Positions 1-64,000 of a DNA stretch of 64,000 nt are shown piece after piece (within the stretch, counting starts at the first letter, position 1; every line of letters begins with the position of its first letter). The notes under the pieces were generated by a model. That model made no database searches and was not told the origin of the DNA. It saw only the letters and a program-made list of their open reading frames with translations. The stretch lies in contig JAIEOW010000085.1 of the NCBI GenBank assembly GCA_019750095.1, positions 1-64,000 of the forward strand, read 5' to 3'. The position numbers and the translations under genes are program-made. This stretch comes from Phycisphaerales bacterium (GTDB lineage: Bacteria > Planctomycetota > Phycisphaerae > Phycisphaerales > UBA1924).

Positions 1-505
1 CCTGCGTTTGCCTAATTCCCACTACCCTTTCATCCCTCGCCCCCTTTTTGCTTTGTTCCCACGACCCCTCTTTGCCCCCCCCCCCCCCGTCCCCATAAAT
101 CCGCCCCTCCCGCCGCCGCGGCAACGATCGACGCGATTTCGCGCAAGGGTCGCAGGTCCAAATAGCCCGACGATGCTCCGCGTCAGCCACGCCGAGCCCC
201 GCGGCGCGACCACTTTGCTCCGCGGCGCGACCACCGAGCTCTTTGGCGTGACCACTTTGCTCCGCGGCGTGACCACCGAGGTCTTCGTCGTGGCAACTTT
301 GCTCCGCGGCGCGACCACAGCGGAGCCCGGCGCAACCACAGCGAAGCCCGAAGGAGCTGCCCGGATCGCTGACCGTGTGGTCCAAGTGCCTTGAGCGGGG
401 GTGCCGGGGGCGGCAGCCCTGGCATCGGCAAATCTCCCGCGTGCCTGTTGCTTTACGGCGCGTTACCATGCCTCCGATCCCCCCTCGCACGGACGCGGAA
501 TCTCT
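1..505. other. Left-edge non-coding region with homopolymer and repeats
   Basis: No convincing gene is seen before the start at 506. The stretch holds pyrimidine-rich DNA, an uninterrupted run of 14 C at about 75-88, and the 21-bp tandem repeat array listed separately. An open frame at 8-394 exists but is mostly Pro-rich translation of simple sequence plus the repeat array, so it is not called. The C run is long enough to be prone to slippage or sequencing error. Confidence 0.6.
199..345. repeat. Degenerate 21-bp tandem repeat array
   Basis: About seven units of roughly 21 bp follow each other, with a shared core like GGCGCGACCAC and alternating ends (TTTGCT or CGAGCT). Some units differ at several bases. 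Because 21 is a multiple of 3, one forward frame reads as a heptapeptide repeat of the type LRGATTE, but no gene context supports translation. The array lies about 160 bp upstream of the restriction-modification gene. Confidence 0.7.
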
Positions 506-3500
506 ATGGCGAAGAAGAAGCTTGCAGAACAAGGCAATCCCAGGCTCTTCGAGCAGCAAGAACGCGCTCTGGATCGCCGCATCCGCCGCCAGCGGGCGCT
601 CTTTATCCCCCGATATCTCCGCGAAGCCGCCGCCAATCAGCAGCTTTCCGACACCGCGCAGGACAAGGCCCACGCTATCGCTGTGCGATGGGCCGACCTT
701 GAATCCTCCGGCCAACTCGCCAAGCACAAAGAAACCTCGATCGACACCCAGTTCCTTGACCAGCTCTTCGGCGAGGGACTCGGGTACGCCGAGAAGACGC
801 AAAGCCCGTCGGGCTGGCAACTGGAGCACAAGTACACCGTGCCCGGTATCGGCACCGCCGGTGCCGCCTTCGGCGACTTTCCCGGTGCCAAGAGTCCAAC
901 CGTCGTGGTGGAACTCAAGGACGCCCAGAACGACATCGACCGCGACAGGTCCAACGGCCGCACGGCCGTCCAGCAGTGCTGGGACTACCTCAACGCCCTC
1001 CCCGAATGCCCGTGGGGCATCGTGTCCAACTTTTCGCTCATCCGCCTCTATCACAAGAGCAAGGGCAACCTCGCCTACGAAGAGTTCACGCTCCAGGAAC
1101 TCCGCGACCGCGACCGCTTCAATGAGTTCTATGTGCTCTTTGAGCGCGGCGGGCTTCTGCGTTCGCAACTCGGGCAACTACCGCGCGCGACGTCACTTCT
1201 CGAAAAGACCCAGAAGCGGCAGAAAGATGTCGGGGACGACCTCTACAAGTCGTACCAGTACCAGCGACTCCGCCTCATCGAGCACTTGAAGCTCCGAGAG
1301 GGCAAGCCCCTCGACGAAGCCATCCGCATTGCCCAGAAGCTGCTTGACCGCATCATCTTCATCGCTTTCTGCGAGGATCGTGGGCTTCTGCCCGAGAAGT
1401 GCTTAGAGCGGGCGGCCACCGCCCTGCCCGCGTTTAGCCGCGTGACCAACCCACGCTGGCACAACTTCCTCGGGCTCTTCCACGCCGTCGATCAGGGCGG
1501 GAGCGTCAAGCCCGTGATCAACGCCTTCAACGGCGGGCTCTTCGCCCCCGATTCCGAGATCGACGACCTTGAACTCGATGATGAGCCGTGGACCATCGGG
1601 TTCAAGGGCTTTGGAGACTTCGACTTCTCAGAGGAAGTCAACGTCGAAGTCCTCGGGCACCTGTTCGAACGCTCCATCACCGAGCTTGAGAAGCTCCGCG
1701 TCGGCGGGCTCTTCGCCCTCAAAGCAAACTCGGATCCCGCAGTGGCAACAGACTCGCGCCAGTGGCGAGAGAAGCATGCCAAGCGAAAACCCGCGATTGG
1801 GGACGATGATGGTGTCGACTCTCCGCTGTCCAAAATGCCCAAGAGCGCGCAGCGCAAGCGCTTCGGCATCTACTACACGCCCCCGGCCTTTACCGGCCTC
1901 ATCGTCGAGCGCACCGTCGATGCCCTCGTGCGCGACCGCTTCGCGGCCCTGGCCAAGACGCACAAGGTCGATCCCGAATCCCGCGAGACACAAGACCCTA
2001 AGCGCCTCCGCGCGTACTGGACCGCCTGTCTCGAATGCCTGAAGGCCCTCACCATCTGCGATCCCGCCTGCGGTTCGGGCGCCTTCCTCATCCGCGCCTA
2101 CGACGCGATGGATGCCCACTACAAGGCCGTCGTCCACGGCTTGGGTGGGGCAGGCGTCCCACCTGCCGAGCTCGCCGCTATCGAAGACTCGATCCCCGAT
2201 CTGATCCTCGGGAGCAACCTCTACGGCGTAGACCTTTCCCGCGAGGGCGTCGAGATCACGCAACTTGCCCTGTGGATCCGCTCCGCCCGCGCCGGCAAGA
2301 CGCTGATGGACCTGTCCAAGCACATCGTCCACGGCAACTCGCTCGTGACCGATCCGTCGGTGGACCCGCACGCCTTGGACTGGGCCAAGACCTTCCCGCA
2401 GGTCTTCGGCTCTGGCTCGGGTACCCCCACGCTCCGCGTGGGGATCGAAGGCAAGAAACCCCACGCGGAGCGTGGGGGTACCCAAGGCGGGTTTGACTGC
2501 GTCATCGGCAACCCGCCGTGGGAGCGGGTCAAGGTACAGGACCGCGAGTTCTTCTCCCTCACCGACCCCGTCACTGCGCAGGCCGTGAGCGCATCGGACC
2601 GCAAGAAGCGGATCGCCGCGATGCCCACAGCCGCGCCCGAGTTGCACGAGTCGTACCTCGCCGCCCGCGACCGCGCCCAGAAAATGCTCGATTATGCACG
2701 CGGCTCGAACCGCTACCCGCTCACCGGCAAGGGCGACGTGAACCTGTACATGCTCTTCGCCGAACTCGCCCGCTCGATCGTGGCCCCGGCGGGCATGGCG
2801 GGCCTGCTGGTCCCCTCGGGCATCGCCACCGACGACACGACAAAGGAGTTTTTCAACGACCTCATGGACCGCAAGGCCTTGGTGAGTCTCTACGACTTCG
2901 AGAACAAGGAAGGCCACTTCGAGGACGTGCATCGCTCCTTCAAGTTCACCGCCCTCGTCTTTGGCGGCGGCGACAAGCAGACCGAACAGGCCGACTTTGT
3001 CTTCTTCGCCCGCGACGTGGACGAAGCCGCCGAGAGCAACAAGCAGCGGCATATCGCCCTCACCGCGGCGGACATGAAGCTGCTGAACCCCAACACCAAG
3101 ACCTGCCCCATTTTCCGCACCCGCCGGGACGCGAACCTGACCCGCGCGATCTACAAGCGCGTCCCGATCCTCATCGACGAGAACAGGAAGACAGGCGGCA
3201 ACCCGTGGGGGATCAAGTTCCTCCGCATGTTCGACCAGACCAACGACGCCGGGCATTTCTACGAGGGCAAGGTCTGGGAGAAGAAGGGGTACAAACTCCA
3301 GGGCAACATCTACGCCAAGACCAAGGTCCGCGCTCTGCCTTTGTACGAAGCCAAGATGGTGCAAGCCTTCGACCACCGGGCCGCAAGTGTGGTGGTGGAG
3401 GACGACAACTGGGTGCGGCAGGGCCAGAAGTCCGAAACCTCCCTCGTGCAGCACGCCAACCCCGAGTTCGCCGTCCTGCCCCGGTGGTGGGTCGCGGAAG

Positions 3501-4168
3501 ACGTGGTTGAGAAGACGATGGCGGAACAACCCGGCAACAAGCCGTGGTTCATGGGCTTCAAGGACATCACCAGCGCGACCAACGAACGGACCATGATCTC
3601 CGCGTTTGTGCCCCGGGCCGCCATCACCAACAAGTTCGTGCTGATGCTTACCGACGCGGAGCCACGCCGGCACGCCTGCTTGCTGGGCAACTTCAACTCG
3701 TTCGTCTTCGACTACGTGACGCGGCAGAAGATCGGAGCCATCACGCTCAACTTCTTCATCGTCGAACAGCTCCCCACGCTCCCCCCCGACACCTACGCCG
3801 ACAAGTGCCCGTGGTCAAAGAGAGAGACTCTCGAAAACTGGATCAGCGAGCGAGTCCTCAAACTCTCCTGCACCGCCGAGGACATGCTCCCGCTCGCCAA
3901 GGCCTGTGATTTTAAGGGCAGCCGGGGCGACGGCGTCCACATCTGGAAGGAACAGGAGCGGGCCGACCTCCGCGCCGAACTCGACGCCGCCTTCTTCCAC
4001 CTCTACGGCATCGAGCGCGACGACGCCGAGTACATGCTCAGCACCTTCACCGGCACAGGCTTCATCAAGCCCGACGACCGCGGGGATGGCGGCCCAGCCT
4101 GGGAACGCGGCTCCATCGGCGAAGCCGTGCTCGACGCCTATGACGCACTGGCCGCACACGGGAAGTAA
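506..4168 (+). CDS. Type IIG-like restriction enzyme / N6-adenine methyltransferase
   Basis: A single polypeptide of 1220 aa that probably both cuts and methylates DNA (Eco57I/type IIG-like architecture). A PD-(D/E)xK-type nuclease signature is visible near the N terminus: D124 in FGDFPG, then E136-L-K138 in VVVELKD. The methyltransferase part opens with KRFGIYYTP near residue 452. The SAM-binding motif DPACGSGAF is at 519-527 and the catalytic NPPW at 669-672, the gamma-class N6A order. The remaining C-terminal ~500 residues should contain target recognition. The start at 506 (MAKKK) was chosen over an upstream in-frame start at 401 because the extra 35 residues look non-coding. No separate specificity subunit or helicase is adjacent. 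A perfect palindrome is embedded in frame just before NPPW. The target sequence cannot be predicted. Confidence 0.88.
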   Translation: MAKKKLAEQGNPRLFEQQERALDRRIRRQRALFIPRYLREAAANQQLSDTAQDKAHAIAVRWADLESSGQLAKHKETSIDTQFLDQLFGEGLGYAEKTQSPSGWQLEHKYTVPGIGTAGAAFGDFPGAKSPTVVVELKDAQNDIDRDRSNGRTAVQQCWDYLNALPECPWGIVSNFSLIRLYHKSKGNLAYEEFTLQELRDRDRFNEFYVLFERGGLLRSQLGQLPRATSLLEKTQKRQKDVGDDLYKSYQYQRLRLIEHLKLREGKPLDEAIRIAQKLLDRIIFIAFCEDRGLLPEKCLERAATALPAFSRVTNPRWHNFLGLFHAVDQGGSVKPVINAFNGGLFAPDSEIDDLELDDEPWTIGFKGFGDFDFSEEVNVEVLGHLFERSITELEKLRVGGLFALKANSDPAVATDSRQWREKHAKRKPAIGDDDGVDSPLSKMPKSAQRKRFGIYYTPPAFTGLIVERTVDALVRDRFAALAKTHKVDPESRETQDPKRLRAYWTACLECLKALTICDPACGSGAFLIRAYDAMDAHYKAVVHGLGGAGVPPAELAAIEDSIPDLILGSNLYGVDLSREGVEITQLALWIRSARAGKTLMDLSKHIVHGNSLVTDPSVDPHALDWAKTFPQVFGSGSGTPTLRVGIEGKKPHAERGGTQGGFDCVIGNPPWERVKVQDREFFSLTDPVTAQAVSASDRKKRIAAMPTAAPELHESYLAARDRAQKMLDYARGSNRYPLTGKGDVNLYMLFAELARSIVAPAGMAGLLVPSGIATDDTTKEFFNDLMDRKALVSLYDFENKEGHFEDVHRSFKFTALVFGGGDKQTEQADFVFFARDVDEAAESNKQRHIALTAADMKLLNPNTKTCPIFRTRRDANLTRAIYKRVPILIDENRKTGGNPWGIKFLRMFDQTNDAGHFYEGKVWEKKGYKLQGNIYAKTKVRALPLYEAKMVQAFDHRAASVVVEDDNWVRQGQKSETSLVQHANPEFAVLPRWWVAEDVVEKTMAEQPGNKPWFMGFKDITSATNERTMISAFVPRAAITNKFVLMLTDAEPRRHACLLGNFNSFVFDYVTRQKIGAITLNFFIVEQLPTLPPDTYADKCPWSKRETLENWISERVLKLSCTAEDMLPLAKACDFKGSRGDGVHIWKEQERADLRAELDAAFFHLYGIERDDAEYMLSTFTGTGFIKPDDRGDGGPAWERGSIGEAVLDAYDALAAHGK
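2419..2483. repeat. Perfect 25-bp inverted repeat inside the methyltransferase gene
   Basis: Two 25-bp arms (2419-2443 and 2459-2483) are exact reverse complements around a 15-bp loop. The core is CCCCACGCTCCGCGTGGGG. The element stays in frame and codes for about 21 extra residues (GTPTLRVG...PHAERGGT) between FPQVF and GGFDCVIGNPPW. In related enzymes these two segments usually lie close together (family knowledge). It looks like a dispersed palindromic element inserted into a surface loop. Confidence 0.9.
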
Positions 4169-4218
4169 CTCGAATCCTCTGCCCCTCCGAGGCGGTCCCG
4201 CGCGGAGGAGGCGTTTTC

Positions 4219-4263
4219 CACGGGTCGCGCCCGCGGCCCCCCGACGCGCGGGCTTCACCCGTG
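4219..4263. repeat. Nested hairpin in convergent intergenic region
   Basis: CACGGGT at 4219-4225 pairs with ACCCGTG at 4257-4263. GCCCGCG at 4229-4235 pairs with CGCGGGC at 4247-4253. It sits between the convergent methyltransferase gene and phoR and resembles other dispersed palindromes of the window. It could also end transcription, although no T-tract follows. Confidence 0.5.
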
Positions 4264-4416
4264 GCTACAGCCCGTGGGGGGGCGCTCCGTTGGGGCGAAG
4301 ACGCGGAGCGTCGGAGCCGGTCGCTCCCGCTCGGCGAAGTCCTTGGCCGTCGTCGTCCTCGCGTCCGCCCCTCACCCCCGCACCCCGCACCTCCCACGCC
4401 CCTCTCCACAACGGGC

Positions 4417-5967
4417 CTATGCCCCGGCTTTGAACTTCAGCACGCGACCATCGCCCTCTTGTCCCGGCTCCACGGTCGCCGGAAACTCCACGTACACCGT
4501 CGTCCCCTGGCCCCACACGCTGCTCAGTCCGACGCGGCCGTGCAGGGCCTTGGCGGCGTGCTTGACGATGGACAGGCCAAGCCCCGTGCCGCGCTTCCAG
4601 CTTGGGCCGCCGCCGGTGCGGGCGGGGTCCACCTGGTAATAGCGCTCGAAGACGCGTTCCTGCTGGTTCAGCGGGATGCCGATGCCCTTGTCGATCACCT
4701 CAAAGCGCACCACCGCCGGATGCGGACCCGACTGCTCGGCGGGCGATCGTGCGGTGCGCGAGACCTCGGCCTCGACCACGCTGCCCACAACGCGCACAGT
4801 CGTGTTCTCGCTCGCAAACTTCGTCGCGTTCTCAACCAGATTCCGCAGGATCAGCATCAGCAGCTTGCGGTCGGTCCGCAGCCCTTCAAGCTCGTCCTCA
4901 AACTCAAACACCAGCGTCAGCTTGCGCTCGGTGCAGGCAAGCTCGGCCAAGGTCTTCAGCGTGCGCTCCAGTTCATCCAGATCGATCCGCTCGATCTTCA
5001 GCGGCACGTCCGGCGATTCCAGCCGAGAGAGGTCCAGCAGATCGCGCAGCATCTCCTCCAGCCGCTCGGCGTGCGAAAGGATCATCCCGCGCAACCGCTC
5101 GCTCATCTTCGGATCGTCGCCGGTGGCCTCCAGCGTCTCCGCAGCGGTGCGGATCGCCGCGACGGGTGTGCGCAGCTCGTGGCTGGCGTTGGCGACAAAG
5201 TCGGTCTTCACCTGCACGGCCTGATCCAGTTCGGTGACATCGCGCAGCACGATCACCGCGCCGAAGACGCCCTCACCCCACGCCGCGGGCACCGGCGATG
5301 CCGACACCTGGAACGTCCGCTGTCCGATCGGCGTCACCACGCGCACGCGGCCGCGCCGAACCTGCCCGGCCTTGGCCAGTGCGTGCATCTCAAGTATGTC
5401 CGCGCTCGTGAAGATGTCGCGGATGTTCCGGCCGATGAGTCCCTTCTCGACACCATCGGGCCCGCCATTCAGCACCAGCTGTGTCGAGCGCGAGCAGAGG
5501 ATCACGCGATCTTCGTTGTCGGTCGCTAGCAGCGGCTCATCCATGGCGTCGATGAGCGCTTCAAGGTTGCGGCTGTTTTTCGCCGCCTGCTTGATCTGCG
5601 CCTGAAACCGATCCCCGAGATCACGCAGCGAGCCCGCGAGCGGCTTGAGATCTCCCGGCACGTCCTCCTCTGCGACGACGCTTCCGAGAGCCGATCCGCC
5701 GGACATGGGTCGGCTGGCCTTGAGCATCTCGCTCGCGGCACGTTCGAGCGCGGCCAGGGCGCGCCGCTCGCGCCGTGCTTGCCAGGTGACAGCGACCAGC
5801 CCGATGATGGCCGACATCGCGATCGTCGCCGCCGCCGTCGGGGCATCCATGTTCAGACCCACGGCCGTGAGCCCACCGGCGGCGACAATCGCCACCGAGG
5901 CCACGGCTACCCAAAGCGTGGCCGCGATGGAAACACTCGATGATTTCTGTCCCTGTTGGTCCAACAT
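4417..5967 (-). CDS. phoR: PhoR-like sensor histidine kinase
   Basis: Membrane histidine kinase of 516 aa, the likely partner of the response regulator just upstream on the same strand (16-nt gap). Two membrane segments lie at roughly residues 13-35 and 45-62, followed by a linker. A PAS-like domain starts near LEALIDAMDEPLL. A HisKA domain holds the phospho-accepting H263 in NASHELRTP. A C-terminal HATPase contains the N, G1 and G2-type motifs (NLVENATKFA, DKGIGIP, GTGLGLSIVKH). The start at 5967 (MLDQQGQ) avoids a long overlap with the regulator gene. Phosphate sensing is inferred from the PhoB-like partner and the adjacent phosphate-type porin. Confidence 0.85.
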   Translation of the reverse strand: MLDQQGQKSSSVSIAATLWVAVASVAIVAAGGLTAVGLNMDAPTAAATIAMSAIIGLVAVTWQARRERRALAALERAASEMLKASRPMSGGSALGSVVAEEDVPGDLKPLAGSLRDLGDRFQAQIKQAAKNSRNLEALIDAMDEPLLATDNEDRVILCSRSTQLVLNGGPDGVEKGLIGRNIRDIFTSADILEMHALAKAGQVRRGRVRVVTPIGQRTFQVSASPVPAAWGEGVFGAVIVLRDVTELDQAVQVKTDFVANASHELRTPVAAIRTAAETLEATGDDPKMSERLRGMILSHAERLEEMLRDLLDLSRLESPDVPLKIERIDLDELERTLKTLAELACTERKLTLVFEFEDELEGLRTDRKLLMLILRNLVENATKFASENTTVRVVGSVVEAEVSRTARSPAEQSGPHPAVVRFEVIDKGIGIPLNQQERVFERYYQVDPARTGGGPSWKRGTGLGLSIVKHAAKALHGRVGLSSVWGQGTTVYVEFPATVEPGQEGDGRVLKFKAGA

Positions 5968-5983
5968 CGCCGCGGGTGCCCTG

Positions 5984-6715
5984 TCAGCGTTCCTGCCCCT
6001 CGGCCTCCAGCGCCATGCCCTCGGCGGCCTCGTCGAAAAGATACCCCACGCCGCGGATCGTGCGAATCTTCGCCCCACACGTGAGCAGTTTCTTGCGGAT
6101 CGCTGCAACGTGCACGTCAATCGTCCGCGTCGTGACCAGCACGTCGGGCCCCATCGCGGTGTACATCAGATCCGCGCGACTGAGGACTTTCCCTTTGCCG
6201 CGAACCAGCGCAACGAGAATGCGAAACTCGGTCAGGGTGAGCTTGATCGGCTCGCCATGGACGGTGACCTCGTGCGTCGCCAGATCGATCTGCACACCGG
6301 CGACTTCCAGACGATCGGACTGTTCCGAGCGATCGGACCGAGAACGCCGCAGCATCGCCTCCACGCGGGCCAGCAGCACCTTCATGGAGAACGGCTTGGT
6401 CACATAATCATCGGCGCCGACCTGAAGCCCCGAAACCTGATCCGCCTCCTCGGCCTTCGCGGTCAATAAGAGGATGGGTGTCTGGGTGGTCTTCGGATGT
6501 GTCCGCATCTGCCGAGCGATCTGCAGGCCGTTCATCTGCGGGAGCATGATGTCCAGGATCGCCAGATCCGGGCCGATCTCCAGGATTCGCCGAAGCCCCG
6601 ACGCGCCGTCGCGGCAGGTCTCCACGTCATACCCGGCCTTGCGCAGGTTGTATGACAAAAGCTCGGCCAGGTCGGCCTCGTCTTCAACCACAATGATGCG
6701 CTTGGCGGTGCTCAT
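5984..6715 (-). CDS. phoB: PhoB/OmpR-family response regulator
   Basis: Transcription regulator of 243 aa. The receiver domain shows the acidic pair in VVEDEAD, phospho-acceptor D55 in DLAILDIMLP, and conserved K107 in DYVTKPFS. The C-terminal half is a winged-helix DNA-binding domain of the OmpR/PhoB type (LTLTEFRILVALV, then TIDVHVAAIRKKL and TIRGVGYLF). It is transcribed with the histidine kinase and points away from the porin gene at 7302, the usual layout for a phosphate-starvation switch. The PhoB name is a homology-by-eye call; other OmpR-family regulators look similar. Confidence 0.85.
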   Translation of the reverse strand: MSTAKRIIVVEDEADLAELLSYNLRKAGYDVETCRDGASGLRRILEIGPDLAILDIMLPQMNGLQIARQMRTHPKTTQTPILLLTAKAEEADQVSGLQVGADDYVTKPFSMKVLLARVEAMLRRSRSDRSEQSDRLEVAGVQIDLATHEVTVHGEPIKLTLTEFRILVALVRGKGKVLSRADLMYTAMGPDVLVTTRTIDVHVAAIRKKLLTCGAKIRTIRGVGYLFDEAAEGMALEAEGQER

Positions 6716-7301
6716 ACAGAAGACAATCCTCTGGCTCAGCTTGGATCAGGCAAGCAGCAAAGGTGCCAAATGGCGGTCTTTACACAAAGTTCGCACTGTG
6801 ATAGGCATGCGTCTGGGGACAAAGAGGGCGGAAATAGCGCATAGATTGCGCAAAATGCCGGGGAAAACGCAAAAGGTGGCCCAAGTTTGGTGCGGATGCT
6901 CCAGAGCGGTCGAAAAAAAGCCGCAAGTGAGTTTGCGTTTGCTAAGCTTGGCGGGTAGCATCGCCACCCCGAGCGGCTGAAAGGCCGATGAGATCGGGTG
7001 TCAGGGTCGCTTGACGAAGTGGACACTGACGGGCTTTTGCGGATGCTCGGATGAAATGTGGGGTAGCCCTCACACAAAGTCCGAGAAGAGGTGTCGGCCA
7101 AATCGTGGCCGATGACCAGAGCGGATCGAAGCAGTTGTTTCCGAATGTTCATCGTGGGGAGTTGTCCTCCCCAAAAGGTCGCAACGGGTGGAAACGTCTT
7201 CAGGGTGGTGGGGTCGTTGTAGATCACAGTTTGGGGCGCACGGAGACGGCGCCTCGTCACACCGGTTCACAGTGTTCCTAGAAAGAAAAAGGAGTCTCAG
7301 A
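6716..7301. promoter_or_regulatory. Divergent control region between phoB and the porin gene
   Basis: This 586-bp gap must hold promoters for both directions. The short motif CACAAAGT[TC]CG occurs twice (6784-6793 TTCG form; about 7073-7083 TCCG form) and may be a regulator site. On the porin side, two clean hairpins lie in the probable leader: TCGGCCA/TGGCCGA at 7094-7112 and TGGGGAG/CTCCCCA at 7155-7173. No textbook Pho box was recognised, and no gene is seen in the gap. Confidence 0.4.
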
Positions 7302-8594
7302 ATGAAGGTCAAGGGTCTCTTGATGCTCGCCGGTGCGGCCCTGAGCGTGTCGGGCGCTGCCGCCCTCGCTCAGTCGCAGTCCTCCGACGAGGTCCGCGCG
7401 GTCGTCGCCGAGATGCTCAGCGACGCCGAGACGCGTTCCAGCCTCCTCGCCGGCGGCGATGCTGGCCACGACGGCTCGGACTTTTTCATCGCGGGCGACG
7501 GCTTCCGCCTGAACGTCGGCGGTCAGCTCCAGTTCCGCTATGTCCTCAACTTCCGTGACGATGACGCGACGGCTGCCCCGAACGGGCGTCCGAACGACGA
7601 CTTCACCCACGGGTTCCAGACCCGTCGCACTCGCTTCGACATCGACGGCGAGCTGAACAAGGACTGGTTCTTCCGCGTCCGCTTCCGCAACGACAACGGC
7701 GACTCGGCCTCGGTCGATTACGCCTACGCCGGCTACAAGTTCGCCAACGGCCTCAAGGCCACCTGGGGCCAGTTCAAGCTGCCCCTTCTCCGCGAGGAGA
7801 TGGTCTCCAGCGCCAAGCAGCTCGCGGCTGAGCGTTCGCTCACCAACGGCGCGTACACGCAGGGCTTCAGCCAGGGCATCCAGCTCTCCTATGAGCAGGA
7901 AAACTGGCGCGGGTTCGTCGCCTTCTCCGACGGCCTGAACTCCATCAACACCGATTTCATCGAGTCTGAGAATACCGGCGGTTTCGGGACCCGTGGCCAG
8001 GCCGAGTACGCGGTCACCGCCCGCGGCGAGTTCCTCTTCAGCGGCAACTTCAAGCAGTTCGAGGACTTCACCAGCGCGAAGGGCTCTGACTTCGGGTTCC
8101 TCCTCGGTGCCGCCGTCCACTGGCAGCAGTCCGACAACACCTCTACGGTGAATGATCCGGATCGCGACACCCTCGAGTACACGGTCGACGCTTCGCTCGA
8201 GGGCGATAGCTGGAACATCTTCGGCGCGTTCATCGGCCGCTACCAGGAAGACTCCGTCACCTCTGCGGCTTCGCAGGACTTCAATGACTTCGGCGCGGTC
8301 GTCCAGGGTGGTTGGCGTTTCGCTGAGAACACCGAACTCTTCGCTCGCTGGGACGCGATCTTCGCCGACAGCGACCGTGGCTTCTCCGAGGACACCTACA
8401 ACTTCCTCACCGTCGGTCTGAACCAGTACTACGCCGGGCACGCCGCCAAGGCCACGCTCGACGTCGTCTGGTCGTTTGAGAACACCAGCGACCTCGCCGT
8501 CTTCAACAGCCTCCCCAACACGGGCGTCGGCATCATCGGCCAGACCGATGAGAACGAAGTCGCCATCCGCCTGCAGTTCCAACTCCTGTTCTAA
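7302..8594 (+). CDS. Phosphate-selective porin (OprO/OprP-like)
   Basis: Outer-membrane beta-barrel of 430 aa. A signal peptide spans about residues 1-23 (MKVKGLLMLAGAALSVSGAAALAQ). The mature part shows the porin O/P pattern: VGGQLQFRYV, FQTRRTRFDIDGEL, WFFRVRF, YAYAGYKF, and the C-terminal FQLLF ending in phenylalanine, typical of barrels. Start at 7302 is supported by AAAGGAG at 7288-7294. Family knowledge suggests passage of phosphate or polyphosphate, which fits the divergent phoB-phoR pair. Substrate specificity is not proven by sequence. A strong intrinsic terminator follows. Confidence 0.85.
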   Translation: MKVKGLLMLAGAALSVSGAAALAQSQSSDEVRAVVAEMLSDAETRSSLLAGGDAGHDGSDFFIAGDGFRLNVGGQLQFRYVLNFRDDDATAAPNGRPNDDFTHGFQTRRTRFDIDGELNKDWFFRVRFRNDNGDSASVDYAYAGYKFANGLKATWGQFKLPLLREEMVSSAKQLAAERSLTNGAYTQGFSQGIQLSYEQENWRGFVAFSDGLNSINTDFIESENTGGFGTRGQAEYAVTARGEFLFSGNFKQFEDFTSAKGSDFGFLLGAAVHWQQSDNTSTVNDPDRDTLEYTVDASLEGDSWNIFGAFIGRYQEDSVTSAASQDFNDFGAVVQGGWRFAENTELFARWDAIFADSDRGFSEDTYNFLTVGLNQYYAGHAAKATLDVVWSFENTSDLAVFNSLPNTGVGIIGQTDENEVAIRLQFQLLF

Positions 8595-8651
8595 TCCAAC
8601 AGGTCCGGAACCAAAGCGAGCGACCTACACGCTCGACAACATGCTCCTTCA

Positions 8652-8690
8652 GCCGGCCGATCCCTCGGGATCGGCCGGTTCTTTTTGTTC
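8652..8690 (+). terminator. Intrinsic terminator of the porin gene
   Basis: GCCGGCCGATCC pairs with GGATCGGCCGG(T) around a short loop and is followed by TTCTTTTTG, about 60 nt after the porin stop codon. Confidence 0.9.
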
Positions 8691-8790
8691 ACTGCATTCC
8701 ACTGGGGGAGGGGTGGTGCCCGTCGGACCGTGCGTGCATCGCTCACAGGCCGAGATGAGATGGTGCTTGGGCGAGATCCTGTGTCATCGC

Positions 8791-9114
8791 ATGCAGATCA
8801 ACGGCGTCACATTCCCGAAGGACCTGATCGCGGTCTTCTGCCAGCGCCACGGCATCGCCTGGCTGTCGCTCTTTGGCAGCATCCTTCGGCCTCCGTCCTC
8901 AGAGGGCGGGTACGGGTTTCGCCCGACAAGCGATGTTGACATGCTCATCGAGTTTCTGCCGGGCCGAACGCCTGGCCACCTCGCCATTTCCGCAATGCAG
9001 ATCGAGCTCTCGGAGATGATCGGGCGCGAGGTGGACCTTCGAACGCCTCTGGAAATCTCACGCTACTTCCGCAAAGAGGTCTTGCGCGAGGCGAGGATGC
9101 TCCATGCCGCGTGA
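8791..9114 (+). CDS. mntA: MntA-like minimal nucleotidyltransferase (antitoxin type)
   Basis: Small protein of 107 aa with the polymerase-beta-type nucleotidyltransferase signature: G29-S30 in LFGSILRP, then D48-x-D50 in TSDVDMLIEF. In MNT-HEPN toxin-antitoxin pairs such proteins add AMP to the HEPN toxin and neutralise it (family knowledge). The downstream frame overlaps the stop by 11 nt and starts like a HEPN protein but is cut short. A start at 8755 is also possible; 8791 gives the common family length. A short insertion (PPSSEGGYG) between GS and DxD makes the loop longer than usual. Confidence 0.75.
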   Translation: MQINGVTFPKDLIAVFCQRHGIAWLSLFGSILRPPSSEGGYGFRPTSDVDMLIEFLPGRTPGHLAISAMQIELSEMIGREVDLRTPLEISRYFRKEVLREARMLHAA

Positions 9115-9355
9115 CCCATCGAAGGGCGGACCCAACGACCGCGAGCGGCTCCAGCACATGCTCGATGTCGCGGCAGACGTGCGGAGTCATACTGATTCCA
9201 AGTGCAATCCGCCCTCTACGGCAATGTGCGGCACGCAGAATGAGATCTGTGTTCAGTCCGAAGCGCTGGTCGTCCGTAGCCGGGCGTGGAGCGCAGCGAC
9301 ACGCCCGGAACAAGTCGCCTTGGGTGCCGCGGAGTTGGGATCCACGGCACTCTGA
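9104..9355 (+). pseudogene. Truncated HepT/HEPN (DUF86-like) toxin remnant
   Basis: The first ~30 codons (PRDPSKGG, then DRERLQHMLDVAADVRSHT) match the opening helix of HepT-type HEPN proteins, and the start overlaps the mntA stop by 11 nt, as in intact pairs. After about 9190 the reading continues into dispersed palindromic repeats and stops at 9355. The RX4-6H active-site region of HEPN toxins is not visible. Most likely a toxin gene broken by repeat insertion or deletion. Confidence 0.6.
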
Positions 9356-9510
9356 AGGAGTGCTCACCGTTCCACTCGGCACAATCGCAACGAGCACGCC
9401 TTCGGCGTGCAATCGCCGATGAGCAACACGATGTTTTGTGACACGCTATCCGGGGGTGGCTCGCAAAGCCTCGCTCACCCCCGGCTACTGACCACCAGCC
9501 CTTCGGGCTG
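9280..9510. repeat. Cluster of four short palindromes (REP-like island)
   Basis: Separate hairpins lie close together: CCGGGCGTG/CACGCCCGG (9280-9308), GCACTC/GAGTGC (9347-9363), GCACGCC/GGCGTGC (9394-9410), CCGGGGGTG-type (9450-9484) and CAGCCCTTCGGGCTG (9496-9510). A second island at 57483-57591 carries three of these types in the same order. The rest of 9356-9581 holds no gene. Confidence 0.75.
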
Positions 9511-9581
9511 AAGACCGAAGTAGGTCAGCACGAGATGGAGATCACTTGAGATCCGTGCCCGGATTGCAACTGGGATTGGTA

Positions 9582-10685
9582 TTAAAGACCCCGATCTCCG
9601 AGTCGTTGAACAATCTCAAGCGCCGCCGCCTCCGGCTCCACCGCCCCGCACACCGCGCTCGACACCGCGACGCCGCGGCAGCCCACACTCGCAAGCGTCC
9701 CGACGTTGTCCGACGTGATCCCGCTGATCGCCAGATGCGGCAGTCTCGCCGTGCGTTCATCCGCCAGATATTGCCGAAGATACTCCGGCCCGCTCAGTGC
9801 CGGTTTGGCCTTGGTTGAACTGGGGAACATCGGTCCGCATCCGCAGTAGTCCGCGCCATCTTCCGCGGCTCTCAGTGCCTGGGTCATGTTCGCGGTAGAG
9901 ACGCCGACGATCAAGCTTCGGCCCGCGATTCGACGGACGTCGGCGATGGAGAGGTCTTCCTGCCCAAGATGCACGCCGTCGGCTTCGCTGAGCAAGGCGA
10001 TGTCGGGGCGATCGTTGATGATGCACATCCCGCCGTGGGATCGGCAGACGTCGACCAGTTGTCGCGCCCGCCGCCGCAGCTCGCGATCCGGCAGCCCCTT
10101 CTCGCGCAGTTGCAGGCAGTCGGCCCCACCTTTGAGCGCCAAAGCCGCGACCTCGGGCCATGGGCGATTGGCACAGAGCGACTCGGTGATGAGCACGCAC
10201 AGCCGCCACTGTCGCACGCGACCGTCGGCCGTGCCAAGGGCCAGCAGCAGCCGACGCTCCTGGTCATACACCCGATAGCGGAGGTCTTTGGCGAGTGACG
10301 CGGGGCTCACTTCAACACGCGGGGCAGTGGGGGAGTCTGCTGGAGGAACTTCGGGCAGGGCCTTGACGCACTCTTCGATGACTCTCAGAGCTTCGCCCGC
10401 CCGTTTTCCCGCCGCGATAGCGACATCGAGCAGGCCCCGACGCTGGGTCTCCGGATCGGTGGTAATCCCTGTTCCGACGTCGTTTGGTGTGTCACGCCAG
10501 GCGGCGAGCGTCAGGGCATCCAGCCGGGCCGCCTCGGCGATGCGTCGAAGCTGGTGGCGGGAGTCTTTGAGCTCGGCCGCCAGGGAGCCGCTGGAGAGCA
10601 CAAACCGCGCGATGTCTTCCATGACCCGCAGCCCCTCGCGGGCACGGTTGAGGTTGGCATCAAGGATTCGGCGGGGGTCGGCCAT
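9582..10685 (-). CDS. thiE: Thiamine-phosphate synthase with extra N-terminal domain
   Basis: A protein of 367 aa. The C-terminal ~200 residues form a ThiE TIM barrel: LCVLITE, GADCLQLREKGLPDREL, CIINDRPDIALLSEADGVHLGQEDL, GVSTANMTQA, DYCGCGPMFPSSTKA, AISGI. This enzyme joins the pyrimidine and thiazole halves to thiamine phosphate. The first ~150 residues (RRILDANLNRAREGLRVMEDIARF...) are a helical domain also found ahead of ThiE in cyanobacteria and planctomycetes (family knowledge); its role is unclear. Start at 10685 (MADPRRIL) was preferred over longer frames that run antisense to zwf. It is divergent from zwf. Confidence 0.88.
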   Translation of the reverse strand: MADPRRILDANLNRAREGLRVMEDIARFVLSSGSLAAELKDSRHQLRRIAEAARLDALTLAAWRDTPNDVGTGITTDPETQRRGLLDVAIAAGKRAGEALRVIEECVKALPEVPPADSPTAPRVEVSPASLAKDLRYRVYDQERRLLLALGTADGRVRQWRLCVLITESLCANRPWPEVAALALKGGADCLQLREKGLPDRELRRRARQLVDVCRSHGGMCIINDRPDIALLSEADGVHLGQEDLSIADVRRIAGRSLIVGVSTANMTQALRAAEDGADYCGCGPMFPSSTKAKPALSGPEYLRQYLADERTARLPHLAISGITSDNVGTLASVGCRGVAVSSAVCGAVEPEAAALEIVQRLGDRGL

Positions 10686-10829
10686 GGGTTTGTGGTGAAG
10701 TATTGGCGTTGTTTGCGATGGCGAAGTCACTATTCTGAGCATCGGCATCCGATACCACGTCAGCGCGATGTAGAAACCGAAACCCGAGCCCCGAAACCCG
10801 CTCCACCCCCAAGCTCCCCTCGCCCCCCC

Positions 10830-12416
10830 ATGAACGGCCAAACCTCCGCCAATCCCGCCGAGCCCTGTGTTGTCGTCATCTTTGGGGCTTCGGGCGACCT
10901 GACGCACCGCAAGCTGATCCCCTCGCTGTACGACCTCTTTCGAGAGCACGTGCTGCCCGAGGGCACGTGTGTTGTCGGGGTGTCGCGGACGCCGATGTCC
11001 GATGACGAGTTCCGGGCCAAGCTCCTGCCCAGCGTGCAGAAGTTCAGCGCTCGGTTTGATCCCGAGACGTGGGCAAAGTTCGCGCAGTTTGTCCACTATC
11101 AGCCCGGCGACGCCGCCCAGATGACCCAGGGCGACCCGATCGCGGCCCGCATCAACGCGCTGGCCAAGCAGCGGAACATCTTGAAGCCCAGCGGCTCGCC
11201 GAACATCTTGTTCTACCTGTCCGTGTCGCCCAACCTGTATGAACCGATCATCGCGGCGATCGGCGGGGCGGGGCTGGTCGCCGAGGGCAAGCGGTGGTGC
11301 TCGATCAATCCGAATGACTCGTCTTGGCAGCGGATCATCGTCGAGAAGCCGTTCGGGTGGGACTTGCCCTCCGCGGCCTCGCTGAACCGAGCCCTGGGCC
11401 GCGTCTTTGAAGAAGAGGCGATCTACCGCATCGATCACTATCTGGGCAAGGAGCTTGTGCAGAACATCGCGGTGCTGCGGTTTGCCAACGCGATCTTTGA
11501 GCCGCTCTGGAATCGCACGCACGTGGATCACGTTCAGGTGACGGCGGCCGAAACAGTGGGCGTGGGCAGCCGAGCGGCGAACTACTACGACTCGGGCGCC
11601 GGCGGCGCGCTGCGTGACATGGTGCAGTCGCACCTTTTGCAGGTGCTGGCGCTGGTCGCGATGGAATGCCCGAGCCGCTTTGAGGCCGACGCGATCATGC
11701 GCGAGAAGATCAAGCTCTTCAACTCCGCTGTTGTGGCCCGCACCGATGAAGCCGCACAGCTCGGCGTCTTCGGACGCTATGACGCCGACGCCAAGACCGG
11801 CGAGCCGGCGTATGTGAAAGAACAGGGCGTCGACGCGGCTCGCAACACCGAGACGTTTGCTGCGATCCAACTGCAGTTTGACAACTGGCGCTGGAACGGC
11901 GTGCCGTTCTATCTGCGATCGGGCAAGAAGATGGCCTCCAAACTCACCGAGGTCGTGGTGACGTTCAAGCGTCCGCCCACGCACGTCTTCCGCGGGCTGG
12001 ATATTGACCCCGGTTCCCGCCCGAACAACCGCATCGTCATCAACATCGCACCGACCGAGGGCATCTCGCTCCGCGTCGATGGCAAGGTTCCCGGCGGGGC
12101 CATCGGCGGCTCCGGCGGATTCAAGATCGCCTCGGCCAAGCTCGACATGGACTATCAGAAGACCTTCGGCGGCGAGTCTGTCGAGGCCTATGCCCCGCTG
12201 ATCTTCGACGCCATCCGTGGCGACCGCACGCTCTACAAGCACCGCGACGAGGTGGAATCCAGCTGGAAGATCTGCCAGCCCTTCCTGGACTCTGAGACCA
12301 TCCGAAAGGGCATACAGACCTATGGCTCCGGCACATGGGGCCCGGCCGGGGCGGATGAACTGCTCGCTCGGACCGGTCGCCGCTGGCACAACCCTGCGGC
12401 GAACGAGGTGCGTTAA
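10830..12416 (+). CDS. zwf: Glucose-6-phosphate 1-dehydrogenase
   Basis: NAD(P)-dependent enzyme of 528 aa, the first step of the oxidative pentose phosphate pathway. The Rossmann motif GASGDLTHRK starts at residue 19, the substrate/catalytic motif RIDHYLGKE lies at 200-208, and later blocks include VQVTAAETVGVGSRA and FYLRSGKKM. Length is close to the family norm (about 490-520). The start at 10830 (MNGQTSANPAEP) places the nucleotide fold near the N terminus. The gene stands alone, divergent from thiE; neither pgl nor gnd is adjacent. Confidence 0.95.
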   Translation: MNGQTSANPAEPCVVVIFGASGDLTHRKLIPSLYDLFREHVLPEGTCVVGVSRTPMSDDEFRAKLLPSVQKFSARFDPETWAKFAQFVHYQPGDAAQMTQGDPIAARINALAKQRNILKPSGSPNILFYLSVSPNLYEPIIAAIGGAGLVAEGKRWCSINPNDSSWQRIIVEKPFGWDLPSAASLNRALGRVFEEEAIYRIDHYLGKELVQNIAVLRFANAIFEPLWNRTHVDHVQVTAAETVGVGSRAANYYDSGAGGALRDMVQSHLLQVLALVAMECPSRFEADAIMREKIKLFNSAVVARTDEAAQLGVFGRYDADAKTGEPAYVKEQGVDAARNTETFAAIQLQFDNWRWNGVPFYLRSGKKMASKLTEVVVTFKRPPTHVFRGLDIDPGSRPNNRIVINIAPTEGISLRVDGKVPGGAIGGSGGFKIASAKLDMDYQKTFGGESVEAYAPLIFDAIRGDRTLYKHRDEVESSWKICQPFLDSETIRKGIQTYGSGTWGPAGADELLARTGRRWHNPAANEVR

Positions 12417-12421
12417 GGTGC

Positions 12422-12449
12422 GGGAGCGGGGGGTGGGGGGTGGGGTGGG
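12422..12449 (+). other. G-run tract with quadruplex potential
   Basis: Just after the zwf stop the + strand carries at least four runs of three or more G separated by 1-2 bases. This meets the simple G-quadruplex pattern. It lies 150 bp ahead of the next gene. Confidence 0.45.
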
Positions 12450-12601
12450 CAGAGAGGCCGTTTTTCCGCGGGCGACCCTGTGGACCCGATTCCCCTTGCC
12501 ATTCGTATGGAATTGAGGCAGACTATCTCGCGGCGTTCGTGGTTTGGTCGTTCTGCCGCTTTCCCGCGTTCCTCGATGCTCGGCTGACACGGAGTTTTCG
12601 C

Positions 12602-14569
12602 ATGGGTGTGCTCGCCTTTCGTCGCTTCTCGCGCCCAGTGGCCTCGTGTCTCGCGCTTGCCGTCGCGGGGTTCTCGGGCGTTGCCGCGGTTCCGGTGGCT
12701 CGGGCCGCCGAGAGTGACAAGGCGCTGAACGCGTCGATCCAGAATCTCGCCACCCAGCGCATCATCTATAACCCCACGACGGGCACGACCTCCAGCGTGG
12801 TGCGTCCCTTCGGCCCGCGCGGCCCGGGCGGGTGCCCGCCGGTGGTGCAATCCGTCACCAACTGCTTTGACTCGATCAACCAGGGTTCCGAGATCACGCT
12901 GCAACTGGGCATGGTTGAGGGCGAGGGTTTCGGGTCCACGTACACGATCGCAGATCCCAATCCCGGCACGCCGCAGAACGAGGCATTTCCGATCGAGGTG
13001 CAACTCGTCGAGTTCTTCGCCGCGACCGCCGGCACGGGCATCGCTGCGAACATCACCATGGGCTGGACCATCGAGGTCTGGGATGGCGAGCCGGGGCAAC
13101 CCAATGCTTCTCTGGTCTTCACCGTCACCAGCGCCGATCCGAACGTCGATCCCGGTTTGCCCCCTGACATCAGCTTGACCCGCGTCACCGGCGGCACCGC
13201 CTGCACGACCAACGAAGACCTGTTGCTCCGCCAGCTTCTGGGCCAGCAGATCCAGGCCTCCGCCGTCAAGGTCCAGTTTTCCGTCGATTCGACCGCCGAC
13301 CCGGTCGATCGCATGGTCGTCAACGGCACGAGCGGCACGGGGCTCGTCTCGATCGTCGTGAAGATCGATCGACACAACCAGCCGGGCGCATCGCCCTGCA
13401 CCACGGTGAGTTTCTGCAACAACGCGTTCCTCTGCACCGAGGGCGCGACGATCACGCCCTGCTCCACCGGCACAACCAACCCCGCCGCGCCCACCTTTGC
13501 CTCGCGTAACTGGTTGTCGGCGATCTCTTGCGCCGGCGGATGCCCCGCGGGATACACACGTTTCAGCAACCTCGCCACAGGCCTTGGCGGATGCCGACCC
13601 AGCCGCGACGTTGTTCAGCAGATCACCACCGTCGCCAGCGCGTGTGTCGGCGTGATTCAGGGCGCGTGCTGCAACGGCTCCACCGGCGGCTGCACATTGC
13701 AAACAACCGCCAACTGCTCTTCCGTCGGCGGAACCTACCAGGGCGACAACACCGTCTGCTCCCCCAACCCCTGCCCCCAGCCCACCGGCGCGTGCTGCAA
13801 CAACACCACCGGCGCGTGCACCGCAACCACCAGCACCACCTGCGCCGGCGGTACCTTCCAGGGCGTCGGCACCTCCTGCTCGCCCACCCCATGCCCGGAG
13901 CCCAACGGCGCCTGCTGCACGAATACCGGCGCGTGCGCGTCGGTCACCCAGACGCAGTGCTCGCAGCTCGGCGGCTCGTTCATCGCCGGCGTCGCGTGCA
14001 CCGTGAACAACACCTGCCCGCTCGGCGCGTGCTGCTTGCCCGATGGCTCATGCGTCGCCGGGCTCTCTTCGCCCGCTTGCTCCTCGCAGGGCGGCACGTT
14101 CCAGGGTGTCAGCTCCGCCTGCGCCTCGGTCAGTTGCCCGCAGCCCGCGGGCGCGTGCTGCACCACCACCGGCGGCTGCACTTCCGTCACCCAGGCCGTC
14201 TGCTCGATCTTCGGTGGCACCTGGGCCGGCGCGTTCACCACCTGCCCCGGCGCCTGCACGCCACCGGCAGGTCTCTGCTGCCGCGGCACGACGTGCGCGG
14301 CGGGCGTCGCCCAGAACAACTGCACGCCGATCAGCAATGTTGGCGTCGCCTTTGCCTCCGGGTCTTCCTGCGGAACCAGCCCCACCGCGCCCTGCTGCTT
14401 TGCGGACTATGACAAGATGGGCGGAATCGCCGTCGGCGACATCTTCGCCTATCTCAACAGTTGGTTCGCGAGCAGCCCTTACACGAAGTTTGCGGGCGAT
14501 GGAGTGGCCCCGCCCGCAGTTGGGGATATCTTCTCCTTCCTGAACGCGTGGTTCGCGGGCGGCTGCTGA
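12602..14569 (+). CDS. Secreted Cys-rich repeat protein with GC-type dockerin-like tail
   Basis: Exported protein of 655 aa, function unknown. A signal peptide is seen at about 1-37 (SCLALAVAGFSGVAAVPVARAAES). Residues ~40-340 form an unrecognised domain. From about residue 354 there are five to six modules of ~40 aa, each opening with GACC and containing further Cys pairs, a GG-[TS]-[FY] block and a CPxP ending. The tail has two copies of a helix motif (VGDIFAYLNSWFA and VGDIFSFLNAWFA) and ends in GGC, matching the GC-type dockerin-like tail of Phycisphaerales. A shorter paralogue follows directly. The tail is probably used for surface attachment or assembly, but this is inferred. Confidence 0.8.
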   Translation: MGVLAFRRFSRPVASCLALAVAGFSGVAAVPVARAAESDKALNASIQNLATQRIIYNPTTGTTSSVVRPFGPRGPGGCPPVVQSVTNCFDSINQGSEITLQLGMVEGEGFGSTYTIADPNPGTPQNEAFPIEVQLVEFFAATAGTGIAANITMGWTIEVWDGEPGQPNASLVFTVTSADPNVDPGLPPDISLTRVTGGTACTTNEDLLLRQLLGQQIQASAVKVQFSVDSTADPVDRMVVNGTSGTGLVSIVVKIDRHNQPGASPCTTVSFCNNAFLCTEGATITPCSTGTTNPAAPTFASRNWLSAISCAGGCPAGYTRFSNLATGLGGCRPSRDVVQQITTVASACVGVIQGACCNGSTGGCTLQTTANCSSVGGTYQGDNTVCSPNPCPQPTGACCNNTTGACTATTSTTCAGGTFQGVGTSCSPTPCPEPNGACCTNTGACASVTQTQCSQLGGSFIAGVACTVNNTCPLGACCLPDGSCVAGLSSPACSSQGGTFQGVSSACASVSCPQPAGACCTTTGGCTSVTQAVCSIFGGTWAGAFTTCPGACTPPAGLCCRGTTCAAGVAQNNCTPISNVGVAFASGSSCGTSPTAPCCFADYDKMGGIAVGDIFAYLNSWFASSPYTKFAGDGVAPPAVGDIFSFLNAWFAGGC

Positions 14570-14662
14570 TTCGCGTCTGTTGCGCAGTTCGTGGGGTCTC
14601 GTGGGCCTCACGATCGCGCTCGGACCGCATCGACATCACCCGCGGAGTAAAGGCCTGCCCTG

Positions 14663-15643
14663 ATGCAGTCCGTGGTGCGACATGCAGTTGTTCTCGGACT
14701 CGTCGCGCTCGCCGCGTCGTTTGCCCGGGCTCAGACCGGCGCGTGCTGCGGCGTCGCCGGTTCGTGTTCCATCACGCCTCAGATCATGTGTGTCGGCGCG
14801 TTCCTTGGCGATGGCTCGGTCTGCGCCCCCGGTGCGTGCGACGCCGTCACCGGTGCGTGCTGCGTACCAAGTGGTGCTTGCACGATCTCGACCCAGACGC
14901 TCTGCAAATCGTCTGGCGGCGCGTATGAGGGCGACGGCATCTCGTGCGCCGACGTCTCATGCCCCCAGCCCACCGGCGCGTGCTGCAACGCCGCGGGACA
15001 CCAGTGCACCAACGTCATCGAGAACGATTGCCTGCAACTCGGCGGCACGTTCTACCGCGGCGCGGCGTGCACGCCGAACGGTCTTTGCCCCATCGGCGCG
15101 TGCTGTCTGCCAGAGGGCGTCTGCACCGCAGGCATCAGCCAACCCTCATGTGCCAAGTGGCGCGGCACTTTCCAGGGCATCGGCACCACCTGCACTGGAA
15201 TCATGTGCCCCATGCCCGTTGGCGCGTGCTGCACATCCACGGGCGGGTGCGCACTGCTCACCGCAAACATCTGTGCGATCTTCGGACAATGGCGCGGTCC
15301 GGGCACCACTTGCCCCATCGCTTGCCTGCCCCCGGGCGTCTGCTGCCGTGGCTCAACATGCGCAACCGGCGTCATCGCGACCGCCTGCAGCGCGCAGGGA
15401 TCGATCGGCGCGATCTTCATTTCGGGCCAGGCCGTGTGCAATCCCAGCGGCGGACGTGTGCCCTCATGCTGCCTGACCGACGTCAACAAGTCCGGCGCGG
15501 TCGATATCCAGGATGTCTTCGACTATCTGAACGCCTGGTTCGCCCAGAGTCCATACGCCGACTTTGGCGGTAGTGGCTCCGGCACGCCGGTGATCCAGGA
15601 CATCTTTGACTTTCTGAACGCGTGGTTCGTGGGTGAGTGCTGA
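14663..15643 (+). CDS. Secreted Cys-rich repeat protein, tandem paralogue
   Basis: Exported protein of 326 aa. The signal peptide (about 1-23, ending SFARAQ) runs straight into GACC modules (TGACCGVAGSC, TGACCVPSGAC, TGACCNAAGHQC, IGACCLPEGVC, VGACCTSTGGC), about 38-40 aa each, then the CCRG-type last module shared with the upstream gene. The tail repeats IQDVFDYLNAWFA and IQDIFDFLNAWFV and ends in GEC rather than GC. It lacks the large N-terminal domain of its neighbour, so it may have arisen by duplication and loss. The even Cys spacing suggests disulfide-stapled beta modules. Function unknown. Confidence 0.8.
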   Translation: MQSVVRHAVVLGLVALAASFARAQTGACCGVAGSCSITPQIMCVGAFLGDGSVCAPGACDAVTGACCVPSGACTISTQTLCKSSGGAYEGDGISCADVSCPQPTGACCNAAGHQCTNVIENDCLQLGGTFYRGAACTPNGLCPIGACCLPEGVCTAGISQPSCAKWRGTFQGIGTTCTGIMCPMPVGACCTSTGGCALLTANICAIFGQWRGPGTTCPIACLPPGVCCRGSTCATGVIATACSAQGSIGAIFISGQAVCNPSGGRVPSCCLTDVNKSGAVDIQDVFDYLNAWFAQSPYADFGGSGSGTPVIQDIFDFLNAWFVGEC

Positions 15644-15655
15644 GCACTGGCTCAT

Positions 15656-15771
15656 CAGAGGCGTGGGCGCAAGCCCATGCACAGTGATCACGCGAGCCAA
15701 GAGTGATCTTTCCGACGTCCCGACGTCCCGACTCCCACGCCCACGTGCCCGAGCTTGCGCACGGGCCTCTG
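15656..15771. repeat. Dispersed inverted-repeat element, copy 1
   Basis: The left arm begins GAGGCGTGGGCGCAAGCCC and the right arm ends GAGCTTGCGCACGGGCCTC. The two arms are imperfect reverse complements and enclose about 60 bp. A second copy with the same arms lies at 38311-38409. This copy sits between two convergent genes. Confidence 0.7.
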
Positions 15772-15783
15772 AAGGAAACGTCG

Positions 15784-17571
15784 TCAGCGCACGACGCCGA
15801 AATTCGTCGGTGACATCGTCGCGCTCTCGGCTTCTTTCTCGGTCTTCGGAGCAGGGACTCTCGGCAGAAGTTCTGGCGCGCTCGCCAGGTTGTACGCGGT
15901 GATCGCTGCGCACGTGGCGGATTGCATCAGGTACTCCGGGATCGCCAGTTCCAGCTTGTCGTTCTGGGTGTGCCATCCCCAGCCATAGTCGCTGCGTCCG
16001 ACCTCGTCCCAGAAGAAGCCCGGCACCCCGACCTCAACGAACGCGAAGTGATCGCTCGAGGCGAAGCGCGGGAAGCGTTCGACGACCTGGATGTTCACGC
16101 GCATCGGCTTGCCGTCGGCGGTGTCGTAGAACACGCCATTGATCGGCGCGGTCGCGGCGGCCAGCGTGCTCACCATGTCCGCCGTGCACTTCAGTCCGCC
16201 CTGATAGTTTGTCCCGCCGTCGTCGTTGAGCACCGCGGAGATCTTCTGCGCACGCTCGCCCAGGTCCTTCACATACTGACGAGCGCCCAGCAGGCCCTGT
16301 TCCTCACCTGTCCACAGCGCAAAGCGGATCGTGCGCTTGGGCCTGGCCCCGGCCGCCGCAAGGATGCGTGCTGCCTCCATGGTCACGGCTGTGCCCGTGC
16401 CGTTGTCCAGCGTGCCTTGAGAGCCCGGGCCGTTCCACGAGTCCATGTGTCCGCAGACGATCACCACCTCGTCGGGCTTCTCCGTGCCCCGAATCTCGGC
16501 GATGGTGTTGTACACGGGGATCGGGCCTGGGGTCAGCGTGTGCTTGAGATCAAACTCAACTTCGAACTCGCGCCCCTCGCTCATGCGCGTCCGCATGTTG
16601 TCATAGTCGGACTGACGCACCGTGATCTCGACATCCGGCGGAATCTCGCCAACGCTGCGCTCGCGCCACTTTGGCGTGGCCGTCGTCCACACGCGATCTC
16701 GAGCGTCCTGTGCCGCGGTGATGAACCCGTGGATGCCGTCAAACGCCACGCGATCTTCGATCGGAAGCGTGCTCGGGTCGGTGCCCTCGGCCACCTTCTT
16801 GCGTGCGTCCTTTCGCGCAAGGAAGCGATCACCGGCCATCTGCCCCGGGCCACGCACGCCGCCGCGGCCCTCGATGCTCATGGGCTTCAGCAGCACCCAC
16901 GCGCCCTTGAGCTTGGGCTTGATCTCCTGATACTCGCTCTCGCTATCGGGCAGAACGATCACCGGGCCGCGCCTTGGCCCATCGGTGCCGGATGTCCACG
17001 CCAGCGTGGTGAACTGCAGGTCGCGCACCGCTCGCCACTGCGGCTCGGCGGGTTTCTGCTCCGCCTCGGCTTCGGGCGTTGCGTTCTCGCTGCGCCGCGG
17101 GCGCCTCGGCTCGCTCTTGGCATAGATCTTTCCGACACTGGGCCCGCGATCAAACCGCGTCGCCACATCGCCCCAGCGGTGCAGCTCAGAGCTGAGCCCC
17201 CAGGATCGGAACTGCGCCATCGACCAGTTGTTGGCTTCTTCCGCAGCGGTCGATCCTGTCAGCCGTGGACCGATCTTTGTCGTGAGATGCCGCAGGTGGT
17301 CCATCACCTGGTTGCGATAGCGGCCCTCATCCAGAATGCGCTGAATCGTCGCAGAATCGCCCAATCCCCCGGCGATCTTCGGCACCGGCGCTTCTTTGCC
17401 ATCGATCACGGCATAGGGCACGCTCGGTGCGGCTGGCACCACGCCTTGGATGGCTACGCCGCGGCGATCGACTCTGGAGGTGTTGCCGCACGCGGCAAGC
17501 CCGACGCACAGCCCAGCCACGAGCGCGATGGACAGACCTGGCCTCAGCCACGAGCGAACCGAGTTCTTCAT
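15784..17571 (-). CDS. M28-family zinc aminopeptidase-like lipoprotein
   Basis: Predicted exported peptidase of 595 aa. A lipoprotein signal ends in GLAAC (C28), so it is probably membrane-anchored. The M28 catalytic region contains VCGHMDSW (first metal ligand H), TLDNGTGTAV (bridging D), WTGEEQGLLG (catalytic E pair), LNDDGG and the late GWHTQNDKLE histidine. Between the signal and the catalytic core lie ~300 residues that may include a PA-like insert. It is convergent with the Cys-rich pair and followed upstream by another secreted protein on the same strand. The substrate is unknown; plant/bacterial M28 homologues are aminopeptidases or carboxypeptidases. Confidence 0.85.
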   Translation of the reverse strand: MKNSVRSWLRPGLSIALVAGLCVGLAACGNTSRVDRRGVAIQGVVPAAPSVPYAVIDGKEAPVPKIAGGLGDSATIQRILDEGRYRNQVMDHLRHLTTKIGPRLTGSTAAEEANNWSMAQFRSWGLSSELHRWGDVATRFDRGPSVGKIYAKSEPRRPRRSENATPEAEAEQKPAEPQWRAVRDLQFTTLAWTSGTDGPRRGPVIVLPDSESEYQEIKPKLKGAWVLLKPMSIEGRGGVRGPGQMAGDRFLARKDARKKVAEGTDPSTLPIEDRVAFDGIHGFITAAQDARDRVWTTATPKWRERSVGEIPPDVEITVRQSDYDNMRTRMSEGREFEVEFDLKHTLTPGPIPVYNTIAEIRGTEKPDEVVIVCGHMDSWNGPGSQGTLDNGTGTAVTMEAARILAAAGARPKRTIRFALWTGEEQGLLGARQYVKDLGERAQKISAVLNDDGGTNYQGGLKCTADMVSTLAAATAPINGVFYDTADGKPMRVNIQVVERFPRFASSDHFAFVEVGVPGFFWDEVGRSDYGWGWHTQNDKLELAIPEYLMQSATCAAITAYNLASAPELLPRVPAPKTEKEAESATMSPTNFGVVR

Positions 17572-17661
17572 GGCCCAAGTTGTACGGCGCAATCCGGGCG
17601 AACGCAAACGTCCGATCCCGGCGATCTCGAATGGGCACGGGCCTCAGGGTGATCTCGGAGA

Positions 17662-19092
17662 TCAGCGGTCCGTCGGCAGGCCCTTGTTCTGCCACAGACG
17701 CTTGAGTGAGGTGAGCTCCATCGGCTCCCAGACGCTGCCGTCGCCGAGTGTGGTGTTCAGCAGTTCGCCAGTCTCGGTATAAGTGGAAGACTGCGGCTTG
17801 GCCTCTTCGCGGAAGCTGGTCTGCACGGTCCAGATCTTTCCCTGCTGCTTCAGCGTGTCGCGTCGGAACGCGATCGTGCCGCCGGCGTCGCCCGGATTCC
17901 GCTGATAGCAGTAGAACCCGAGATCGGTCGCGAGCCGCTTGCGAACAAGCAGCCGCGGCATGACCACGGTCTCAAACTGGCTGATATACCCCTCGCCCAT
18001 GATGGGCGGCTTGACGGTGAGCGCGGGTTTGCCGCTCGCGGTGGCGACGATCGTCATGTCATCCTTGATGCGGGCGCCGGTCTCGCTCGCCATGCCGACC
18101 TCGTTGCCGCGATCATCCTTGACGCTGGTCGTGATGGTCCAGCACTCTTCCTGGCGATCGGGCGTCATGAAGTACAGCGCGACCGTGTCGACGGCCCCCT
18201 TGTCCATGAGCACTCGGGCTCGCACCTGAGCGAGATAGCCCTCCTGCAGGTCGGCCTTGGTCCACGCGGATTTGGCCTTGCTGGGGCTGATCTCGCCGCG
18301 CTTGCCGCGCCAGGTGCGGACGCCGCGATAGCCGAGTTCCTGAGCGTCCATCGAAGCGCCGGTTTCGGATGGGGCGTACCAGCGGTACCAGACTTCCTTG
18401 TCGTTCAGTACGGCGTCATAGTCCTGCTCGCTGATCTCGGCGAGCACGCTGGCTCCGGCCTTGACGGTCGCGCCGCGAGCGAGCATGACGTCTTGTGCGT
18501 TCTCAAAGAGAGCCGTCCCGACGATGGTCTCGTAGGTGGAACGCAGCTTGTCAAAGTCCGGCTCGTGGCAGACGAACTCAAAGACGACGTACTGCTTTGA
18601 CTGGGGGCGAAAGATGGTGTAGCCCTTGACGAGCCGAGACTTGTCGCCGCGGGGAATGCTGACATAGACCCGGGCCGCGTTCCCGCCCGGCAGCTTGAGA
18701 TCATCAGTGCGATCGAGAATCTGGGCCTGGGTGTCCAGAACATTCTTCTGATCCTGATCAACAACCCCGAAAGACCCCTGAATAAGGGATATGGTTTTGT
18801 CAAGGGCTTCCTTGACTGTGCCATCGTCCTTTGAGGAGACGGGGGTCTGGATGTTCATGTTCCAGGTGCCGTCGGCCGGTCGAATCTGAGCGGTCGCTCT
18901 TCCACCGATTCGGTTAGACGAGACCTGGCAACCCTCTGGGAAGCGGATCGAGAGCCCGACCGAGTCCATTCTGAACGGCTCGCTGAGCGTGGCGGCATTC
19001 GGGGCGGTGGGGGCGGACTTGGTCGATTGCCCAAAGCAGTGGGGGGTGACCAAGGCGAGACCAGCGACGAGGATGAGGGTGGGGCGGAGCAT
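17662..19092 (-). CDS. Secreted protein of unknown function
   Basis: A 476-aa protein with a clear signal peptide (MLRPTLILVAGLALVTPHCFGQ). No catalytic motif was recognised. The first part (SVGLSIRFPEGCQV... TWNMNIQTPV... YVVFEFVCHEPDF) has a beta-rich pattern like small exported proteins of the PsbP/Mog1 kind, but the match is too weak for a call. A similar style is seen in the protein at 40892-41620. It lies 90 bp upstream of, and on the same strand as, the M28 peptidase. Confidence 0.7.
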   Translation of the reverse strand: MLRPTLILVAGLALVTPHCFGQSTKSAPTAPNAATLSEPFRMDSVGLSIRFPEGCQVSSNRIGGRATAQIRPADGTWNMNIQTPVSSKDDGTVKEALDKTISLIQGSFGVVDQDQKNVLDTQAQILDRTDDLKLPGGNAARVYVSIPRGDKSRLVKGYTIFRPQSKQYVVFEFVCHEPDFDKLRSTYETIVGTALFENAQDVMLARGATVKAGASVLAEISEQDYDAVLNDKEVWYRWYAPSETGASMDAQELGYRGVRTWRGKRGEISPSKAKSAWTKADLQEGYLAQVRARVLMDKGAVDTVALYFMTPDRQEECWTITTSVKDDRGNEVGMASETGARIKDDMTIVATASGKPALTVKPPIMGEGYISQFETVVMPRLLVRKRLATDLGFYCYQRNPGDAGGTIAFRRDTLKQQGKIWTVQTSFREEAKPQSSTYTETGELLNTTLGDGSVWEPMELTSLKRLWQNKGLPTDR

Positions 19093-19568
19093 AGGGGTGA
19101 TCCTTGGCGATCAGATCGGGTCGGGATGCTTGCTGGTGCTATCGGTCGTTTGCGCTGCTGCGCTCGCCAGGGTTGCCTGCGAGGAGGGTAAAGGCGAGAA
19201 GTGGTGGGGAAATCGAGGAGACGGGAGGGGCCTATGCGAATTCTTGACGGGCGGAGATCGGTCGGGTTGACATCGCGACGGGGCCACCTACTCTTCCGGG
19301 CTTGGTCCGGGCTGCACCTCTGTGGCCCGGGTCCGTCGTGCAACCGAGTTGGCGATGTCTGGCATAAAGCCGGGCGGTGTCTGACTCACCCTGTCGAGGG
19401 CGGCCGAGGATTGGTCGCTGGTGACGGAGGACTTGCAAAGGCGGGCAGGCCGTGTAGGCGGAAGGATCGCCTGCGTGACAGCCGACGTGCGTCCCATCCG
19501 GGCACGTCGGTGGTGTCGTCTCCGGATGGACGTGTTTGGCAAGATCGGCAAGTCCTAGGGGCGACTCG
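19093..19568 (+). promoter_or_regulatory. Control region upstream of the S10 cluster
   Basis: This 476-bp divergent gap serves rpsJ and the secreted-protein gene. A candidate promoter for rpsJ is TTGACA at 19267-19272, a 16-bp spacer and TACTCT at 19289-19294, giving a leader of about 270 nt. In that leader GACGTGC/GCACGTC can form a hairpin shortly before the gene. No gene is seen here. Confidence 0.35.
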
Positions 19569-19883
19569 ATGACCGGCGGCAAGATTCGAATTCGAATGGA
19601 GGCCTACGACCACTTGGCTCTGGACGCCTCCGCCAAGGAGATCGTCGAGCACGCCAAGCGCACGAACGCCAAGGTTGCGGGCCCGGTGCCGCTCCCGACG
19701 CGTGTGGAGCGCTACACGGTCCTGCGGTCGATCTTCATCGACAAGAAGTCTCGTGAACAGTTCGAGATCCGGACCCACAAGCGGATCATCGACATCATCG
19801 AGCCCAACGCGCGCACGGTCGAAGCCCTCAATCGCCTGGTCGTCCCGGCGGGTGTGTTCGTGAAGATCAAGGCGAGCGCTTAA
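19569..19883 (+). CDS. rpsJ: 30S ribosomal protein S10
   Basis: A 104-aa S10 protein: [11 protein letters not shown], the [17 protein letters not shown] loop, [17 protein letters not shown] and the C-terminal [10 protein letters not shown]. It sits in the 30S head and, in bacteria, also partners NusB in antitermination (family knowledge). It is the first gene of the cluster, and a strong terminator follows, so it may be transcribed partly on its own. The str operon genes (rpsL, rpsG, fusA, tuf) are not upstream. Confidence 0.97.
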
Positions 19884-19897
19884 GTAGACTTTGAACG

Positions 19898-19927
19898 GCC
19901 CCGTGCGAGAGCGCGGGGCGTTTTTTT
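19898..19927 (+). terminator. Intrinsic terminator between rpsJ and rplC
   Basis: GCCCCGTGC pairs with GCGCGGGGC (one G-U pair) around a GAGA tetraloop and is followed by G and seven T. It lies 15 nt after rpsJ and 117 nt before rplC, an unexpected place in an S10 operon. Confidence 0.88.
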
Positions 19928-20043
19928 CGGGTATCGGAAATCGTGAATCGGGTTTGGCTTCCTCTGCCCCGGCATGAAGCGCTGACCACCGCGGGCAACG
20001 GCCTGATGTACGGTGCGATCGGCAGAAGGGTTTGGTTGAACGT

Positions 20044-20736
20044 ATGGCACTGACACTGCTTGGCAAAAAACTCGGCATGACCCGCATCTTCGGCGAAGGT
20101 GGCGCGAGCATCCCCGTGACCGTGATTGAGTGCGGTCCGTGCGTGGTGACGCAGCTCCGGACGAAGGAGAACGACGGGTACACCGCAGTGCAGATCGGCT
20201 GGGGCGAGAAGAAGGTCCGCCGGGCGACGATCCCGCAGATCGGGCACGACGCCAAGGCCGGCACGACCCCAAAGCGCGTTCACCGCGAGTTCAAGGTTGA
20301 CGCGAAGAAGCTCGGCGAGTTCACGGTTGGTCAGGAGATCACCGTTGAGGCCCTGAGCGATCAGAAGTATGTCGATGTGACCGGGCGCAGCAAGGGCAAG
20401 GGCTTCCAGGGCGTGATGAAGCGCTGGAACTTCAAGGGCATGTTCGCCAGCCACGGCACCGAACGCAAGCACCGTTCGCCGGGCTCGATCGGCGGCCTGT
20501 GCTCCAACCGTGGTTTCGGCGGCGGCCTGAAGAAGGGCAAGCGCATGGCCGGTCACATGGGTGATGACCGCGTCACGGTGCGCTCGCTCGACGTCGTCCG
20601 CATCGATGCCAAGCAGAACCTGATTCTGGTCAAGGGACCGGTTCCGGGAGCGAACAATGGCGTGGTCGCGGTCCGCGTGAGCACGCGTCTGAATCGAAGC
20701 AAGCAGAAGAAGCTCGCCGAGGCGAAGGCCAAGTAA
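20044..20736 (+). CDS. rplC: 50S ribosomal protein L3
   Basis: A 230-aa L3 protein (GKKLGMTRIF start, KGKGFQGVMKRWNF, HRSPGSIGG, GKRMAGHMGDDRVTV). It is one of the first proteins bound to 23S rRNA and reaches towards the peptidyl-transferase centre. The loop after GSIG reads GLCSNRGFGGG, longer than the GQNQTPG type of E. coli. ATG at 20044 was preferred over a start four codons earlier. It lies 160 nt after rpsJ, past a terminator. Confidence 0.96.
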   Translation: MALTLLGKKLGMTRIFGEGGASIPVTVIECGPCVVTQLRTKENDGYTAVQIGWGEKKVRRATIPQIGHDAKAGTTPKRVHREFKVDAKKLGEFTVGQEITVEALSDQKYVDVTGRSKGKGFQGVMKRWNFKGMFASHGTERKHRSPGSIGGLCSNRGFGGGLKKGKRMAGHMGDDRVTVRSLDVVRIDAKQNLILVKGPVPGANNGVVAVRVSTRLNRSKQKKLAEAKAK

Positions 20737-21069
20737 GGCCTGAACCTGGCGAGATGAACAGATGACGGGGCTCGGGTGAAGGTTGGTTCCAACGGTCGGG
20801 TGAAGCAGACCGGTCGTCGGGCTCGCAAGGTCGGGAGACTCAAGGAGTCGAACGAAACCGGCGGGCGAGAACAGTTGTTCAACGTCCTGCACGAGAGTGT
20901 CTTGTGCGGGACGAAGAGGATGCCGAGTCGATTCCGGGGTCGTGCCAACAACAACAGGCACGAGTCCGGATAGGCGAGGAATTTCGGGAATGGGCCTCAC
21001 AGCCCATTCCGCCCCGGTAGCGACCGAGTGGTCGCGGGGTCAGGAAGGCGTCGGACGAGGTACGACACG
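20737..21069 (+). promoter_or_regulatory. Structured 333-nt leader upstream of rplD
   Basis: An unusually long gap between L3 and L4 without a convincing gene. It contains a perfect 9-bp hairpin, GGAATGGGC/GCCCATTCC (20987-21010, 6-nt loop), and an upstream stem GTCC-GCAC/GTGC-GGAC around 20884-20912. An open frame at 20776-20973 is present but basic, repetitive and without family signature. In E. coli, L4 controls the S10 operon through its leader, so a local autoregulatory RNA is possible. Confidence 0.35.
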
Positions 21070-21765
21070 ATGGATGTCCCCGTCTTGAACATGAAGGGCG
21101 TCGAGGTTGGCAAGCTTGCCATCGACGCAGAGAAGCTTGGCGGCGAGGTGAACCCTGCGCTGATCAAGCAGGCGTATGTGATGTATCACGCGAACAATCG
21201 CGTGGGTACGTCCAAGACGCTCAACCGTCACAACGTCGAGGGCTCGACGAAGAAGCTCTACAAGCAGAAGGGCACCGGTCGCGCACGCCACGGCGACAAG
21301 AAGGTCCCGCAGTTTCGCGGCGGCTCGCACGCGCACGCCAAGCATCGTGACGCCGAGGACTATCGCAAGGACATGCCGAAGAAGATGCGCCGCAAGGCCA
21401 ATCTGAACGCGCTGCTGGCGAAGCTGATCGACAACGAGGTCAAGATTGTGGACGGGCTCAACGACGGACTGGTCGGGGGCGCGCCCAAGACCAAGGCCTT
21501 TGTCGAGTTTCTCGGCGCGATCAAGGTGGACAACTCGGCCCTGGTGGCGGTTGCCCCGGAGAACGAAACTGTTCGTCGCAGCGCCCGGAATCTGGAAGCG
21601 GTGACGCTGATCCCCCCGACGCAGCTGACGGCGTTCGATCTGCTGAATCACCGCTATCTGGTGATCTCCAAGGCGGATCTGCAGGCGTATCTCGCCGGTC
21701 CGGCGAGCCAGATCACCAAGGACGCCAAGGTGAATCCGCTCGGCCGCAAAAAGGAGGTCGCGTAA
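21070..21765 (+). CDS. rplD: 50S ribosomal protein L4
   Basis: A 231-aa L4. The RNA-binding loop is visible in GTGRARHGDKKVPQFRGG, followed by KMRRKANLNALLAKL. L4 lines the nascent-chain exit tunnel and in several bacteria represses its own operon. It starts at 21070 (MDVPVLNMKG), after the long leader, and ends 3 nt before rplW. Slightly longer than the E. coli protein (201 aa), mainly through a C-terminal tail. Confidence 0.96.
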   Translation: MDVPVLNMKGVEVGKLAIDAEKLGGEVNPALIKQAYVMYHANNRVGTSKTLNRHNVEGSTKKLYKQKGTGRARHGDKKVPQFRGGSHAHAKHRDAEDYRKDMPKKMRRKANLNALLAKLIDNEVKIVDGLNDGLVGGAPKTKAFVEFLGAIKVDNSALVAVAPENETVRRSARNLEAVTLIPPTQLTAFDLLNHRYLVISKADLQAYLAGPASQITKDAKVNPLGRKKEVA

Positions 21766-21768
21766 ATC

Positions 21769-22044
21769 ATGGAAGCGCACTTCGTGATCAAGCGTCCGCT
21801 GGTGACCGAAAAGGGCACCGCGGCGATCGAACTCTCCAGGTACACCTTTGAGGTGGACCCCCGCGCGAGCAAGACCGACATCAAGGCGGCGGTAGAGTCG
21901 CTGTACAAGGTGAAGGTCGAGAAGGTGAACACGCTGACGCGTCGCGGGAAGTTCCGCCGCATGAAGTACGGCGAGGTGCAGATGCCGACGACCAAGACCG
22001 CGGTCGTTCGGCTGAAGCAGGGGATGAAGATCGAGTTGTTCTGA
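21769..22044 (+). CDS. rplW: 50S ribosomal protein L23
   Basis: A 91-aa L23 (VIKRPLVTEKG, YTFEVDPRASKTDIKAAVESLYKV shared core, VRLKQGMKIELF). It lies at the tunnel exit, where signal recognition particle and trigger factor dock. It starts 3 nt after rplD, which suggests coupled translation, with AAAAAGGAGG-like sequence in the rplD end serving as ribosome binding site. Confidence 0.96.
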   Translation: MEAHFVIKRPLVTEKGTAAIELSRYTFEVDPRASKTDIKAAVESLYKVKVEKVNTLTRRGKFRRMKYGEVQMPTTKTAVVRLKQGMKIELF

Positions 22045-22046
22045 GT

Positions 22047-22078
22047 TAGGCACTGGGCACTAGGCACTGGGCATTAGG
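22047..22078. repeat. GGCACTGGGCACTA repeat, copy 1
   Basis: The rplW-rplB spacer is almost entirely a short alternating repeat (TAGGCACTGGGCACTAGG and one more partial unit). The same sequence, often on the other strand, occurs at 24647-24674, 33575-33606 and 33647-33678. Confidence 0.8.
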
Positions 22079-22089
22079 GAAAGACAGTC

Positions 22090-22947
22090 ATGCCGATCAA
22101 GCAATACAAGCCAACCAGCGCCGGGCGTCGAAACGCGTCTGTGAACGCGCACGCCGAGGTGACGAAGAAGCGTCCCGAGAAGTCGCTGGTGGAGCCGCTG
22201 CAGCGAGCCGCGGGTCGCAACCACCACGGCAAGATCACGGTGCGTGGTCGGAGCAACGGCGCGAAGCGTCTGTACCGCCAGATCGACTTCCGCCGTGCGG
22301 ATCGTGACGGCCAGGTGGCGACGGTGGTGGGGATCGAGTACGACCCCAACCGCTCGGCGCACATCGCGCTGGTGGAGTACGCCGACAAGGTGCGCCGGTA
22401 CATCATCTCGCCGCTGAACCTGAAGGTTGGCGCGAAGCTGGTGGCGAGCGGAACCGAGGCGGTGGACCCGAATGTTGGCAACAACATGCGTCTGCGGGAC
22501 ATTCCGACGGGTCTGGACGTGCACTGCGTGGAGCTGACTCCGGGCAAGGGCGCACAGATGTGCCGCTCGGCCGGGACGTTTGCCCGACTGACGAACAAGG
22601 AAGGCAACTACGCGACTTTGCAGCTTCCCAGCGGCGAAGTCCGCAAAGTTCACATGGACTGCCGCGCAACGATCGGTCAGACGGGCAACGGCGACCACAG
22701 CCAGCGTCAGCTGGGCAAGGCCGGGTTGAGCCGTCACCTGGGCATTCGTCCGATTACGCGTGGCGTGGCGAAGAGCCACAACGCCCACCCGCTGGGTGGT
22801 GGTTCGGGCCGCAGCAAGGGCAATCGTCCGCCGGTCGGGCCGACGGGTGTTGGCGCCAAGGGCGGCAACACGCGAGACCCGAAGAAGGCGTCGAGCAAGA
22901 TGATCATCCGTCGCCGCGTGAGCAAGCGGTACGGTCAGAAGCACTGA
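22090..22947 (+). CDS. rplB: 50S ribosomal protein L2
   Basis: A 285-aa L2, needed for subunit joining and peptidyl transfer. Typical blocks include GRNHHGKITVRGRSNG, RQIDFRRAD, DIPTGLDVHCVEL and GKAGLSRHLGIRP. The usually near-invariant VDHPHGGGEG block reads NAHPLGGGSG here: the histidine equivalent to E. coli H229 is kept, while neighbouring positions 228 and 231 are changed. The start at 22090 is MPIKQYKPTSAGRR. Confidence 0.97.
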   Translation: MPIKQYKPTSAGRRNASVNAHAEVTKKRPEKSLVEPLQRAAGRNHHGKITVRGRSNGAKRLYRQIDFRRADRDGQVATVVGIEYDPNRSAHIALVEYADKVRRYIISPLNLKVGAKLVASGTEAVDPNVGNNMRLRDIPTGLDVHCVELTPGKGAQMCRSAGTFARLTNKEGNYATLQLPSGEVRKVHMDCRATIGQTGNGDHSQRQLGKAGLSRHLGIRPITRGVAKSHNAHPLGGGSGRSKGNRPPVGPTGVGAKGGNTRDPKKASSKMIIRRRVSKRYGQKH

Positions 22948-23009
22948 GGCAAGCAACAGGCATCTAGGCATCGAGGCATCAAGGCAAGCAGGCACGAAGG
23001 GTTTGATAC

Positions 23010-23321
23010 ATGAGCCGCAGCAGCAAGAAAGGTCCGTACGTTGACGAGCGCCTGTACCGGAAGGTTGAGAAGCTCAACCAGATGGGCAAGCGCGAGCCAA
23101 TGAAGACGTGGCGTCGAGCGTGCACGATCGTGCCGGAGTTCATCGGGCACACGTTCAAGGTGCACAACGGCAAGGCGTTTCTGGACGTGTTCGTGACGGA
23201 GGACATGGTCGGGCACAAGCTCGGCGAGTTCAGCAACACGCGGACCTTCCGCGGTCACACGAACAAGAAGGAAGGTATCGACGGCGGCGATTCGGCACCG
23301 GCGGCACCTGCGAAGAAGTAA
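23010..23321 (+). CDS. rpsS: 30S ribosomal protein S19
   Basis: A 103-aa S19 ([35 protein letters not shown] split core, [19 protein letters not shown]). It binds the 30S head with S13 near the A-site finger. It carries a short Gly/Ala/Lys tail beyond the family core. The 62-nt spacer before it is made of GGCATC-type short repeats. Confidence 0.96.
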
Positions 23322-23373
23322 GCAAAGGCAACCCAGAACTCGCGACCGCCTGAGGGCGCGAGGAGGACGACCA

Positions 23374-23919
23374 GTGAGACTCAACGGACCCAAACTCAAG
23401 ACCATCGCCGAGGCCAAGGGCGTGAGCATCGAGCAGCTCGCCCAGGCCGTGGAGCGCACCGGGCTGACCGGTTCGCGAGCGATCTCGGCGGTCGGGAACT
23501 GGATGCGTGGGAGCGACCACCCGCGCTGCAAGCGTTCGGACGTGCTGGCCCTGGCCCAGGCCGTGGGCGTGCCCGTGACGGACATCGCGGTGTTCGAGTG
23601 CATCTATCGCCACCACCGCGGCTCGCCGCGGAAGGCGAAGCTGGTGATCGACCTCATCCGCGGAAAGAAGGTCGAGACGGCGCTGAACCTGCTGACGTTC
23701 ACGACCAAGAAGGCGGCGGTGGACGTGAAGAAGGCGCTGAGCTCGGCACTCGCGGACGCGCAGAGCGTTGAGGCGAACATCGAGTCGCTGGTCGTGACGC
23801 GGTCGACGGTGACCGACGGCCCGCGGATCAAGCGATTCCAGCCCAAGGACCGCGGCCGGGCTCACCCGATCATCAAGCGCATGGCGCACATCACCATCGG
23901 CCTCGAGGAGCGCAAGTAA
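23374..23919 (+). CDS. rplV: Ribosomal protein L22 fused to an N-terminal HTH domain
   Basis: A 181-aa protein, against about 110 for ordinary L22. Residues ~80-181 are L22: RGSPRKAKLVIDLIRGKKV, ALNLLTFTTKKAAVDVKKAL split core, VTDGPRIKRFQPKDRGRAHPI. Residues ~5-72 read like an XRE/Cro-type helix-turn-helix: LKTIAEAKGVSIEQLAQAV, AVGNWMRGSDHP, then SDVLALAQAVGVPVTDI. The start is GTG at 23374 with GGAGGA at 23361-23366. The stop codon touches the rpsC start, so it is translated within the cluster. The domain could bind nucleic acid, perhaps rRNA or its own mRNA; DNA regulation by a ribosomal protein is only a speculation. Confidence 0.9.
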   Translation: MRLNGPKLKTIAEAKGVSIEQLAQAVERTGLTGSRAISAVGNWMRGSDHPRCKRSDVLALAQAVGVPVTDIAVFECIYRHHRGSPRKAKLVIDLIRGKKVETALNLLTFTTKKAAVDVKKALSSALADAQSVEANIESLVVTRSTVTDGPRIKRFQPKDRGRAHPIIKRMAHITIGLEERK

Positions 23920-24624
23920 ATGGGACAGAAGACGCAACCCTTTGGCTTTCGCGTCGGGATCACCGAGGCCCACCGCTCGCGCTGGTACGCCCCCAAGGCG
24001 GTGTACGGCGAGCTGTTGATCGAGGACGAAAAGATCCGCCGCTTCCTGGACAAGCGCCTGAATCGTCAGCCCCCCCACGCGGCGGTGAGCGACATTCACA
24101 TCGAGCGCACCCGCGAAGAGCTGAAGGTCATCGTGAAGACGGCTCGTCCTGGTCTGGTCATCGGCCCGAAGGGCGCCGAGGTTGATCGGCTGACGGAAGA
24201 GCTGGTGCTGATGACGGGCCGCAAGGTCTCGATCTCGATCATCGAGATCAAGAACCCGGACCTTGATGCAAAGCTGGTGGCCGAGAGCGTGTGCGAGCAG
24301 CTTCGCAAGCGCGTGGCGTTCCGGCGGGCGATCAAGATGAAGGCCGACGCGGTGATGACGGCTGGCGCGCTGGGCGTGAAGATCCAGCTCGCGGGTCGGC
24401 TTGGTGGTGCGGAAATGAGCCGAACGCTGGACGTTCGTCTCGGCTCGCTGCCGTTGAGCACGCTGCAAGCGCATATTGACTATGGCGTGGCGGAAGCGGT
24501 CATGAGCTACGGCGTGATCGGCTGCCAGGTGTGGGTGTATCGCGGGATGTACAAGCAGGGCGAGACGGACGAGAGCGAATCGAAGGCCGCCGGCGGCCGA
24601 GCTCGTGCCCGTGGTCGTCGTTGA
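23920..24624 (+). CDS. rpsC: 30S ribosomal protein S3
   Basis: A 234-aa S3 (GQKTQPFGFRVGITE, the KH-domain block VIGPKGAEVDRLTEEL, and IDYGVAEAVMSYGVIGCQVWVYRG). It guards the mRNA entry channel. The ATG follows the rplV stop with no gap. The C terminus is short and Arg-rich (GGRARARGRR). Confidence 0.97.
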   Translation: MGQKTQPFGFRVGITEAHRSRWYAPKAVYGELLIEDEKIRRFLDKRLNRQPPHAAVSDIHIERTREELKVIVKTARPGLVIGPKGAEVDRLTEELVLMTGRKVSISIIEIKNPDLDAKLVAESVCEQLRKRVAFRRAIKMKADAVMTAGALGVKIQLAGRLGGAEMSRTLDVRLGSLPLSTLQAHIDYGVAEAVMSYGVIGCQVWVYRGMYKQGETDESESKAAGGRARARGRR

Positions 24625-24646
24625 TCGAGGGTTTGGAGTGTTTTAC

Positions 24647-24674
24647 CAGTGCCTAGTGCCCAGTGCCTAGTGCC
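24647..24674. repeat. GGCACTGGGCACTA repeat, copy 2 (inverted)
   Basis: The rpsC-rplP spacer carries AGTGCCTAGTGCCCAGTGCC and a further partial unit, the reverse complement of the repeat in the rplW-rplB spacer. Confidence 0.8.
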
Positions 24675-24695
24675 TGATTTTCGGGAGTGTTTCGC

Positions 24696-25115
24696 ATGGC
24701 GCTGATGCCAAAACGAGTCAAGTTCCGCAAGGAGCAGCGTCGGGTCCGCCCGCGCAAGGCGACCAAGGGCAACTACGTCGCCTATGGCGACTACGGCCTG
24801 CAGGCGCTGGAAGGCGCGTGGGTTCCTGCCCGCGTTCTGGAAGCCGGTCGCGTCGCGGCGATGCACCTGCTGAAGCGCGAGGGCAAGCTGTTCACGCGCG
24901 TCTTCCCGGACAAGCCGATCAGCAAGAAGCCGCTGGAGACCCGAATGGGTACCGGCAAGGCCGAGGTGGAGTACTGGGCGGCCCGTGTGAAGCCCGGCAC
25001 AATGCTGTTCGAACTCGCGGGCGTGCCTGAGGCGACCGCAAAGCGTGCACTGGTGCGTGTGGCGATGAAGATGCCGGTGCGATGCCGGTTTGTGATGCGT
25101 CGTCTGACGGTGTGA
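24696..25115 (+). CDS. rplP: 50S ribosomal protein L16
   Basis: A 139-aa L16 (MPKRVKFRKEQRR, GNYVAYGDYGLQALEGAWV split core, RVFPDKPISKKPLETRMGTGK). It lies at the A site and central protuberance. The ATG at 24696 (MALMPKR) was chosen with GGGAG just upstream; a GTG three codons earlier is less likely. Confidence 0.96.
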   Translation: MALMPKRVKFRKEQRRVRPRKATKGNYVAYGDYGLQALEGAWVPARVLEAGRVAAMHLLKREGKLFTRVFPDKPISKKPLETRMGTGKAEVEYWAARVKPGTMLFELAGVPEATAKRALVRVAMKMPVRCRFVMRRLTV

Positions 25116-25195
25116 TTTCGGAGCGGATGCTGGCGACGGTGGATCAACACGAAATACGCGGCACGTTGAGTGTCGATTGCAAGCGAGGATGACCA

Positions 25196-25390
25196 ATGAC
25201 CGGGGCTGAAGTTCGGAAGATGACATCGGAAGAGATTGGTCTGGAGATGAAGCGTCTCCAGGACAAGCTGTTCACCCTCCGCTCGCAGGCCGTGACGGAG
25301 AAGGTCGAGGACAACTCGCAGTACGGGAAGGTCCGCAAGGACATCGCCCGTCTGAAGACCGAGCAGTCGGCACGGCTGGTCAAGAAGTAA
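25196..25390 (+). CDS. rpmC: 50S ribosomal protein L29
   Basis: A 64-aa L29, a two-helix protein near the exit tunnel (VRKMTSEEIGLEMKRLQDKLF, then KDIARLKTEQSARL). The order rplP-rpmC-rpsQ is the usual one. Confidence 0.94.
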   Translation: MTGAEVRKMTSEEIGLEMKRLQDKLFTLRSQAVTEKVEDNSQYGKVRKDIARLKTEQSARLVKK

Positions 25391-25416
25391 GACAAACCAA
25401 GCACAGACACGTACAA

Positions 25417-25454
25417 GAGATACAGGTAAGTACGCGAGATACAGGCAAGTACGC
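25417..25454. repeat. 19-bp direct repeat, two copies
   Basis: GAGATACAGGTAAGTACGC (25417-25435) is followed directly by the same unit with one change (25436-25454) in the rpmC-rpsQ spacer. Confidence 0.8.
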
Positions 25455-25490
25455 GACGCAGTTGGATTGAAGACGGACGGAAAGCACACT

Positions 25491-25829
25491 ATGCCCACGA
25501 CCAAGACGCCCAGCAAGAGCACAGACAAGGCCCCCGAGAAAGCGCCGGTGATCTCCACGCGCATCGGGACCGTTGAGTCGGACAAGCGCGACAAGACGCG
25601 CACGGTCGTGGTCGCCTACAAGACCATGCACCCGAAGTACGGCAAGTTCGTGGCTCGGCGAAGCGTGCTGCAGGTCCACGATCAGACCAACGAGTCCAAG
25701 CTCGGCGACACCGTGGAGGTGAAGCCCTGCCGCCCCATGAGCAAGACCAAGAAGTGGACGCTTGTCCGCGTCGTGGAGCGCGGCAACCGCGTCGAACTGG
25801 TGACGACCGATCCCAACGCTCCGCGGTGA
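25491..25829 (+). CDS. rpsQ: 30S ribosomal protein S17
   Basis: A 112-aa S17 with the OB-fold core (RIGTVESDKRDKTRTVVV, MHPKYGKFVARRS, GDTVEVKPCRPMSKTKKW). The first ~20 residues are a Thr/Lys/Pro-rich extension absent from E. coli S17 (84 aa). Start at 25491 (MPTTKTPSK). It binds early to 16S rRNA. Confidence 0.95.
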   Translation: MPTTKTPSKSTDKAPEKAPVISTRIGTVESDKRDKTRTVVVAYKTMHPKYGKFVARRSVLQVHDQTNESKLGDTVEVKPCRPMSKTKKWTLVRVVERGNRVELVTTDPNAPR

Positions 25830-25905
25830 TTCGTCTCTAAGGACCTCCTCTCCCCCCTGACTTTTCTCTCGCTCGGGCAACGGGCGTGAACACGGAAGAC
25901 TGACC

Positions 25906-26292
25906 ATGCTGCAACAAGAAACACGGTGCGAGGTCGCGGATAACAGCGGGGCGAAGATCGCCTACGTGATCCGCGTGTACGGGAGCTCCACCCGGAGCGG
26001 CAAGTTCACGCGTCGGATGGCGTTCATCGGCGACCGCGTGCTGGTCTCGATCAAGAAGGCCCTCCCCGGCTCGGACGTGAAGGCGGGGGACAAGTCCAAG
26101 GCCGTGGTCGTGCGAACGACCAAGGCCACCCGTCGGGCCGACGGGTCGTACGTCAAGTTCGATGCCAACGCGGTGGTGCTGATCCAGGACGACGGCAACC
26201 CCAAGGGCACGCGCATCTTCGGGCCGGTGGCCCGCGAGCTGCGTGACAAGAACTACATGAAGATCGTCTCCCTCGCTCCGGAGGTGGTGTGA
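25906..26292 (+). CDS. rplN: 50S ribosomal protein L14
   Basis: A 128-aa L14 ([57 protein letters not shown]). It contacts the small subunit and is the docking site for the RsfS silencing factor. rplX starts 1 nt after the stop. Confidence 0.97.
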
Positions 26293-26293
26293 T

Positions 26294-26752
26294 ATGGCAG
26301 CTCGTCACGTTCGAAAAGGCGACCTGGTGATGGTCACCAGCGGCTCGCACAAAGGCAAGACCGGAACGATCATGCGTGTGATGGTCGGCGCAAGTGCCGA
26401 TGACACCCGCGTGATCATCAAGGGTCTGAATCTTCGGACCAAGAACCTTCGTCCCACCCAGCGGAATCCGCAGGGCGGGGTGATCACCCGCGAGGCGCCG
26501 ATCCACGTCTCCAACGTGAGCCCGGTCGACGGCAAGGGCAAGGCCACCCGCGTGCGATTCAAGACCAACGCCGATGGTTCCAAGCTCCGCGTTGCCGCCA
26601 CTACGGGCGAGACGCTGGGCCAAGCCATTCGCTCGGCCGACGCCAAGAAGCCGGGCAAGAGCCCGGCTCCGAAGGCCGGGGCGAGCGAGGCGAAGGCAAG
26701 CAAGGCCAAGGCCCCCAAGGCCAAGGCTCCGAAGGCGGCTTCAAAGGCCTGA
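26294..26752 (+). CDS. rplX: 50S ribosomal protein L24
   Basis: A 152-aa L24 with a KOW motif near the start (VRKGDLVMVTSGSHKGKTG) and the block RPTQRNPQGGVITREAPIHV. The last ~35 residues are a low-complexity Lys/Ala/Pro tail (SKAKAPKAKAPKAASKA), longer than usual. An assembly initiator of the 50S subunit. Confidence 0.95.
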   Translation: MAARHVRKGDLVMVTSGSHKGKTGTIMRVMVGASADDTRVIIKGLNLRTKNLRPTQRNPQGGVITREAPIHVSNVSPVDGKGKATRVRFKTNADGSKLRVAATTGETLGQAIRSADAKKPGKSPAPKAGASEAKASKAKAPKAKAPKAASKA

Positions 26753-26812
26753 GGCCCGTCGGGCTGAAGACCTTTCGGACTGAAGCCCTTTCGGTTTGAA
26801 GAGTTGTTGGAC
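26753..26812. repeat. Degenerate CCTTTCGGRCTGAAG repeats
   Basis: The rplX-rplE spacer opens with three to four imperfect ~16-bp units (CCCGTCGGGCTGAAG, CCTTTCGGACTGAAG, CCTTTCGGTTTGAAG). They resemble the CAGCCCTTCGGGCTG hairpins at 9496 and 57577. Confidence 0.6.
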
Positions 26813-26878
26813 TGAGTTTCGATTGACCCAGGTCAGTCATTTCTGACAGATAGACCTCTGATTCGCAGCGAGTACACC

Positions 26879-27541
26879 ATGGCGAAGGACACAACCAAGC
26901 CCAAGGGCTCTTCCAAGAGCAAAGCTCATGACGGACCGATCGGGCCGATGCCCGAGCCGCGGCTGAAGCAGCTCTTCAAGGAGAAGGTCGACGCCGCCGT
27001 CGGTCAGAAGTTCGATCTGACGAACCCGATGGAGCGTCCTCGGCTGAAGTCGATCACGATCAACGTGAACATGGGCCGTCACCTTGAAGGGACGAAGCTC
27101 AAGCCGCTCGTGCGCGAGACGGTGCTGCAGACGATTACGAAGATCAGCGGGCAGAAGCCGATCGTGATCAAGGCCAAGAAGAGCGTCTCGAACTTCAAGG
27201 TTCGCGCCGGGTACGAGACGGCGACGATGGTCACGCTGCGTCGCGACCGGATGTGGTACTTCCTGGATCGTCTGATCCACCTGGTGACGCCGCGTATCCG
27301 CGACTTCCGCGGGTTGAATCCCAAGGCGTTCGATCGCCAGGGGAACTACTCGATGGGTCTGTCGGAACAGGGCGTGTTCCCCGAGATCAACATGGCCGAG
27401 GTGAACTTCACCCACGGCATGAACATCAACTTTGTGTTTGACAAGTCGGACCCGGAGATGAGCCGGTTCCTGCTGAGCGAACTGGGCTTCCCGTTCCGCA
27501 AGGACGAGAAGGAAGGCAAGGCGGCGGCTGGGGCGGCGTAA
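26879..27541 (+). CDS. rplE: 50S ribosomal protein L5
   Basis: A 220-aa L5, against 179 in E. coli. The core is clear (MERPRLKSITINVNMG, ITKISGQKPIVIKAKKSVSNF split core, RVTPRIRDFRGL-like block, FPEINM). It binds 5S rRNA in the central protuberance. About 20 extra residues at the N terminus (KDTTKPKGSSKSK) and an Ala/Gly tail account for the length. Confidence 0.95.
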   Translation: MAKDTTKPKGSSKSKAHDGPIGPMPEPRLKQLFKEKVDAAVGQKFDLTNPMERPRLKSITINVNMGRHLEGTKLKPLVRETVLQTITKISGQKPIVIKAKKSVSNFKVRAGYETATMVTLRRDRMWYFLDRLIHLVTPRIRDFRGLNPKAFDRQGNYSMGLSEQGVFPEINMAEVNFTHGMNINFVFDKSDPEMSRFLLSELGFPFRKDEKEGKAAAGAA

Positions 27542-27608
27542 GGACTGGATAAAGGCACAATCAACACGACCGAACGCATCCGCGTCGGCGTGACAAGAGG
27601 TTCAGGAC

Positions 27609-27794
27609 ATGGCGACCAAGGCACAAGTGGCCAAGAGCAAGCGAGTTCCCAAGTTCAGCACACGGACGATCCGTCGGTGCGAGCTGACCGGGCGCGCCCG
27701 AGGCGTGTACCGCAAGTTCCGCATCAGCCGCATCATGCTCCGCAAGCTGGCGCTTGAGGGCAAGATTCCCGGGATGCGCAAGAGCTCCTGGTAA
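27609..27794 (+). CDS. rpsN: 30S ribosomal protein S14, short zinc-free form
   Basis: A 61-aa S14 of the short type ([48 protein letters not shown]). Short S14 proteins normally bind zinc through CxxC...CxxC. Here the positions read C-E-L-T and S-R-I-M, so only one of the four cysteines remains and zinc binding is unlikely. Confidence 0.95.
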
Positions 27795-27883
27795 GCCGCA
27801 CGCACCGACTGAGCCCGTAACACGATTTTTCCGACCGATCACTGACGGTTCACGAAACCGATCCTGGTAGACGAGACAGACCC

Positions 27884-28282
27884 ATGGCGATCAACGATCC
27901 GATCTCCGATATGCTCACCCGAATCCGCAACGCGGCCGCAAACCGCGCGAAGGAAGTGGTGTGCGTCAATACCAAGGTGTGCCGCGGCATCGCCGGCGTC
28001 CTCAAGGACGAGGGCTACATCAACGGCTTCGACGTCGTCGAGGACGGGCGCGAGGGCAAGCTGAAGCTGAAGCTGAAGTATGGCCCGCGCGGCGAGACGA
28101 TCCTGAACGAGATCAAGCGCGAGAGCAAGCCCGGTCGCCGCGTCTACAAGGGCGTCGAGGAGCTTCCTCGTCCGATGCAGGGGCTGGGTATCTGCATCGT
28201 GTCCACGTCTCATGGCGTCATGAGCGATCGCAAGTGCCGCGACCAGCGTCTGGGCGGCGAGCTTCTGGCCCAGGTGAACTAA
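27884..28282 (+). CDS. rpsH: 30S ribosomal protein S8
   Basis: A 132-aa S8 (NDPISDMLTRIRNA, GIAGVLKDEGYI, KPGRRVYKGVEELP, GLGICIVSTSHGVMSD). It is a primary 16S-binding protein and represses the spc operon in E. coli; whether it does so here is unknown. Confidence 0.96.
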   Translation: MAINDPISDMLTRIRNAAANRAKEVVCVNTKVCRGIAGVLKDEGYINGFDVVEDGREGKLKLKLKYGPRGETILNEIKRESKPGRRVYKGVEELPRPMQGLGICIVSTSHGVMSDRKCRDQRLGGELLAQVN

Positions 28283-28350
28283 CCCACAACAGGTGAAGCC
28301 GCTCGGGCATCCGCCCGGGCGAGAGCCGTCAACCTGAGGAGTATCGAATC

Positions 28351-28917
28351 ATGTCACGCATCGGCCGCAAACCAGTCGCGATTCCGGGCAACGTCAAGGT
28401 TGCTCTGAGTGGCCAGAAGATCAGCGTCACGGGCCCAAAGGGCACGCTGTCGGTGAACGTGCACCCCGAAGTCAAGGTGCAGTTCGTCGACGCGGAAAAG
28501 GTCGTGAAGTTCGACATCGACAAGACCAAGATGGACGACCGCTTCGCCCGCGCCCTCTGGGGCGCCAACCGCGCTCTGGTGCAGAACGCAGTGAACGGCG
28601 TCGTGAGCGGATATGAGAAGGTCATGCAGGTCGTCGGCACCGGCTGGACGGCTCAGCTCCAGGGCAAGAACCTGAAGCTGGTCTGCGGCCTGGCGAACCC
28701 GATCATCATGCCGATCCCCGATGGGCTGACGGTGACCGTCGACAAGGCCGTGGGCGACACGACCCCCGTGAAGGTGGTCGGGATCGATCGCCAGTTGGTC
28801 GGTCAGTTCGCCGCGGCGATGCGTCAGAAGCGCAAGCCCGAACCGTACAACGGCAAGGGCATCAAGTACTCGACCGAAACGATCAAGAAGAAGCAGGGCA
28901 AGCAGTTCGGCGCCTAA
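28351..28917 (+). CDS. rplF: 50S ribosomal protein L6
   Basis: A 188-aa L6 with two homologous halves ([26 protein letters not shown], and the C-terminal [14 protein letters not shown] block). The start at 28351 is backed by TGAGGAG about 10 nt upstream. It sits near the sarcin-ricin loop and factor-binding site. Confidence 0.96.
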
Positions 28918-28958
28918 ACCGCCGCTGGCGAACATTCACGAAGAGACACGGTGTCACG

Positions 28959-29324
28959 ATGAACAAGAACAAAGCCAAAGGCGAGCGTCGGATCAAGCGG
29001 CACAAGCGGGTGCGGTCAAGCGTGACCGGCACCCCGAGCCGTCCGCGTCTTGCCGTGTACAAGTCTGTCAAGCACATGCACGCTCAGATCATCGACGACC
29101 TTGCCGGTCGGACGCTGGTTTCTGCGAGCAGCGTCGAGTCCGAGGGCTCAGCCGAGGGCAAGACGGGCAACTCCAAGTCCGCAGCAGCGGTCGGGAAGCT
29201 GATCGCCGAGCGTGCGAAGAAGGCCGGGATCGCCCAGGTCTGCTTCGATCGCGGCGGCTTCATGTTCCACGGCCGCGTCAAGGCCCTCGCCGACGCGGCG
29301 CGTGCCGAAGGTCTGAAGTTCTAA
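28959..29324 (+). CDS. rplR: 50S ribosomal protein L18
   Basis: A 121-aa L18 ([60 protein letters not shown]). It binds 5S rRNA together with L5. Confidence 0.96.
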
Positions 29325-29405
29325 CCCACCCGGGCCCACAGCCCAAGCACGATTCATCGCACGAACATTGTCCGGCCAGAGCCGGATTCGACTGGAAAGC
29401 GACCC

Positions 29406-30125
29406 ATGCCTGAGATCCTCGACGAATCATCACAACTCGAGTCCACGACCATCGGCGTGTACCGCACCGCGTCGACCGTCAAGGGCGGTCGTCGCTTCAG
29501 CTTCGGCGCGCTCGTGGTCGTCGGCAACCGGCGCGGCCAGGTCGGCTATGGCTACGCCAAGAGCAACGAAGTTCCCAACGCCATCGAGAAGGCCCAGAAG
29601 TATGCCAAGCGCGCCATGGTCAACGTGCAGCGCATCGGCACCACCATCAACCACGAGGTTGAGGGCAAGTTTTCCGCCTCCAAGGTGCGTCTGATCCCCG
29701 CCAGCCCCGGCACCGGCGTCGTCGCCGGCACCGTCGTCCGCTCCATCCTTGAGATGGCTGGCATCAACGACTGCCTCACCAAGTGCTACGGCTCGACCAA
29801 CGCGCGCAACACCGTCAAGGCCGTCTTCGACGGGCTCGACATGCTGCGTCTGCCGGCCGACGTCGGCACGCTCCGCGGCCAGGAGCTCGGCAAGACCCAG
29901 ATCGTCACCCGCATCGAGGCCTCCAAGGCCACGATGACCGCAACCGCTTCCGGCCCGAAGAAGGCCAAGGGCCCGGTCAACACCGTGCAGGACGAGCGCA
30001 AGGGTCGCGGTCGCGGCGGCCCCGGTGGTGGCGGCGGCATGCGTGGTCCGCGTCGCGGTCCGGAATCTTCGGCGCCCGCCGCCGATGCCCCGGCCTCCGT
30101 TGGCGCCGCGCCGGCCGCGTCCTAA
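29406..30125 (+). CDS. rpsE: 30S ribosomal protein S5
   Basis: A 239-aa S5, against 167 in E. coli. The core is normal (VKGGRRFSFGALVVVGN, GYGYAKSNEVPNAIEKA, PGTGVVAGTVVRSILEMAG, GSTNARNTVKAVFDGL). The last ~60 residues are a Gly/Arg/Ala-rich tail (GRGRGGPGGGGGMRG). L30 (rpmD), which normally follows S5, is absent. Confidence 0.96.
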   Translation: MPEILDESSQLESTTIGVYRTASTVKGGRRFSFGALVVVGNRRGQVGYGYAKSNEVPNAIEKAQKYAKRAMVNVQRIGTTINHEVEGKFSASKVRLIPASPGTGVVAGTVVRSILEMAGINDCLTKCYGSTNARNTVKAVFDGLDMLRLPADVGTLRGQELGKTQIVTRIEASKATMTATASGPKKAKGPVNTVQDERKGRGRGGPGGGGGMRGPRRGPESSAPAADAPASVGAAPAAS

Positions 30126-30286
30126 GTCCCGATTTTTTCGACATGCCGGAAGCGTTCAGCATCCAGCATGGTCTTGGTTTGATTCTCGTCCCACGTGGCC
30201 CAACTCACGTGGTTCAACTACAGCGCGAGGCGCGACGCCCGCCGTTCCATCCACACGACTCAAAGAGCTCCGCGGAGTGTTCTCCC

Positions 30287-30979
30287 ATGATGATTCACGA
30301 CATCACCAAGCTGGCCGGCAAGTTCAAGGACCGCAAGCGCGTCGGTCGCGGTACCGGCTCGGGCACAGGCCGTCGCTCCGCTCGCGGTCAGAAGGGCGCC
30401 AGCTCGCGCTCCGGCCACGCCTCAAAGACGGCGTTCGAAGGCGGTCAGATGCCCTACTTCCGCCGCCTGCGGAAGTTCGGCTTCTCGAACTTCAACTTTA
30501 CGACGCGGTACTGGATCGTGAACATCCGGGCCATCATCGCCCACCCGCTGTTTGCCAAGGGCGGCGTGGTGAACACCGATCGTCTGATCGAGGCGGGCCT
30601 GATCCGCGATACCAGCCGCGACCTCAAGATTCTGGGCGATCTGCCCAAGGATGAGAAGCTCACCGTCAAGCTGGACGTGACGGCCAACCGCGTCAGCTCC
30701 AAGGCCCGCAAGCTTATTGAAGGCATTGGCGGCAAGGTGAACGAGACGGGCACCCGCCGCGACAAGGTCCGCGGGATCGATCGCAACAGCGACGACAAGA
30801 AGCCCAAGAACCTCACCAAGAAGCTCAAGCGCGGCTCGGGCGCCAAGAAGGCCCCGATCGGCGACGAAGCCGAACCGGCCGCTGACGCCAAGCCCGCCAA
30901 GGGCAAGAAGGAAGCCGCGCCCAGGGCCGAGAAGCCCGCGGCGGACAAGGCCGCAGACAAGTCCGGGGACAAGAAGTGA
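30287..30979 (+). CDS. rplO: 50S ribosomal protein L15
   Basis: A 230-aa L15 (RVGRGTGSGTGRRSARGQKGA, split, then GGQMPYFRRLRKFGFSN). A C-terminal tail of about 60 residues is rich in Lys, Ala, Glu and Pro and ends KSGDKK; E. coli L15 has 144 aa. Two adjacent ATG codons (30287, 30290) are possible starts. A late-assembling 50S protein. Confidence 0.95.
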   Translation: MMIHDITKLAGKFKDRKRVGRGTGSGTGRRSARGQKGASSRSGHASKTAFEGGQMPYFRRLRKFGFSNFNFTTRYWIVNIRAIIAHPLFAKGGVVNTDRLIEAGLIRDTSRDLKILGDLPKDEKLTVKLDVTANRVSSKARKLIEGIGGKVNETGTRRDKVRGIDRNSDDKKPKNLTKKLKRGSGAKKAPIGDEAEPAADAKPAKGKKEAAPRAEKPAADKAADKSGDKK

Positions 30980-31057
30980 TGAACGATTCGGAATCGTTGG
31001 TGCCGCGGACGTAGGATCGGGTTCAGGGTCTATCGGACGGACATACGGACGCGAGGA

Positions 31058-32449
31058 ATGCTGCAAGCCTTTATCAACGTTTTTCGGATCGCGGAGCTCC
31101 GCACCAAGATCCTCTTCACACTGGCGATGCTGGCGGTTTATCGCATCGGGCACTGGATTCCAGTCCCGGGCGTGAACCAGGAGCAGCTCGCCAAGTTCTT
31201 TGAACAGCAAGTCTCCGAAGGGTCCGCCGCCGGGCGTGCGGCCCAGTTCGTCACCGTCTTCTCCGGCGGCGCGTTCGGACACTCCACGATCTTCGGGCTG
31301 GGTGTGATGCCGTACATCTCGGCGTCGATCATCTTCCAGCTCCTGGGCCAGGTCGTTCCGTCGCTGAAGGCCTTGCAGAACGAAGGCCCCACGGGCCGCC
31401 AGAAGATCGCCGAGTGGACGCGACTCGCCACCATCGGCCTGTGCATCGTGCAGGGCATCGGCTGGCTGAAGTACATCGACTCGATGGGCATGGTGTACCC
31501 CGAGTACGCGGGCAACTTCATCTGGTGGGTCATGGGCGTTGCCGCCCTCACCGCCGGGTGCATGTTCCTGATGTGGCTCGGCGAGCAGATCGACAAGTAC
31601 GGGATCGGTAACGGCGTGTCGCTGATCATCGCCGCGGGCATCCTCACGCAGATGCCCAGCGCGATCCAGTGGATCATGACCAACTTTGATCCCGGCTCCA
31701 GCGAAGCTGGAAAGATCGGTTTCACCGGGCTCTTCTTCATCATCGCGGGCTTTGTGCTCGTGATCGCCGGTTCGGTGCTCATGACCGTCGCTCAGCGACG
31801 CATCCCGATCCAGCAGGCTAAGCACACCCGCGGCCGCAAGGTCTTCGGTGGTCAGCGGTCGTACCTCCCCCTCCGCATCAATCACGGCGGCGTCATGCCC
31901 GTGATCTTCGCCTCGTCGCTGATGATCTTCCCTTCGGTGATCTTCAGCATGCTCGAGCAGCAGGCCCGAGTCAGCTCGCAGGGCGGTTGGTGGGCCCAGA
32001 CCACGGCCTGGCTCGCCGAGAACTTTCAGAACGGCGCGTTCCCCTACGTCGTGTTTGAAGTCATCCTGATCTACTTCTTCAGCTACTTCTGGATCACCGT
32101 CCAGTTCAACCCTGAAGACATGTCCAAGCAGCTCCGCGACCACGGGTCGTTCATTCCGGGCCTTCGTCCCGGCCCGCGCACGGCGGAGTATCTCGAATCG
32201 GTCATGGAGCGGGTCACCTTCGTCGGGGCGGCGTTCCTTGCCGTCATCGCCGTGCTGCCCATGGTCATCAACAAGTCGCTGGGCATCCCCTTCAACGTCA
32301 CGCAGTTCCTTGGTGGCACGGGCCTGCTTATCGTCGTCAGCGTGGTGCTGGACTTCATCCAGCGTGTCGAGGCCAACCTGCTGATGCGCAACTACGCCGG
32401 ATTCCTCGGCACTGATGAGACGGCTCGCGGCGGTCGCACCGCGTCTTGA
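31058..32449 (+). CDS. secY: Protein translocase subunit SecY
   Basis: A 463-aa inner-membrane channel with ten expected helices. Recognisable parts are the N-terminal IAELRTKILFTLAMLAVYRIG, split as read, the FGLGVMPYISASIIFQLL segment, GEQIDKYGIGNGVSLII, and the cytoplasmic loop QRRIPIQQAKHTRGRK that binds SecA and ribosomes. It forms the SecYEG pore for export, including the many secreted proteins of this window. adk and map, often next, are absent. Confidence 0.97.
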   Translation: MLQAFINVFRIAELRTKILFTLAMLAVYRIGHWIPVPGVNQEQLAKFFEQQVSEGSAAGRAAQFVTVFSGGAFGHSTIFGLGVMPYISASIIFQLLGQVVPSLKALQNEGPTGRQKIAEWTRLATIGLCIVQGIGWLKYIDSMGMVYPEYAGNFIWWVMGVAALTAGCMFLMWLGEQIDKYGIGNGVSLIIAAGILTQMPSAIQWIMTNFDPGSSEAGKIGFTGLFFIIAGFVLVIAGSVLMTVAQRRIPIQQAKHTRGRKVFGGQRSYLPLRINHGGVMPVIFASSLMIFPSVIFSMLEQQARVSSQGGWWAQTTAWLAENFQNGAFPYVVFEVILIYFFSYFWITVQFNPEDMSKQLRDHGSFIPGLRPGPRTAEYLESVMERVTFVGAAFLAVIAVLPMVINKSLGIPFNVTQFLGGTGLLIVVSVVLDFIQRVEANLLMRNYAGFLGTDETARGGRTAS

Positions 32450-32514
32450 TCCTTCATCCACATTCCCCCGGCCTACACTCTGCCTTTGTTTCAACCGCTT
32501 TCTAAGAGATTTTC

Positions 32515-32733
32515 TTGCCCAAAGACGACGACAAACTCACTCTTGATGCGATCGTGGAGGAATCCCTCCCGAACGCGATGTTCAAGGTCAAGCTTCCCAA
32601 CGATCTGCGCGTGCTGGCCTATGTCTCCGGCAAGATGCGCATGAACTACATCCGCATCCTTCCCGGCGACAAAGTCACCGTCGAACTCAGCCCGTATGAC
32701 CTGACCAAAGCCCGGATCACCTATCGCCACTGA
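32515..32733 (+). CDS. infA: Translation initiation factor IF-1
   Basis: A 72-aa IF-1 with an OB fold ([51 protein letters not shown]). The start codon is TTG at 32515, preceded by AAGAG at 32504-32508. The length matches the family exactly from this start. It blocks the A site during initiation. Confidence 0.95.
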
Positions 32734-32765
32734 TCGGCGGCAGGCGGGTTTGAGTCGGTGGTTTG

Positions 32766-32803
32766 GGCGGTGGGGAATGGGTGGGTGGGGTGGTGGGGGG
32801 GTG
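32766..32803 (+). other. G-run tract between infA and rpmJ
   Basis: The spacer holds GGGCGGTGGGGAATGGGTGG followed by further runs of four and seven G, which satisfies the simple G-quadruplex rule several times over. Just after it GGCAGGC/GCCTGCC forms a 7-bp hairpin (32802-32822). Confidence 0.5.
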
Positions 32804-32990
32804 GCAGGCATCGGACGCCTGCCGCGGCGACATGGCAAGTACCCCATGGGACGGATGACGCATGCGTCGGTCCGGCCTATGATCTCGACCCCCAGTAGTT
32901 TTCAGCCTGAAGACAGGCTGGAGTACAAAGACAGGATTCGGTAAAAAGACAGGTTTCCGCCCGGGTTTGGGCATAAAGGTTTGGTGTGCG

Positions 32991-33107
32991 ATGAAGGTCA
33001 AAGCCAGCGTCAAGAAAGTGTGCGGATCGTGCCAGATTGTCCGTCGCAAGGGCAAGGTGCGTGTGATCTGCAAGGCCGACCCCAAGCACAAGCAAGTGCA
33101 GGGCTGA
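32991..33107 (+). CDS. rpmJ: 50S ribosomal protein L36
   Basis: A 38-aa protein, [14 protein letters not shown] at the start and [10 protein letters not shown] at the end. The four zinc ligands of the C+ form are present (C11, C14, C27, H33). Such a short gene is easily missed. It follows infA as in many bacteria, though 257 nt away, and precedes rpsM. Confidence 0.95.
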
Positions 33108-33191
33108 TCCGATTGGGTACCGCCATGCTCCGCATGGCGTTGGATAAATGACTCGCCGCACGCCTCGCGTGCATCAAAAACAGGATTTCCC

Positions 33192-33572
33192 ATGCCTCGT
33201 ATCGCCGGTGTCGACATTCCCGAGAAAAAGAAGGTCTACTTCGCCCTGCAGTACGTGCACGGCATCGGCCCGAAGATCGCCTCCAAGATCCTCGAAGAGG
33301 CCAAGATCGATCCGGACAGGCGCGCCAGCGAGATCGACGAGACCGCGCTCGCCAAGATCAACGAGATCATCGACGCCAACTACATCGTCGAAGGTACCCT
33401 TCGCCGCGCCATTCAGCAGAATGTGCAGCGTCTGAAGGACACCAAGAGCTACCGCGGCGAGCGTCACCGCAAGGGTCTTCCGACCCGCGGCCAGCGCACC
33501 CGCTCCAACGCCCGCACCCGCAAGGGCAAGAAGAAGACCGTCGCCGGCAAGAAGGGCGTCAAGGCGAAGTAA
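33192..33572 (+). CDS. rpsM: 30S ribosomal protein S13
   Basis: A 126-aa S13 (PRIAGVDIPEKKKVYFALQY, HGIGPKIASKILEEA, and the C-terminal GLPTRGQRTRSNARTRKG that contacts tRNAs). It bridges to the large subunit through L5. Confidence 0.97.
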   Translation: MPRIAGVDIPEKKKVYFALQYVHGIGPKIASKILEEAKIDPDRRASEIDETALAKINEIIDANYIVEGTLRRAIQQNVQRLKDTKSYRGERHRKGLPTRGQRTRSNARTRKGKKKTVAGKKGVKAK

Positions 33573-33574
33573 GC

Positions 33575-33606
33575 AGGCATTGGGCACTAGGCACTGGGCA
33601 CTAGTG
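33575..33606. repeat. GGCACTGGGCACTA repeat, copy 3
   Basis: GGCATTGGGCACTAGGCACT and further units begin right after rpsM. Together with the inverted copy at 33647-33678 it can fold into a long hairpin in the rpsM-rpsK spacer. Confidence 0.8.
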
Positions 33607-33646
33607 TTCGATTCAAAGTCATGCACATCGCCCAGATGGTTTTCTG

Positions 33647-33678
33647 CTAGTGCCTAGTGCCCAGTGCCTAGTGCCTAG
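33647..33678. repeat. GGCACTGGGCACTA repeat, copy 4 (inverted)
   Basis: CTAGTGCCTAGTGCCCAGTG and further units, the reverse complement of the copy 41 bp upstream. Confidence 0.8.
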
Positions 33679-33734
33679 CTCGCACATCCACCCCGGGTAC
33701 GACATCCGTCGGCTGATCCGAGGAGCTCAAGTTC

Positions 33735-34112
33735 ATGGCGAAGAAGGCAAAGAAAGTCCGCAAGAACGTCACCCGCGGCATCGCCCACGTCCGGGCGACG
33801 CACAACAACACCATCGTCACCATCACCGACATCAACGGCGAGACCCTTTGCTGGGACTCGGCGGGCACGATCGGCTTCAAGGGCGCTCGCAAGAGCACGC
33901 CCTTCGCCGCGACCCGCGCTGGTGAGTCGGCCGGACAGAAGGCCCGCAAGGTCGGCGTGAGCGAGGTCGAGGTGTACGTGAAGGGCACCGGCGCCGGACG
34001 CGAGTCCGCCGTGACCGGCCTGGTCTCCACCGGCATCCGCGTGACGGCGGTCGAGGATCACACCCCGATCCCGCACAACGGCTGCCGCCCCCGCAAGCGT
34101 CGCCGCGTGTAA
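33735..34112 (+). CDS. rpsK: 30S ribosomal protein S11
   Basis: A 125-aa S11 ([57 protein letters not shown]). It lines the platform near the mRNA exit. rpsD (S4), usually between rpsK and rpoA, is not present. Confidence 0.97.
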
Positions 34113-34119
34113 GCAGATA

Positions 34120-34236
34120 TTCGCCGCGAAGGCGCAAAGACGCGAAGAGAGACATCGAAAAGGGTCAAGCAGGAATCGCCTGATCAATCCCGACATTGGA
34201 TTCTCTCTTCTTTGCGTCTTCGCGTCTTTGCGGCAA
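34120..34236. repeat. Imperfect inverted repeat with CGCAAAGACGCGAAG arms
   Basis: The arm at 34120-34152 (core GCGCAAAGACGCGAAGAGAG) is an imperfect reverse complement of 34202-34236 (CTCTCTTC, TTTGCG, TCTTCGCGTC). They enclose about 50 bp in the rpsK-rpoA spacer. Similar arms are known as dispersed repeats in several bacterial groups. Confidence 0.65.
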
Positions 34237-34361
34237 GTCTTACGATTCATCCGTCGCACAGAAGAGCCGTCCCCGCCCGCCCGGCGCGTGAACGAGCTCG
34301 CATCAGCCGACGGTGTTTGTGTCTCAGGTTCTGACACCCGCCGGGCAGCGAGGTTTTCATC

Positions 34362-35384
34362 ATGCGCATCCGCTGGCGCGGTCTGGAACTTCCGTCCAAG
34401 GTCGTTACCGATTCCAAGTTCAAGAGCGATGTCTTCGGCCGATTCATGGTCGAGCCGTTCGAGCAGGGCTTCGGCACGACGATCGGCAACGCCATCCGCC
34501 GGATTCTGCTGTCGTCCCTCGAGGGCGCGGCGGTCACGAGCATCAAGATCAAGGGCGCGTCCCACGAGTTCACGTCGCTCCCCGGCGTGATGCAGGATGT
34601 CACCGACATCGTTCTCAACGTCAAGAACCTCATCGTCCGCATGGAGACCGATGAGCCCAAGACGTTGACCGTCGCGGCGACCGGCCCCGGCGACGTCACC
34701 GCCGACCTGATCGAGGGCGACCCTGCTGTCACGATCATGAACAAGGACCTCGTCCTGTGCACGCTCACGGACAAGGTCGACTTTGAGATGGAGCTCCGCG
34801 TCGGCCGCGGGCGCGGGTATGTCCCCGCGAGCGAGCAGTACTCCAAGCTCACCGATGAGCAGGAAATCGGGCTCATCCACGTCGACAGCATCTACAGCCC
34901 CGTGCAGCGCGTCCGCTACAAGGTCGAAGAGACCCGCGTCGGCCAGAAGACCAACTATGACAAGCTGATCATGGACATCTGGACCAACGGCACGATCTCT
35001 CCGGAGATGGCCCTGGTCGAGGCAGCCAAGATCCTCCGCAAGCACCTCAACCCGTTTGTCCAGTACTTCGAGATGGGTCGCGAACTCGTAAGCGAGGAGG
35101 CCGCCAAGGCCGCCGGCGTCGACGAGGAACTCATCCGCAAGCTGAACATGCCCATCGGCGATCTGGACCTCTCGGTCCGGGCGAGCAACTGCTTGGAATC
35201 GGCCCGCATCGCGACGGTCGCTGATCTGGTGGTCCGTACCGATGCCGATCTGCTGAAGGTCCGGTCGTTCGGCCGCACGTCCCTCCGCGAAGTGAAGAAG
35301 AAGCTGACCGATATCGGACTCGACCTGGGCATGAAGCTGCCCGAGGGCGTGAGCCCGAGCAGCCCGTTCACCCCGGGCGCGTAA
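34362..35384 (+). CDS. rpoA: RNA polymerase alpha subunit
   Basis: A 340-aa alpha subunit. The N-terminal domain is complete (FMVEPFEQGFGTTIGNAIRR, LEGAAVTSIKIKGASHEFTS split, GVMQDVTDI). The C-terminal helix-hairpin-helix domain, which binds UP elements and activators, is present (ASNCLESARIATVADLV, FGRTSLREVKKKL). It follows rpsK after 249 nt and ends just before a strong terminator. Confidence 0.97.
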   Translation: MRIRWRGLELPSKVVTDSKFKSDVFGRFMVEPFEQGFGTTIGNAIRRILLSSLEGAAVTSIKIKGASHEFTSLPGVMQDVTDIVLNVKNLIVRMETDEPKTLTVAATGPGDVTADLIEGDPAVTIMNKDLVLCTLTDKVDFEMELRVGRGRGYVPASEQYSKLTDEQEIGLIHVDSIYSPVQRVRYKVEETRVGQKTNYDKLIMDIWTNGTISPEMALVEAAKILRKHLNPFVQYFEMGRELVSEEAAKAAGVDEELIRKLNMPIGDLDLSVRASNCLESARIATVADLVVRTDADLLKVRSFGRTSLREVKKKLTDIGLDLGMKLPEGVSPSSPFTPGA

Positions 35385-35397
35385 GAAAGTTCCCCAA

Positions 35398-35433
35398 ACG
35401 CTCCGCAGCCAAGCGGCTTCGGAGCGTATTTTC
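35398..35433 (+). terminator. Intrinsic terminator after rpoA
   Basis: ACGCTCCG pairs with CGGAGCGT and AGCC with GGCT inside it, followed by ATTTTC. It separates rpoA from rplQ, 13 nt after the rpoA stop. Confidence 0.85.
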
Positions 35434-35588
35434 GGCCGGTGTCAGGTGTGCTGGGGTATGTCTCCAGTGGCCTTTCACCGGCACAAAGCGTAGAGTTTCG
35501 GCCCGGCGCACTTCGGCGATGACTGCCGAATCGTCCGGGCCTCGGCGAACCCCAAAGGTCCGTCGAGCAGGTTCAGAGGAGCATCACC

Positions 35589-36212
35589 ATGCGACACCGC
35601 CGAGGCGGATATAAGTTGGGCCGAACGACCGCGCACCGCGCAGCCACGCTGCGCAATCTCGCGATCAGTCTGCTCCAGCACGGCCAGATCACCACGACGA
35701 TCCCCAAGGCCAAGACCTTGCAGCCGTTCGTCGAGAAGATCATCACCGACGCCAAGGAAGGCACCGTCGCCGCCCGGCGTCGCGTTGCCTCCAAGCTGGG
35801 TCGCGATCAGATGGCCTTTGACTGGCTGTATGTGCACCCGACCGCGACCGACGCCGAGAAGGAAGCGGTGACCAAGCTCCGCGACCGCGCCGAGAAGTTC
35901 TTCCCGGTGCCGGCGAGCGACAAGGTCGTCCGCAACCGCTACGGCGAACTGACCAAGAGCCCGAAGATCGTCAAGCACCTCTTCGAGAACGTCGCCCCGC
36001 GCTTCAAGGACCGCACGGGCGGCTACACCCGCATCGTCAAACTCGGCAAGGCCCGCATCGGCGACGGCGGCGAGATCTGCGTGATCCAGTTCGTCGGTGC
36101 CGAAGACGGCCCGGAAATCGGCGGCAACCCGTCGACCCGCCGCCGCCAGGCCGACAAGCGCGTCGCCTTTGCGGCGAAGGTTCGCAAGGCGAAGGCCGAA
36201 GCCGCGGCGTGA
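35589..36212 (+). CDS. rplQ: 50S ribosomal protein L17
   Basis: A 207-aa L17, against 127 in E. coli. The start is typical (MRHRRGGYKLGRTTAHRAAT, LRNLAISLLQHGQITTTIPK). The family core includes LFENVAPRFKDRTGGYTRIV. The extra length is a central insertion and an Arg/Ala-rich tail. It lies past the rpoA terminator and so may have its own promoter in the 204-nt gap. Confidence 0.95.
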   Translation: MRHRRGGYKLGRTTAHRAATLRNLAISLLQHGQITTTIPKAKTLQPFVEKIITDAKEGTVAARRRVASKLGRDQMAFDWLYVHPTATDAEKEAVTKLRDRAEKFFPVPASDKVVRNRYGELTKSPKIVKHLFENVAPRFKDRTGGYTRIVKLGKARIGDGGEICVIQFVGAEDGPEIGGNPSTRRRQADKRVAFAAKVRKAKAEAAA

Positions 36213-36250
36213 GTTCGAGATGGCTGACGCTTGCTTGCAACGCTCAGTGA

Positions 36251-36277
36251 AACCCAGCCGATCTGGCTGGGTTTTTT
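36251..36277 (+). terminator. Intrinsic terminator of the ribosomal cluster
   Basis: AACCCAGCC pairs with GGCTGGGTT around a 5-nt loop and runs into six T, about 40 nt after the rplQ stop. Confidence 0.92.
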
Positions 36278-36304
36278 CATGATCTTTGCTCCAAGGCAAC
36301 CTCT

Positions 36305-36832
36305 TCAGAATTCCAGCGGCGTTCCTCGATCGTGCCGACGCCAGCGTTTCTTGTACGCGTCGATCCAGTGTCGCCCGTAGATATCATCGTCATTGTCCAA
36401 GTGCACTGTGATCATGAGCCGAATGAATCGAGCAATGACATGGGCTTGTTGAGCGTTCAGCAGACTGCTTTGCTCTAGTGCCCACTCGCTTTCCCTCTCA
36501 AGGTTGAACGAAACATGATCGCCGCCATTTTCGCGGATGCACCGGATCATCAATGGCGCGATGTAGTATCGGAAGCCAATCGGATCGAGAAACGTCAGGC
36601 CCCCCTCGTGTGGCTCATGAATCCAAGCCGGATCCTCGACCAAGTCTTCCCACCGGCGCTCGGTATCGAGTGCGCGGGCCTGTTCTTGGTCGAGGGAGCT
36701 GCCATAACCGTCAATCACCATTGATTCCCGCCAAGACACACCGCCATCGCGCGTTACGCCACGGAAGGCCTCGCGAATCTGCGCCTCCACGGCCTGTCGT
36801 TCTCGCTGGATGTGTTTGGCGGTGCCGGTCAT
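36305..36832 (-). CDS. Protein of unknown function (DUF6714-like)
   Basis: A 175-aa cytoplasmic-looking protein without signal peptide or membrane segment. It has an acidic, Trp-rich pattern (WEDLVEDPAWIHEPHEGG, LTFLDPIGFRYYIAPLMIR) similar to small uncharacterised proteins such as the DUF6714 family; this is a weak match made by eye. The start at 36832 (MTGTAKHIQRE) was preferred because the longer frame runs into the hairpin region. It is convergent with rplQ, and the rplQ terminator may serve both. Confidence 0.65.
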   Translation of the reverse strand: MTGTAKHIQRERQAVEAQIREAFRGVTRDGGVSWRESMVIDGYGSSLDQEQARALDTERRWEDLVEDPAWIHEPHEGGLTFLDPIGFRYYIAPLMIRCIRENGGDHVSFNLERESEWALEQSSLLNAQQAHVIARFIRLMITVHLDNDDDIYGRHWIDAYKKRWRRHDRGTPLEF

Positions 36833-36843
36833 GGTCAAAGTAT

Positions 36844-37108
36844 TCGCACGAAGTGCGCACGATGGTTGCCGGTGGCGCAGCGAGCAACGCGAGCAAGCCA
36901 CCGGTAGACGATAAGATCGACTTTGTTGTTCAGTTTGCTGCTTCTTCCGCCCGTCTGAGGGCGGACCTTCGGGAGCCATCGGAGCACATGGTCCGCCCTC
37001 AGACGGGCGGGAGAAGAAAGAGGAAGGAAGGGTCGTTGCCTATTCACCGGCGGCTTGCGAGCTTCGCTCGCTGCGCCGCCGGCAACGATCGTGCGCACTG
37101 CCGTGCGA
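36844..37108. repeat. 265-bp nested inverted repeat (giant hairpin)
   Basis: The outer arms, 36844-36907 and 37040-37108, are imperfect reverse complements over about 65 bp (shared blocks AGTGCGCACGAT, GGCGCAGCGAGC, CAAGCC). The inner arms, 36941-36967 and 36990-37016, match at 26 of 27 positions (core CCGCCCGTCTGAGGGCGGAC). The whole lies between the unknown gene and prfA. It could be a MITE-like mobile element or a structured RNA. No gene is seen in the 357-bp gap. Confidence 0.8.
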
Positions 37109-37189
37109 AAGGCAGGGTTCGGATGCGCGGTGTGTTGTCGGTTGGGCAACCTGCGACGATTCGTGTGGTGGCTCGTACCATCGCATCAC

Positions 37190-38302
37190 ATGCCAGATGT
37201 CCTGCGAGAAGTCCCGCCCATCCTCCTCCGCAAGCTCGACGACCTCGTGTCACAGCTCGCCGGCATCGATGCGCAGTTGAACGATCCGCCGCCGGGGATG
37301 GATCATCGGCGGATTCGGGATCTGTCGATTCGCAAGGCGGCGATCGAGCCGGTTTGTGCGGATTATGCTGAGTTTTTGGCGATGCGCAAAGAGGCCGAGG
37401 GGTTGCGGGGCGCGATCGAGTTGGGAAGTGCAGGGGGGAGCGACAAGGAGTTTGCGGAGCTCGCGCGGGCGGAGTTGCCGGAGGTGCTCGCGAAGGCCGA
37501 GCGGGCGATTGAGCGGGCCAAGACCGCGCTCGTGAACGCCGACGATCGAGCGGTGGGGTCGGTGATTCTGGAAGTCCGCGCCGGCACGGGCGGCGACGAG
37601 GCGACGCTTTGGGCTCGCGATCTGCTGGATGTGTATGCCAAGTACGCTGCGAAGCGGGGCTGGGCGTTTGAGACGATGGAGCTTTCGGGCGAGCCCGCCG
37701 TCGGTGGGATTCGCGCCGCCGTGATCAACGTCCGCGGCGAGGACGTGTGGAGTGAGCTGGCGTTTGAGGCGGGTGTGCACAGCGTAAAGCGCGTCCCCGC
37801 GACCGAGGCCCAGGGCCGCGTGCACACTTCGACGGCGACCGTCGCCACGCTGCCCGAGCCGGAAGAGGTGCAAGTGAAGATCGACTGGGCCGCCGACGTG
37901 GTGGAGGATGTCACGACGGCGCAGGGGCCGGGCGGGCAGAACGTGAACAAGGTGGCGACGGCCGTCAAGCTCTTTCACAAGCCCACCGGCATCGAAGTGC
38001 GGATGCAGGAGAGCAAGAGCCAGATTCAGAACCGCGACAAGGCCCGTCGGCTGCTGATGGCCCGCGTGTATGAGCTGGAGCGTCGCAAGGCCAACGAGGC
38101 GCGGTCGGCCGCCCGCGTAGCACAGATCGGATCAGGCGAACGCAGTGAGAAGATCCGCACGTATCGGTACAAAGACGGCATTGTCGCCGACGAGCGTTTG
38201 CCTGGGGAGTATCCGCTGCGCGATGTGCTTGCGGGTGATCTGACGCAGCTTGTGAAGGACCTGATCGATCTGGAGACGGCGCGGCGGATCAGCGCGCTGT
38301 GA
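37190..38302 (+). CDS. prfA: Peptide chain release factor 1
   Basis: A 370-aa RF1 that ends translation at UAA and UAG. The stop-codon-reading PAT motif is in VKRVPATEAQGRVHTS, and the catalytic GGQ in TTAQGPGGQNVNKVATAV. The rest matches class I factors (VRAGTGGDEATLWARDLL, RTYRYKDGIVADERL). Start at 37190 (MPDVLREVPP) follows the giant hairpin by 80 bp. hemK/prmC, often next to prfA, is not adjacent. Confidence 0.96.
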   Translation: MPDVLREVPPILLRKLDDLVSQLAGIDAQLNDPPPGMDHRRIRDLSIRKAAIEPVCADYAEFLAMRKEAEGLRGAIELGSAGGSDKEFAELARAELPEVLAKAERAIERAKTALVNADDRAVGSVILEVRAGTGGDEATLWARDLLDVYAKYAAKRGWAFETMELSGEPAVGGIRAAVINVRGEDVWSELAFEAGVHSVKRVPATEAQGRVHTSTATVATLPEPEEVQVKIDWAADVVEDVTTAQGPGGQNVNKVATAVKLFHKPTGIEVRMQESKSQIQNRDKARRLLMARVYELERRKANEARSAARVAQIGSGERSEKIRTYRYKDGIVADERLPGEYPLRDVLAGDLTQLVKDLIDLETARRISAL

Positions 38303-38310
38303 TGCCGGTC

Positions 38311-38409
38311 CGAGGCCTGGGCGCGAGCCCTGGCACGTTTGATGTGGGAATCGCCGAGGGTGCTGGGTGTGCCCACGCTCGGGGTGCCCGAGCTGGCGCA
38401 CGGGCCTCG
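38311..38409. repeat. Dispersed inverted-repeat element, copy 2
   Basis: Arms GAGGCCTGGGCGCGAGCCC and GAGCTGGCGCACGGGCCTC match those of the element at 15656-15771 with few changes. The internal sequence differs. It begins 8 bp after the prfA stop. Confidence 0.7.
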
Positions 38410-38546
38410 GATGTGGGCACGTCGCGCAGAATCTGCGGGAGAATCATGAGCCCGGCCGATAGTTTGTTTGGCCGCTGGGCGCGTCTCCGACGCATGAGTT
38501 GCTCAGCACGCTTGGCGGGGTGTGGGAAGAGGTCAGGAGACGATCC

Positions 38547-39008
38547 ATGTCCGACACACCCGGCACGCCATCGCCCGAAACGCCCAGCACTCCGCCTCCG
38601 CCTCCGCCTTCAAACTCGGGGGCTGGGCCGTCGGGGAAGGAACTGGACGAGGGCAAGCTGTTTGCGATCCTGTCGTACGCGATCAACATCATCGGCGTGC
38701 CGTTCTGGATCGCGCCGCTGCTGATGCGGAACAACGACTTTGCGCTGTATCACGCGAAGCAAGCAGGGTTCACGTGGCTCGCGGGATTCGCGCTGTTCGT
38801 TGTTGCGATCATCATCATGGTCGTTCTGGTTGCGATCTTCGCCCCGCTGGCGTGCCTCGCACAGATCGTCATGGCCGCCGCCAGCGTTACGCTGCTCATT
38901 CTGAACATCCTGGGCATCGTCAACGCGGTGGGAGACAAGATGGTGCCGCTGCCGGTGGTGGGTGAGTTTGCGGCAAACCTGTTCAAGGGCTTTACCAAGA
39001 AGGCCTAA
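38547..39008 (+). CDS. DUF4870-like small membrane protein
   Basis: A 153-aa protein. The first ~35 residues are Pro/Ser-rich (TPSPETPSTPPPPPPSN) and cytoplasmic. A conserved part follows: KLFAILSYAINIIGVPFWI, LLMRNNDFALYHAKQAG, and two or three membrane helices. This arrangement is typical of DUF4870 (Tic20-like fold) proteins of unknown role. Start at 38547 with CAGGAG about 10 nt upstream. Confidence 0.75.
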   Translation: MSDTPGTPSPETPSTPPPPPPSNSGAGPSGKELDEGKLFAILSYAINIIGVPFWIAPLLMRNNDFALYHAKQAGFTWLAGFALFVVAIIIMVVLVAIFAPLACLAQIVMAAASVTLLILNILGIVNAVGDKMVPLPVVGEFAANLFKGFTKKA

Positions 39009-39052
39009 TCGATCCACCCGCAGCGTGACCTGGCGCTCACTACCATCTGCCG

Positions 39053-40876
39053 ATGCACACGCTGCTCTGCGTGCCGATCATGGTTCAGGACGAGGCCTCG
39101 GCACTCGCCGACGCTCAGCACGCGCGCGATGTCGGGGCTGATCTTGTTGAGTTCCGCATCGATGAGGTCTTCTCGGGTCTGGTCGCTTCTCCCGGCGGCA
39201 TCTCGGGCGAGCCCTCGCTCGATGAGCACGAAGTCGCGCTGATCTTGCGGCTGGTCGCGCTCTCGCCTTTGCCTTGCATCGTCACCTGCCGATCGGCCAG
39301 CGAAGGCGGGCACTACGACGGCGACGACATGGCCCGCGTCTCGTTGTATGAGCTGCTCGGCACCGTCGGCGGGGGGGCGGCGAAGAGCGCCGTCGGCGAG
39401 CCCGGCGCGTATGAACGCATCATCGCGGCCACCAAGCTCTCGCCCGCGCAGCTGCATCCGCCGAAGTATCTGGATATCGAGCACGCCGCGTATTCCCGCT
39501 CGGCGAATCTTCGGCAGAAGGTGCATCTGGCGATCGACCATCCGCAGCAATCGCGCGATGTGCGATCGGGGTTGATCCTGTCGATGCACGATTTCAAGGG
39601 TCGCCCGGCGGACTTGCTCCGGCGTGTGGCGGACCTGCAAGATCAGGAAGCCGCTCGGCTGATCAAGATCGCGTACATGGCCCGCTCGATTCGCGACAAT
39701 CTCGAGCTGTTGGACATCGCCAGCGAGCAGGCGGGGGGCCGGCCGACGATCGCGCTGGGCATGGGCCGGTTCGGGCTGATGTCGCGCGTGCTTGCGCCGA
39801 AGTTCGGCGGGTTTCTGACCTTTGCCGCATTGCGCCCGCAGAGCGCGACCGCGCCGGGCCAGCCGACGGTGCGCGAGCTGCTGGATGTCTATCGCTTCCG
39901 CGAGATCAACGCGCGCACGCGTGTGTACGGGCTGATCGGGTATCCGATCGAGCACTCGCTCTCGCCCCTGGTGCACAACGCGGGATTTGAGTCGATCTCG
40001 ACGGATTCGAGCGATGATCCCGGCACGCCGGGCAGGCATGACGGCGTGTACCTTCCCCTGCCGGTGCCGCCGGAGTATGAGCATTTCAAGGCGACGCTGA
40101 GCGCGCTGATCGAGCATCCGAAGCTGGATTTCTGCGGGTGTTCGGTGACGATCCCGCACAAGCAGCATCTGGTGCGATTCGCTCAGGAGATGATCGCCGC
40201 CCACGATGACTTGCCGTGGGAGATTGATGAGCTTTCGCGGGCCTGCGGTGCGGCGAATACGCTGACGATCGAGCGCGATCGGCTTGGCGTTGCGATTCGT
40301 GCGAAGGTGAGCAACACCGACGCGCCAGCGGCCACCAGTGTGCTGGGCGAAGCACTCGGCGGGAGCGTCAGCGGCAAACGCGTTGCGCTCGTGGGCGCGG
40401 GCGGAGTGTCCCGGGCGATCGCAGCAGGACTGCGTTCGATGGGCGCGACGGTGGTCATCTACAACCGGACCAAGGCCAACGCCGAGCGGATTGCGGATGA
40501 TCTGAACGCGGTTGAATCGCTTCGCAACATGCCGGGCAATCTCGTGGCGATGGAGCTTGAGGCGATCACCAAGACGTGCTGCGATGCGATCGTGAACTGC
40601 ACGCCGGTGGGGATGACAGGCGGCCCATCGCCCAAGGAGTCGCCCGTGCCGATCGCTGAGCTCCGACAGTGCTCGCCGGATGCGGTGATCATGGACACGG
40701 TGTATGCCCCGTTGAGGACGCCGATGTTGGAACAGGCGACGCTGGCGGGGTTCCGGGCCGTGGATGGGCTCGGGATGTTTGTTCGCCAGGCGGGCTTGCA
40801 GTTTGGGCAGTGGACGAAGATGGCGGCGCCGTTGAAGTTGTTCGAGCGCATCTGCCGCGACGCGCTGGATGGCTAA
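39053..40876 (+). CDS. aroDE: Bifunctional 3-dehydroquinate dehydratase / shikimate dehydrogenase
   Basis: A 607-aa fusion catalysing two successive shikimate-pathway steps towards chorismate. Residues 1-~250 are type I dehydroquinase: VEFRIDE, the catalytic H179 in LSMHDFKG and the Schiff-base K205 in RLIKIAYMA. Residues ~285-607 are shikimate dehydrogenase: YGLIGYPIEHSLSPLVHNAG, VTIPHKQHL, and the NADP fold VALVGAGGVSRAIAAG with YNRTKANAE. Such fusions are known in plants, chlamydiae and planctomycetes. It is followed by a secreted-protein gene after 15 nt. Confidence 0.93.
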   Translation: MHTLLCVPIMVQDEASALADAQHARDVGADLVEFRIDEVFSGLVASPGGISGEPSLDEHEVALILRLVALSPLPCIVTCRSASEGGHYDGDDMARVSLYELLGTVGGGAAKSAVGEPGAYERIIAATKLSPAQLHPPKYLDIEHAAYSRSANLRQKVHLAIDHPQQSRDVRSGLILSMHDFKGRPADLLRRVADLQDQEAARLIKIAYMARSIRDNLELLDIASEQAGGRPTIALGMGRFGLMSRVLAPKFGGFLTFAALRPQSATAPGQPTVRELLDVYRFREINARTRVYGLIGYPIEHSLSPLVHNAGFESISTDSSDDPGTPGRHDGVYLPLPVPPEYEHFKATLSALIEHPKLDFCGCSVTIPHKQHLVRFAQEMIAAHDDLPWEIDELSRACGAANTLTIERDRLGVAIRAKVSNTDAPAATSVLGEALGGSVSGKRVALVGAGGVSRAIAAGLRSMGATVVIYNRTKANAERIADDLNAVESLRNMPGNLVAMELEAITKTCCDAIVNCTPVGMTGGPSPKESPVPIAELRQCSPDAVIMDTVYAPLRTPMLEQATLAGFRAVDGLGMFVRQAGLQFGQWTKMAAPLKLFERICRDALDG

Positions 40877-40891
40877 CAGAGGAGAGTTCTC

Positions 40892-41620
40892 GTGGACGTA
40901 CGGCTGACGGTGACGGGTGCTCTCGTAGCGATGGCGTGCGCCTCAGGCGTACATGCCGAGACGTATCGCGACGCGGTGCGCGGGTGGTCGATTGATCTGC
41001 CCCCGGGCTGGGTGGTGGCGAGTCCAGAAGCCGTGAAGACGATGGACGATCAGATCGGTGCCTCGTTCAAGCAGGGCAAGGGCTTCACGTTCATCGCGAG
41101 TTTCAGCAAGAGCAAGTCGTGGGCTCCGAGTGCGCCGTATGTCATCATGCAGTTCACGCCTAGCGACTTCTCGAACGCATCGCGCGAAGACGTGGAGAAG
41201 GCGTTTCAGGCCCTCGCCACGACGGATATCGGTCGCCAGGCCAGTGCGGCGACCACGGGGCCGGTTTCGGACCTGTTGAAAGACGCCAAGGTCGGCTCGG
41301 CGATTCTCGATCCGATGAACCGCGTGCTGGTGACCTTTGATCTGCCCGGGCCGCCCGCGCTCAAGGGGCGACAGGTCGGGCTGATCGCCAAAGACGGCAT
41401 GATCCAGATGAACTGGTACGACCTTGCCGAGAAGCCGATCGCCACGCCAGCGGAGTTTGATGCGATGGCCGCGTCGTTTCGCCTGGACCCCGATCGCGTC
41501 TGGGTTCCGGGCACGGGCGGAGGCGGGGTGATGTCCGGTGCCGTGCGCGGCGCGATCATCGGCGCGTGCGTGGGGGTTGTGCTGATGCTGATCCGCAAGT
41601 TCAGATCGAAGGGTGCCTGA
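40892..41620 (+). CDS. Exported membrane-anchored protein of unknown function
   Basis: A 242-aa protein. A signal peptide (about 1-22, ending SGVHAET) is followed by a beta-rich domain (RGWSIDLPPGWVVASPEAV, FIASFSKSKSW, PYVIMQFTPS). A C-terminal membrane segment (VRGAIIGACVGVVLMLIRK) ends in positive charges, so the domain faces the periplasm. The start is GTG at 40892 with AGAGGAG at 40878-40884. No enzyme motif was recognised. It is probably co-transcribed with aroDE (15-nt gap). Confidence 0.7.
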   Translation: MDVRLTVTGALVAMACASGVHAETYRDAVRGWSIDLPPGWVVASPEAVKTMDDQIGASFKQGKGFTFIASFSKSKSWAPSAPYVIMQFTPSDFSNASREDVEKAFQALATTDIGRQASAATTGPVSDLLKDAKVGSAILDPMNRVLVTFDLPGPPALKGRQVGLIAKDGMIQMNWYDLAEKPIATPAEFDAMAASFRLDPDRVWVPGTGGGGVMSGAVRGAIIGACVGVVLMLIRKFRSKGA

Positions 41621-41622
41621 CC

Positions 41623-41922
41623 CTACGACCGCTTGGCCTTCTTGCGGCTTCTGGCGCCCTGGCCGATCAGGCCGAGATCGAACAGTGCGGCGACGCCGAC
41701 GGCGATCAGCCAGATGCCATCAACTTTGCCCCCGTTCTGCATGAACGCAAGGCAGTACGTGAGCAGCGTGTACGGCGCGAAGATCACGCCGAGCACGGGC
41801 CACAGCAACGTCCACTGCAACGCCTCAAACGGCTTGGTGATGAACGTGCTGAACAGCCAGAGCAGCACGATGGCGACGCGGGGCATGAAGAACGCGAGGA
41901 TGGCGAAGAGGCAGCCGAACAT
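41623..41922 (-). CDS. Small integral membrane protein
   Basis: A 99-aa protein of three or so hydrophobic helices (LFAILAFFMPRVAIVLLWLF, WPVLGVIFAPYTLLTYCLAF, IWLIAVGVAALFDLGLIG) and a basic C terminus (RSRKKAKRS). Similar small proteins are common in actinobacteria and planctomycetes but lack a known role. It is convergent with the preceding gene, with only 2 bp between stops. Confidence 0.65.
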   Translation of the reverse strand: MFGCLFAILAFFMPRVAIVLLWLFSTFITKPFEALQWTLLWPVLGVIFAPYTLLTYCLAFMQNGGKVDGIWLIAVGVAALFDLGLIGQGARSRKKAKRS

Positions 41923-41950
41923 GGTGGAATCCTATGGGGTCTTTCTGGAT

Positions 41951-42021
41951 TGGTAGCACAGGCGTCCCGCCTGTGTCCGAGACTTCGCTCAAATCCCACA
42001 GGCGGGACGCCTGTGCCACCA
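41951..42021. repeat. Near-perfect 25-bp inverted repeat
   Basis: Arms at 41951-41975 and 41997-42021 are reverse complements at 24 of 25 positions around a 21-bp loop; the core is CACAGGCGTCCCGCCTGTG. This sequence is a familiar dispersed palindrome in planctomycete genomes. It has the same 25-bp arm size as the palindrome inside the methyltransferase gene. Confidence 0.88.
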
Positions 42022-42077
42022 GATGCAAGAGCTGATTCGGAATCGATCCTCGGCGATCTCGCGCAGGATTGTCGGGA

Positions 42078-42608
42078 TCAGAACGCCAGCCGCGTGACGA
42101 GCTGCACGATGATCACCGCCTGCACGCCCGCGGCCAGATCATCCAGCAGAATGCCCCAGCCGCCCGGATACCGCTGCAAGCGCCCCGCGGGCCAGGGCTT
42201 CAGAATGTCGAGCAGGCGAAAGGTGAGAAACGCGAGCGTGAGTGTGAGCGCCAGTGGCACCGGCCCCGCCGTGGCGGCGGCGGGGAGGGCGAGCAGCGGC
42301 AGGCATTGCCCCGCCGTCTCATCGGCACAGACCGAGCCGGGATCCTTCTTGTTGAAGTGCACCTCGGCGAAGTCACCAAAGCGCACGCACGCCCAGCAGA
42401 AGACGATGATCACGAGCGCGAGCACGCTGTGATAGCCGATGGACGAAATGAGGCCTGCGCCCTCGGGCCGCCAGCCCAGCAGCATCAGTGCGCCGGCGAG
42501 CGCGATGGGGGGCAAGGAGCCCCAGGTGCCGGGCGCGGGGCGGAAGTGGCCCAGGCCGCCTGTCGTGAGCATGGCCGCGCCAAAGCGTGAGAGCGGGCGG
42601 AGACTCAT
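42078..42608 (-). CDS. pgpA: Phosphatidylglycerophosphatase A
   Basis: A 176-aa membrane enzyme that removes phosphate from phosphatidylglycerophosphate. PgpA blocks are visible: GLGHFRPAPGTWGSLPPI at the start, FGDFAEVHFNKKDPGSVCAD (the acidic metal site, including the D-E of ADETAGQ) and FRLLDILKPWPAGRLQ, then the end block GGWGILLDDLAAGV. Its start overlaps the stop of pgsA by one base (TGATG), so the two steps of phosphatidylglycerol synthesis are translationally coupled. Confidence 0.92.
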   Translation of the reverse strand: MSLRPLSRFGAAMLTTGGLGHFRPAPGTWGSLPPIALAGALMLLGWRPEGAGLISSIGYHSVLALVIIVFCWACVRFGDFAEVHFNKKDPGSVCADETAGQCLPLLALPAAATAGPVPLALTLTLAFLTFRLLDILKPWPAGRLQRYPGGWGILLDDLAAGVQAVIIVQLVTRLAF

Positions 42609-43369
42609 CAGCGTGGCTCCGAGCTTTGGCGTTTGGAGTGACTGAGCACCCGCACCGCGCGGAGGACATAGGGCACCGCGCTCCACGCGGTCACCGCGAC
42701 GGTTGCCCACACCAATCCGAGAATGGCGTAGCTGGCAAGCTCACCGGGTCGCCGATCGGTGTCGCCCGGCACGTTCATGAGCACCAGCACCGCCGGCACA
42801 CAGATGGATTGCAGGATCATCTTCCACTTCCCGCTCCACTCGGCGGCAAAGCTCATCCCGCGGCTCTCCACCTCGGCCCGGATTGAGGTCACCAAAAGCT
42901 CGCGCCCGAGGATCACCGCCACCATCCACGCCTGAACGCCCGTGACCGAACCCGTCATGCCCTCGGGCGGCGGCGGGCGATTGGGCAGGTGCAGAATCGC
43001 GTCGCCCGTGTACGTGAACCCCGGCCCGGCGAGAAACACGAACGCGCCGATCACCAGAAACTTGTCGGCGAACGGGTCCATGATCCGCCCGAAGACGGTG
43101 ACGGCGTTCCATCGCCGAGCGAGATAGCCATCCAGCGCGTCGGTGATTGCCGCGACTGTGAAGATTCCGGCGGCGAGCAGCAGCCAGGGATCAAACCCCG
43201 TGCCCATCGCCAGGGGCGATCGCCCATACTTCCAGGGCGTGAGCACGGCGAAAAATGCGATCGCCAGCAGCACCCGGCACCCCGTGAGGATGTTGGGCGC
43301 AGCCCGCTCCCACGGCCCGGCGACGATCACAGGCCGCGCCGGCGACGTTGGCGACGCGTGGGAACTCAT
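42608..43369 (-). CDS. pgsA: CDP-diacylglycerol-glycerol-3-phosphate 3-phosphatidyltransferase
   Basis: A 253-aa membrane enzyme making phosphatidylglycerophosphate. The CDP-alcohol phosphotransferase motif DG-x2-AR-x8-G-x3-D-x3-D is intact in DALDGYLARRWNAVTV then FGRIMDPFADK. Four to six membrane helices are expected. Start at 43369 (MSSHASPT) was preferred over an upstream one. It is coupled to pgpA. A short loop of about 30 residues (HLPNRPPPPEGMTGS) enlarges the protein relative to E. coli PgsA (182 aa). Confidence 0.92.
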   Translation of the reverse strand: MSSHASPTSPARPVIVAGPWERAAPNILTGCRVLLAIAFFAVLTPWKYGRSPLAMGTGFDPWLLLAAGIFTVAAITDALDGYLARRWNAVTVFGRIMDPFADKFLVIGAFVFLAGPGFTYTGDAILHLPNRPPPPEGMTGSVTGVQAWMVAVILGRELLVTSIRAEVESRGMSFAAEWSGKWKMILQSICVPAVLVLMNVPGDTDRRPGELASYAILGLVWATVAVTAWSAVPYVLRAVRVLSHSKRQSSEPR

Positions 43370-43427
43370 GCGCGGGATGGTAGGTCGATCACCGAAGCCG
43401 TCCGCCTTGATCGAACCCGCTCGCGGC

Positions 43428-44447
43428 TCACGGACAGCCAACAAACCAGTCGTTCAGGAAGTCAAAGATGTCCTGAACCTCATGGACCCCGTTGCAGTTG
43501 TAGTCGGCGGTGCGCGGGCAGAAGCTGAGGTTGCAGTCGTTGAACCAGGCGTTGAGGAAGTCGAACAGGTCGATCACATTCACGCCGTCGACGCCGTTGT
43601 AGTTCGGCGGGCAGAGATTGATCGTGTTTCCCAGAAACCCGTTGGTCCACATCATGCTACTCGAGGTGAAAGCGGCGGGAATCGGTACGGGTTGCCAACC
43701 GCCTGCCGTCTTCTGCACCTGAGTAAAAACCGTCGGAGGTTCGCTCACGTGGGCGGTCAGCGTGAGATTCTGAAGAACCGAGGGGTTCGCGAGCGTGTAC
43801 CGGAATCGGTAGAGCTGTACGAAGTTGTTGTTGGAGCCAAAGCTCTGATCGGAAATCGTGGAGTCCAGCGCGACGATCGTTCCGTCGGGAACCACTTGGC
43901 CCGAGCCGTTGAGCGGCGACGAATCGGGAATGCCGTCAAGGTCTTTGTCCAGCGTGTTCAAGAGAAATGTGCCACCGGTCAAGCCGCGCACGCCTGACAA
44001 CTCACCCGCGCAAAGCGTGTTGGTGAAACCGGTTGCCGAGACCGGCGGATTGCTCAAGCCGTTGTTGGACACACTTTGAGCCACGAGTGAACGGCACGGA
44101 TACGCCACGCCGGCCATTCCGCCGCCGGTCGTGCTGGTCGTCGGGGCTCCTGTGAAGTAGGACTGGTCTGCGTTGTTGATCCGCAGGCGAGCGAACGTGC
44201 CGGCATTCTCGCCCGCCCACGAGAAAAACCTCAAACCGAATGAGGCGATTCCGATGGGGCCAGTTGCCCCGACGACGCGGGCCTCAATCACGAAGTCGAG
44301 AGTCACATCCGATGAGCTAGCGAAAGAGGATTGTCCCGTCATCTCCCGCAACCGGAACTCAACGGTTTGGCCAGCGGCCATACTTCCGGCCAAAACGCCC
44401 GCGCTCGCCGCGAGAGCCGACAGCTTTAACCCGTTGCGCATCGCCAA
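43428..44447 (-). CDS. Secreted protein with GC-type dockerin-like tail
   Basis: A 339-aa exported protein. Signal peptide about 1-26 (LSALAASAGVLAGSMAAGQ). The middle is a beta-rich domain of unknown role (VTLDFVIEARVVG, FGLRFFSWAGENAGTFARL, split). The tail has two dockerin-like motifs (NVIDLFDFLNAWF and EVQDIFDFLNDWF), each preceded by an Asn/Asp/Gly loop (NYNGVDG, DYNCNGV), and ends VGCP. It shares the tail, but not the GACC repeats, with the two proteins at 12602-15643. The first or third codon (both ATG) may be the start. Confidence 0.8.
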   Translation of the reverse strand: MAMRNGLKLSALAASAGVLAGSMAAGQTVEFRLREMTGQSSFASSSDVTLDFVIEARVVGATGPIGIASFGLRFFSWAGENAGTFARLRINNADQSYFTGAPTTSTTGGGMAGVAYPCRSLVAQSVSNNGLSNPPVSATGFTNTLCAGELSGVRGLTGGTFLLNTLDKDLDGIPDSSPLNGSGQVVPDGTIVALDSTISDQSFGSNNNFVQLYRFRYTLANPSVLQNLTLTAHVSEPPTVFTQVQKTAGGWQPVPIPAAFTSSSMMWTNGFLGNTINLCPPNYNGVDGVNVIDLFDFLNAWFNDCNLSFCPRTADYNCNGVHEVQDIFDFLNDWFVGCP

Positions 44448-44545
44448 CCTCCCAATTCGCTCCTAATCCAGTCACGCCCATTATACGAAAATCAAGGGTT
44501 TTCAGTTGCAGTTCTCCCCCGAAGCCCTCAACCACGCTCGCCCAT

Positions 44546-44574
44546 TTGAACACTCTGCAAGCACCCACTATCCT
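44546..44574 (+). promoter_or_regulatory. Candidate promoter of the nuoJKLMN operon
   Basis: TTGAAC at 44546-44551, a 17-bp spacer, and TATCCT at 44569-44574 fit a vegetative promoter well for a GC-rich genome. It would give a leader of about 150 nt before the TTG start of nuoJ. Confidence 0.5.
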
Positions 44575-44729
44575 CAGACCCCTTCAGACCGGCAGGGTCG
44601 GCTGGTCGGGGTGCTTGGCTTCTCCCTTGGGGCGGAAACGCTTCAATCGGATGAATGTTCAGGGCTTGTCTGGATTCTTGGGTGGGTTCGGTGGGATTGG
44701 TTCTGGGGGCGGGGTTCAGGAGTCCTGAT

Positions 44730-45815
44730 TTGGACGCTCTCGTCAGCCCGATTCTCCTCTTCGGCGGGTGCGTGCTGGGGGCCATCGGCGTGGCCATGTC
44801 CTTGCCGCGCAAGGGTTTGAACCCACAGGTCATCGGTGCGCTCATCGCCGCGCTCGCGGGCGGGGTGTTGCTGATCGGCCTGGGTGTCAAGGCCGGGCCG
44901 AGCAACCTGCCCAACATCAACTTTTACCTGTTCTCGCTCATCGCCCTCGGGGCCTCGCTGCGGGTCATTACGCATCCGCGGCCGGTGTACGCGGCGTTGT
45001 ACTTCATCCTGACCATTCTGGCTTCTGCAGGGTTGTACGTCCTGCTTGGGGCCGAGTTCATGGCGTTTGCGCTGGTGATTGTGTATGCCGGTGCGATTCT
45101 GATCACCTATTTGTTCGTGATCATGCTGGCCACCGAATCGCCCACGGCGGATCAGGTGGAAGCGCTTTCCGGTTATGACCGGTATGCCCGTGAGCCGGTG
45201 CTCGCGTCGTTTGTCGGGTTCCTCCTGGTCGCCGGTCTGAGCGTGATGATGGCCGGGGGCGTGAGCACGCTTCCGGAAACCAGCAACTATGCCGGGGCGC
45301 AGAATCTGAACGCCCTCCCGAAGAAGGTTGAGACGGCTCTGCGTGAGGCCAAACTGCTGGATGCGAATGAGGAGATTTCTCGCGACAAGTCTGGCGAGTA
45401 TCTGATCGACCTCTCCCCAGTGACCGGTGGTCCTGGAACGGTCACCATCGCGTTTGGTCAGGACCGGACGCGCGTGTTGAGCACCGATCACCCGGATTGG
45501 CCCAAGGATCTGCGGCTGACGAACGTCGAAGGGGTTGCGTTCGCGCTCTTGCGCGATCATCCGGGGTCGATCGAGGTTGCGGGCGTGGTGCTGCTGATGG
45601 CGATGCTGGGCGCGGTGGTGCTGGCTCGCAAGAAGGTTGAGCTGGATGAGAAGGCGAAACTGGCCGCCGAGCGGCGTTCGCTGGGCGATGAGTTCTCGCC
45701 CGAGAACAGCCCGCTGATGGGCCCGGCGGTGCCGGGAAGCCCGACGGTGCGCGAGGCGCCAACGCGATCGCTGGGTGAAGCGCCGGCAACGGTCGGAACC
45801 GGAGGTGCGGCGTGA
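44730..45815 (+). CDS. nuoJ: NADH-quinone oxidoreductase subunit J
   Basis: A 361-aa membrane subunit of complex I; usual NuoJ is about 160-200 aa. The front half is standard (FYLFSLIALGASLRVITHPR, AALYFILTILASAGLYVLLG split, FVIVYAGAI-type block). An insertion of about 90 residues follows the fourth helix before the last helix (SIEVAGVVLLMAMLGAVVLA), and a Pro/Thr-rich tail ends the protein. The start is TTG at 44730, supported by CAGGAG at 44717-44722. No nuoA-I genes are upstream. Confidence 0.9.
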   Translation: MDALVSPILLFGGCVLGAIGVAMSLPRKGLNPQVIGALIAALAGGVLLIGLGVKAGPSNLPNINFYLFSLIALGASLRVITHPRPVYAALYFILTILASAGLYVLLGAEFMAFALVIVYAGAILITYLFVIMLATESPTADQVEALSGYDRYAREPVLASFVGFLLVAGLSVMMAGGVSTLPETSNYAGAQNLNALPKKVETALREAKLLDANEEISRDKSGEYLIDLSPVTGGPGTVTIAFGQDRTRVLSTDHPDWPKDLRLTNVEGVAFALLRDHPGSIEVAGVVLLMAMLGAVVLARKKVELDEKAKLAAERRSLGDEFSPENSPLMGPAVPGSPTVREAPTRSLGEAPATVGTGGAA

Positions 45816-46168
45816 TCGATGTGCTTTTGACACTGGCCAGTGGGCCGACGCCGGGGCCGATGGCTCAGGCGACGCTGTTTCACTATCTGATCGTGTCGGC
45901 GCTGATGTTCGGCATCGGGCTGATCGGCTTTCTGACGCGGCGGAACCTGATCATCATGTTCCTGTGCACGGAGCTGATGTTTCAGGCGGCGGGGCTGTCG
46001 CTGATCGCGTTCAGCCGATTTCATCTGAACCACACGGGCGAGACGTTCGTGATCTTTGTGCTCACCATCGCGGCGGCCGAGGCGGCCTTGGCGCTCGCGC
46101 TGGTGGTGTTGTTGTTCCGTCGTCAAGAGACGCTGGATGCGGGCGTGTGGTCGCAGCTTCGCGGGTAA
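45812..46168 (+). CDS. nuoK: NADH-quinone oxidoreductase subunit K
   Basis: A 118-aa subunit with three helices and the conserved acidic residues in MFLCTELMFQAAGL and FVLTIAAAEAALALAL, part of the proton path. The start is GTG at 45812, overlapping the nuoJ stop by four bases (GTGA). Slightly longer than E. coli NuoK (100 aa) at the N terminus. Confidence 0.95.
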   Translation: MIDVLLTLASGPTPGPMAQATLFHYLIVSALMFGIGLIGFLTRRNLIIMFLCTELMFQAAGLSLIAFSRFHLNHTGETFVIFVLTIAAAEAALALALVVLLFRRQETLDAGVWSQLRG

Positions 46169-46220
46169 GCCGCGGCGACGTCGGATCGATGTCTGAAGAG
46201 TCCACCAAACCGAGAACCCT

Positions 46221-48587
46221 GTGACGGACCTGATCAATCAACTTCCGCTGGTGCTGGGTATGGCCGGCGATGCGGCGCACGCCTCGGGGGGCCACGCGGC
46301 CGGGGCGCATGCCGGCCCGGTCGCTGGGCAGCTGCCGAGTTGGGTGCTGGCGATGCCGTTCCTGCCGCTCTTGGCCTGCGTGCTCTGCGGGCTGTGCGCG
46401 GTGTTCAAGGTGCGCACCAAGCTGCCGGCGGTGATCACCGTGGTGTCGCTCGCCGCGGCGTTTGTCGTCGCGCTGCTGGCGTATCAGGCGACGATGTCCG
46501 GCGGAGCGGGCGCGGGGCAGTATGCGGTGGTTAAGGCGTGGGACTGGATCAACTTCCAGTTCGGCTCGCAGAGCACCCAGAGCGTGGTTGCGAACTTCGC
46601 GTTTTACATCGATGCGCTCACGTGCCTGTGGATGCTGTTTGTCTGCGGCCTGGGTGCGGTCATCGCGCTCTATGCCAGCGAGTACATGAGCCACGACGTC
46701 GGGCCTGGGTACACCCGCTTCTTCGTGGCGTTCAACCTGTTTGTGTTCAGCATGGCCTGCCTGGTCATGGGCGACAACCTGCTGCTGCTCTTCCTCGGGT
46801 GGGAGGGCGTGGGGCTGTGCTCGTATCTGCTGATTGGATATTTCTACACCAAGCCCGCGGCGGTCGCCGCGGGAAAGAAGGCGTTCATCGTCAACCGCAT
46901 CGGCGACGTCGGGTTGTCGATGGGCATCATGGCGACGTTCGTGGTCTTTGGAACGGTGGAGTACACCAAGCTGTTTGAACTGATCGCCGCGGGCAAGACC
47001 GGGGCGGGTCAGGATCTGGCGACGCACTGGTCGGTGTGGGTGATTCCCGCGCTGCTCACCGTGGGCGCGTTCGGCAAGTCGGCGCAGCTCTTCTTCTATG
47101 TCTGGCTTCCGGACGCGATGGAAGGGCCGACGCCGGTGTCGGCGCTGATCCACGCCGCGACGATGGTGACGGCGGGCGTGTTCCTGATCGCTCGGGTGTA
47201 TCCGCTCTACACCGCCGACCCGTCGTTGACGGTGCTGACGGTGGTGGCCTGGGCTGGGGCGATCACCGCATTGTGGGCGGCGACGATCGAGATGGCGATC
47301 TTCGACATCAAGCGCGTCATGGGGTATTCGACCATTTCGCAGCTCGGGTTCATGTTTGCCGGGCTTGGGCTGCTCACGCCGGTCGGAGCCGCGTTCCACA
47401 CGTTCACCCACGCGTTCTTCAAGGCGACGCTGTTCCTGGGCGTCGGAGCCGTGATGCACGGCTTCGGCGGTCAGCTCGATCTTCGCCGCATGTCGGGCGT
47501 GATGTGGATGAAGGGTTTCGGGCTGGTCGGCATCGCGATGCTGATCGGGTCGATCAACCTCTCTGGCGTGCCGTTCACGGCGGGGTATTTCTCCAAGGAC
47601 ATGATCCTGGCCGCCGGGTTTGCCACGCCGGGGACGATGATCGGCGGGGCGCAGTGGGTGGGGTGGATTCTGCTGCTGACCGCCGGGATGACGGCGTACT
47701 ACACCTTCCGCACGTATCTCCGCGTGTATGTCGGGCCCAAGGAGTTTGTGCCGGGTGATGATCCGGACCTTGTGGACATGGGCCGTCACCCCAAGGGCAC
47801 GACTCTGGATGAACATCACGCGCACCATGGCCATGGCCACGGACATGGGCACGGTCACGATCATGGCCACAGCCATGGCGGCGTGGCTGATCGCCGACTG
47901 GCTCACCGCCAGGACTTTGATCCCACGACTGAAGAGTTTGATCCGCATCCGCCCGGCCTCGCCATGAAGGCGGCGATCGCCATCGTCATGGTGCTGTCGG
48001 TGCTCGCCGCGGGGTTGTACTTCTACAAGGGGCTCCCCGGCGGCGAACACGGCGGGTGGGTGGGCGGTGTGGTGCACGCCTCGCAGGTCAGCGGCTCTCA
48101 GGCGGTGGTCGACAAGGCCCACGGCGGGACGTTCTTCGGGCAGGACCCGCACAAGGTCATGTACTACGTCTCGGCGCTGATTGGATTCATCGGCATTCTG
48201 ATCGCCGCGTTTCTGCACGGGCCCAAGGGCTGGCAGGGTTTGTTCATCGGCAATCGCCAGAAGTGCGACGTGGCTCCCCGCGCCGATCGGCTGGCGAATC
48301 TGTTCGGGCCGCTGACGAAGCTCGCGCGGAACAAGTACTACGTGGATGAGATCTACGACGCGCTGATCGTCAAGCAGCTGTGGCTGACCTCGCACATTCT
48401 GCACTGGTTCGACAAGTGGCTCGTGGATGGGCTGGTGAATCTGTTCGGCCTGATGCCCCGCGGCGCGGGCAGCATCGCCCGCAAGCAGCAGACTGGCGTG
48501 CTCCACGAGTATGCCCTGCGGATGGCCCTGGGCGTGGCACTGGTGCTGGCGATCGTGATCGTTGTGAAGGTTGGGGGGGTGCGCTGA
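46221..48587 (+). CDS. nuoL: NADH-quinone oxidoreductase subunit L with His-rich loop
   Basis: A 788-aa antiporter-like proton-pumping subunit; E. coli NuoL has 613 aa. Core blocks are clear: LLLFLGWEGVGLCSYLLIG, KSAQLFFYVWLPDAMEGPTP, SALIHAATMVTAGVFLIAR and SKDMILAAGF. Between late helices a cytoplasmic or periplasmic loop near residues 530-555 contains 12 His in about 24 residues (HHGHGHGHGHGHDHGHSH). The C-terminal lateral helix region follows. The start is GTG at 46221. The subunit sits at the far end of the membrane arm. Confidence 0.95.
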   Translation: MTDLINQLPLVLGMAGDAAHASGGHAAGAHAGPVAGQLPSWVLAMPFLPLLACVLCGLCAVFKVRTKLPAVITVVSLAAAFVVALLAYQATMSGGAGAGQYAVVKAWDWINFQFGSQSTQSVVANFAFYIDALTCLWMLFVCGLGAVIALYASEYMSHDVGPGYTRFFVAFNLFVFSMACLVMGDNLLLLFLGWEGVGLCSYLLIGYFYTKPAAVAAGKKAFIVNRIGDVGLSMGIMATFVVFGTVEYTKLFELIAAGKTGAGQDLATHWSVWVIPALLTVGAFGKSAQLFFYVWLPDAMEGPTPVSALIHAATMVTAGVFLIARVYPLYTADPSLTVLTVVAWAGAITALWAATIEMAIFDIKRVMGYSTISQLGFMFAGLGLLTPVGAAFHTFTHAFFKATLFLGVGAVMHGFGGQLDLRRMSGVMWMKGFGLVGIAMLIGSINLSGVPFTAGYFSKDMILAAGFATPGTMIGGAQWVGWILLLTAGMTAYYTFRTYLRVYVGPKEFVPGDDPDLVDMGRHPKGTTLDEHHAHHGHGHGHGHGHDHGHSHGGVADRRLAHRQDFDPTTEEFDPHPPGLAMKAAIAIVMVLSVLAAGLYFYKGLPGGEHGGWVGGVVHASQVSGSQAVVDKAHGGTFFGQDPHKVMYYVSALIGFIGILIAAFLHGPKGWQGLFIGNRQKCDVAPRADRLANLFGPLTKLARNKYYVDEIYDALIVKQLWLTSHILHWFDKWLVDGLVNLFGLMPRGAGSIARKQQTGVLHEYALRMALGVALVLAIVIVVKVGGVR

Positions 48588-48588
48588 T

Positions 48589-50355
48589 ATGCCCGATCTC
48601 CTGGAATATGCAGGGCTGATCCTTCCGATCGGCATCATTTTGCCCCTGGTGTTCGCCGCGCTCGTGGCGATCACGCCTCGGGGCAAGAACGACCTCGTTC
48701 GTGCGCTCGCGCTTGTGGGCACGATGCTCCCGATCGCGTGGTACATCCCGCTGGCGAGCGCGTTTGACTGGAGCAATGGCTCTGCGACGCACTTTGCGGC
48801 CAAGTACCAGTGGTTCACACCGCTGGGGCTCACCGCGAGCTTTGGCGCCGATGTGATCACCATGCTGCTGCTTGGGCTCACGGTGCTGCTTGGGCCGATC
48901 TGCGTGCTGGCGTCGTACAGCGCGATTACCGAGCGCGTGCGGACGTACTACAGCTGGCTGTTGATCCTTCAGGCCGCGATGACCGGCGTGTTCGTCGCCC
49001 GCGACCTGATGATGTTCTATGTGTTCTTTGAGTTCACGCTCGTGCCGCTGTACATCCTGATCAACCTGTTCGGCTCGACCAATCGCAAGGCCGCGGCGAC
49101 CAAGTTCTTTCTGTACACGTTCACGGGCTCGATCATCACCCTCGCGGGCCTGATCTACATCGCATGGCAACACAAGATTGCTCGCGGGGCGTGGTCGTTT
49201 GATTTCAATCAGCTCCGCGATCTGGCCCGCGGGCTGAGCTTTGAGCAGCAGAAATGGCTCTTCTGGGCCATGCTCGCCGGGTTTGCGATCAAGGTGCCGC
49301 TGTTTCCGGTGCACACGTGGCTGCCGCTCGCGCACACCGAGGCGCCGACGGCCGGGTCGGTCATCCTCGCCGGCGTGCTGCTGAAGCTGGGCACGTATGG
49401 CATCTACCGGTTCGTGATCGACTTCCTCCCCGCGGCGAGCACCTATTTCGCGCCCACGCTCGCGGTGCTCAGCATCATCGGCATTCTGTATGCCGGGCTG
49501 ATCTGCTGGGTGCAGACCGACGTCAAGAAGCTGGTCGCGTATTCGTCGGTCAGCCACCTTGGCTATTGCGTGCTGGGGCTCTTTGCGCTCAACAGCGTGG
49601 GGCTGACCGGCAGCGTGCTGTACATGATCAACCACGGTCTGTCGACCGGCGCGCTCTTCCTCCTGATCGGCTTCATGTATGAGCGCTATCACACCCGCTC
49701 GCTCAAAGAAGTCGGCGGGCTGGCCAAGGTCATGCCGATCTGGGCGAGCTTCATGGTCTTCTTCACCATGGCGAGCGTGGGCTTGCCGGGGCTCAATGGG
49801 TTTATCAGCGAGATCATGTGCCTGCTGGGCACGTTCCAGGCCAGCGGCCTGCACTGGGGCATGGGCGATGGACGCGTGCTGCCGGGCGCAACGTGGGGCG
49901 AACTCGGACCTTGGTACGCGTTTGCCGCGGGCCTTGGCGTGATCGTCACCGCGATGTATCTGCTCATCATGCTCGGCAAGATCGTCTGGGGCCCGCTCAA
50001 GGAGCCCGCTGGGCATGACCATGGTCATGGCCACGGCGATCACGGCCACGATGATCATGGTGGCCATGCCAAGCTCTCCAAGGACCTGAACGCTCGCGAG
50101 ATCGGCGTGCTGATGCCGCTGGCGGTGCTCTGTCTGGTGCTCGGCCTGTTCCCGCAACCGCTTCTGCGGGCTCTTGAAGGACCGACCCGTGAGATGGCGC
50201 GCAACATCGATCGCTTCGGTCGGCAACAGTTGCCCAGTGACGACCCGCGACTACAGACCCCGAGCGCGCCCGTGACCGCACAGGCCGCGATCGCACCTGG
50301 TGCATCGATCACTCCACCCGCGCCCGCCGCGACGGTGGGCGGGGAGGGCCGCTGA
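48589..50355 (+). CDS. nuoM: NADH-quinone oxidoreductase subunit M with His-rich loop
   Basis: A 588-aa proton-pumping subunit (E. coli 509 aa). Signature blocks: MMFYVFFEFTLVPLYILI, KVPLFPVHTWLPLAHTEAPT, GSVILAGVLLKLGTYGIYRF split core, VAYSSVSHLGYCVLGLFA. Near residues 474-495 a His-rich stretch (GHDHGHGHGDHGHDDHGGH) lies before the last helix. The ATG is 1 nt after the nuoL stop; its own stop overlaps the nuoN ATG. Confidence 0.96.
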   Translation: MPDLLEYAGLILPIGIILPLVFAALVAITPRGKNDLVRALALVGTMLPIAWYIPLASAFDWSNGSATHFAAKYQWFTPLGLTASFGADVITMLLLGLTVLLGPICVLASYSAITERVRTYYSWLLILQAAMTGVFVARDLMMFYVFFEFTLVPLYILINLFGSTNRKAAATKFFLYTFTGSIITLAGLIYIAWQHKIARGAWSFDFNQLRDLARGLSFEQQKWLFWAMLAGFAIKVPLFPVHTWLPLAHTEAPTAGSVILAGVLLKLGTYGIYRFVIDFLPAASTYFAPTLAVLSIIGILYAGLICWVQTDVKKLVAYSSVSHLGYCVLGLFALNSVGLTGSVLYMINHGLSTGALFLLIGFMYERYHTRSLKEVGGLAKVMPIWASFMVFFTMASVGLPGLNGFISEIMCLLGTFQASGLHWGMGDGRVLPGATWGELGPWYAFAAGLGVIVTAMYLLIMLGKIVWGPLKEPAGHDHGHGHGDHGHDDHGGHAKLSKDLNAREIGVLMPLAVLCLVLGLFPQPLLRALEGPTREMARNIDRFGRQQLPSDDPRLQTPSAPVTAQAAIAPGASITPPAPAATVGGEGR

Positions 50356-51953
50356 TGGAAAGTATGCTCACACTGCTTTGGCCCGAGATTGCTCTGTTCA
50401 TCACCACCTGCGTGGTGATGATCCTGGGCCAATCCAAGTTCAAGGACACCCGCGACCTCTGCCCCGGACTCGCGGCGATCGGCCTGATCGTCAGCGGTTT
50501 CCTGGCGTGGTACTTCCGCGGCGTGACAAGCGATGCGGTGCTGCCGCATCTGCCGTACTACGGCAAACTGGTCATCTGCGGCGTGGGGCTGATGCTGCTG
50601 ATGCTTGTCGCGGGCTCGGCGGATCGCGAGCTGGAGGCCGATGCCGCCAAGGGCAAGCCCTTTGAACCCATCCGTTCGACACGCGGCGAGTTCTATTCGT
50701 TCGTGCTGTTCTCGCTCACCGGGCTGATGCTCTGCACCTCGGCGAACGACCTCATCCTGCTCTTCCTCGCGCTCGAGCTCACATCGCTGCCCACGTATGT
50801 GATGGTCAGCATCTCGACCAACCGCAATCGGAGCATGGAGGCGGGGGTCAAGTACTTCTTCCTCGGTGCGCTCGGGGCCGCGATCTTCCTGTACGGCTTT
50901 GCGATGATCTATGGCGGCACGGGCACGACAAACTTCGAGGACATCAGCCGCACTGTGGCGGCTCAGGCGGCGGGCGGCGGGATCAATCCGCTGGTGATCC
51001 TGGGTGTGGTGCTGTCGCTCGTCGGTCTTGGGTTCAAGATCGCGTCGGTGCCGATGCACTTCTACACGCCCGATGTGTATCAGGGGTCCTCGTCGTCGGT
51101 CGCCGGTTTCCTGGCCTTTGTGCCCAAGGCGGCAGGGTTCTTTGCGATTCTGTCGATATGCGGGCTCGTGGGGTGGAGCCACGGGGTCACGGAGCAGTCG
51201 CTGCCCGAGGGGCCGCGGGTGCTGCTGTGGGTCGTCGCCGCACTGACCATGACGCTGGGCAATGTGCTGGCGATCATGCAGCGCTCGGTCAAGCGGATCC
51301 TGGCCTATTCGTCGATCGCACACTCGGGATACATGCTGGTCGGCGTGATCGCCGGGCCGGGGCCGAGCGGTGCGGACTTTGAGCGCAACGGGATCGCGGC
51401 GGTGCTGTTCTACCTCGTGAGCTATGGCGTGATGACCATCGGCGCGTTTGCGGTGCTCGCGTGCCTTGAGAAGAAGCGTTCCGACGGATCGCTGGATGAG
51501 GTCGACGATATCGATGATCTGCGCGGCTTGGCGCGGACGCGCCCGGTGCTCGGATGGACGATGGTCCTGTCGAGCATGGGGCTGCTCGGGCTTCCGCCGC
51601 TGCTTGGGTTCCTTGGCAAGCTGCCGCTGTTCACCGCCGGGATCGGCGCCAAGGAGATCATCCTGGTGCTGGTCTTGGGCATCAACAGCGCGATCGCGGC
51701 GTACTACTACCTGCGACTGGCGTACACGTGCTTCATCGAATCGCCCGAGACCACGCCCAACGCGCCAAAGGTGGTCGAGGCGCCGTTCGCGGCTCGCCGC
51801 TGGGCGGGAGTCATCTCGATGCTCTGCGTCGTCGGGCTCGCGGTCTTTGGATCGTGGCTGGGCAACCTTGCCGAGATCGGCGCGACGTATCGCCCGCCGA
51901 AGTACGTTCAGCCCGCAGCCGCCGTGGTGCCTGTTTCGGCTCCGACGCCCTGA
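50355..51953 (+). CDS. nuoN: NADH-quinone oxidoreductase subunit N
   Basis: A 532-aa proton-pumping subunit (ALELTSLPTYVMVSI, EAGVKYFFLGALGAAIFLYG split, KIASVPMHFYTPDVYQGSSS, RILAYSSIAHSGYMLVG). The TGATG overlap with nuoM implies coupled translation. It ends the operon; the stop lies only 15 bp from the convergent ppk2 stop. Confidence 0.96.
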   Translation: MESMLTLLWPEIALFITTCVVMILGQSKFKDTRDLCPGLAAIGLIVSGFLAWYFRGVTSDAVLPHLPYYGKLVICGVGLMLLMLVAGSADRELEADAAKGKPFEPIRSTRGEFYSFVLFSLTGLMLCTSANDLILLFLALELTSLPTYVMVSISTNRNRSMEAGVKYFFLGALGAAIFLYGFAMIYGGTGTTNFEDISRTVAAQAAGGGINPLVILGVVLSLVGLGFKIASVPMHFYTPDVYQGSSSSVAGFLAFVPKAAGFFAILSICGLVGWSHGVTEQSLPEGPRVLLWVVAALTMTLGNVLAIMQRSVKRILAYSSIAHSGYMLVGVIAGPGPSGADFERNGIAAVLFYLVSYGVMTIGAFAVLACLEKKRSDGSLDEVDDIDDLRGLARTRPVLGWTMVLSSMGLLGLPPLLGFLGKLPLFTAGIGAKEIILVLVLGINSAIAAYYYLRLAYTCFIESPETTPNAPKVVEAPFAARRWAGVISMLCVVGLAVFGSWLGNLAEIGATYRPPKYVQPAAAVVPVSAPTP

Positions 51954-51968
51954 TCGCCGGCGCGTCGG

Positions 51969-52823
51969 TCAGATGACCTTGATCTTCCTGGGGTCAAAGG
52001 TCGGCTTGGGATAGCGGAGCTTCAGCCGCTCCAGGCGATCGACGACGATCTCGGAGATCGCGAGGTTTCGGAACCACTTGTGATCGCTGGGGATGACATA
52101 CCAGGGCGAATCGTCGGTGTTGCACTTGGCGATCGCGTCCGCGTATGCCGTCATGTACTTTGACCACAGCTTGCGCTCTTCGAGGTCGCCGGGGTTCATC
52201 TTCCAGTGCTTTTCGGGGTCGTCGATGCGTTCCTGCAGCCGCTGGGCCTGCTCGCTCTTGGAGATGTGCAGGAAGAACTTCAGCACCACGGTGCCGTTCT
52301 CGCTGAGCATGCGCTCGAAGTCGGCGATCTGCTGGTAGCGGAGCTTCCAGACCTGTTCGGGGACGAGATTGTGGACGCGCACCACACCGACGTCTTCGTA
52401 GTGTGAGCGGTTGAAGACGCCGATCTCGCCGCGTCTTGGGCAGGCGGCGTGGACGCGCCAGAGATAGTCGTGCGACAGCTCGATCTCGCTGGGGCGCTTG
52501 AAGGCGACCACGCGCACGCCCTGCGGATTCACGCCGGTGAGCAGGTGCCGGATCGTGCCGTCTTTTCCCGACGTGTCCATGCCCTGGAGCACGATTAAAA
52601 GTGAGAAGCGCCCGTCAGCGTAGAGCAGCTTCTGCAGCTCGCAGAGGCGACGGACGTTGTGATCCTGACGAGCGTCGGCCGCGCCCTCGTCGTGCAGGCC
52701 GAGGGTCTCGGCGGCGTCGCGCTTGGCGAGTTTCGGGTCCTTGCCGGGCTTGACGCGAAACTCGGATTCGAAATGCTTGCAGTACTTCTCGATCATGCGA
52801 TCAGCGTACCGCGAGGCGCTCAC
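51969..52823 (-). CDS. ppk2: Polyphosphate kinase 2 family protein
   Basis: A 284-aa cytosolic enzyme that moves phosphate between polyphosphate and nucleotides. The PPK2 signatures are present: Walker A GMDTSGKDGTIRH, the block NPQGVRVVAFKRPSEIEL, Walker B and lid FNRSHYEDVGVVRVHN, and KFFLHISKSEQAQRL. Class (AMP or ADP preference) cannot be assigned safely. The GTG at 52823 overlaps the upstream coaC stop by 4 bases, favouring this start; ATG at 52796 is an alternative. Confidence 0.9.
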   Translation of the reverse strand: MSASRYADRMIEKYCKHFESEFRVKPGKDPKLAKRDAAETLGLHDEGAADARQDHNVRRLCELQKLLYADGRFSLLIVLQGMDTSGKDGTIRHLLTGVNPQGVRVVAFKRPSEIELSHDYLWRVHAACPRRGEIGVFNRSHYEDVGVVRVHNLVPEQVWKLRYQQIADFERMLSENGTVVLKFFLHISKSEQAQRLQERIDDPEKHWKMNPGDLEERKLWSKYMTAYADAIAKCNTDDSPWYVIPSDHKWFRNLAISEIVVDRLERLKLRYPKPTFDPRKIKVI

Positions 52824-53398
52824 CGACGCTTGGTTGCCGCCACGATCGCGTCGAAGAGCGCGTCGGGCTCAGTCATGCGCCCGGGTCCGCTGGTGCGGCA
52901 AGCCTGCCACCCCTCATCCGGTCCGATCATCGCAAAGCCGTCGGCGATCAGTTGCTTCACGTTGCGCTGGTTGGCGGGCTGGGCCCACATCGCCGCGTTC
53001 ATCGCGGGGGCGAGCAGCACCCGTGTCGCGCTCCGATCGATCGCGCTCAGGATCAGCGTCACGATGTCGTCACATCGGCCGGTGGCCAGCTTGGCCATGC
53101 AGTCCATCGTGCACGGCGCGACGATGGCCACGTGGCAGTTGCGGGCCAGAGCGATGTGCTGCGGGTCGGCGGACTCGATGTGGTCCCAGGGGCTCGTGTA
53201 CACGGGCCGACCCGAGAGCGCCTGAAACGTCAGCGGCGTGACAAACTTCGCCGCGGCTTCGGTCATCGCCACGGTCACCCCGGCGCCGGACTGGGCGAGC
53301 TTGGAGACGAGCGCGGCGGACTTGTACGCGGCGATGCCCCCGGCAACGCCCACAAGGACATTCACCCCGCCCAGCAGCTTGGGATCAACGTTCGCCAA
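52820..53398 (-). CDS. coaC: Phosphopantothenoylcysteine decarboxylase (CoaC domain only)
   Basis: A 192-aa FMN flavoprotein of the coenzyme A pathway. Blocks: VLVGVAGGIAAYKSAALVSK, DPQHIALARNCHVAIVAPCT (with the likely catalytic His), and LLAPAMNAAMWAQPANQRNV. In many bacteria CoaC is fused to CoaB; here the protein stops after the decarboxylase domain, so CoaB must be elsewhere. The start is probably TTG at 53398, 13 nt after rpoZ; a GTG about 12 codons later is possible. The rpoZ-coaC order is common. Confidence 0.87.
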   Translation of the reverse strand: MANVDPKLLGGVNVLVGVAGGIAAYKSAALVSKLAQSGAGVTVAMTEAAAKFVTPLTFQALSGRPVYTSPWDHIESADPQHIALARNCHVAIVAPCTMDCMAKLATGRCDDIVTLILSAIDRSATRVLLAPAMNAAMWAQPANQRNVKQLIADGFAMIGPDEGWQACRTSGPGRMTEPDALFDAIVAATKRR

Positions 53399-53411
53399 AG
53401 GGCCCCCCGCC

Positions 53412-53684
53412 TCAAGCGCCGGTCAGCAGGGCCTTGAGCTTCTGGGTGTCCTTCTCGCCGAGGATCTTGACCATGTCGACCTCGGCCGACGGATCGAACT
53501 CGGGCACGATCTTGCCCTGAACGATCTCTTCGATCGCCAGTTCCAGATCGCTGCGGCCGTTGCGGTCCACCAGAGGGCGGGCACCGTCCATGAGCTGGAC
53601 AAGCCGACGCTGGATCAGCGCACAGAGCTTGAACCGACCCCCGACGCGATTGACCACTTCCTCGCTCTTGAGCGCTTCGATCAT
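53412..53684 (-). CDS. rpoZ: RNA polymerase omega subunit
   Basis: A 90-aa omega subunit (IEALKSEEVVNRVGGRFKL, LIQRRLVQLMDGARPLVD, DLELAIEEIVQGKI), which helps fold the beta-prime subunit and in many bacteria binds ppGpp. ATG at 53684 is preceded by GGGAG at about 53695-53699. It heads the rpoZ-coaC-ppk2 operon. Much longer open frames upstream are rejected. Confidence 0.85.
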   Translation of the reverse strand: MIEALKSEEVVNRVGGRFKLCALIQRRLVQLMDGARPLVDRNGRSDLELAIEEIVQGKIVPEFDPSAEVDMVKILGEKDTQKLKALLTGA

Positions 53685-53870
53685 GTCCAGTAAACTCCCT
53701 GAGCGGGGGGCTGCTCGCCCAGCACCCGCAAGGGTGAAGGTTAGGCCTCCCCCGACCGCCCGGCAAACGTCCTGTAACCAGTAAAAACCCGGCCTCTGAT
53801 TGTTGGCTACGGGAGGATTTTCTCGTGGCACCGCGTCCAGGGGTCGACCATACTGCAGAAGTTGGTCCCC

Positions 53871-54353
53871 ATGATCAGTCGCGTCGTCGTCATTGTCATG
53901 CTTTTGATCCAGCCGATGCTGGTCGGGCTGACGATCTGCGCATCGACAGAGCGTGAGGCCTGCACCAAGGCGGAGTGTTGCGAGGCGGATGCGTGTTGTG
54001 GCACCGAGGCGACCCGGGCGTGTTGCGGGTGCGATGGGGGCGGGGTTCAGGTTCACTCGACGTGTGCGGCGTGTTCGTGCATCGGTGCACAAGGGTTTGT
54101 GCTTGGGTTGGATGCGTTTTTGCCTTGGTCGGGGTGCAAGTGCGTGGTTCGGCCGCCGCACCATCCGATGGGGCTTTTGATTTCCGGGTTTGCGGGCGTG
54201 CGATGGCATATTGATGCGCATCCGGTGCCCGCGAGCTTTGTCGCGGAGGTTGCCTCGGCAACCGGGGTGGAGCGATGCCGCGTAGAGCCGGACGAGCGGT
54301 CCGTGCCGCCCGCGCGAACTCTGCGCGCCAGGCTGTGCGTGTGGACGACCTAG
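53871..54353 (+). CDS. Exported Cys-rich protein of unknown function
   Basis: A 160-aa protein with an N-terminal membrane segment or signal peptide (VVVIVMLLIQPMLVGLTICA). Residues ~30-80 hold many cysteines in CC and CxC spacing (CTKAECCEADACCG, ACCGCDGGG, CAACSC). A C-terminal part carries GCKCVV, several His and Met (PPHHPMGLL). It could bind metal. It lies 147 bp ahead of the 29-Cys protein in the same direction. TTG at 53862 is a less likely start. Confidence 0.65.
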   Translation: MISRVVVIVMLLIQPMLVGLTICASTEREACTKAECCEADACCGTEATRACCGCDGGGVQVHSTCAACSCIGAQGFVLGLDAFLPWSGCKCVVRPPHHPMGLLISGFAGVRWHIDAHPVPASFVAEVASATGVERCRVEPDERSVPPARTLRARLCVWTT

Positions 54354-54500
54354 ATCCGGGGGATTCTCCTCGCGCTCTGGGTTCTCTGTCCGTCGATCGG
54401 GCCATGCTGGCCATGGTCGGCTGTGCTTGAGTTTGATCTGCACCATTCACCACTGATCGCGGCGTGCCCAAAGGGGCAAACGCCGCGAGGAGACTTTTCC

Positions 54501-54812
54501 ATGAAGACCATGATTCTGTCGTTCGCCGCCGTCGTTCTCGCCGCCGGTTCTGCGTTTGCCTTGCCGACGCCGGTTGCCAAGGTCAGCCAGATCAGCGAGC
54601 TGTGTTGCTGCTGCTGCGGCGACGCGTGCTCGTGCGAGGATTGCGCCTGTTGCGATGACTGCACCTGCTGCGCGAGCGGCACGTGCGGCGCGGACTGCAC
54701 GTGCGCGTGCGCCTGCTGCGCCGACGGCTCGTGCTGCTGCGATGACGGGGCGTGCTGCTCGGGCGGGTCCTGCTGCGAGACCGGCGGCTGCGCCGAGTCC
54801 TGCTGCAAGTAA
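54501..54812 (+). CDS. Exported metallothionein-like 29-Cys protein
   Basis: A 103-aa protein with a clean signal peptide (MKTMILSFAAVVLAAGSAFA). The mature part of ~84 residues contains 29 cysteines in CC, CCC, CxC and one CCCCC cluster, alternating with Asp, Gly, Ala and Ser; no aromatic residues occur. This composition resembles metallothioneins, but those are cytosolic. Start at 54501 with CGAGGAGA at 54485-54492 is strong. Most third-codon positions of Cys are C (TGC), as expected for expressed high-GC genes. It matches no family I know. Confidence 0.8.
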   Translation: MKTMILSFAAVVLAAGSAFALPTPVAKVSQISELCCCCCGDACSCEDCACCDDCTCCASGTCGADCTCACACCADGSCCCDDGACCSGGSCCETGGCAESCCK

Positions 54813-54845
54813 GACGTTCAAGCCCTGATTCTGGGCAGTAAACAC

Positions 54846-54878
54846 AGCGACCCCGGACCATGTTCGTCCGGGGTCGCT
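54846..54878. terminator. Hairpin terminator between convergent genes
   Basis: AGCGACCCCGGAC pairs perfectly with GTCCGGGGTCGCT around a short loop. Only a weak T-run follows, but the position between the Cys-rich gene and the convergent epimerase-like gene suggests two-way termination. Confidence 0.75.
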
Positions 54879-54903
54879 GTCATTTCGGGACCGAACCCTG
54901 CGA

Positions 54904-56205
54904 TCACTCTTTCGGCGCGGGTTCTTCGGGCTTCTTGGTCGGCTCTGCCTTCTGCAGCTTGAATGCTTCGAGCATCCTCGCTTCATCATCGCGCGAGGGG
55001 CCGGCGCGGAGCTTTTCCGGGTCGGCGAGCTTTGGCGCGGGCGTGCCGGCCTTTTCTGCTTCCGCCATCAGTTCCTTGGTGACGCGGCGCCGGCGATCGA
55101 GTTCCTTGGGGAACCACTCGAGCGTGTCTTTGATCGTCTGCTCCGGTGAGCGGTGACGCAGGCCCGCCTTGACCGATCGGGCAAAGCTCGTGGAGCCCAT
55201 GCCGACGTAATCGCCGCTGGGCGGAACCCAGATCGGGAACGCACCCGCTGCGGGGCCGAGCAGGCCGAGGGACTCTTCGTCGACGAACGAGAACTTGGCG
55301 TCGCTCTTCGAGGTCTTCTTGCAGGCGTTGGCAAGAGCGCCCATGCTGAGCTTGGGGTTAGGGCCAGAGCCGTTAAAGACGCCCGCGGTCGCGTTCTCGC
55401 AGAGCGTGAGGTAAAACGCGGCGAGGTCGCGGGAATCGATGAACTGCACGAGATCATCGGGGTTGCCTGGGACCATCACCTCGCCACCCTGGCTGATGCG
55501 CACGGGCCAGTAGGTGAATCGATCCGTCGGATCGCCCGGGCCGGAGATGAACGTGGGCCGCACGACGGCGACGCGGCCGGGCAGAGCGGCCTGGGCCGTC
55601 TTCTCGCAGGCGGCTTTGAGCCCGCCGTAGTTTTCCATCTGGCGGCCCATGTCCTCGGTGTTCGGATCGCTGAGGGTCGCCAGCGGCGCTTCTTCGTCAG
55701 AGTCGGGCTTCAGCGGCAGGGCATAGGCAGAGATGCTGGAGACGTAGAGGTAGAGCTTGGTCTTCTGCACGGCCTCGCAGCTCGCCTTCACATGGCGCGG
55801 AAACTGGCCGGAGGTATCCACAACGGCGTCCCACTCGCGATTGTCGAGCAGGGCCTTGAGCCCTTCGCCCTTGGTCGGATCGCGATCGCCGATGAGGCGC
55901 TCGACGCTGTCAGGCAGCATGCCGATGCGCTTCTCGGTGCGTCCGCGGTTGAAGAGGGTGACCGAGTGCCCGCGCTTCAGGGCACGGCGGACCAGGTGGG
56001 GGCCGGTGAATCCGGTCCCGCCGAGGATCAGGATCTTGAGCTTCTTGGCGGCGGGCTGGACGTTGGCGTCATCGAGTTCGTCGGGCTCGTCGCGAAGCCG
56101 GGTGGCGCGAAGATTGGCCGCGCCAGCGGGGGTGATCATGGCGAGGGCCGCGACGGTGGCGCTCCCCCCCACAGCGGCGAGAAATCGGCGACGAGAGAGT
56201 TCCAT
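54904..56205 (-). CDS. Tat-exported NAD-dependent epimerase/dehydratase-like protein
   Basis: A 433-aa protein. A twin-arginine signal is visible (MELSRRRFLAAVGG, then LAMITPAGAANL). The Rossmann motif GGTGFTG lies at 62-68, a D/E-type nucleotide site follows (TLFNRGR), and the SDR YxxxK pair is in MENYGGLKAACEK. Extended SDR enzymes act on nucleotide sugars, but export by Tat with its cofactor suggests a periplasmic oxidoreductase. The tail is Lys/Glu/Pro-rich. The gene is divergent from a LysR regulator, which may control it. Confidence 0.85.
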   Translation of the reverse strand: MELSRRRFLAAVGGSATVAALAMITPAGAANLRATRLRDEPDELDDANVQPAAKKLKILILGGTGFTGPHLVRRALKRGHSVTLFNRGRTEKRIGMLPDSVERLIGDRDPTKGEGLKALLDNREWDAVVDTSGQFPRHVKASCEAVQKTKLYLYVSSISAYALPLKPDSDEEAPLATLSDPNTEDMGRQMENYGGLKAACEKTAQAALPGRVAVVRPTFISGPGDPTDRFTYWPVRISQGGEVMVPGNPDDLVQFIDSRDLAAFYLTLCENATAGVFNGSGPNPKLSMGALANACKKTSKSDAKFSFVDEESLGLLGPAAGAFPIWVPPSGDYVGMGSTSFARSVKAGLRHRSPEQTIKDTLEWFPKELDRRRRVTKELMAEAEKAGTPAPKLADPEKLRAGPSRDDEARMLEAFKLQKAEPTKKPEEPAPKE

Positions 56206-56425
56206 GGGCGATCCTCCAGCGCACCCCCCACCCGAGCCCAGCCGTGGCTCGTGGGGTGCTCTACAAGATGCACAGTGGTGGGGTTCCCGCCAGAGCCGGG
56301 GCGATTCGGGCGGAGATTGGCAGATTCCCGCGGGTCCGGCTCGCCGGGAGCATGCCGATCGTGCTCGGCGGGCCAGATATGCCCCTCTGATCGGGTGTAT
56401 TCTGGGGGACGAGCCGCGCACCCCG
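56206..56425. promoter_or_regulatory. Divergent promoter region, epimerase-like gene and lysR
   Basis: The 220-bp gap between two divergent starts is the usual binding place of a LysR-type regulator. No clear T-N11-A palindrome was picked out by eye. Confidence 0.35.
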
Positions 56426-57400
56426 ATGGAACTGACGACGCTCCGACACTTCAAGATGGTTGCTCAGCACGGGCACATGACCCGGGCGGCCCGTGCGCTC
56501 GGGGTGACGCAGCCGGCGCTGAGCGCGATGCTGAAGAAGCTGGAGAAGGAGGTCGGGGCGGAGCTGATGCACCGCACTGGGCGGGGTGTGCAGCTGACCG
56601 AGGCGGGGCGGGTGTTTCTGGTTCACGCCGAGGACGCGATCCGCCGGGCCGAGCTTGGGGTTCAGGCGGTGCGCGAGCTGGTTGGGCTGGAGCGCGGCTC
56701 GATCCGCGTGGGTGGCGGAGCGACGGCGACGACGTATTTACTGCCCCCGGTGGTCTCGGCGGTGCGGGCGGCCCATGACGGGTTGCGGTTTTATGTGCGC
56801 GAGGCCGGGAGCAATGCGGTCGCGGCGGCGGTGCTGTCGGGGGAGCTTGATCTGGGCATCGTCACGCTCCCGATCGGGCATCCGGAGGCGGGGGAGCTGC
56901 TGAAGATTCCGCTGGTGGATGATGAGCTGCGGCTGATTCTGCCGCCGGAGGATGCGGTGACATCCGGTGGTGGTCGTGGTGCGCGGCGGGCGCGGTCTTC
57001 ATCGCCAGGCGGATCGCCCGCACTGGCGGGGCTGCGCACTCTCGCTCGGGCCGGGGGCGCGCGGGGGTTTCGCTGGAGAGATCTGGAGGGCGTGCCGATC
57101 GTCGCGTTTGAGGCGGGCACGGCGGTGCGCGCGCTTGTCGATGAGGCGTCGGCGCGGCGTGGGGTGGTGCTGGATGTGGTGATGGAACTGCGATCGATCG
57201 AGTCGATCAAGCAGATGGTTGCGGCGGGGATCGGCGTGGGATTCGTGTCGCGCTTTGCGCTGGACGAGGGCGAGGGGCTGGAGTGCTCCGATGGACCGAT
57301 CGGACGAAAGCTGGCGATCGTGCGGCTGAATGATCGCGTGCCGAGCCCGGCGGTGGCGGCGTTTGAGCGCGAGTTGGTGGAGCGGTGGGCCAAGGCGTGA
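56426..57400 (+). CDS. LysR-family transcription regulator
   Basis: A 324-aa regulator. The N-terminal winged helix is clear (LRHFKMVAQHGHMTRAARAL, GVTQPALSAMLKKLE, LMHRTGRGVQLTEAG). The effector domain has the LTTR pattern (ELDLGIVTLPIG, LVDDELRLILPPED, VAAGIGVGFVSR). A Gly/Arg/Ser-rich insertion of about 35 residues lies in the middle of that domain. The ligand is unknown. By position it may regulate the divergent epimerase-like gene. Confidence 0.88.
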   Translation: MELTTLRHFKMVAQHGHMTRAARALGVTQPALSAMLKKLEKEVGAELMHRTGRGVQLTEAGRVFLVHAEDAIRRAELGVQAVRELVGLERGSIRVGGGATATTYLLPPVVSAVRAAHDGLRFYVREAGSNAVAAAVLSGELDLGIVTLPIGHPEAGELLKIPLVDDELRLILPPEDAVTSGGGRGARRARSSSPGGSPALAGLRTLARAGGARGFRWRDLEGVPIVAFEAGTAVRALVDEASARRGVVLDVVMELRSIESIKQMVAAGIGVGFVSRFALDEGEGLECSDGPIGRKLAIVRLNDRVPSPAVAAFERELVERWAKA

Positions 57401-57482
57401 GGTGCGTGTTCACGCGAGCGTGCGTGGCGCAGATCGGGGAGTAGGCGAGCGTGAGTGTTTGTTGTGAGTCTCGATGAGACGA

Positions 57483-57591
57483 GCACTCTTTCAGAGTGCG
57501 GCCAGAGGAACAACGAAGATGCCTCGTGTCGACGTGCCGGGGGTGTCGCTGCGCTCCACCCCCGTCGACTGGCGGGCAGCCCTTCGGGCTG
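57483..57591. repeat. Second REP-like island (three palindromes)
   Basis: GCACTCT/AGAGTGC (57483-57499), CCGGGGGTG/CACCCCCG (57537-57564) and CAGCCCTTCGGGCTG (57577-57591) lie in the same order as at 9347-9510. It fills most of the 285-bp gap between two convergent genes; no gene is seen there. Confidence 0.75.
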
Positions 57592-57685
57592 GGGAGATGT
57601 GAACTTCTCCGGCCCTTGGCACGTGAGGTGTGCAAGCATCCGATGTGCTGCGAGCGAGGTGTTGATGGTCGGTGCGGAGCTGGTG

Positions 57686-58633
57686 TTACTTCATCGCGTC
57701 GAGTCGTGCTCTGGTTTTGCGGACATCCGCGCCCTTGGCCTTGGCTTCGTCGAGGAGCGTTGCGAGTTCCGGGCGCTTGATCCGGGCGTCGAGGGCGGCC
57801 TGCACGAGGGCGATGCGCATCCACGGGGTGTTGTCGAGTCGAAGGGCCTCGTCGAGCACGGCCCGCCCGCTGGGGCCGTTGATGCTGCCCGCGTAGATCG
57901 CGGCGACACGCTCGCGAAAAGACTTTCTGGCGGCGTTCTGCTTGGCGATGTCGCCGATGTTCTCGCGAATCTGCTGTTGAAGTTGTTGGTGAAGCTCGGC
58001 GACGCGGCGGACCTCTCGGACCTGAACGGGCTTGGTCGAGGTGCTTGGTGCCGGGGCAATCACGCGCGTCGTTGTGGGCATTACGATTTGCGTCGTGCGT
58101 GGTGCGACGCTTTGGTTTGGAGAGGACGTCTGCTGGTTGGCAGGAAGAGGATTTGGCGGCTGTGCCGCGACCACGGTGGTTGTCGTGGGGGCGACTGATC
58201 CGGTTGAGTTTCCGACACGCACCAGCCACGCCTGCATCTGCTGCGCGTCTTTGAAGCCGAGGGAGCGCTCGACGACCTCGCCGTTGCGGAAGGCGATGAG
58301 CAGGGGAAGCGAGCGGGCGTTGAATCGGTCGGCAATGGCGCGCTGCTGATCGACGTCGACGTGGAGCGCGATGGCGTGGTCGCGCACCCAGGTTGTGACG
58401 CCGGGATCACGCCAGGTGGAGTTCTCCATGGCTTTGCAGGGGCCGCACCATTCGGCGCTGAACATCACCACAAGGGTGCGACCTTGCTGCCTGCTCGCGG
58501 CGAGCGCGTCATCGAAGCTCTGGGAACTGAACACCGCTCCGGAGGGGGAGTTCTGCTGCGCGTCCCGCGTAGAGCCGTGCACGGCGGTGGACGCCATCGA
58601 GAACATGATCGTTGCCAGAATACAGGCCCGCAT
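57686..58633 (-). CDS. Exported thioredoxin-like protein
   Basis: A 315-aa protein. Signal peptide about 1-20 (ILATIMFSMASTAVHG). A thioredoxin domain carries the active WCGPC (C63, C66) in VMFSAEWCGPCKAME and the cis-Pro block SLPLLIAFRNGE. A Thr/Pro/Gln-rich linker (about 155-215) and a helical C-terminal region follow. It probably handles disulfides in the periplasm, which would suit the Cys-rich exported proteins nearby. Start at 58633 with TGGAGG just upstream. Confidence 0.87.
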   Translation of the reverse strand: MRACILATIMFSMASTAVHGSTRDAQQNSPSGAVFSSQSFDDALAASRQQGRTLVVMFSAEWCGPCKAMENSTWRDPGVTTWVRDHAIALHVDVDQQRAIADRFNARSLPLLIAFRNGEVVERSLGFKDAQQMQAWLVRVGNSTGSVAPTTTTVVAAQPPNPLPANQQTSSPNQSVAPRTTQIVMPTTTRVIAPAPSTSTKPVQVREVRRVAELHQQLQQQIRENIGDIAKQNAARKSFRERVAAIYAGSINGPSGRAVLDEALRLDNTPWMRIALVQAALDARIKRPELATLLDEAKAKGADVRKTRARLDAMK

Positions 58634-58794
58634 CGCCGCCTCCAGAGTGTCGCCAGGGCGGGAAGGGGGAGTCCTCCCGCCGGGAGGAGGGGTATCGGTC
58701 GGCACCGCTCGGGCACGTGAGGGTGTAACCGACTCGGACGGAACGGGCGGCACATACGACACGCCGGGGACCGGCGGGCCACCCGAGCAGGGGA

Positions 58795-60027
58795 CTAGGG
58801 CACCAGAGTTATGACGGGCACGCGCAGGTCGACGCGTTGGCGGTCGCGGATGACCGAGACGTCGATGACGTCCCCGGTTTCAAACATCTCGGTGGGGCGG
58901 ACGCAGGTGAGTTCACGGAGACGCTTGCCGCCGAGACGGATGACGATGTCGCCACGGGTGAGGCCGCCGGCGTCGGTGGGGACATCGGGAAAGATGCGGT
59001 CGACGGTCCACATGCCCTCGGCATAGCTGAACCCGACGCCGATGCCGCGGACGGGAGCTGAAAAGACGATGGGCACGCTTGAAGTGGAAGATGGCGGGGT
59101 GGGCGGAGGGGCGGGTTGGAAGCGGACGCGTTTGGATCGCGCGTCGAACGTCACGGCGAAGGTCTTGAGCGCGTCGGCCCCGATGAGGTCTGAGGATTCC
59201 GAGCGTTCGACGACGGGTGTGCGGAAGGTGATGCCGCCGAGCACGAGATCGTCGGCGAGTCGCCCGGCGCGGAGTTCAAACGGCCCGCCAATGGCGACGC
59301 CCATGGCGACGGTGGTGGGGGGGCTGGAGAAACGATGTTCGTCAAAGTCGGCGAAGGTGAAACCCCCGGCCTTGCCGGTATCGAGCAGTAAACGCTTGGT
59401 GCGGGCTTGCCCACCCTTTCCCCCATCATCGCCGATGCGGACGCGGACCTGGGGCGTGTCGGATCGGGCGAGGGGCAGGATGAGCGTGCCGTCGGGCTCG
59501 GGCAGGCGGCCGCGAGCGACGCGGACGGAAGAGTTGGGATAGTCGACCGTCAGCAGCACCTGGCGAAACGCGTCGAACCCCAGGATGCCATCGACGCGCG
59601 TCCCGAGCACGGCCTGGATCGCACTGAGATCGAGCGCAATCGCCTCGAAGCCCTTGAACTGGACCTCGCCTGCGGACAACGTGTTGATGCGGACGACCTT
59701 GTCGATGCGCTGGCGCTGGCCCTGCGAGCCGGTGGCGTAGCCGTCGGCTTCGCGGGCGGTATCACTGAGGCGATCGGCGGCGCGGGTGCTGAGGACGGTG
59801 GCGGCGGCGCCGGTGTCGAGCAGGAGCGTGAACGGGCCGCGATCGTTGATGCGGGCGTCGATCAGGAAGTAGTTCCCGCAGCGACGCGAGGGGATGGTGT
59901 GCTCGCCCGGGCCATCGGGCAGCGTGACGTGATCAGCGGCGCGATCGAGCCCGGACGAGCCCGTGTTGTTGCCAGGCGAGGCGCACCCGGCGAGGAGGAC
60001 CAGCAACAAGAGAACGGCGGCACGCAT
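58795..60027 (-). CDS. Retropepsin-like aspartyl protease lipoprotein with PDZ domain
   Basis: A 410-aa envelope protein. The lipobox LLAGC puts the lipid on C15. Two aspartyl-protease half-sites occur: LLLDTGAAATVLS (D71) and LLLDTGKAGGF (D216), with the matching ILGFDAF and LIGADALKTF blocks, so the chain seems to hold two retropepsin folds. A C-terminal PDZ domain spans about 320-405 (VGFSYAEG, TDAGGLTRGDIVIRLGG). Family members cleave exported proteins; the target is unknown. It is divergent from mfd. Confidence 0.85.
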   Translation of the reverse strand: MRAAVLLLLVLLAGCASPGNNTGSSGLDRAADHVTLPDGPGEHTIPSRRCGNYFLIDARINDRGPFTLLLDTGAAATVLSTRAADRLSDTAREADGYATGSQGQRQRIDKVVRINTLSAGEVQFKGFEAIALDLSAIQAVLGTRVDGILGFDAFRQVLLTVDYPNSSVRVARGRLPEPDGTLILPLARSDTPQVRVRIGDDGGKGGQARTKRLLLDTGKAGGFTFADFDEHRFSSPPTTVAMGVAIGGPFELRAGRLADDLVLGGITFRTPVVERSESSDLIGADALKTFAVTFDARSKRVRFQPAPPPTPPSSTSSVPIVFSAPVRGIGVGFSYAEGMWTVDRIFPDVPTDAGGLTRGDIVIRLGGKRLRELTCVRPTEMFETGDVIDVSVIRDRQRVDLRVPVITLVP

Positions 60028-60132
60028 GAAGGATGGTACCGGCCGGAGTCGCTACAGTGGCGACGATTGCGCATGCTCTGGACCTGGCGGAAGATCTTCG
60101 CCGGGCCTGCGCCTGCGCGCTGGTGAAACGCC

Positions 60133-63100
60133 ATGGACCTGATCGCGCACTTTGGACGAGATGGGCGGGTGAAACGAGCGGTCGATGTCGCCCGCGGCGG
60201 CAAGCGTGTGCTGCTGCGCGGTTCCCAGGGCTCGTCGTCGTCGCTGATCGCTGGCGCGATGGCTCGGCTGAGCCAGAACACGGTGCTCATGGTCGTCGGG
60301 CATCTGGACGAGGCCGACGAGACACTCGATGAACTGCTCGCGGCGGGGATGGACGCGGTGCGGCTGCCCGCGCTGGAAGTGCTGCCCGGTGAGACGGGCG
60401 TCAGCATGGAGTTGTTTCTTGAGCGACTGAGTGTGGTGCGGCGGTTGATCGGCGGCGGCACGCCGCCGGAGGTGCTGATCTGTCCCATTCAGGCGCTCAT
60501 GCAACCCGCTCCGGGCGCAGCGACGCTGGACGCGCTGGCACGCACCGTAAAGCGCGGCACGCGCATGGACCCCGGCGAACTGGTGCGATGGCTGGAGAAC
60601 GCGGGGTATGAACGCGTCGACGCCATCGAAGAACCGGGGCACTTTGCGATGCGCGGCGGGATCGTGGATGTGTATTTGCCCGGAAACGCGGGCGGCGCGG
60701 GCGGGGCTGGGGCTGCGCTCGGCGCGTCGGGTGCGGGTGTGGGTGTTCGGCTGGACTTCTTTGGCGATGAGATCGACAAGATCACCGAGATCGATCTGGA
60801 CACCATGGGATCGGACCGGGTGATCGAAAGCGTGGAGCTCGTGTGTGCGTCGCTGGAGAAGGTGATGCCCGCGACGCCTGCCGCAAGCAAGCCCGGTGTT
60901 GCACGTGGGGGGCGCGCCAGCGGCGGTGGGGCGCGATCCGCGGAAGTCGAACCGATCGCGATGGCTGAGATCGATGCCACGGGGGGGAGTGCTTCGTGCT
61001 CGGTGCTGGAGTATGTCCCGCGCTCGGCGATGGTGGTGCTGAATGAGCCGCTGGAGGTAACCGAGCAGGCGCGCGGGTACTTTGAACGGCTGACCGATCC
61101 GCGGATCTATGGCCCGCCGGCGGTGCTGAAGGTCTTGCAGTCGCGATTTACGAGCTTTATTGAGATCGCGCAGTTCTCGGGGGCGCGGGCGGGCGGGGAT
61201 GTCGAGCATGAGCTGCCGGTGCGGCCGTTGCCGGAGATGCCGCGGGATGCCGGAGAGGGTGTGCGTGAGCTTGCGCGCGTGGCGCTCGATGATCAGGCCC
61301 CCACGCGGATCAGCGTCTTCTGCGAGAACGCGGGGGAGCTGTCGCGATTTGGCGAGTTGATGGATGAGCACGGGGCCGCCGCCAAGTCGCGGGTGGATGC
61401 CAGCGTCGCGTATGTGCATCGAGGTTTCATCTGGGGAGACGGCGAGGGCTCGGGTGGCGATCTGATGATCCTGCCCTATCACGAGCTGCTGCACAGATTC
61501 GAGACGCGGCGGCGTATCGGTTCAACGCGGCGCGGGCGCGAGAACTCGGCGGAAGCGCGGCTCAAGACCGCGCGGGCGATGGACAGCTTCCTGGACTTTG
61601 GTCCGGGAGACTATGTCGTGCACCGGGATCATGGCATCGCGCTCTTTCGCGGGCTCGTCACGCAGAAGCCGCGGGAGGTGAAGCGTGACGGGCCGGTGGT
61701 GCTGCCCGGCGAAAAGTCGGCGAAGAAGAAGGCACGATCGCGCGGGGAGAAGGACGTCGATCCGGATGAAGGGATGGAGGAGTATCTCACGCTCGAGTTT
61801 GCCGGCAGTTCAAAGCTGTATGTGCCGACGAGCAAGATCGACCATGTGCAGAAGTATGTCGGCGGGTTTCGCGGTCAGCCAACGCTCTCGGCCCTCGGGG
61901 GCACGCGCTGGAAAAAGCAGAAGCAGAGTGTTGCCGAGAGCGTGAAGGATCTTGCCGGCGAGCTGCTGCGCATCCGCGCGGCCCGCGAGAGCATGCCGGG
62001 CGTGCGCTATCCGGCGGACACGACCTGGCAGAAGGAGTTTGAGGAGGAGTTCCCGTTTCCGCCCACCGATGATCAGGTCGCCGCGATCGGCGAGATCAAG
62101 AAGGACATGCAGTCGGATCGCCCGATGGATCGATTGCTCTGCGGCGACGTGGGATATGGCAAGACCGAGGTGGCGATCCGCGCGGCGTTCAAGGCGATGG
62201 AGTTTGGCAAGCAGGTCGCGGTGCTGGTGCCCACGACGGTGCTCGCCGAGCAGCACGAGCGGACGTTCCGCAGCCGACTGGCCGACTATCCGTTCCGCGT
62301 GGAGAGCGTGTCGCGATTCAAGGCCACCAAGGAGATCAACGACACGCTCGCCGCGGTGCGCAAGGGGCAGGTCGACGTGATCATCGGCACGCATCGCCTG
62401 CTGAGCAAGGACGTGCACTTTGCCGACCTGGGACTGGTGATCATCGACGAGGAACAGCGGTTTGGCGTGGAGCACAAGGAGCGGCTGCTGTCGCTGCGGC
62501 TGACGGTGGACGTGCTGACCCTGAGTGCGACGCCCATTCCGCGCACGCTGCACCTTTCAATGCTGGGATTGCGTGACATCGCGTCGCTGGCGCAGGCTCC
62601 GATGGATCGAAGGGCCGTGGTCACGGAGGTGATCCCGTACAACACCAAGCGGATCGAGCAGGCGATCAAGCGTGAGCTGGCACGCGACGGCCAAGTATTC
62701 TTCGTGCACAACCGTGTGCACAACATCCAGAGCGTCGCCGACGACATCCAGAAGCTCGCGCCGGACGCCAGGATCGTCATCGGACATGGCCAGATGCCCG
62801 ATGGCGAGCTTGAAGACGTGATGCTCAAGTTCATGCGCCGCCAGGCCGACATCCTGGTGAGCACGACGATCATCGAGAGCGGCATCGACATCCCCACGGC
62901 GAACACCATGTTCATCAACGACGCCGACCGCTTCGGGCTTGCCGAGCTGCACCAGCTCCGCGGGCGCGTGGGGCGGTACAAGCACCGGGCGTACTGCTAC
63001 ATGCTGCTCGCGCCCGATCGAACGGTCACGGACAAAGCGGTGAAGCGCCTGAAGGCGATCGAAGAGTTCAGCATGCTCGGCGCGGGCTTCAAGATCGCGA

Positions 63101-63735
63101 TGCGCGATCTGGAGATTCGCGGCGCGGGGAACATTCTGGGGCCGGAGCAGAGCGGGCACATCGCCGCGGTTGGGTATGAGATGTACTGCCAGCTTCTCGA
63201 CTCGGCGGTGAAGGAGCTGCGCCACGAGCCGACGCAGGTGGCCAGCGAGACCAGTGTGGAGATCGGCCTGAGCGGGATGATCCCGAAGCGGTACATCGCA
63301 TCGGACGCGCGTCGGATGGGCGCGTATCGCCGCGTCGCTGTCGCACAGACGCAGCAGGAGCTTGAGAAGATCGAGACCGAACTGAAGCAGGCCTATGGCG
63401 ATGCGTTGCCGCCGGCCACGCGACGTTTGCTGGATCTGGCCGCCCTGCGTGTGGCGGGCAAGACGCTCGGCATCCGCTCGTTCGCCGTTCGTGGTCCAGA
63501 CGTGCTGCTTCGTGCCAAGCCGACTGAGGCACGGGTGGTGCACGAGCGGCTGTCGCGGATGCGAGCGGGCGAACCCTTACGCAGCCCGCAGCGCGGCGCG
63601 GTGCAGGAGTTCCACGTGACGCTGCTGGAGCCGAAAGTCGGCGAAGACATGGCCGAGGTCTATTTTCGCCCACCACCGGCATACATGGACCCGACGACGC
63701 TCCTCCGCGTGTTGCGGGCGCGGCTGGCGGAATGA
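60133..63735 (+). CDS. mfd: Transcription-repair coupling factor Mfd
   Basis: A 1200-aa ATPase that removes stalled RNA polymerase and recruits UvrA. Residues ~1-400 are the UvrB-like module (RGSQGSSSSLIAGAMARL, MRGGIVDVYLPG). The CarD-like polymerase-binding domain starts near 490 (GDYVVHRDHGIALFRGL). The translocase holds Walker A GDVGYGKTEVA near 670, DEEQRFG at 772, TPIPRTLHLSM and the RG motif GRVGRYKHRAYCY. The C-terminal domain is present. A Gly/Ala-rich insertion (about 190-205) and another near 255 are unusual. Confidence 0.96.
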   Translation: MDLIAHFGRDGRVKRAVDVARGGKRVLLRGSQGSSSSLIAGAMARLSQNTVLMVVGHLDEADETLDELLAAGMDAVRLPALEVLPGETGVSMELFLERLSVVRRLIGGGTPPEVLICPIQALMQPAPGAATLDALARTVKRGTRMDPGELVRWLENAGYERVDAIEEPGHFAMRGGIVDVYLPGNAGGAGGAGAALGASGAGVGVRLDFFGDEIDKITEIDLDTMGSDRVIESVELVCASLEKVMPATPAASKPGVARGGRASGGGARSAEVEPIAMAEIDATGGSASCSVLEYVPRSAMVVLNEPLEVTEQARGYFERLTDPRIYGPPAVLKVLQSRFTSFIEIAQFSGARAGGDVEHELPVRPLPEMPRDAGEGVRELARVALDDQAPTRISVFCENAGELSRFGELMDEHGAAAKSRVDASVAYVHRGFIWGDGEGSGGDLMILPYHELLHRFETRRRIGSTRRGRENSAEARLKTARAMDSFLDFGPGDYVVHRDHGIALFRGLVTQKPREVKRDGPVVLPGEKSAKKKARSRGEKDVDPDEGMEEYLTLEFAGSSKLYVPTSKIDHVQKYVGGFRGQPTLSALGGTRWKKQKQSVAESVKDLAGELLRIRAARESMPGVRYPADTTWQKEFEEEFPFPPTDDQVAAIGEIKKDMQSDRPMDRLLCGDVGYGKTEVAIRAAFKAMEFGKQVAVLVPTTVLAEQHERTFRSRLADYPFRVESVSRFKATKEINDTLAAVRKGQVDVIIGTHRLLSKDVHFADLGLVIIDEEQRFGVEHKERLLSLRLTVDVLTLSATPIPRTLHLSMLGLRDIASLAQAPMDRRAVVTEVIPYNTKRIEQAIKRELARDGQVFFVHNRVHNIQSVADDIQKLAPDARIVIGHGQMPDGELEDVMLKFMRRQADILVSTTIIESGIDIPTANTMFINDADRFGLAELHQLRGRVGRYKHRAYCYMLLAPDRTVTDKAVKRLKAIEEFSMLGAGFKIAMRDLEIRGAGNILGPEQSGHIAAVGYEMYCQLLDSAVKELRHEPTQVASETSVEIGLSGMIPKRYIASDARRMGAYRRVAVAQTQQELEKIETELKQAYGDALPPATRRLLDLAALRVAGKTLGIRSFAVRGPDVLLRAKPTEARVVHERLSRMRAGEPLRSPQRGAVQEFHVTLLEPKVGEDMAEVYFRPPPAYMDPTTLLRVLRARLAE

Positions 63736-63792
63736 TGTTGACCCCAGTTCCGTGTAGACTCGATGCTGCTCACAAAGAGGTGGAGCACGCCC

Positions 63793-64000
63793 ATGATCTA
63801 CGACATAACCCCGCCCATCACCGAAGCGCTCGCCGTCTGGCCCGGAGACACGCCGATGTCGCGCGAGGTGCTCTGCGACATGGGCAAGGGCGACACCGTC
63901 ACGCTCTCGACGATCCGTGCAACGGTCCACCTGGGCGCTCACGCCGACGGGCCGAATCACTACTCCCATCCCGCGCCGGGCATCGGCGAGCGCAAGCTCG
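63793..64000 (+). CDS. Cyclase-family protein, probable kynurenine formamidase (partial)
   Basis: Only the first 69 codons are inside the window. MIYDITPPITEALAVWPGD is the usual start of the KynB/cyclase family, and VHLGAHADGPNHY is its metal-binding HxGxHxDxPxH motif (with A for T). KynB hydrolyses N-formylkynurenine. Other members act on different cyclic amides, so the exact substrate is open. It lies 57 nt after mfd. Confidence 0.8.
   Translation, partial: MIYDITPPITEALAVWPGDTPMSREVLCDMGKGDTVTLSTIRATVHLGAHADGPNHYSHPAPGIGERKL

Follow-up and report, generated by a model that had tools for sequence, protein, structure and literature searches.

Two neighbouring genes of a Phycisphaerales bacterium, P1 and P2, probably encode exported rigid rods, in which disulfide-stapled modules (GACC modules) serve as a spacer and a clasped dockerin tail docks the protein to a partner other than a Pfam cohesin. 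Part of this is ordinary, as the tail is from a known family carried by exported proteins. The new part is that we read the tail as a dockerin which has a disulfide clasp and is fused to the last module, and that the only solved look-alike we found for the repeat module is the extracellular domain of iRhom. The anatomy of modules and tails, the co-variation of cysteines, the known tail family and the match of the model to iRhom were all computed directly.

The window is a stretch of 64,000 nt on contig G000:C198 of a 4.19 Mb genome in 202 contigs. An initial annotation, made from the letters alone, had described two adjacent secreted GACC-module proteins here, and this held up: both reading frames are open and each has five modules, a variant module and a tail. 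The features are as follows.

12602..14569, + strand: P1, 655 aa, exported, with 5 GACC modules, a variant module and a dockerin tail with a GGC end (ORF and translation)
12602..12706, + strand: P1 signal peptide, putative cleavage after ARA (sequence; class by a home-made heuristic, not SignalP)
12707..13660, + strand: P1 N-terminal domain, no Pfam match; conserved in L161 and visible in L166-L168
13661..13786, + strand: P1 GACC module 1 (this and the next four by translation and module profile matches)
13787..13906, + strand: P1 GACC module 2
13907..14023, + strand: P1 GACC module 3
14024..14149, + strand: P1 GACC module 4
14150..14269, + strand: P1 GACC module 5
14270..14395, + strand: P1 variant module 6 (GLCCRG); the tail CC probably supplies its sixth Cys, as the first of the two (sequence)
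14396..14566, + strand: P1 dockerin_GC tail, putative clasp Cys at 14396-14398 and 14564-14566 (NF041540, 17.4 bits, cut-off 29)
14663..15643, + strand: P2, 326 aa, with 5 GACC modules directly behind the signal peptide, then a variant module and a tail with a GEC end (ORF and translation)
14663..14731, + strand: P2 signal peptide, putative cleavage ARA/QT (sequence)
14738..14851, + strand: P2 GACC module 1 (modules 1 and 3-5 by translation and module profile matches)
14852..14974, + strand: P2 GACC module 2, modelled alone (pLDDT 88.5; Foldseek match to iRhom1/2)
14975..15094, + strand: P2 GACC module 3
15095..15220, + strand: P2 GACC module 4
15221..15334, + strand: P2 GACC module 5
15335..15469, + strand: P2 variant module 6 (GVCCRG), whose last residue is the first Cys of the CC (sequence)
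15470..15640, + strand: P2 dockerin_GC tail, putative clasp Cys at 15470-15472 and 15638-15640 (NF041540, 35.8 bits, cut-off 29)

The GACC modules of P1 and P2 are 38-42 aa long, and the sixth, variant module (G[LV]CCRG) is fused to the tail. In P1 the signal peptide is separated from the first module by another domain of about 320 aa, while P2 is almost entirely module and has 38 Cys in its 326 aa. The extra domain of P1, the different sixth module and the count of six Cys per module go beyond what had been described before. The duplicated DIFxFLNxWF motif with a GGC or GEC end, which had been described, is present with small deviations: the P1 tail reads DIFAYLNSWF...DIFSFLNAWFAGGC with GGC at the stop, and the P2 tail reads DVFDYLNAWF...DIFDFLNAWFVGEC with GEC at the stop. 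A Pfam scan of P1 and P2 found no family at E<=1. Across array and tail the two proteins are 51% identical and their modules align one to one in register, so the whole array was duplicated. In Phycisphaerales bacterium UBA4658 (L166) the counterparts of P1 and P2 are also adjacent, and its P2 copy is 65% identical.

The P2 tail belongs to NCBIfam family NF041540 (dockerin_GC), at 35.8 bits against a curated cut-off of 29. The P1 tail falls below the cut-off (17.4 vs 29 bits), and we placed it by its close similarity to P2 alone. The tail is a catalogued domain and not a new one, and a full-text search of the papers accessible to us did not find "GC-type dockerin" as a term. That the tails are dockerin-like had been proposed earlier, and both the NF041540 match and a search of the PDB with a tail profile agree; the three PDB matches are all dockerins (2ccl, 1ohz and 5n5p), at weak E-values of 0.097-0.21. 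The Pfam scan at E<=1 gave no match of the P1 and P2 tails to the type I dockerin profile, PF00404. At E<=0.1 this profile matches 4 of the 29 tails of alignment A9 (best 8.7e-6), and most tails miss it. The tail part of the AlphaFold2 model of P2 is poor, with block means of 38-65, and neither dockerin fold nor clasp is visible there.

When the genome was searched for the tail, as had been proposed, there were at least 146 matches at E<=0.01 among the best 150 of 174 candidates, which were the ones scored; three further tail ORFs were read elsewhere. A script parsed 139 of the 146 as two loop-helix units and 7 as one unit. By direct reading, 6 tails have a single loop-helix unit flanked by Cys, and some are two Cys-flanked units in tandem. 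Carriers are varied exported proteins. With our home-made signal-peptide score, 103 of the 138 tail ORFs closed at the 5' end (8 of the 146 are open there) reach 3, vs 10 of the window's 31 other long ORFs. The initial annotation had named tails on clearly cytoplasmic proteins as evidence that would count against it, and the passengers turned out to be exoproteins. A Pfam scan of 136 ORFs found subtilase, reprolysin, M14 and M10 peptidases, as well as FG-GAP, Ig, LTD, P-domain and T9SS-associated galactose-binding-like domains (8 of the 146 ORFs were left out because of internal stop codons or a passenger that was too short, and 2, L100:980-9409 and L137:238-7434, for their great length). In a phylum sample the tail is found in 16 of 294 genomes, all of the same class, and in 16 of the 28 genomes of that class.

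A terminal Cys is present in 142 of the 146 tails of this genome, and in 137 of these 142 it is the last or next to last residue. Another Cys sits at the start of the tail, just before the first loop. The two occur together: 137 tails have both, 1 has only the first, 2 have only the last, 3 have neither and 3 short tails are undecidable (p = 8e-5; rows C122:5477 and C189:61252 were reclassified by hand). In eight relatives 31 tails have both, 2 only the first, none only the last and 6 neither (n=39, p = 9e-6; row L216 was reclassified by hand, and of 40 tails one was dropped that had no stop in its stretch and lacked both Cys). These p-values, like those given below for other Cys pairs and for the CC start, are from Fisher tests that treat related tails as independent, and are inflated by kinship. 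A second pair of Cys, in a CxC and in the FLNC of the last helix, behaves in the same way, with 7 of the 139 two-unit tails having both and none having one (p = 6e-12). Two divergent tails outside this set of 139 look the same by eye.

Since the terminal Cys co-varies with the Cys at the tail start, and the second pair does so perfectly, the tail is most simply read from these sequences as a dockerin closed on itself by an internal disulfide clasp. The GGC or GEC end then looks like half of this clasp rather than an anchoring signal. There are exceptions to the pairing: three tails have the first Cys without the last (one here and two in relatives), and two tails of this genome have the last without the first. 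We considered whether an extra Cys in the first loop rescues the tails that lack the last one. By eye all three have such a Cys, yet so do about 11 of the 139 two-unit tails, and we dropped the idea. In another family of the order (L161, genome G229) a relative of P1 shares its N-terminal domain and modules (E 6e-40) and ends in a dockerin-like tail without Cys, at 28 bits to NF041540. Tails are therefore exchangeable and the Cys pair is optional.

The tails of module proteins start with CC and other tails with a single C. A last module adjoins the tail in 30 of 34 tails with a CC start vs 1 of 103 with a single C (p = 9e-25; the script could not place 9 of the 146 rows, which were left out). 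Two of the four CC exceptions, read by eye, have a module that the pattern missed, and in the sole single-C module protein the module ahead of the tail is complete, with six Cys. The variant sixth module of P1 and P2 has five Cys of its own. We infer from this that the CC serves both parts, its first Cys completing the last module and its second closing the clasp, which would appear to fuse rod and dockerin. With the sixth module completed in this way all 38 Cys of P2 can pair, and the putative bonds would be 15 in the five modules, 3 in the sixth and 1 in the tail.

The GACC module itself has no family match in Pfam or NCBIfam. In this genome it has at least 141 matches at E<=0.001 among the best 150 of 324 candidates, which were the ones scored. 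Numbers such as these and the 146 tail matches go well past what chance would give. Most of 131 modules counted have the Cys spacing CC-x4-6-C-x7-C-x9-13-C-x4-C, and the six Cys are invariant across 46 aligned modules. Of the 39 ORFs with a module match, 37 have a recognisable clasped tail at the C-terminus, and the end of the other two is divergent and dockerin-like. The modules often sit between other domains, mostly on large exoproteins, as expected of spacers. It is also conceivable that they bind ligands instead of spacing domains. Of the 294 genomes in the phylum sample, 13 have modules, and seven of these 13 lie outside the class. In one of the seven planctomycetes (G003, L160) a single ORF of 692 aa contains 15 modules and lacks a dockerin; modules and tails are thus separate cassettes. 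The module array had no match in plasmids or phages.

We modelled the module with AlphaFold2 without templates, both alone (P2 module 2, 41 residues) and within the whole of P2. The single module gives a compact beta-beta-alpha-beta model with a pLDDT of 88.5, and in the whole model the five modules have block means of 67-83. This confident model, together with the absence of a Pfam or NCBIfam family, supports the earlier view of a distinct disulfide-type repeat. Foldseek against the PDB returned two matches for the single module, iRhom1 (9xy4_A) and iRhom2 (8snl_B), with weak E-values of 0.56 and 0.64, probabilities of 0.97 and 0.95, TM-scores by query of 0.76 and 0.75, and an rmsd of 1.7 A over 37 columns. 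VIA-align aligned 41 residues to iRhom1 597-640 and iRhom2 569-612 with weak Z-scores of 4.6, 4.1 and 4.0, the last of which belongs to iRhom2 under a different numbering. With the whole P2 model as query, iRhoms made up 4 of 6 Foldseek matches and every one of the four VIA-align rows. The remaining Foldseek matches, 5jhw_D and 2vkx_B, are unrelated chains at E 1.5 and 7.3. Sequence profiles of the module, searched against PDB chains, also match the iRhoms alone (E 0.0021 and 0.015), and profiles and structure search point to one iRhom stretch. When this stretch was shuffled with its Cys fixed, 0-3 of 10000 shuffles reached the real score, which means that the non-Cys residues contribute as well. 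A second, partial copy of the module in iRhom was not established, with 188-2841 of 10000 such shuffles reaching its score. The iRhoms were the only structures listed for the module by Foldseek and VIA-align, though it may resemble other folds too. Module and iRhom stretch likely share a fold, as judged from the model; because the E-values and Z-scores are weak and the domain is small, a shared fold stays at likely and common ancestry at possible.

We tentatively suggest that the module of the iRhom homology domain has its bacterial counterpart, and perhaps its origin, in the GACC module, so that a metazoan regulatory domain would have been assembled from a bacterial exported spacer; we consider this conceivable, at somewhat below an even chance. 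A match that is a coincidence of small cysteine-rich folds, with neither fold nor ancestry shared, seems to us rather doubtful. It would account for the weak Foldseek and VIA-align scores, for a module of 41 residues and for the weak second copy. It would not lead one to expect two sequence profiles that return iRhoms alone, Foldseek matches that are iRhoms in two of two and four of six cases, sequence and structure that indicate one stretch, or the outcome of the shuffles. Another reading takes the arrays as cross-linked, cystine-rich wall or matrix material of the envelope, like the YTV proteins, which the tail only delivers. The high Cys content of P2, as a protein that is nearly all module, would suit such material, and the part of PMC8567305 consulted describes planctomycete walls as made of protein and as containing cysteine-rich YTV proteins. 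However, array and tail have even Cys counts, which agrees with internal pairing (38 Cys making 19 bonds), most modules lie within large exoproteins between other domains, and tail carriers include many enzymes and binding domains, which makes wall material unlikely.

The initial annotation had also proposed a common anchoring or assembly partner. The search for a cohesin-like or sortase-like partner came back almost empty. In the own genome there is one cohesin match (PF00963, 29.8 bits, cut-off 24.1), on G000:C162 next to two tail genes, in a fragmentary ORF that runs off the contig end. PF00963 has matches in 5 of the 28 genomes of the class, with none at E<=0.01 in four tail-rich relatives (G002, G032, G087 and G159, each with at least 19 scored tails), and the candidate cohesin ORFs we read contained no scaffold. 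On these searches a Pfam cohesin is an unlikely partner, and we set it aside. A cohesin-like sandwich too divergent for PF00963, which would make this a true cohesin-dockerin system, is a less probable answer that we would not set aside lightly. It is favoured by that one match beside two tail genes and by a proposal made for freshwater planctomycetes, a cohesin-dockerin "planctosome" that includes peptidases, LTD and P-domains (PMC6461901, as far as its available text goes), and disfavoured by the truncation of that ORF and by the four relatives. Sortase was found in 0 of 5 genomes and was rejected too. Exosortase is present in 5 of 5, and an exosortase signal needs a hydrophobic end; the tail has none, and we discarded exosortase sorting. 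It is quite improbable that the terminal GC is a sorting or anchoring signal that ties the protein through its last Cys to lipid, to the wall or to a second protein. The position of the Cys at the very end of 137 of 142 tails, the NCBIfam name "dockerin domain-anchored" for the carriers and the exosortases would all fit such a signal. Against it, the terminal Cys co-varies with the internal one, the tail is followed by neither a hydrophobic stretch nor a basic end, sortase is absent from the genomes searched, and natural tails exist without either Cys.

We return to P1 and P2 as rods, for which the most likely function would be that of rigid exported spacers docked by the tail to a partner. 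Both proteins would be exported by Sec, judging from signal peptides classed with a home-made score and not SignalP. Each GACC module would fold alone into the predicted beta-beta-alpha-beta form, with three disulfides, a pairing suggested by the six conserved Cys, and the modules would stack into a stiff, protease-resistant spacer. Through the shared CC, the last module and the tail would make rod and tail one rigid unit. The tail would be a dockerin of two EF loops with its ends joined by a disulfide. Probably with calcium, it would dock the protein to a partner on the surface or outside the cell that is not a Pfam cohesin. P1 would then present its N-terminal domain away from the dock, and P2, which has no other domain, may be a spacer or filler at the dock of P1. 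The disulfides, calcium, docking and spacing are what we infer here. Observations that sit against exported rods are the failure to find a partner, the P1 tail under the cut-off, the poor tail model and the 15-module ORF of G003 with no dockerin.

With these results an uncatalogued planctomycete repeat gains a predicted fold, and the iRhom extracellular domain, reported as unprecedented, gains candidate relatives outside animals. The terminal Cys of more than 100 GC-tail proteins in one genome is recast as a putative structural clasp. If the clasp is right, binding by the tail becomes directly testable, and the search for a partner should go beyond Pfam cohesins or sortases.

The module-associated tails share with NF041540 the tail length, the two D-x-[DN] loops, the DIFxFLN helices and the terminal GC. 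They are a subtype with a CC start, a longer second loop and a GGC end, and many score near or under the cut-off. Cellulosomal type I dockerins (PF00404) have the same duplicated calcium-loop layout; the clasp of our tails would be a disulfide, and cohesin was missing from the four tail-rich relatives. The cellulosomal dockerin RfDocScaA has an end-to-end clasp made by Trp-Pro stacking (PMC5934362, in the text available to us), and the clasp here would be a covalent version of it. The "planctosome" has passengers similar in kind to ours (PMC6461901, available text), whereas the cohesin is missing here. The YTV wall proteins of Planctomycetales are exported, cysteine-rich and planctomycete, as are P1 and P2 (PMC8567305, same part), but they are from a different class of the phylum and our modules carry dockerin tails; sequences were compared by the Pfam scan only.

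The iRhom homology domain (IRHD) resembles the module in Cys spacing, predicted fold and an extracellular, disulfide-stapled nature (PMC11248996, as far as its accessible text describes the domain), in the region at about 597-640 of iRhom1 and 569-612 of iRhom2. The accessible text of the sources reports that nothing in the PDB or the predicted human proteome resembles the domain structurally (PMC11248996), that the extracellular domain is held by eight disulfides (PMC11248996, PMC12184519, PMC13277793), and that iRhoms occur in metazoans only (PMC3149277). In the literature searched, two papers name "iRhom" and "planctomycet" together, and by title and abstract they concern microcompartments and a metformin hydrolase. 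The IRHD holds one full copy, within a domain of 240 aa that belongs to an ADAM17-binding membrane pseudoprotease, whereas the bacterial module is in tandem and exported, with no rhomboid part seen, in proteins where the scan returned no Pfam match.

Upstream of P1, the first of the two adjacent exported proteins with GACC modules and a dockerin-like tail, the window holds a gene (10554-12416, + strand) which we take from its motifs to be glucose-6-phosphate dehydrogenase-like. There is also a third tail ORF in the window:

43428-44447, - strand, tail ORF of 339 aa

The C-terminal end of this ORF is a tandem pair of Cys-flanked units, and it scored only 13.9 bits with the tail model NF041540 (cut-off 29 bits).

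GACC-module genes also occur in runs elsewhere in the same genome (G000), the following being one case:

G000:C181:18625-30311, five consecutive GACC-module genes on one strand

We saw comparable pairs or triplets on contigs C191, C189, C192, C183, C81 and C160. In G003, a planctomycete outside the class, a 692-aa ORF (L160) consists of 15 GACC modules and little else, with no dockerin.

A single ORF at L180:2361-4154 has two complete tails with predicted Cys-Cys clasps, one internal and one terminal, and a GACC-like module sits between them. In the genus of G284 (L224-L229) the tail loops are much longer (ANTDGDPTPDGVIDNGDF), and the Cys pair is kept despite this.

The sole Pfam match in G000 to cohesin, the usual dockerin partner, is at C162:1-2200 (L148), in an incomplete ORF that runs into the contig end. 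Two tail genes adjoin this ORF, and the passenger (non-tail part) of the neighbouring tail gene also looks sandwich-like.

Follow-up and report, generated by a model that had tools for sequence, protein, structure and literature searches.

Within the window, by which we mean the whole 64,000-nt stretch of Phycisphaerales DNA analysed here, rplV occupies positions 23374-23919 of the + strand as an open reading frame of 181 residues, flanked upstream by rpsS (S19; 23010..23321, +, assigned from the list of open reading frames and from relatives) and downstream by rpsC (S3; 23920..24624, +). This rpsS-rplV-rpsC arrangement is the usual order of the S10 cluster. The GTG start codon of rplV is preceded, 7 nt upstream, by a GAGGAGG ribosome-binding site (23360..23366, +), and its TAA stop codon directly adjoins the rpsC ATG, bearing out the normal cluster place, good ribosome-binding site and abutting stop described in the initial annotation. 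The gene is single-copy in the window's genome. Its product, uL22, is a universal protein that forms part of the wall of the exit tunnel and that, with certain others, is needed when 50S assembly takes its first step.

The reading frame encodes two parts. Residues 73-181 (23590..23919, +, stop codon included) form the uL22 core, with matches to Pfam Ribosomal_L22 (PF00237; residues 79-177, E 7e-30, 103.7 bits against a cut-off of 28, profile positions 4-103 of 104) and to NCBIfam TIGR01044 (rplV; 100.2 bits against a cut-off of 73.65, profile positions 3-101 of 103). Residues 1-72 (23374..23589, +) correspond to an XRE/Cro-type helix-turn-helix (HTH) domain, a type that normally belongs to phage-repressor DNA-binding proteins. 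The excess over ordinary L22, put at about 70 residues in the initial annotation, thus amounts to a 72-residue N-terminal domain; fused relatives almost always have 70-73 extra residues. Pfam HTH_31 matched residues 6-72 with 29.5 bits (curated cut-off 27) when the N-terminal 74 residues were scanned alone, and with 26.7 bits, just under the cut-off, in the whole protein. Among 23 diverse relatives, HTH_31 was matched by 16 (at E 0.1 or better), HTH_26 by 12 and HTH_3 by 11. Since the core is intact and the genome holds no second rplV, we infer that this uL22 is incorporated into the 50S subunit.

Several observations bear on whether the extension is made as protein. A start at HTH residue 1, 70-73 residues ahead of the core, is conserved in nearly all fused relatives read, and no start inside the L22 core is conserved among them. 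Six loci (L019, L032 and L041, plus L103, L110 and L112 from named genomes) have no other in-frame ATG, GTG or TTG before the core, and a mis-called start was rejected. Unfused relatives mostly have 27-107 nt between rpsS and the core and fused ones mostly 200-340 nt, the HTH filling the space. In all ten pairs of relatives compared, dN in the HTH was lower than dS (for example 0.006 versus 0.226), and it mostly lay above dN in the core. On this codon evidence, the HTH domain is protein-coding and under purifying selection. The sole conserved start, the genomes without an alternative and the purifying selection make its translation as part of L22 very probable. A chance origin is excluded, since well over a hundred genomes carry the extension with the same start and junction and, nearly always, with a length of 70-73 residues.

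We modelled the window's rplV protein with AlphaFold2, using 53 relatives as additional input. The full-length model reached a mean pLDDT of 92.2 and a pTM of 0.81, and the HTH domain modelled alone a pLDDT of 92.1. Helices span residues 5-15, 19-26, 33-44, 54-64 and 68-71, the last leading without any linker into residues 72-81, which form the first L22 strand. The turn that follows helix 2 and precedes helix 3 comprises six residues and is longer than usual, a canonical HTH turn having three to four. When the whole model was searched against the PDB with Foldseek, the top matches were uL22 proteins of solved ribosomes; the core of the window's protein is complete, with its hairpin. For the domain alone, Foldseek E-values were weak (best 0.02), with XRE proteins making up most of the best-ranked matches. 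VIA-align of the domain alone gave structural Z-scores, over about 65 residues, of 9.6 for CylR2, 9.5 for C.Csp231I, 9.2 for SinR and 9.0 for P22 c2, and the XRE-like domains of HEPD/HppE enzymes aligned nearly as well (Z 8.2-9.3). The N-terminus of rplV is hence predicted with confidence to be a complete five-helix domain of the XRE/Cro/C1 type; profile matches, structure prediction and conservation agree with the earlier reading of an HTH of lambda-repressor type to which a complete L22 is directly attached. A model lacking an HTH fold, named in the initial annotation as a refuting outcome, was thus not obtained.

The fusion is widespread and patchy. Among 61 close relatives, it is present in every member of the window's family (f1) with an rplV match and in a second family of the same order (f4); f2, f3, f5 and f6 are unfused. 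Of 298 genomes sampled from the class, 283 had an rplV match, and among the matches listed about 88 of these also matched over the HTH, the fused families being f1, f4, f13, f18, f20, f23, f24, f26 and f27. A profile of the fused protein run against a phylum sample of 392 genomes matched class members only, so that the survey of Planctomycetota proposed in the initial annotation returned the fusion from this one class. Twelve genomes outside the class were also checked directly: eleven matched over essentially the core only and the twelfth gave no match. A scan of named records with Sedimentisphaerales-type sequences as query, which does not name f1 itself, gave 80 loci, every one of which included the HTH, with titles reading Sedimentisphaerales, Phycisphaerae, Phycisphaerales, Planctomycetota and a few others. 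One of these records (L163) is titled Candidatus Kuenenia stuttgartiensis and carries a Phycisphaerae-type fused L22; the title probably reflects a mislabelled bin. In one f4 genome, rplV has a 1-nt frameshift inside the HTH (L070; G051:C1, near 2801600), which may be an error in sequencing or may mark the domain's ongoing loss. The HTH is repeatedly absent from sister families of fused ones and is therefore dispensable there.

How this distribution arose was addressed with ribosomal-protein trees, one without branch supports and one with SH-aLRT. In a tree of thirteen ribosomal proteins, the fused taxa fell into separate clades (a Sedimentisphaerales-like group, f1 and f4), with the unfused f3 as sister to f1. 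A single clade of all fused taxa was rejected for 12 ribosomal proteins (AU p 3e-72) and for the L22 core alone (p 0.005). These results would fit separate lineages having each joined an XRE domain to rplV, a history that also needs three changes as against one gain and about seven losses. However, an HTH profile built from Sedimentisphaerales only picked out the fused L22 proteins in f1 and f4 with E-values of 2e-9 to 1e-16 (and the frameshifted f4 copy in two pieces, at 5e-7 and 0.02), and all other proteins of 21 genomes stayed above E 0.1; start, length and junction are, moreover, identical across the fused lineages. Independent capture of different XRE domains is made very unlikely by this profile test, which, by singling out the fused proteins, points to one origin of the HTH domain. 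No clear paralogous source was found within the own genome. Because the L22 cores follow the species tree, either an ancestral fusion was lost several times or the 5′ end of the gene recombined. We moderately favour the ancestral fusion, followed by about seven losses, over a later transfer of the 5′ end from lineage to lineage, which is possible.

As for function, the sequence and model data suggest that the HTH is most likely a permanent domain of the ribosomal surface and not a repressor. A Cro/C1-type five-helix domain would have been fused to rplV at its 5′ end in a single event within Phycisphaerae, been made ever since as a permanent part of uL22, and been dropped where lineages could do without it. 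As helix 5 continues straight into the first uL22 strand without a linker, the domain would stay on the mature 50S subunit as a rigid knob, placed close to the tunnel exit on the solvent-facing side, where the globular part of uL22 lies. Its conserved loops, between helices 2 and 3 and between helices 3 and 4, may touch rRNA or a neighbouring protein, and the domain may help the 50S to assemble or factors to dock; its main role would be other than sequence-specific DNA binding. We lean towards this proposal as a whole, that is, a one-time fusion yielding an attached knob near the tunnel exit that contacts rRNA or protein and does not mainly bind DNA.

Strong conservation within the HTH is seen at N42, W43 and P50 and in the helix 3-4 loop, and A36, A39 and A61 are conserved as well. 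The net charge of the window's domain is a modest +4 (family means 3-5). Along the E. coli 23S coordinates, 23S rRNA length did not separate ten rRNAs of fused from ten of unfused genomes, and the lengths of L23, L24, L29 and S3 did not change with the fusion, comparisons to which contacts that leave no trace in length are invisible. These negatives, the modest charge and the absence of the HTH from sister families speak against the proposal. The initial annotation had offered a ribosomal add-on that binds rRNA; the add-on fits best, and its binding to rRNA found no echo in co-varying 23S length. Separately, large 23S rRNA insertions were seen in three genomes: about +312 nt near E. coli 541-560 (L233, G043), +289 nt near 1861-1880 (L224, G077) and +453 nt near 1161-1180 (L236, G130).

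Alternatively, the HTH could act at the tunnel exit as a platform whose partner, bound or gated, is not rRNA but a nascent-chain factor (deformylase, aminopeptidase, trigger factor or SRP). Indeed, peptide deformylase docks mainly on uL22, at a site that overlaps the one for methionine aminopeptidase (PMC3130931, PMC8712518), and HEPD/HppE enzymes illustrate that an XRE-like fold can serve as a module that does not bind DNA. The deformylases themselves, however, argue against such a platform: their C-terminal tails (28-39 residues) differ neither in length nor in character between genomes with and without the fusion, and the one insert that was found is confined to f1 and missing from the other fused families. 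We therefore consider a docking platform unlikely. The insert, of about ten residues, occurs in the f1 deformylases L252, L253, L257 and L272 and is absent in f4, in Sedimentisphaerales and in the unfused families read.

The second function raised in the initial annotation was autoregulation, in which unassembled HTH-L22 would bind S10 operon DNA (or mRNA) through its HTH and repress the operon. XRE repressors and controllers share this fold, and the E. coli S10 operon is autoregulated by a ribosomal protein, uL4, though through RNA binding (PMC10931766). Yet the exposed positions of helix 3, the recognition helix (34, 35, 37 and 41), vary with an entropy of 2.3-3.0 bits within the family, the helix 2-3 turn has six residues, and the HTH is fixed to L22 without a linker. 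In a weak test for a shared operator, no 8-mer was common upstream of rpsJ beyond the level of shuffles, and the rpsJ-rplC gap shared mainly the word GCAGAGGA, which resembles a ribosome-binding site. These points weaken the idea, and we hold autoregulation to be quite unlikely. An S10 attenuator was likewise not apparent among relatives, where an rpsJ-rplC hairpin is sporadic. The window itself has a strong terminator-like hairpin with a T-run in this gap (19898-19919, +), and a similar one is present in just part of the relatives, whether or not they carry the fusion. Judged decidedly unlikely is a broader version, in which the HTH binds nucleic acid other than rRNA and ribosomes or free L22 grip DNA or mRNA. 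If true, it would tie ribosomes to the nucleoid or couple ribosome supply to expression, and a core ribosomal protein would double as a DNA-binding protein by means of a dedicated domain. Lastly, some ribosomal proteins are made with prepeptides, and proteolytic cleavage that would release the HTH as a protein of its own and leave an ordinary L22 is compatible with all sequence results; it is highly improbable, given that secondary structure continues from helix 5 into strand 1 with neither a linker nor a conserved cleavage motif.

The permanent-domain reading thus concerns a real and old addition of a complete repressor-type domain to a core part of the ribosome in several large lineages of Phycisphaerae. 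Fixed in many species of one class and absent from close relatives, the domain constitutes a natural experiment on the gain and loss of ribosome domains and on the capabilities of an HTH carried by the ribosome.

Compared with ordinary bacterial uL22 (PF00237, TIGR01044), the Phycisphaerae protein shares the complete core with its hairpin, the operon position and the single copy, and differs by its folded 72-residue N-terminal domain. NCBIfam NF008917, a 311-position model of an L22/unknown-domain fusion, aligned to the window's rplV over the L22 core only (model positions 6-108; 67.7 bits against a cut-off of 526). Extra sequence on uL22 has been reported from Mycoplasma pneumoniae, where the extension is structured in part (PMC9534751), and from chloroplasts, where it is long (PMC5071890), which makes extension of a ribosomal protein a known kind of change; neither is described as an HTH. 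An HTH on L22 was not met in the literature searched, which misses most subscription journals, and an XRE domain as a uL22 extension is, within those sources, apparently new. To XRE/Cro/C1 proteins (CylR2, C.Csp231I, SinR, P22 c2; HTH_31, HTH_3, HTH_26) the domain is akin in its predicted five-helix fold (Z 9.0-9.6) and profile matches; unlike them, it is joined to a ribosomal protein, varies at the exposed residues of the recognition helix, has the six-residue turn and shows no dimerisation part. HEPD/HppE carry the XRE-like fold in non-regulators (Z 8.2-9.3), in their case metabolic enzymes. MBF1 of archaea and eukaryotes differs in being a separate protein, reported on the small subunit and in other lineages, with a specific N-terminal domain before its HTH that is absent in fused L22, where the HTH begins at residue 1-5. 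What the two have in common, by description, is a Cro-like HTH on the ribosome, as archaeal MBF1 is reported to bind ribosomes (PMC6301793).
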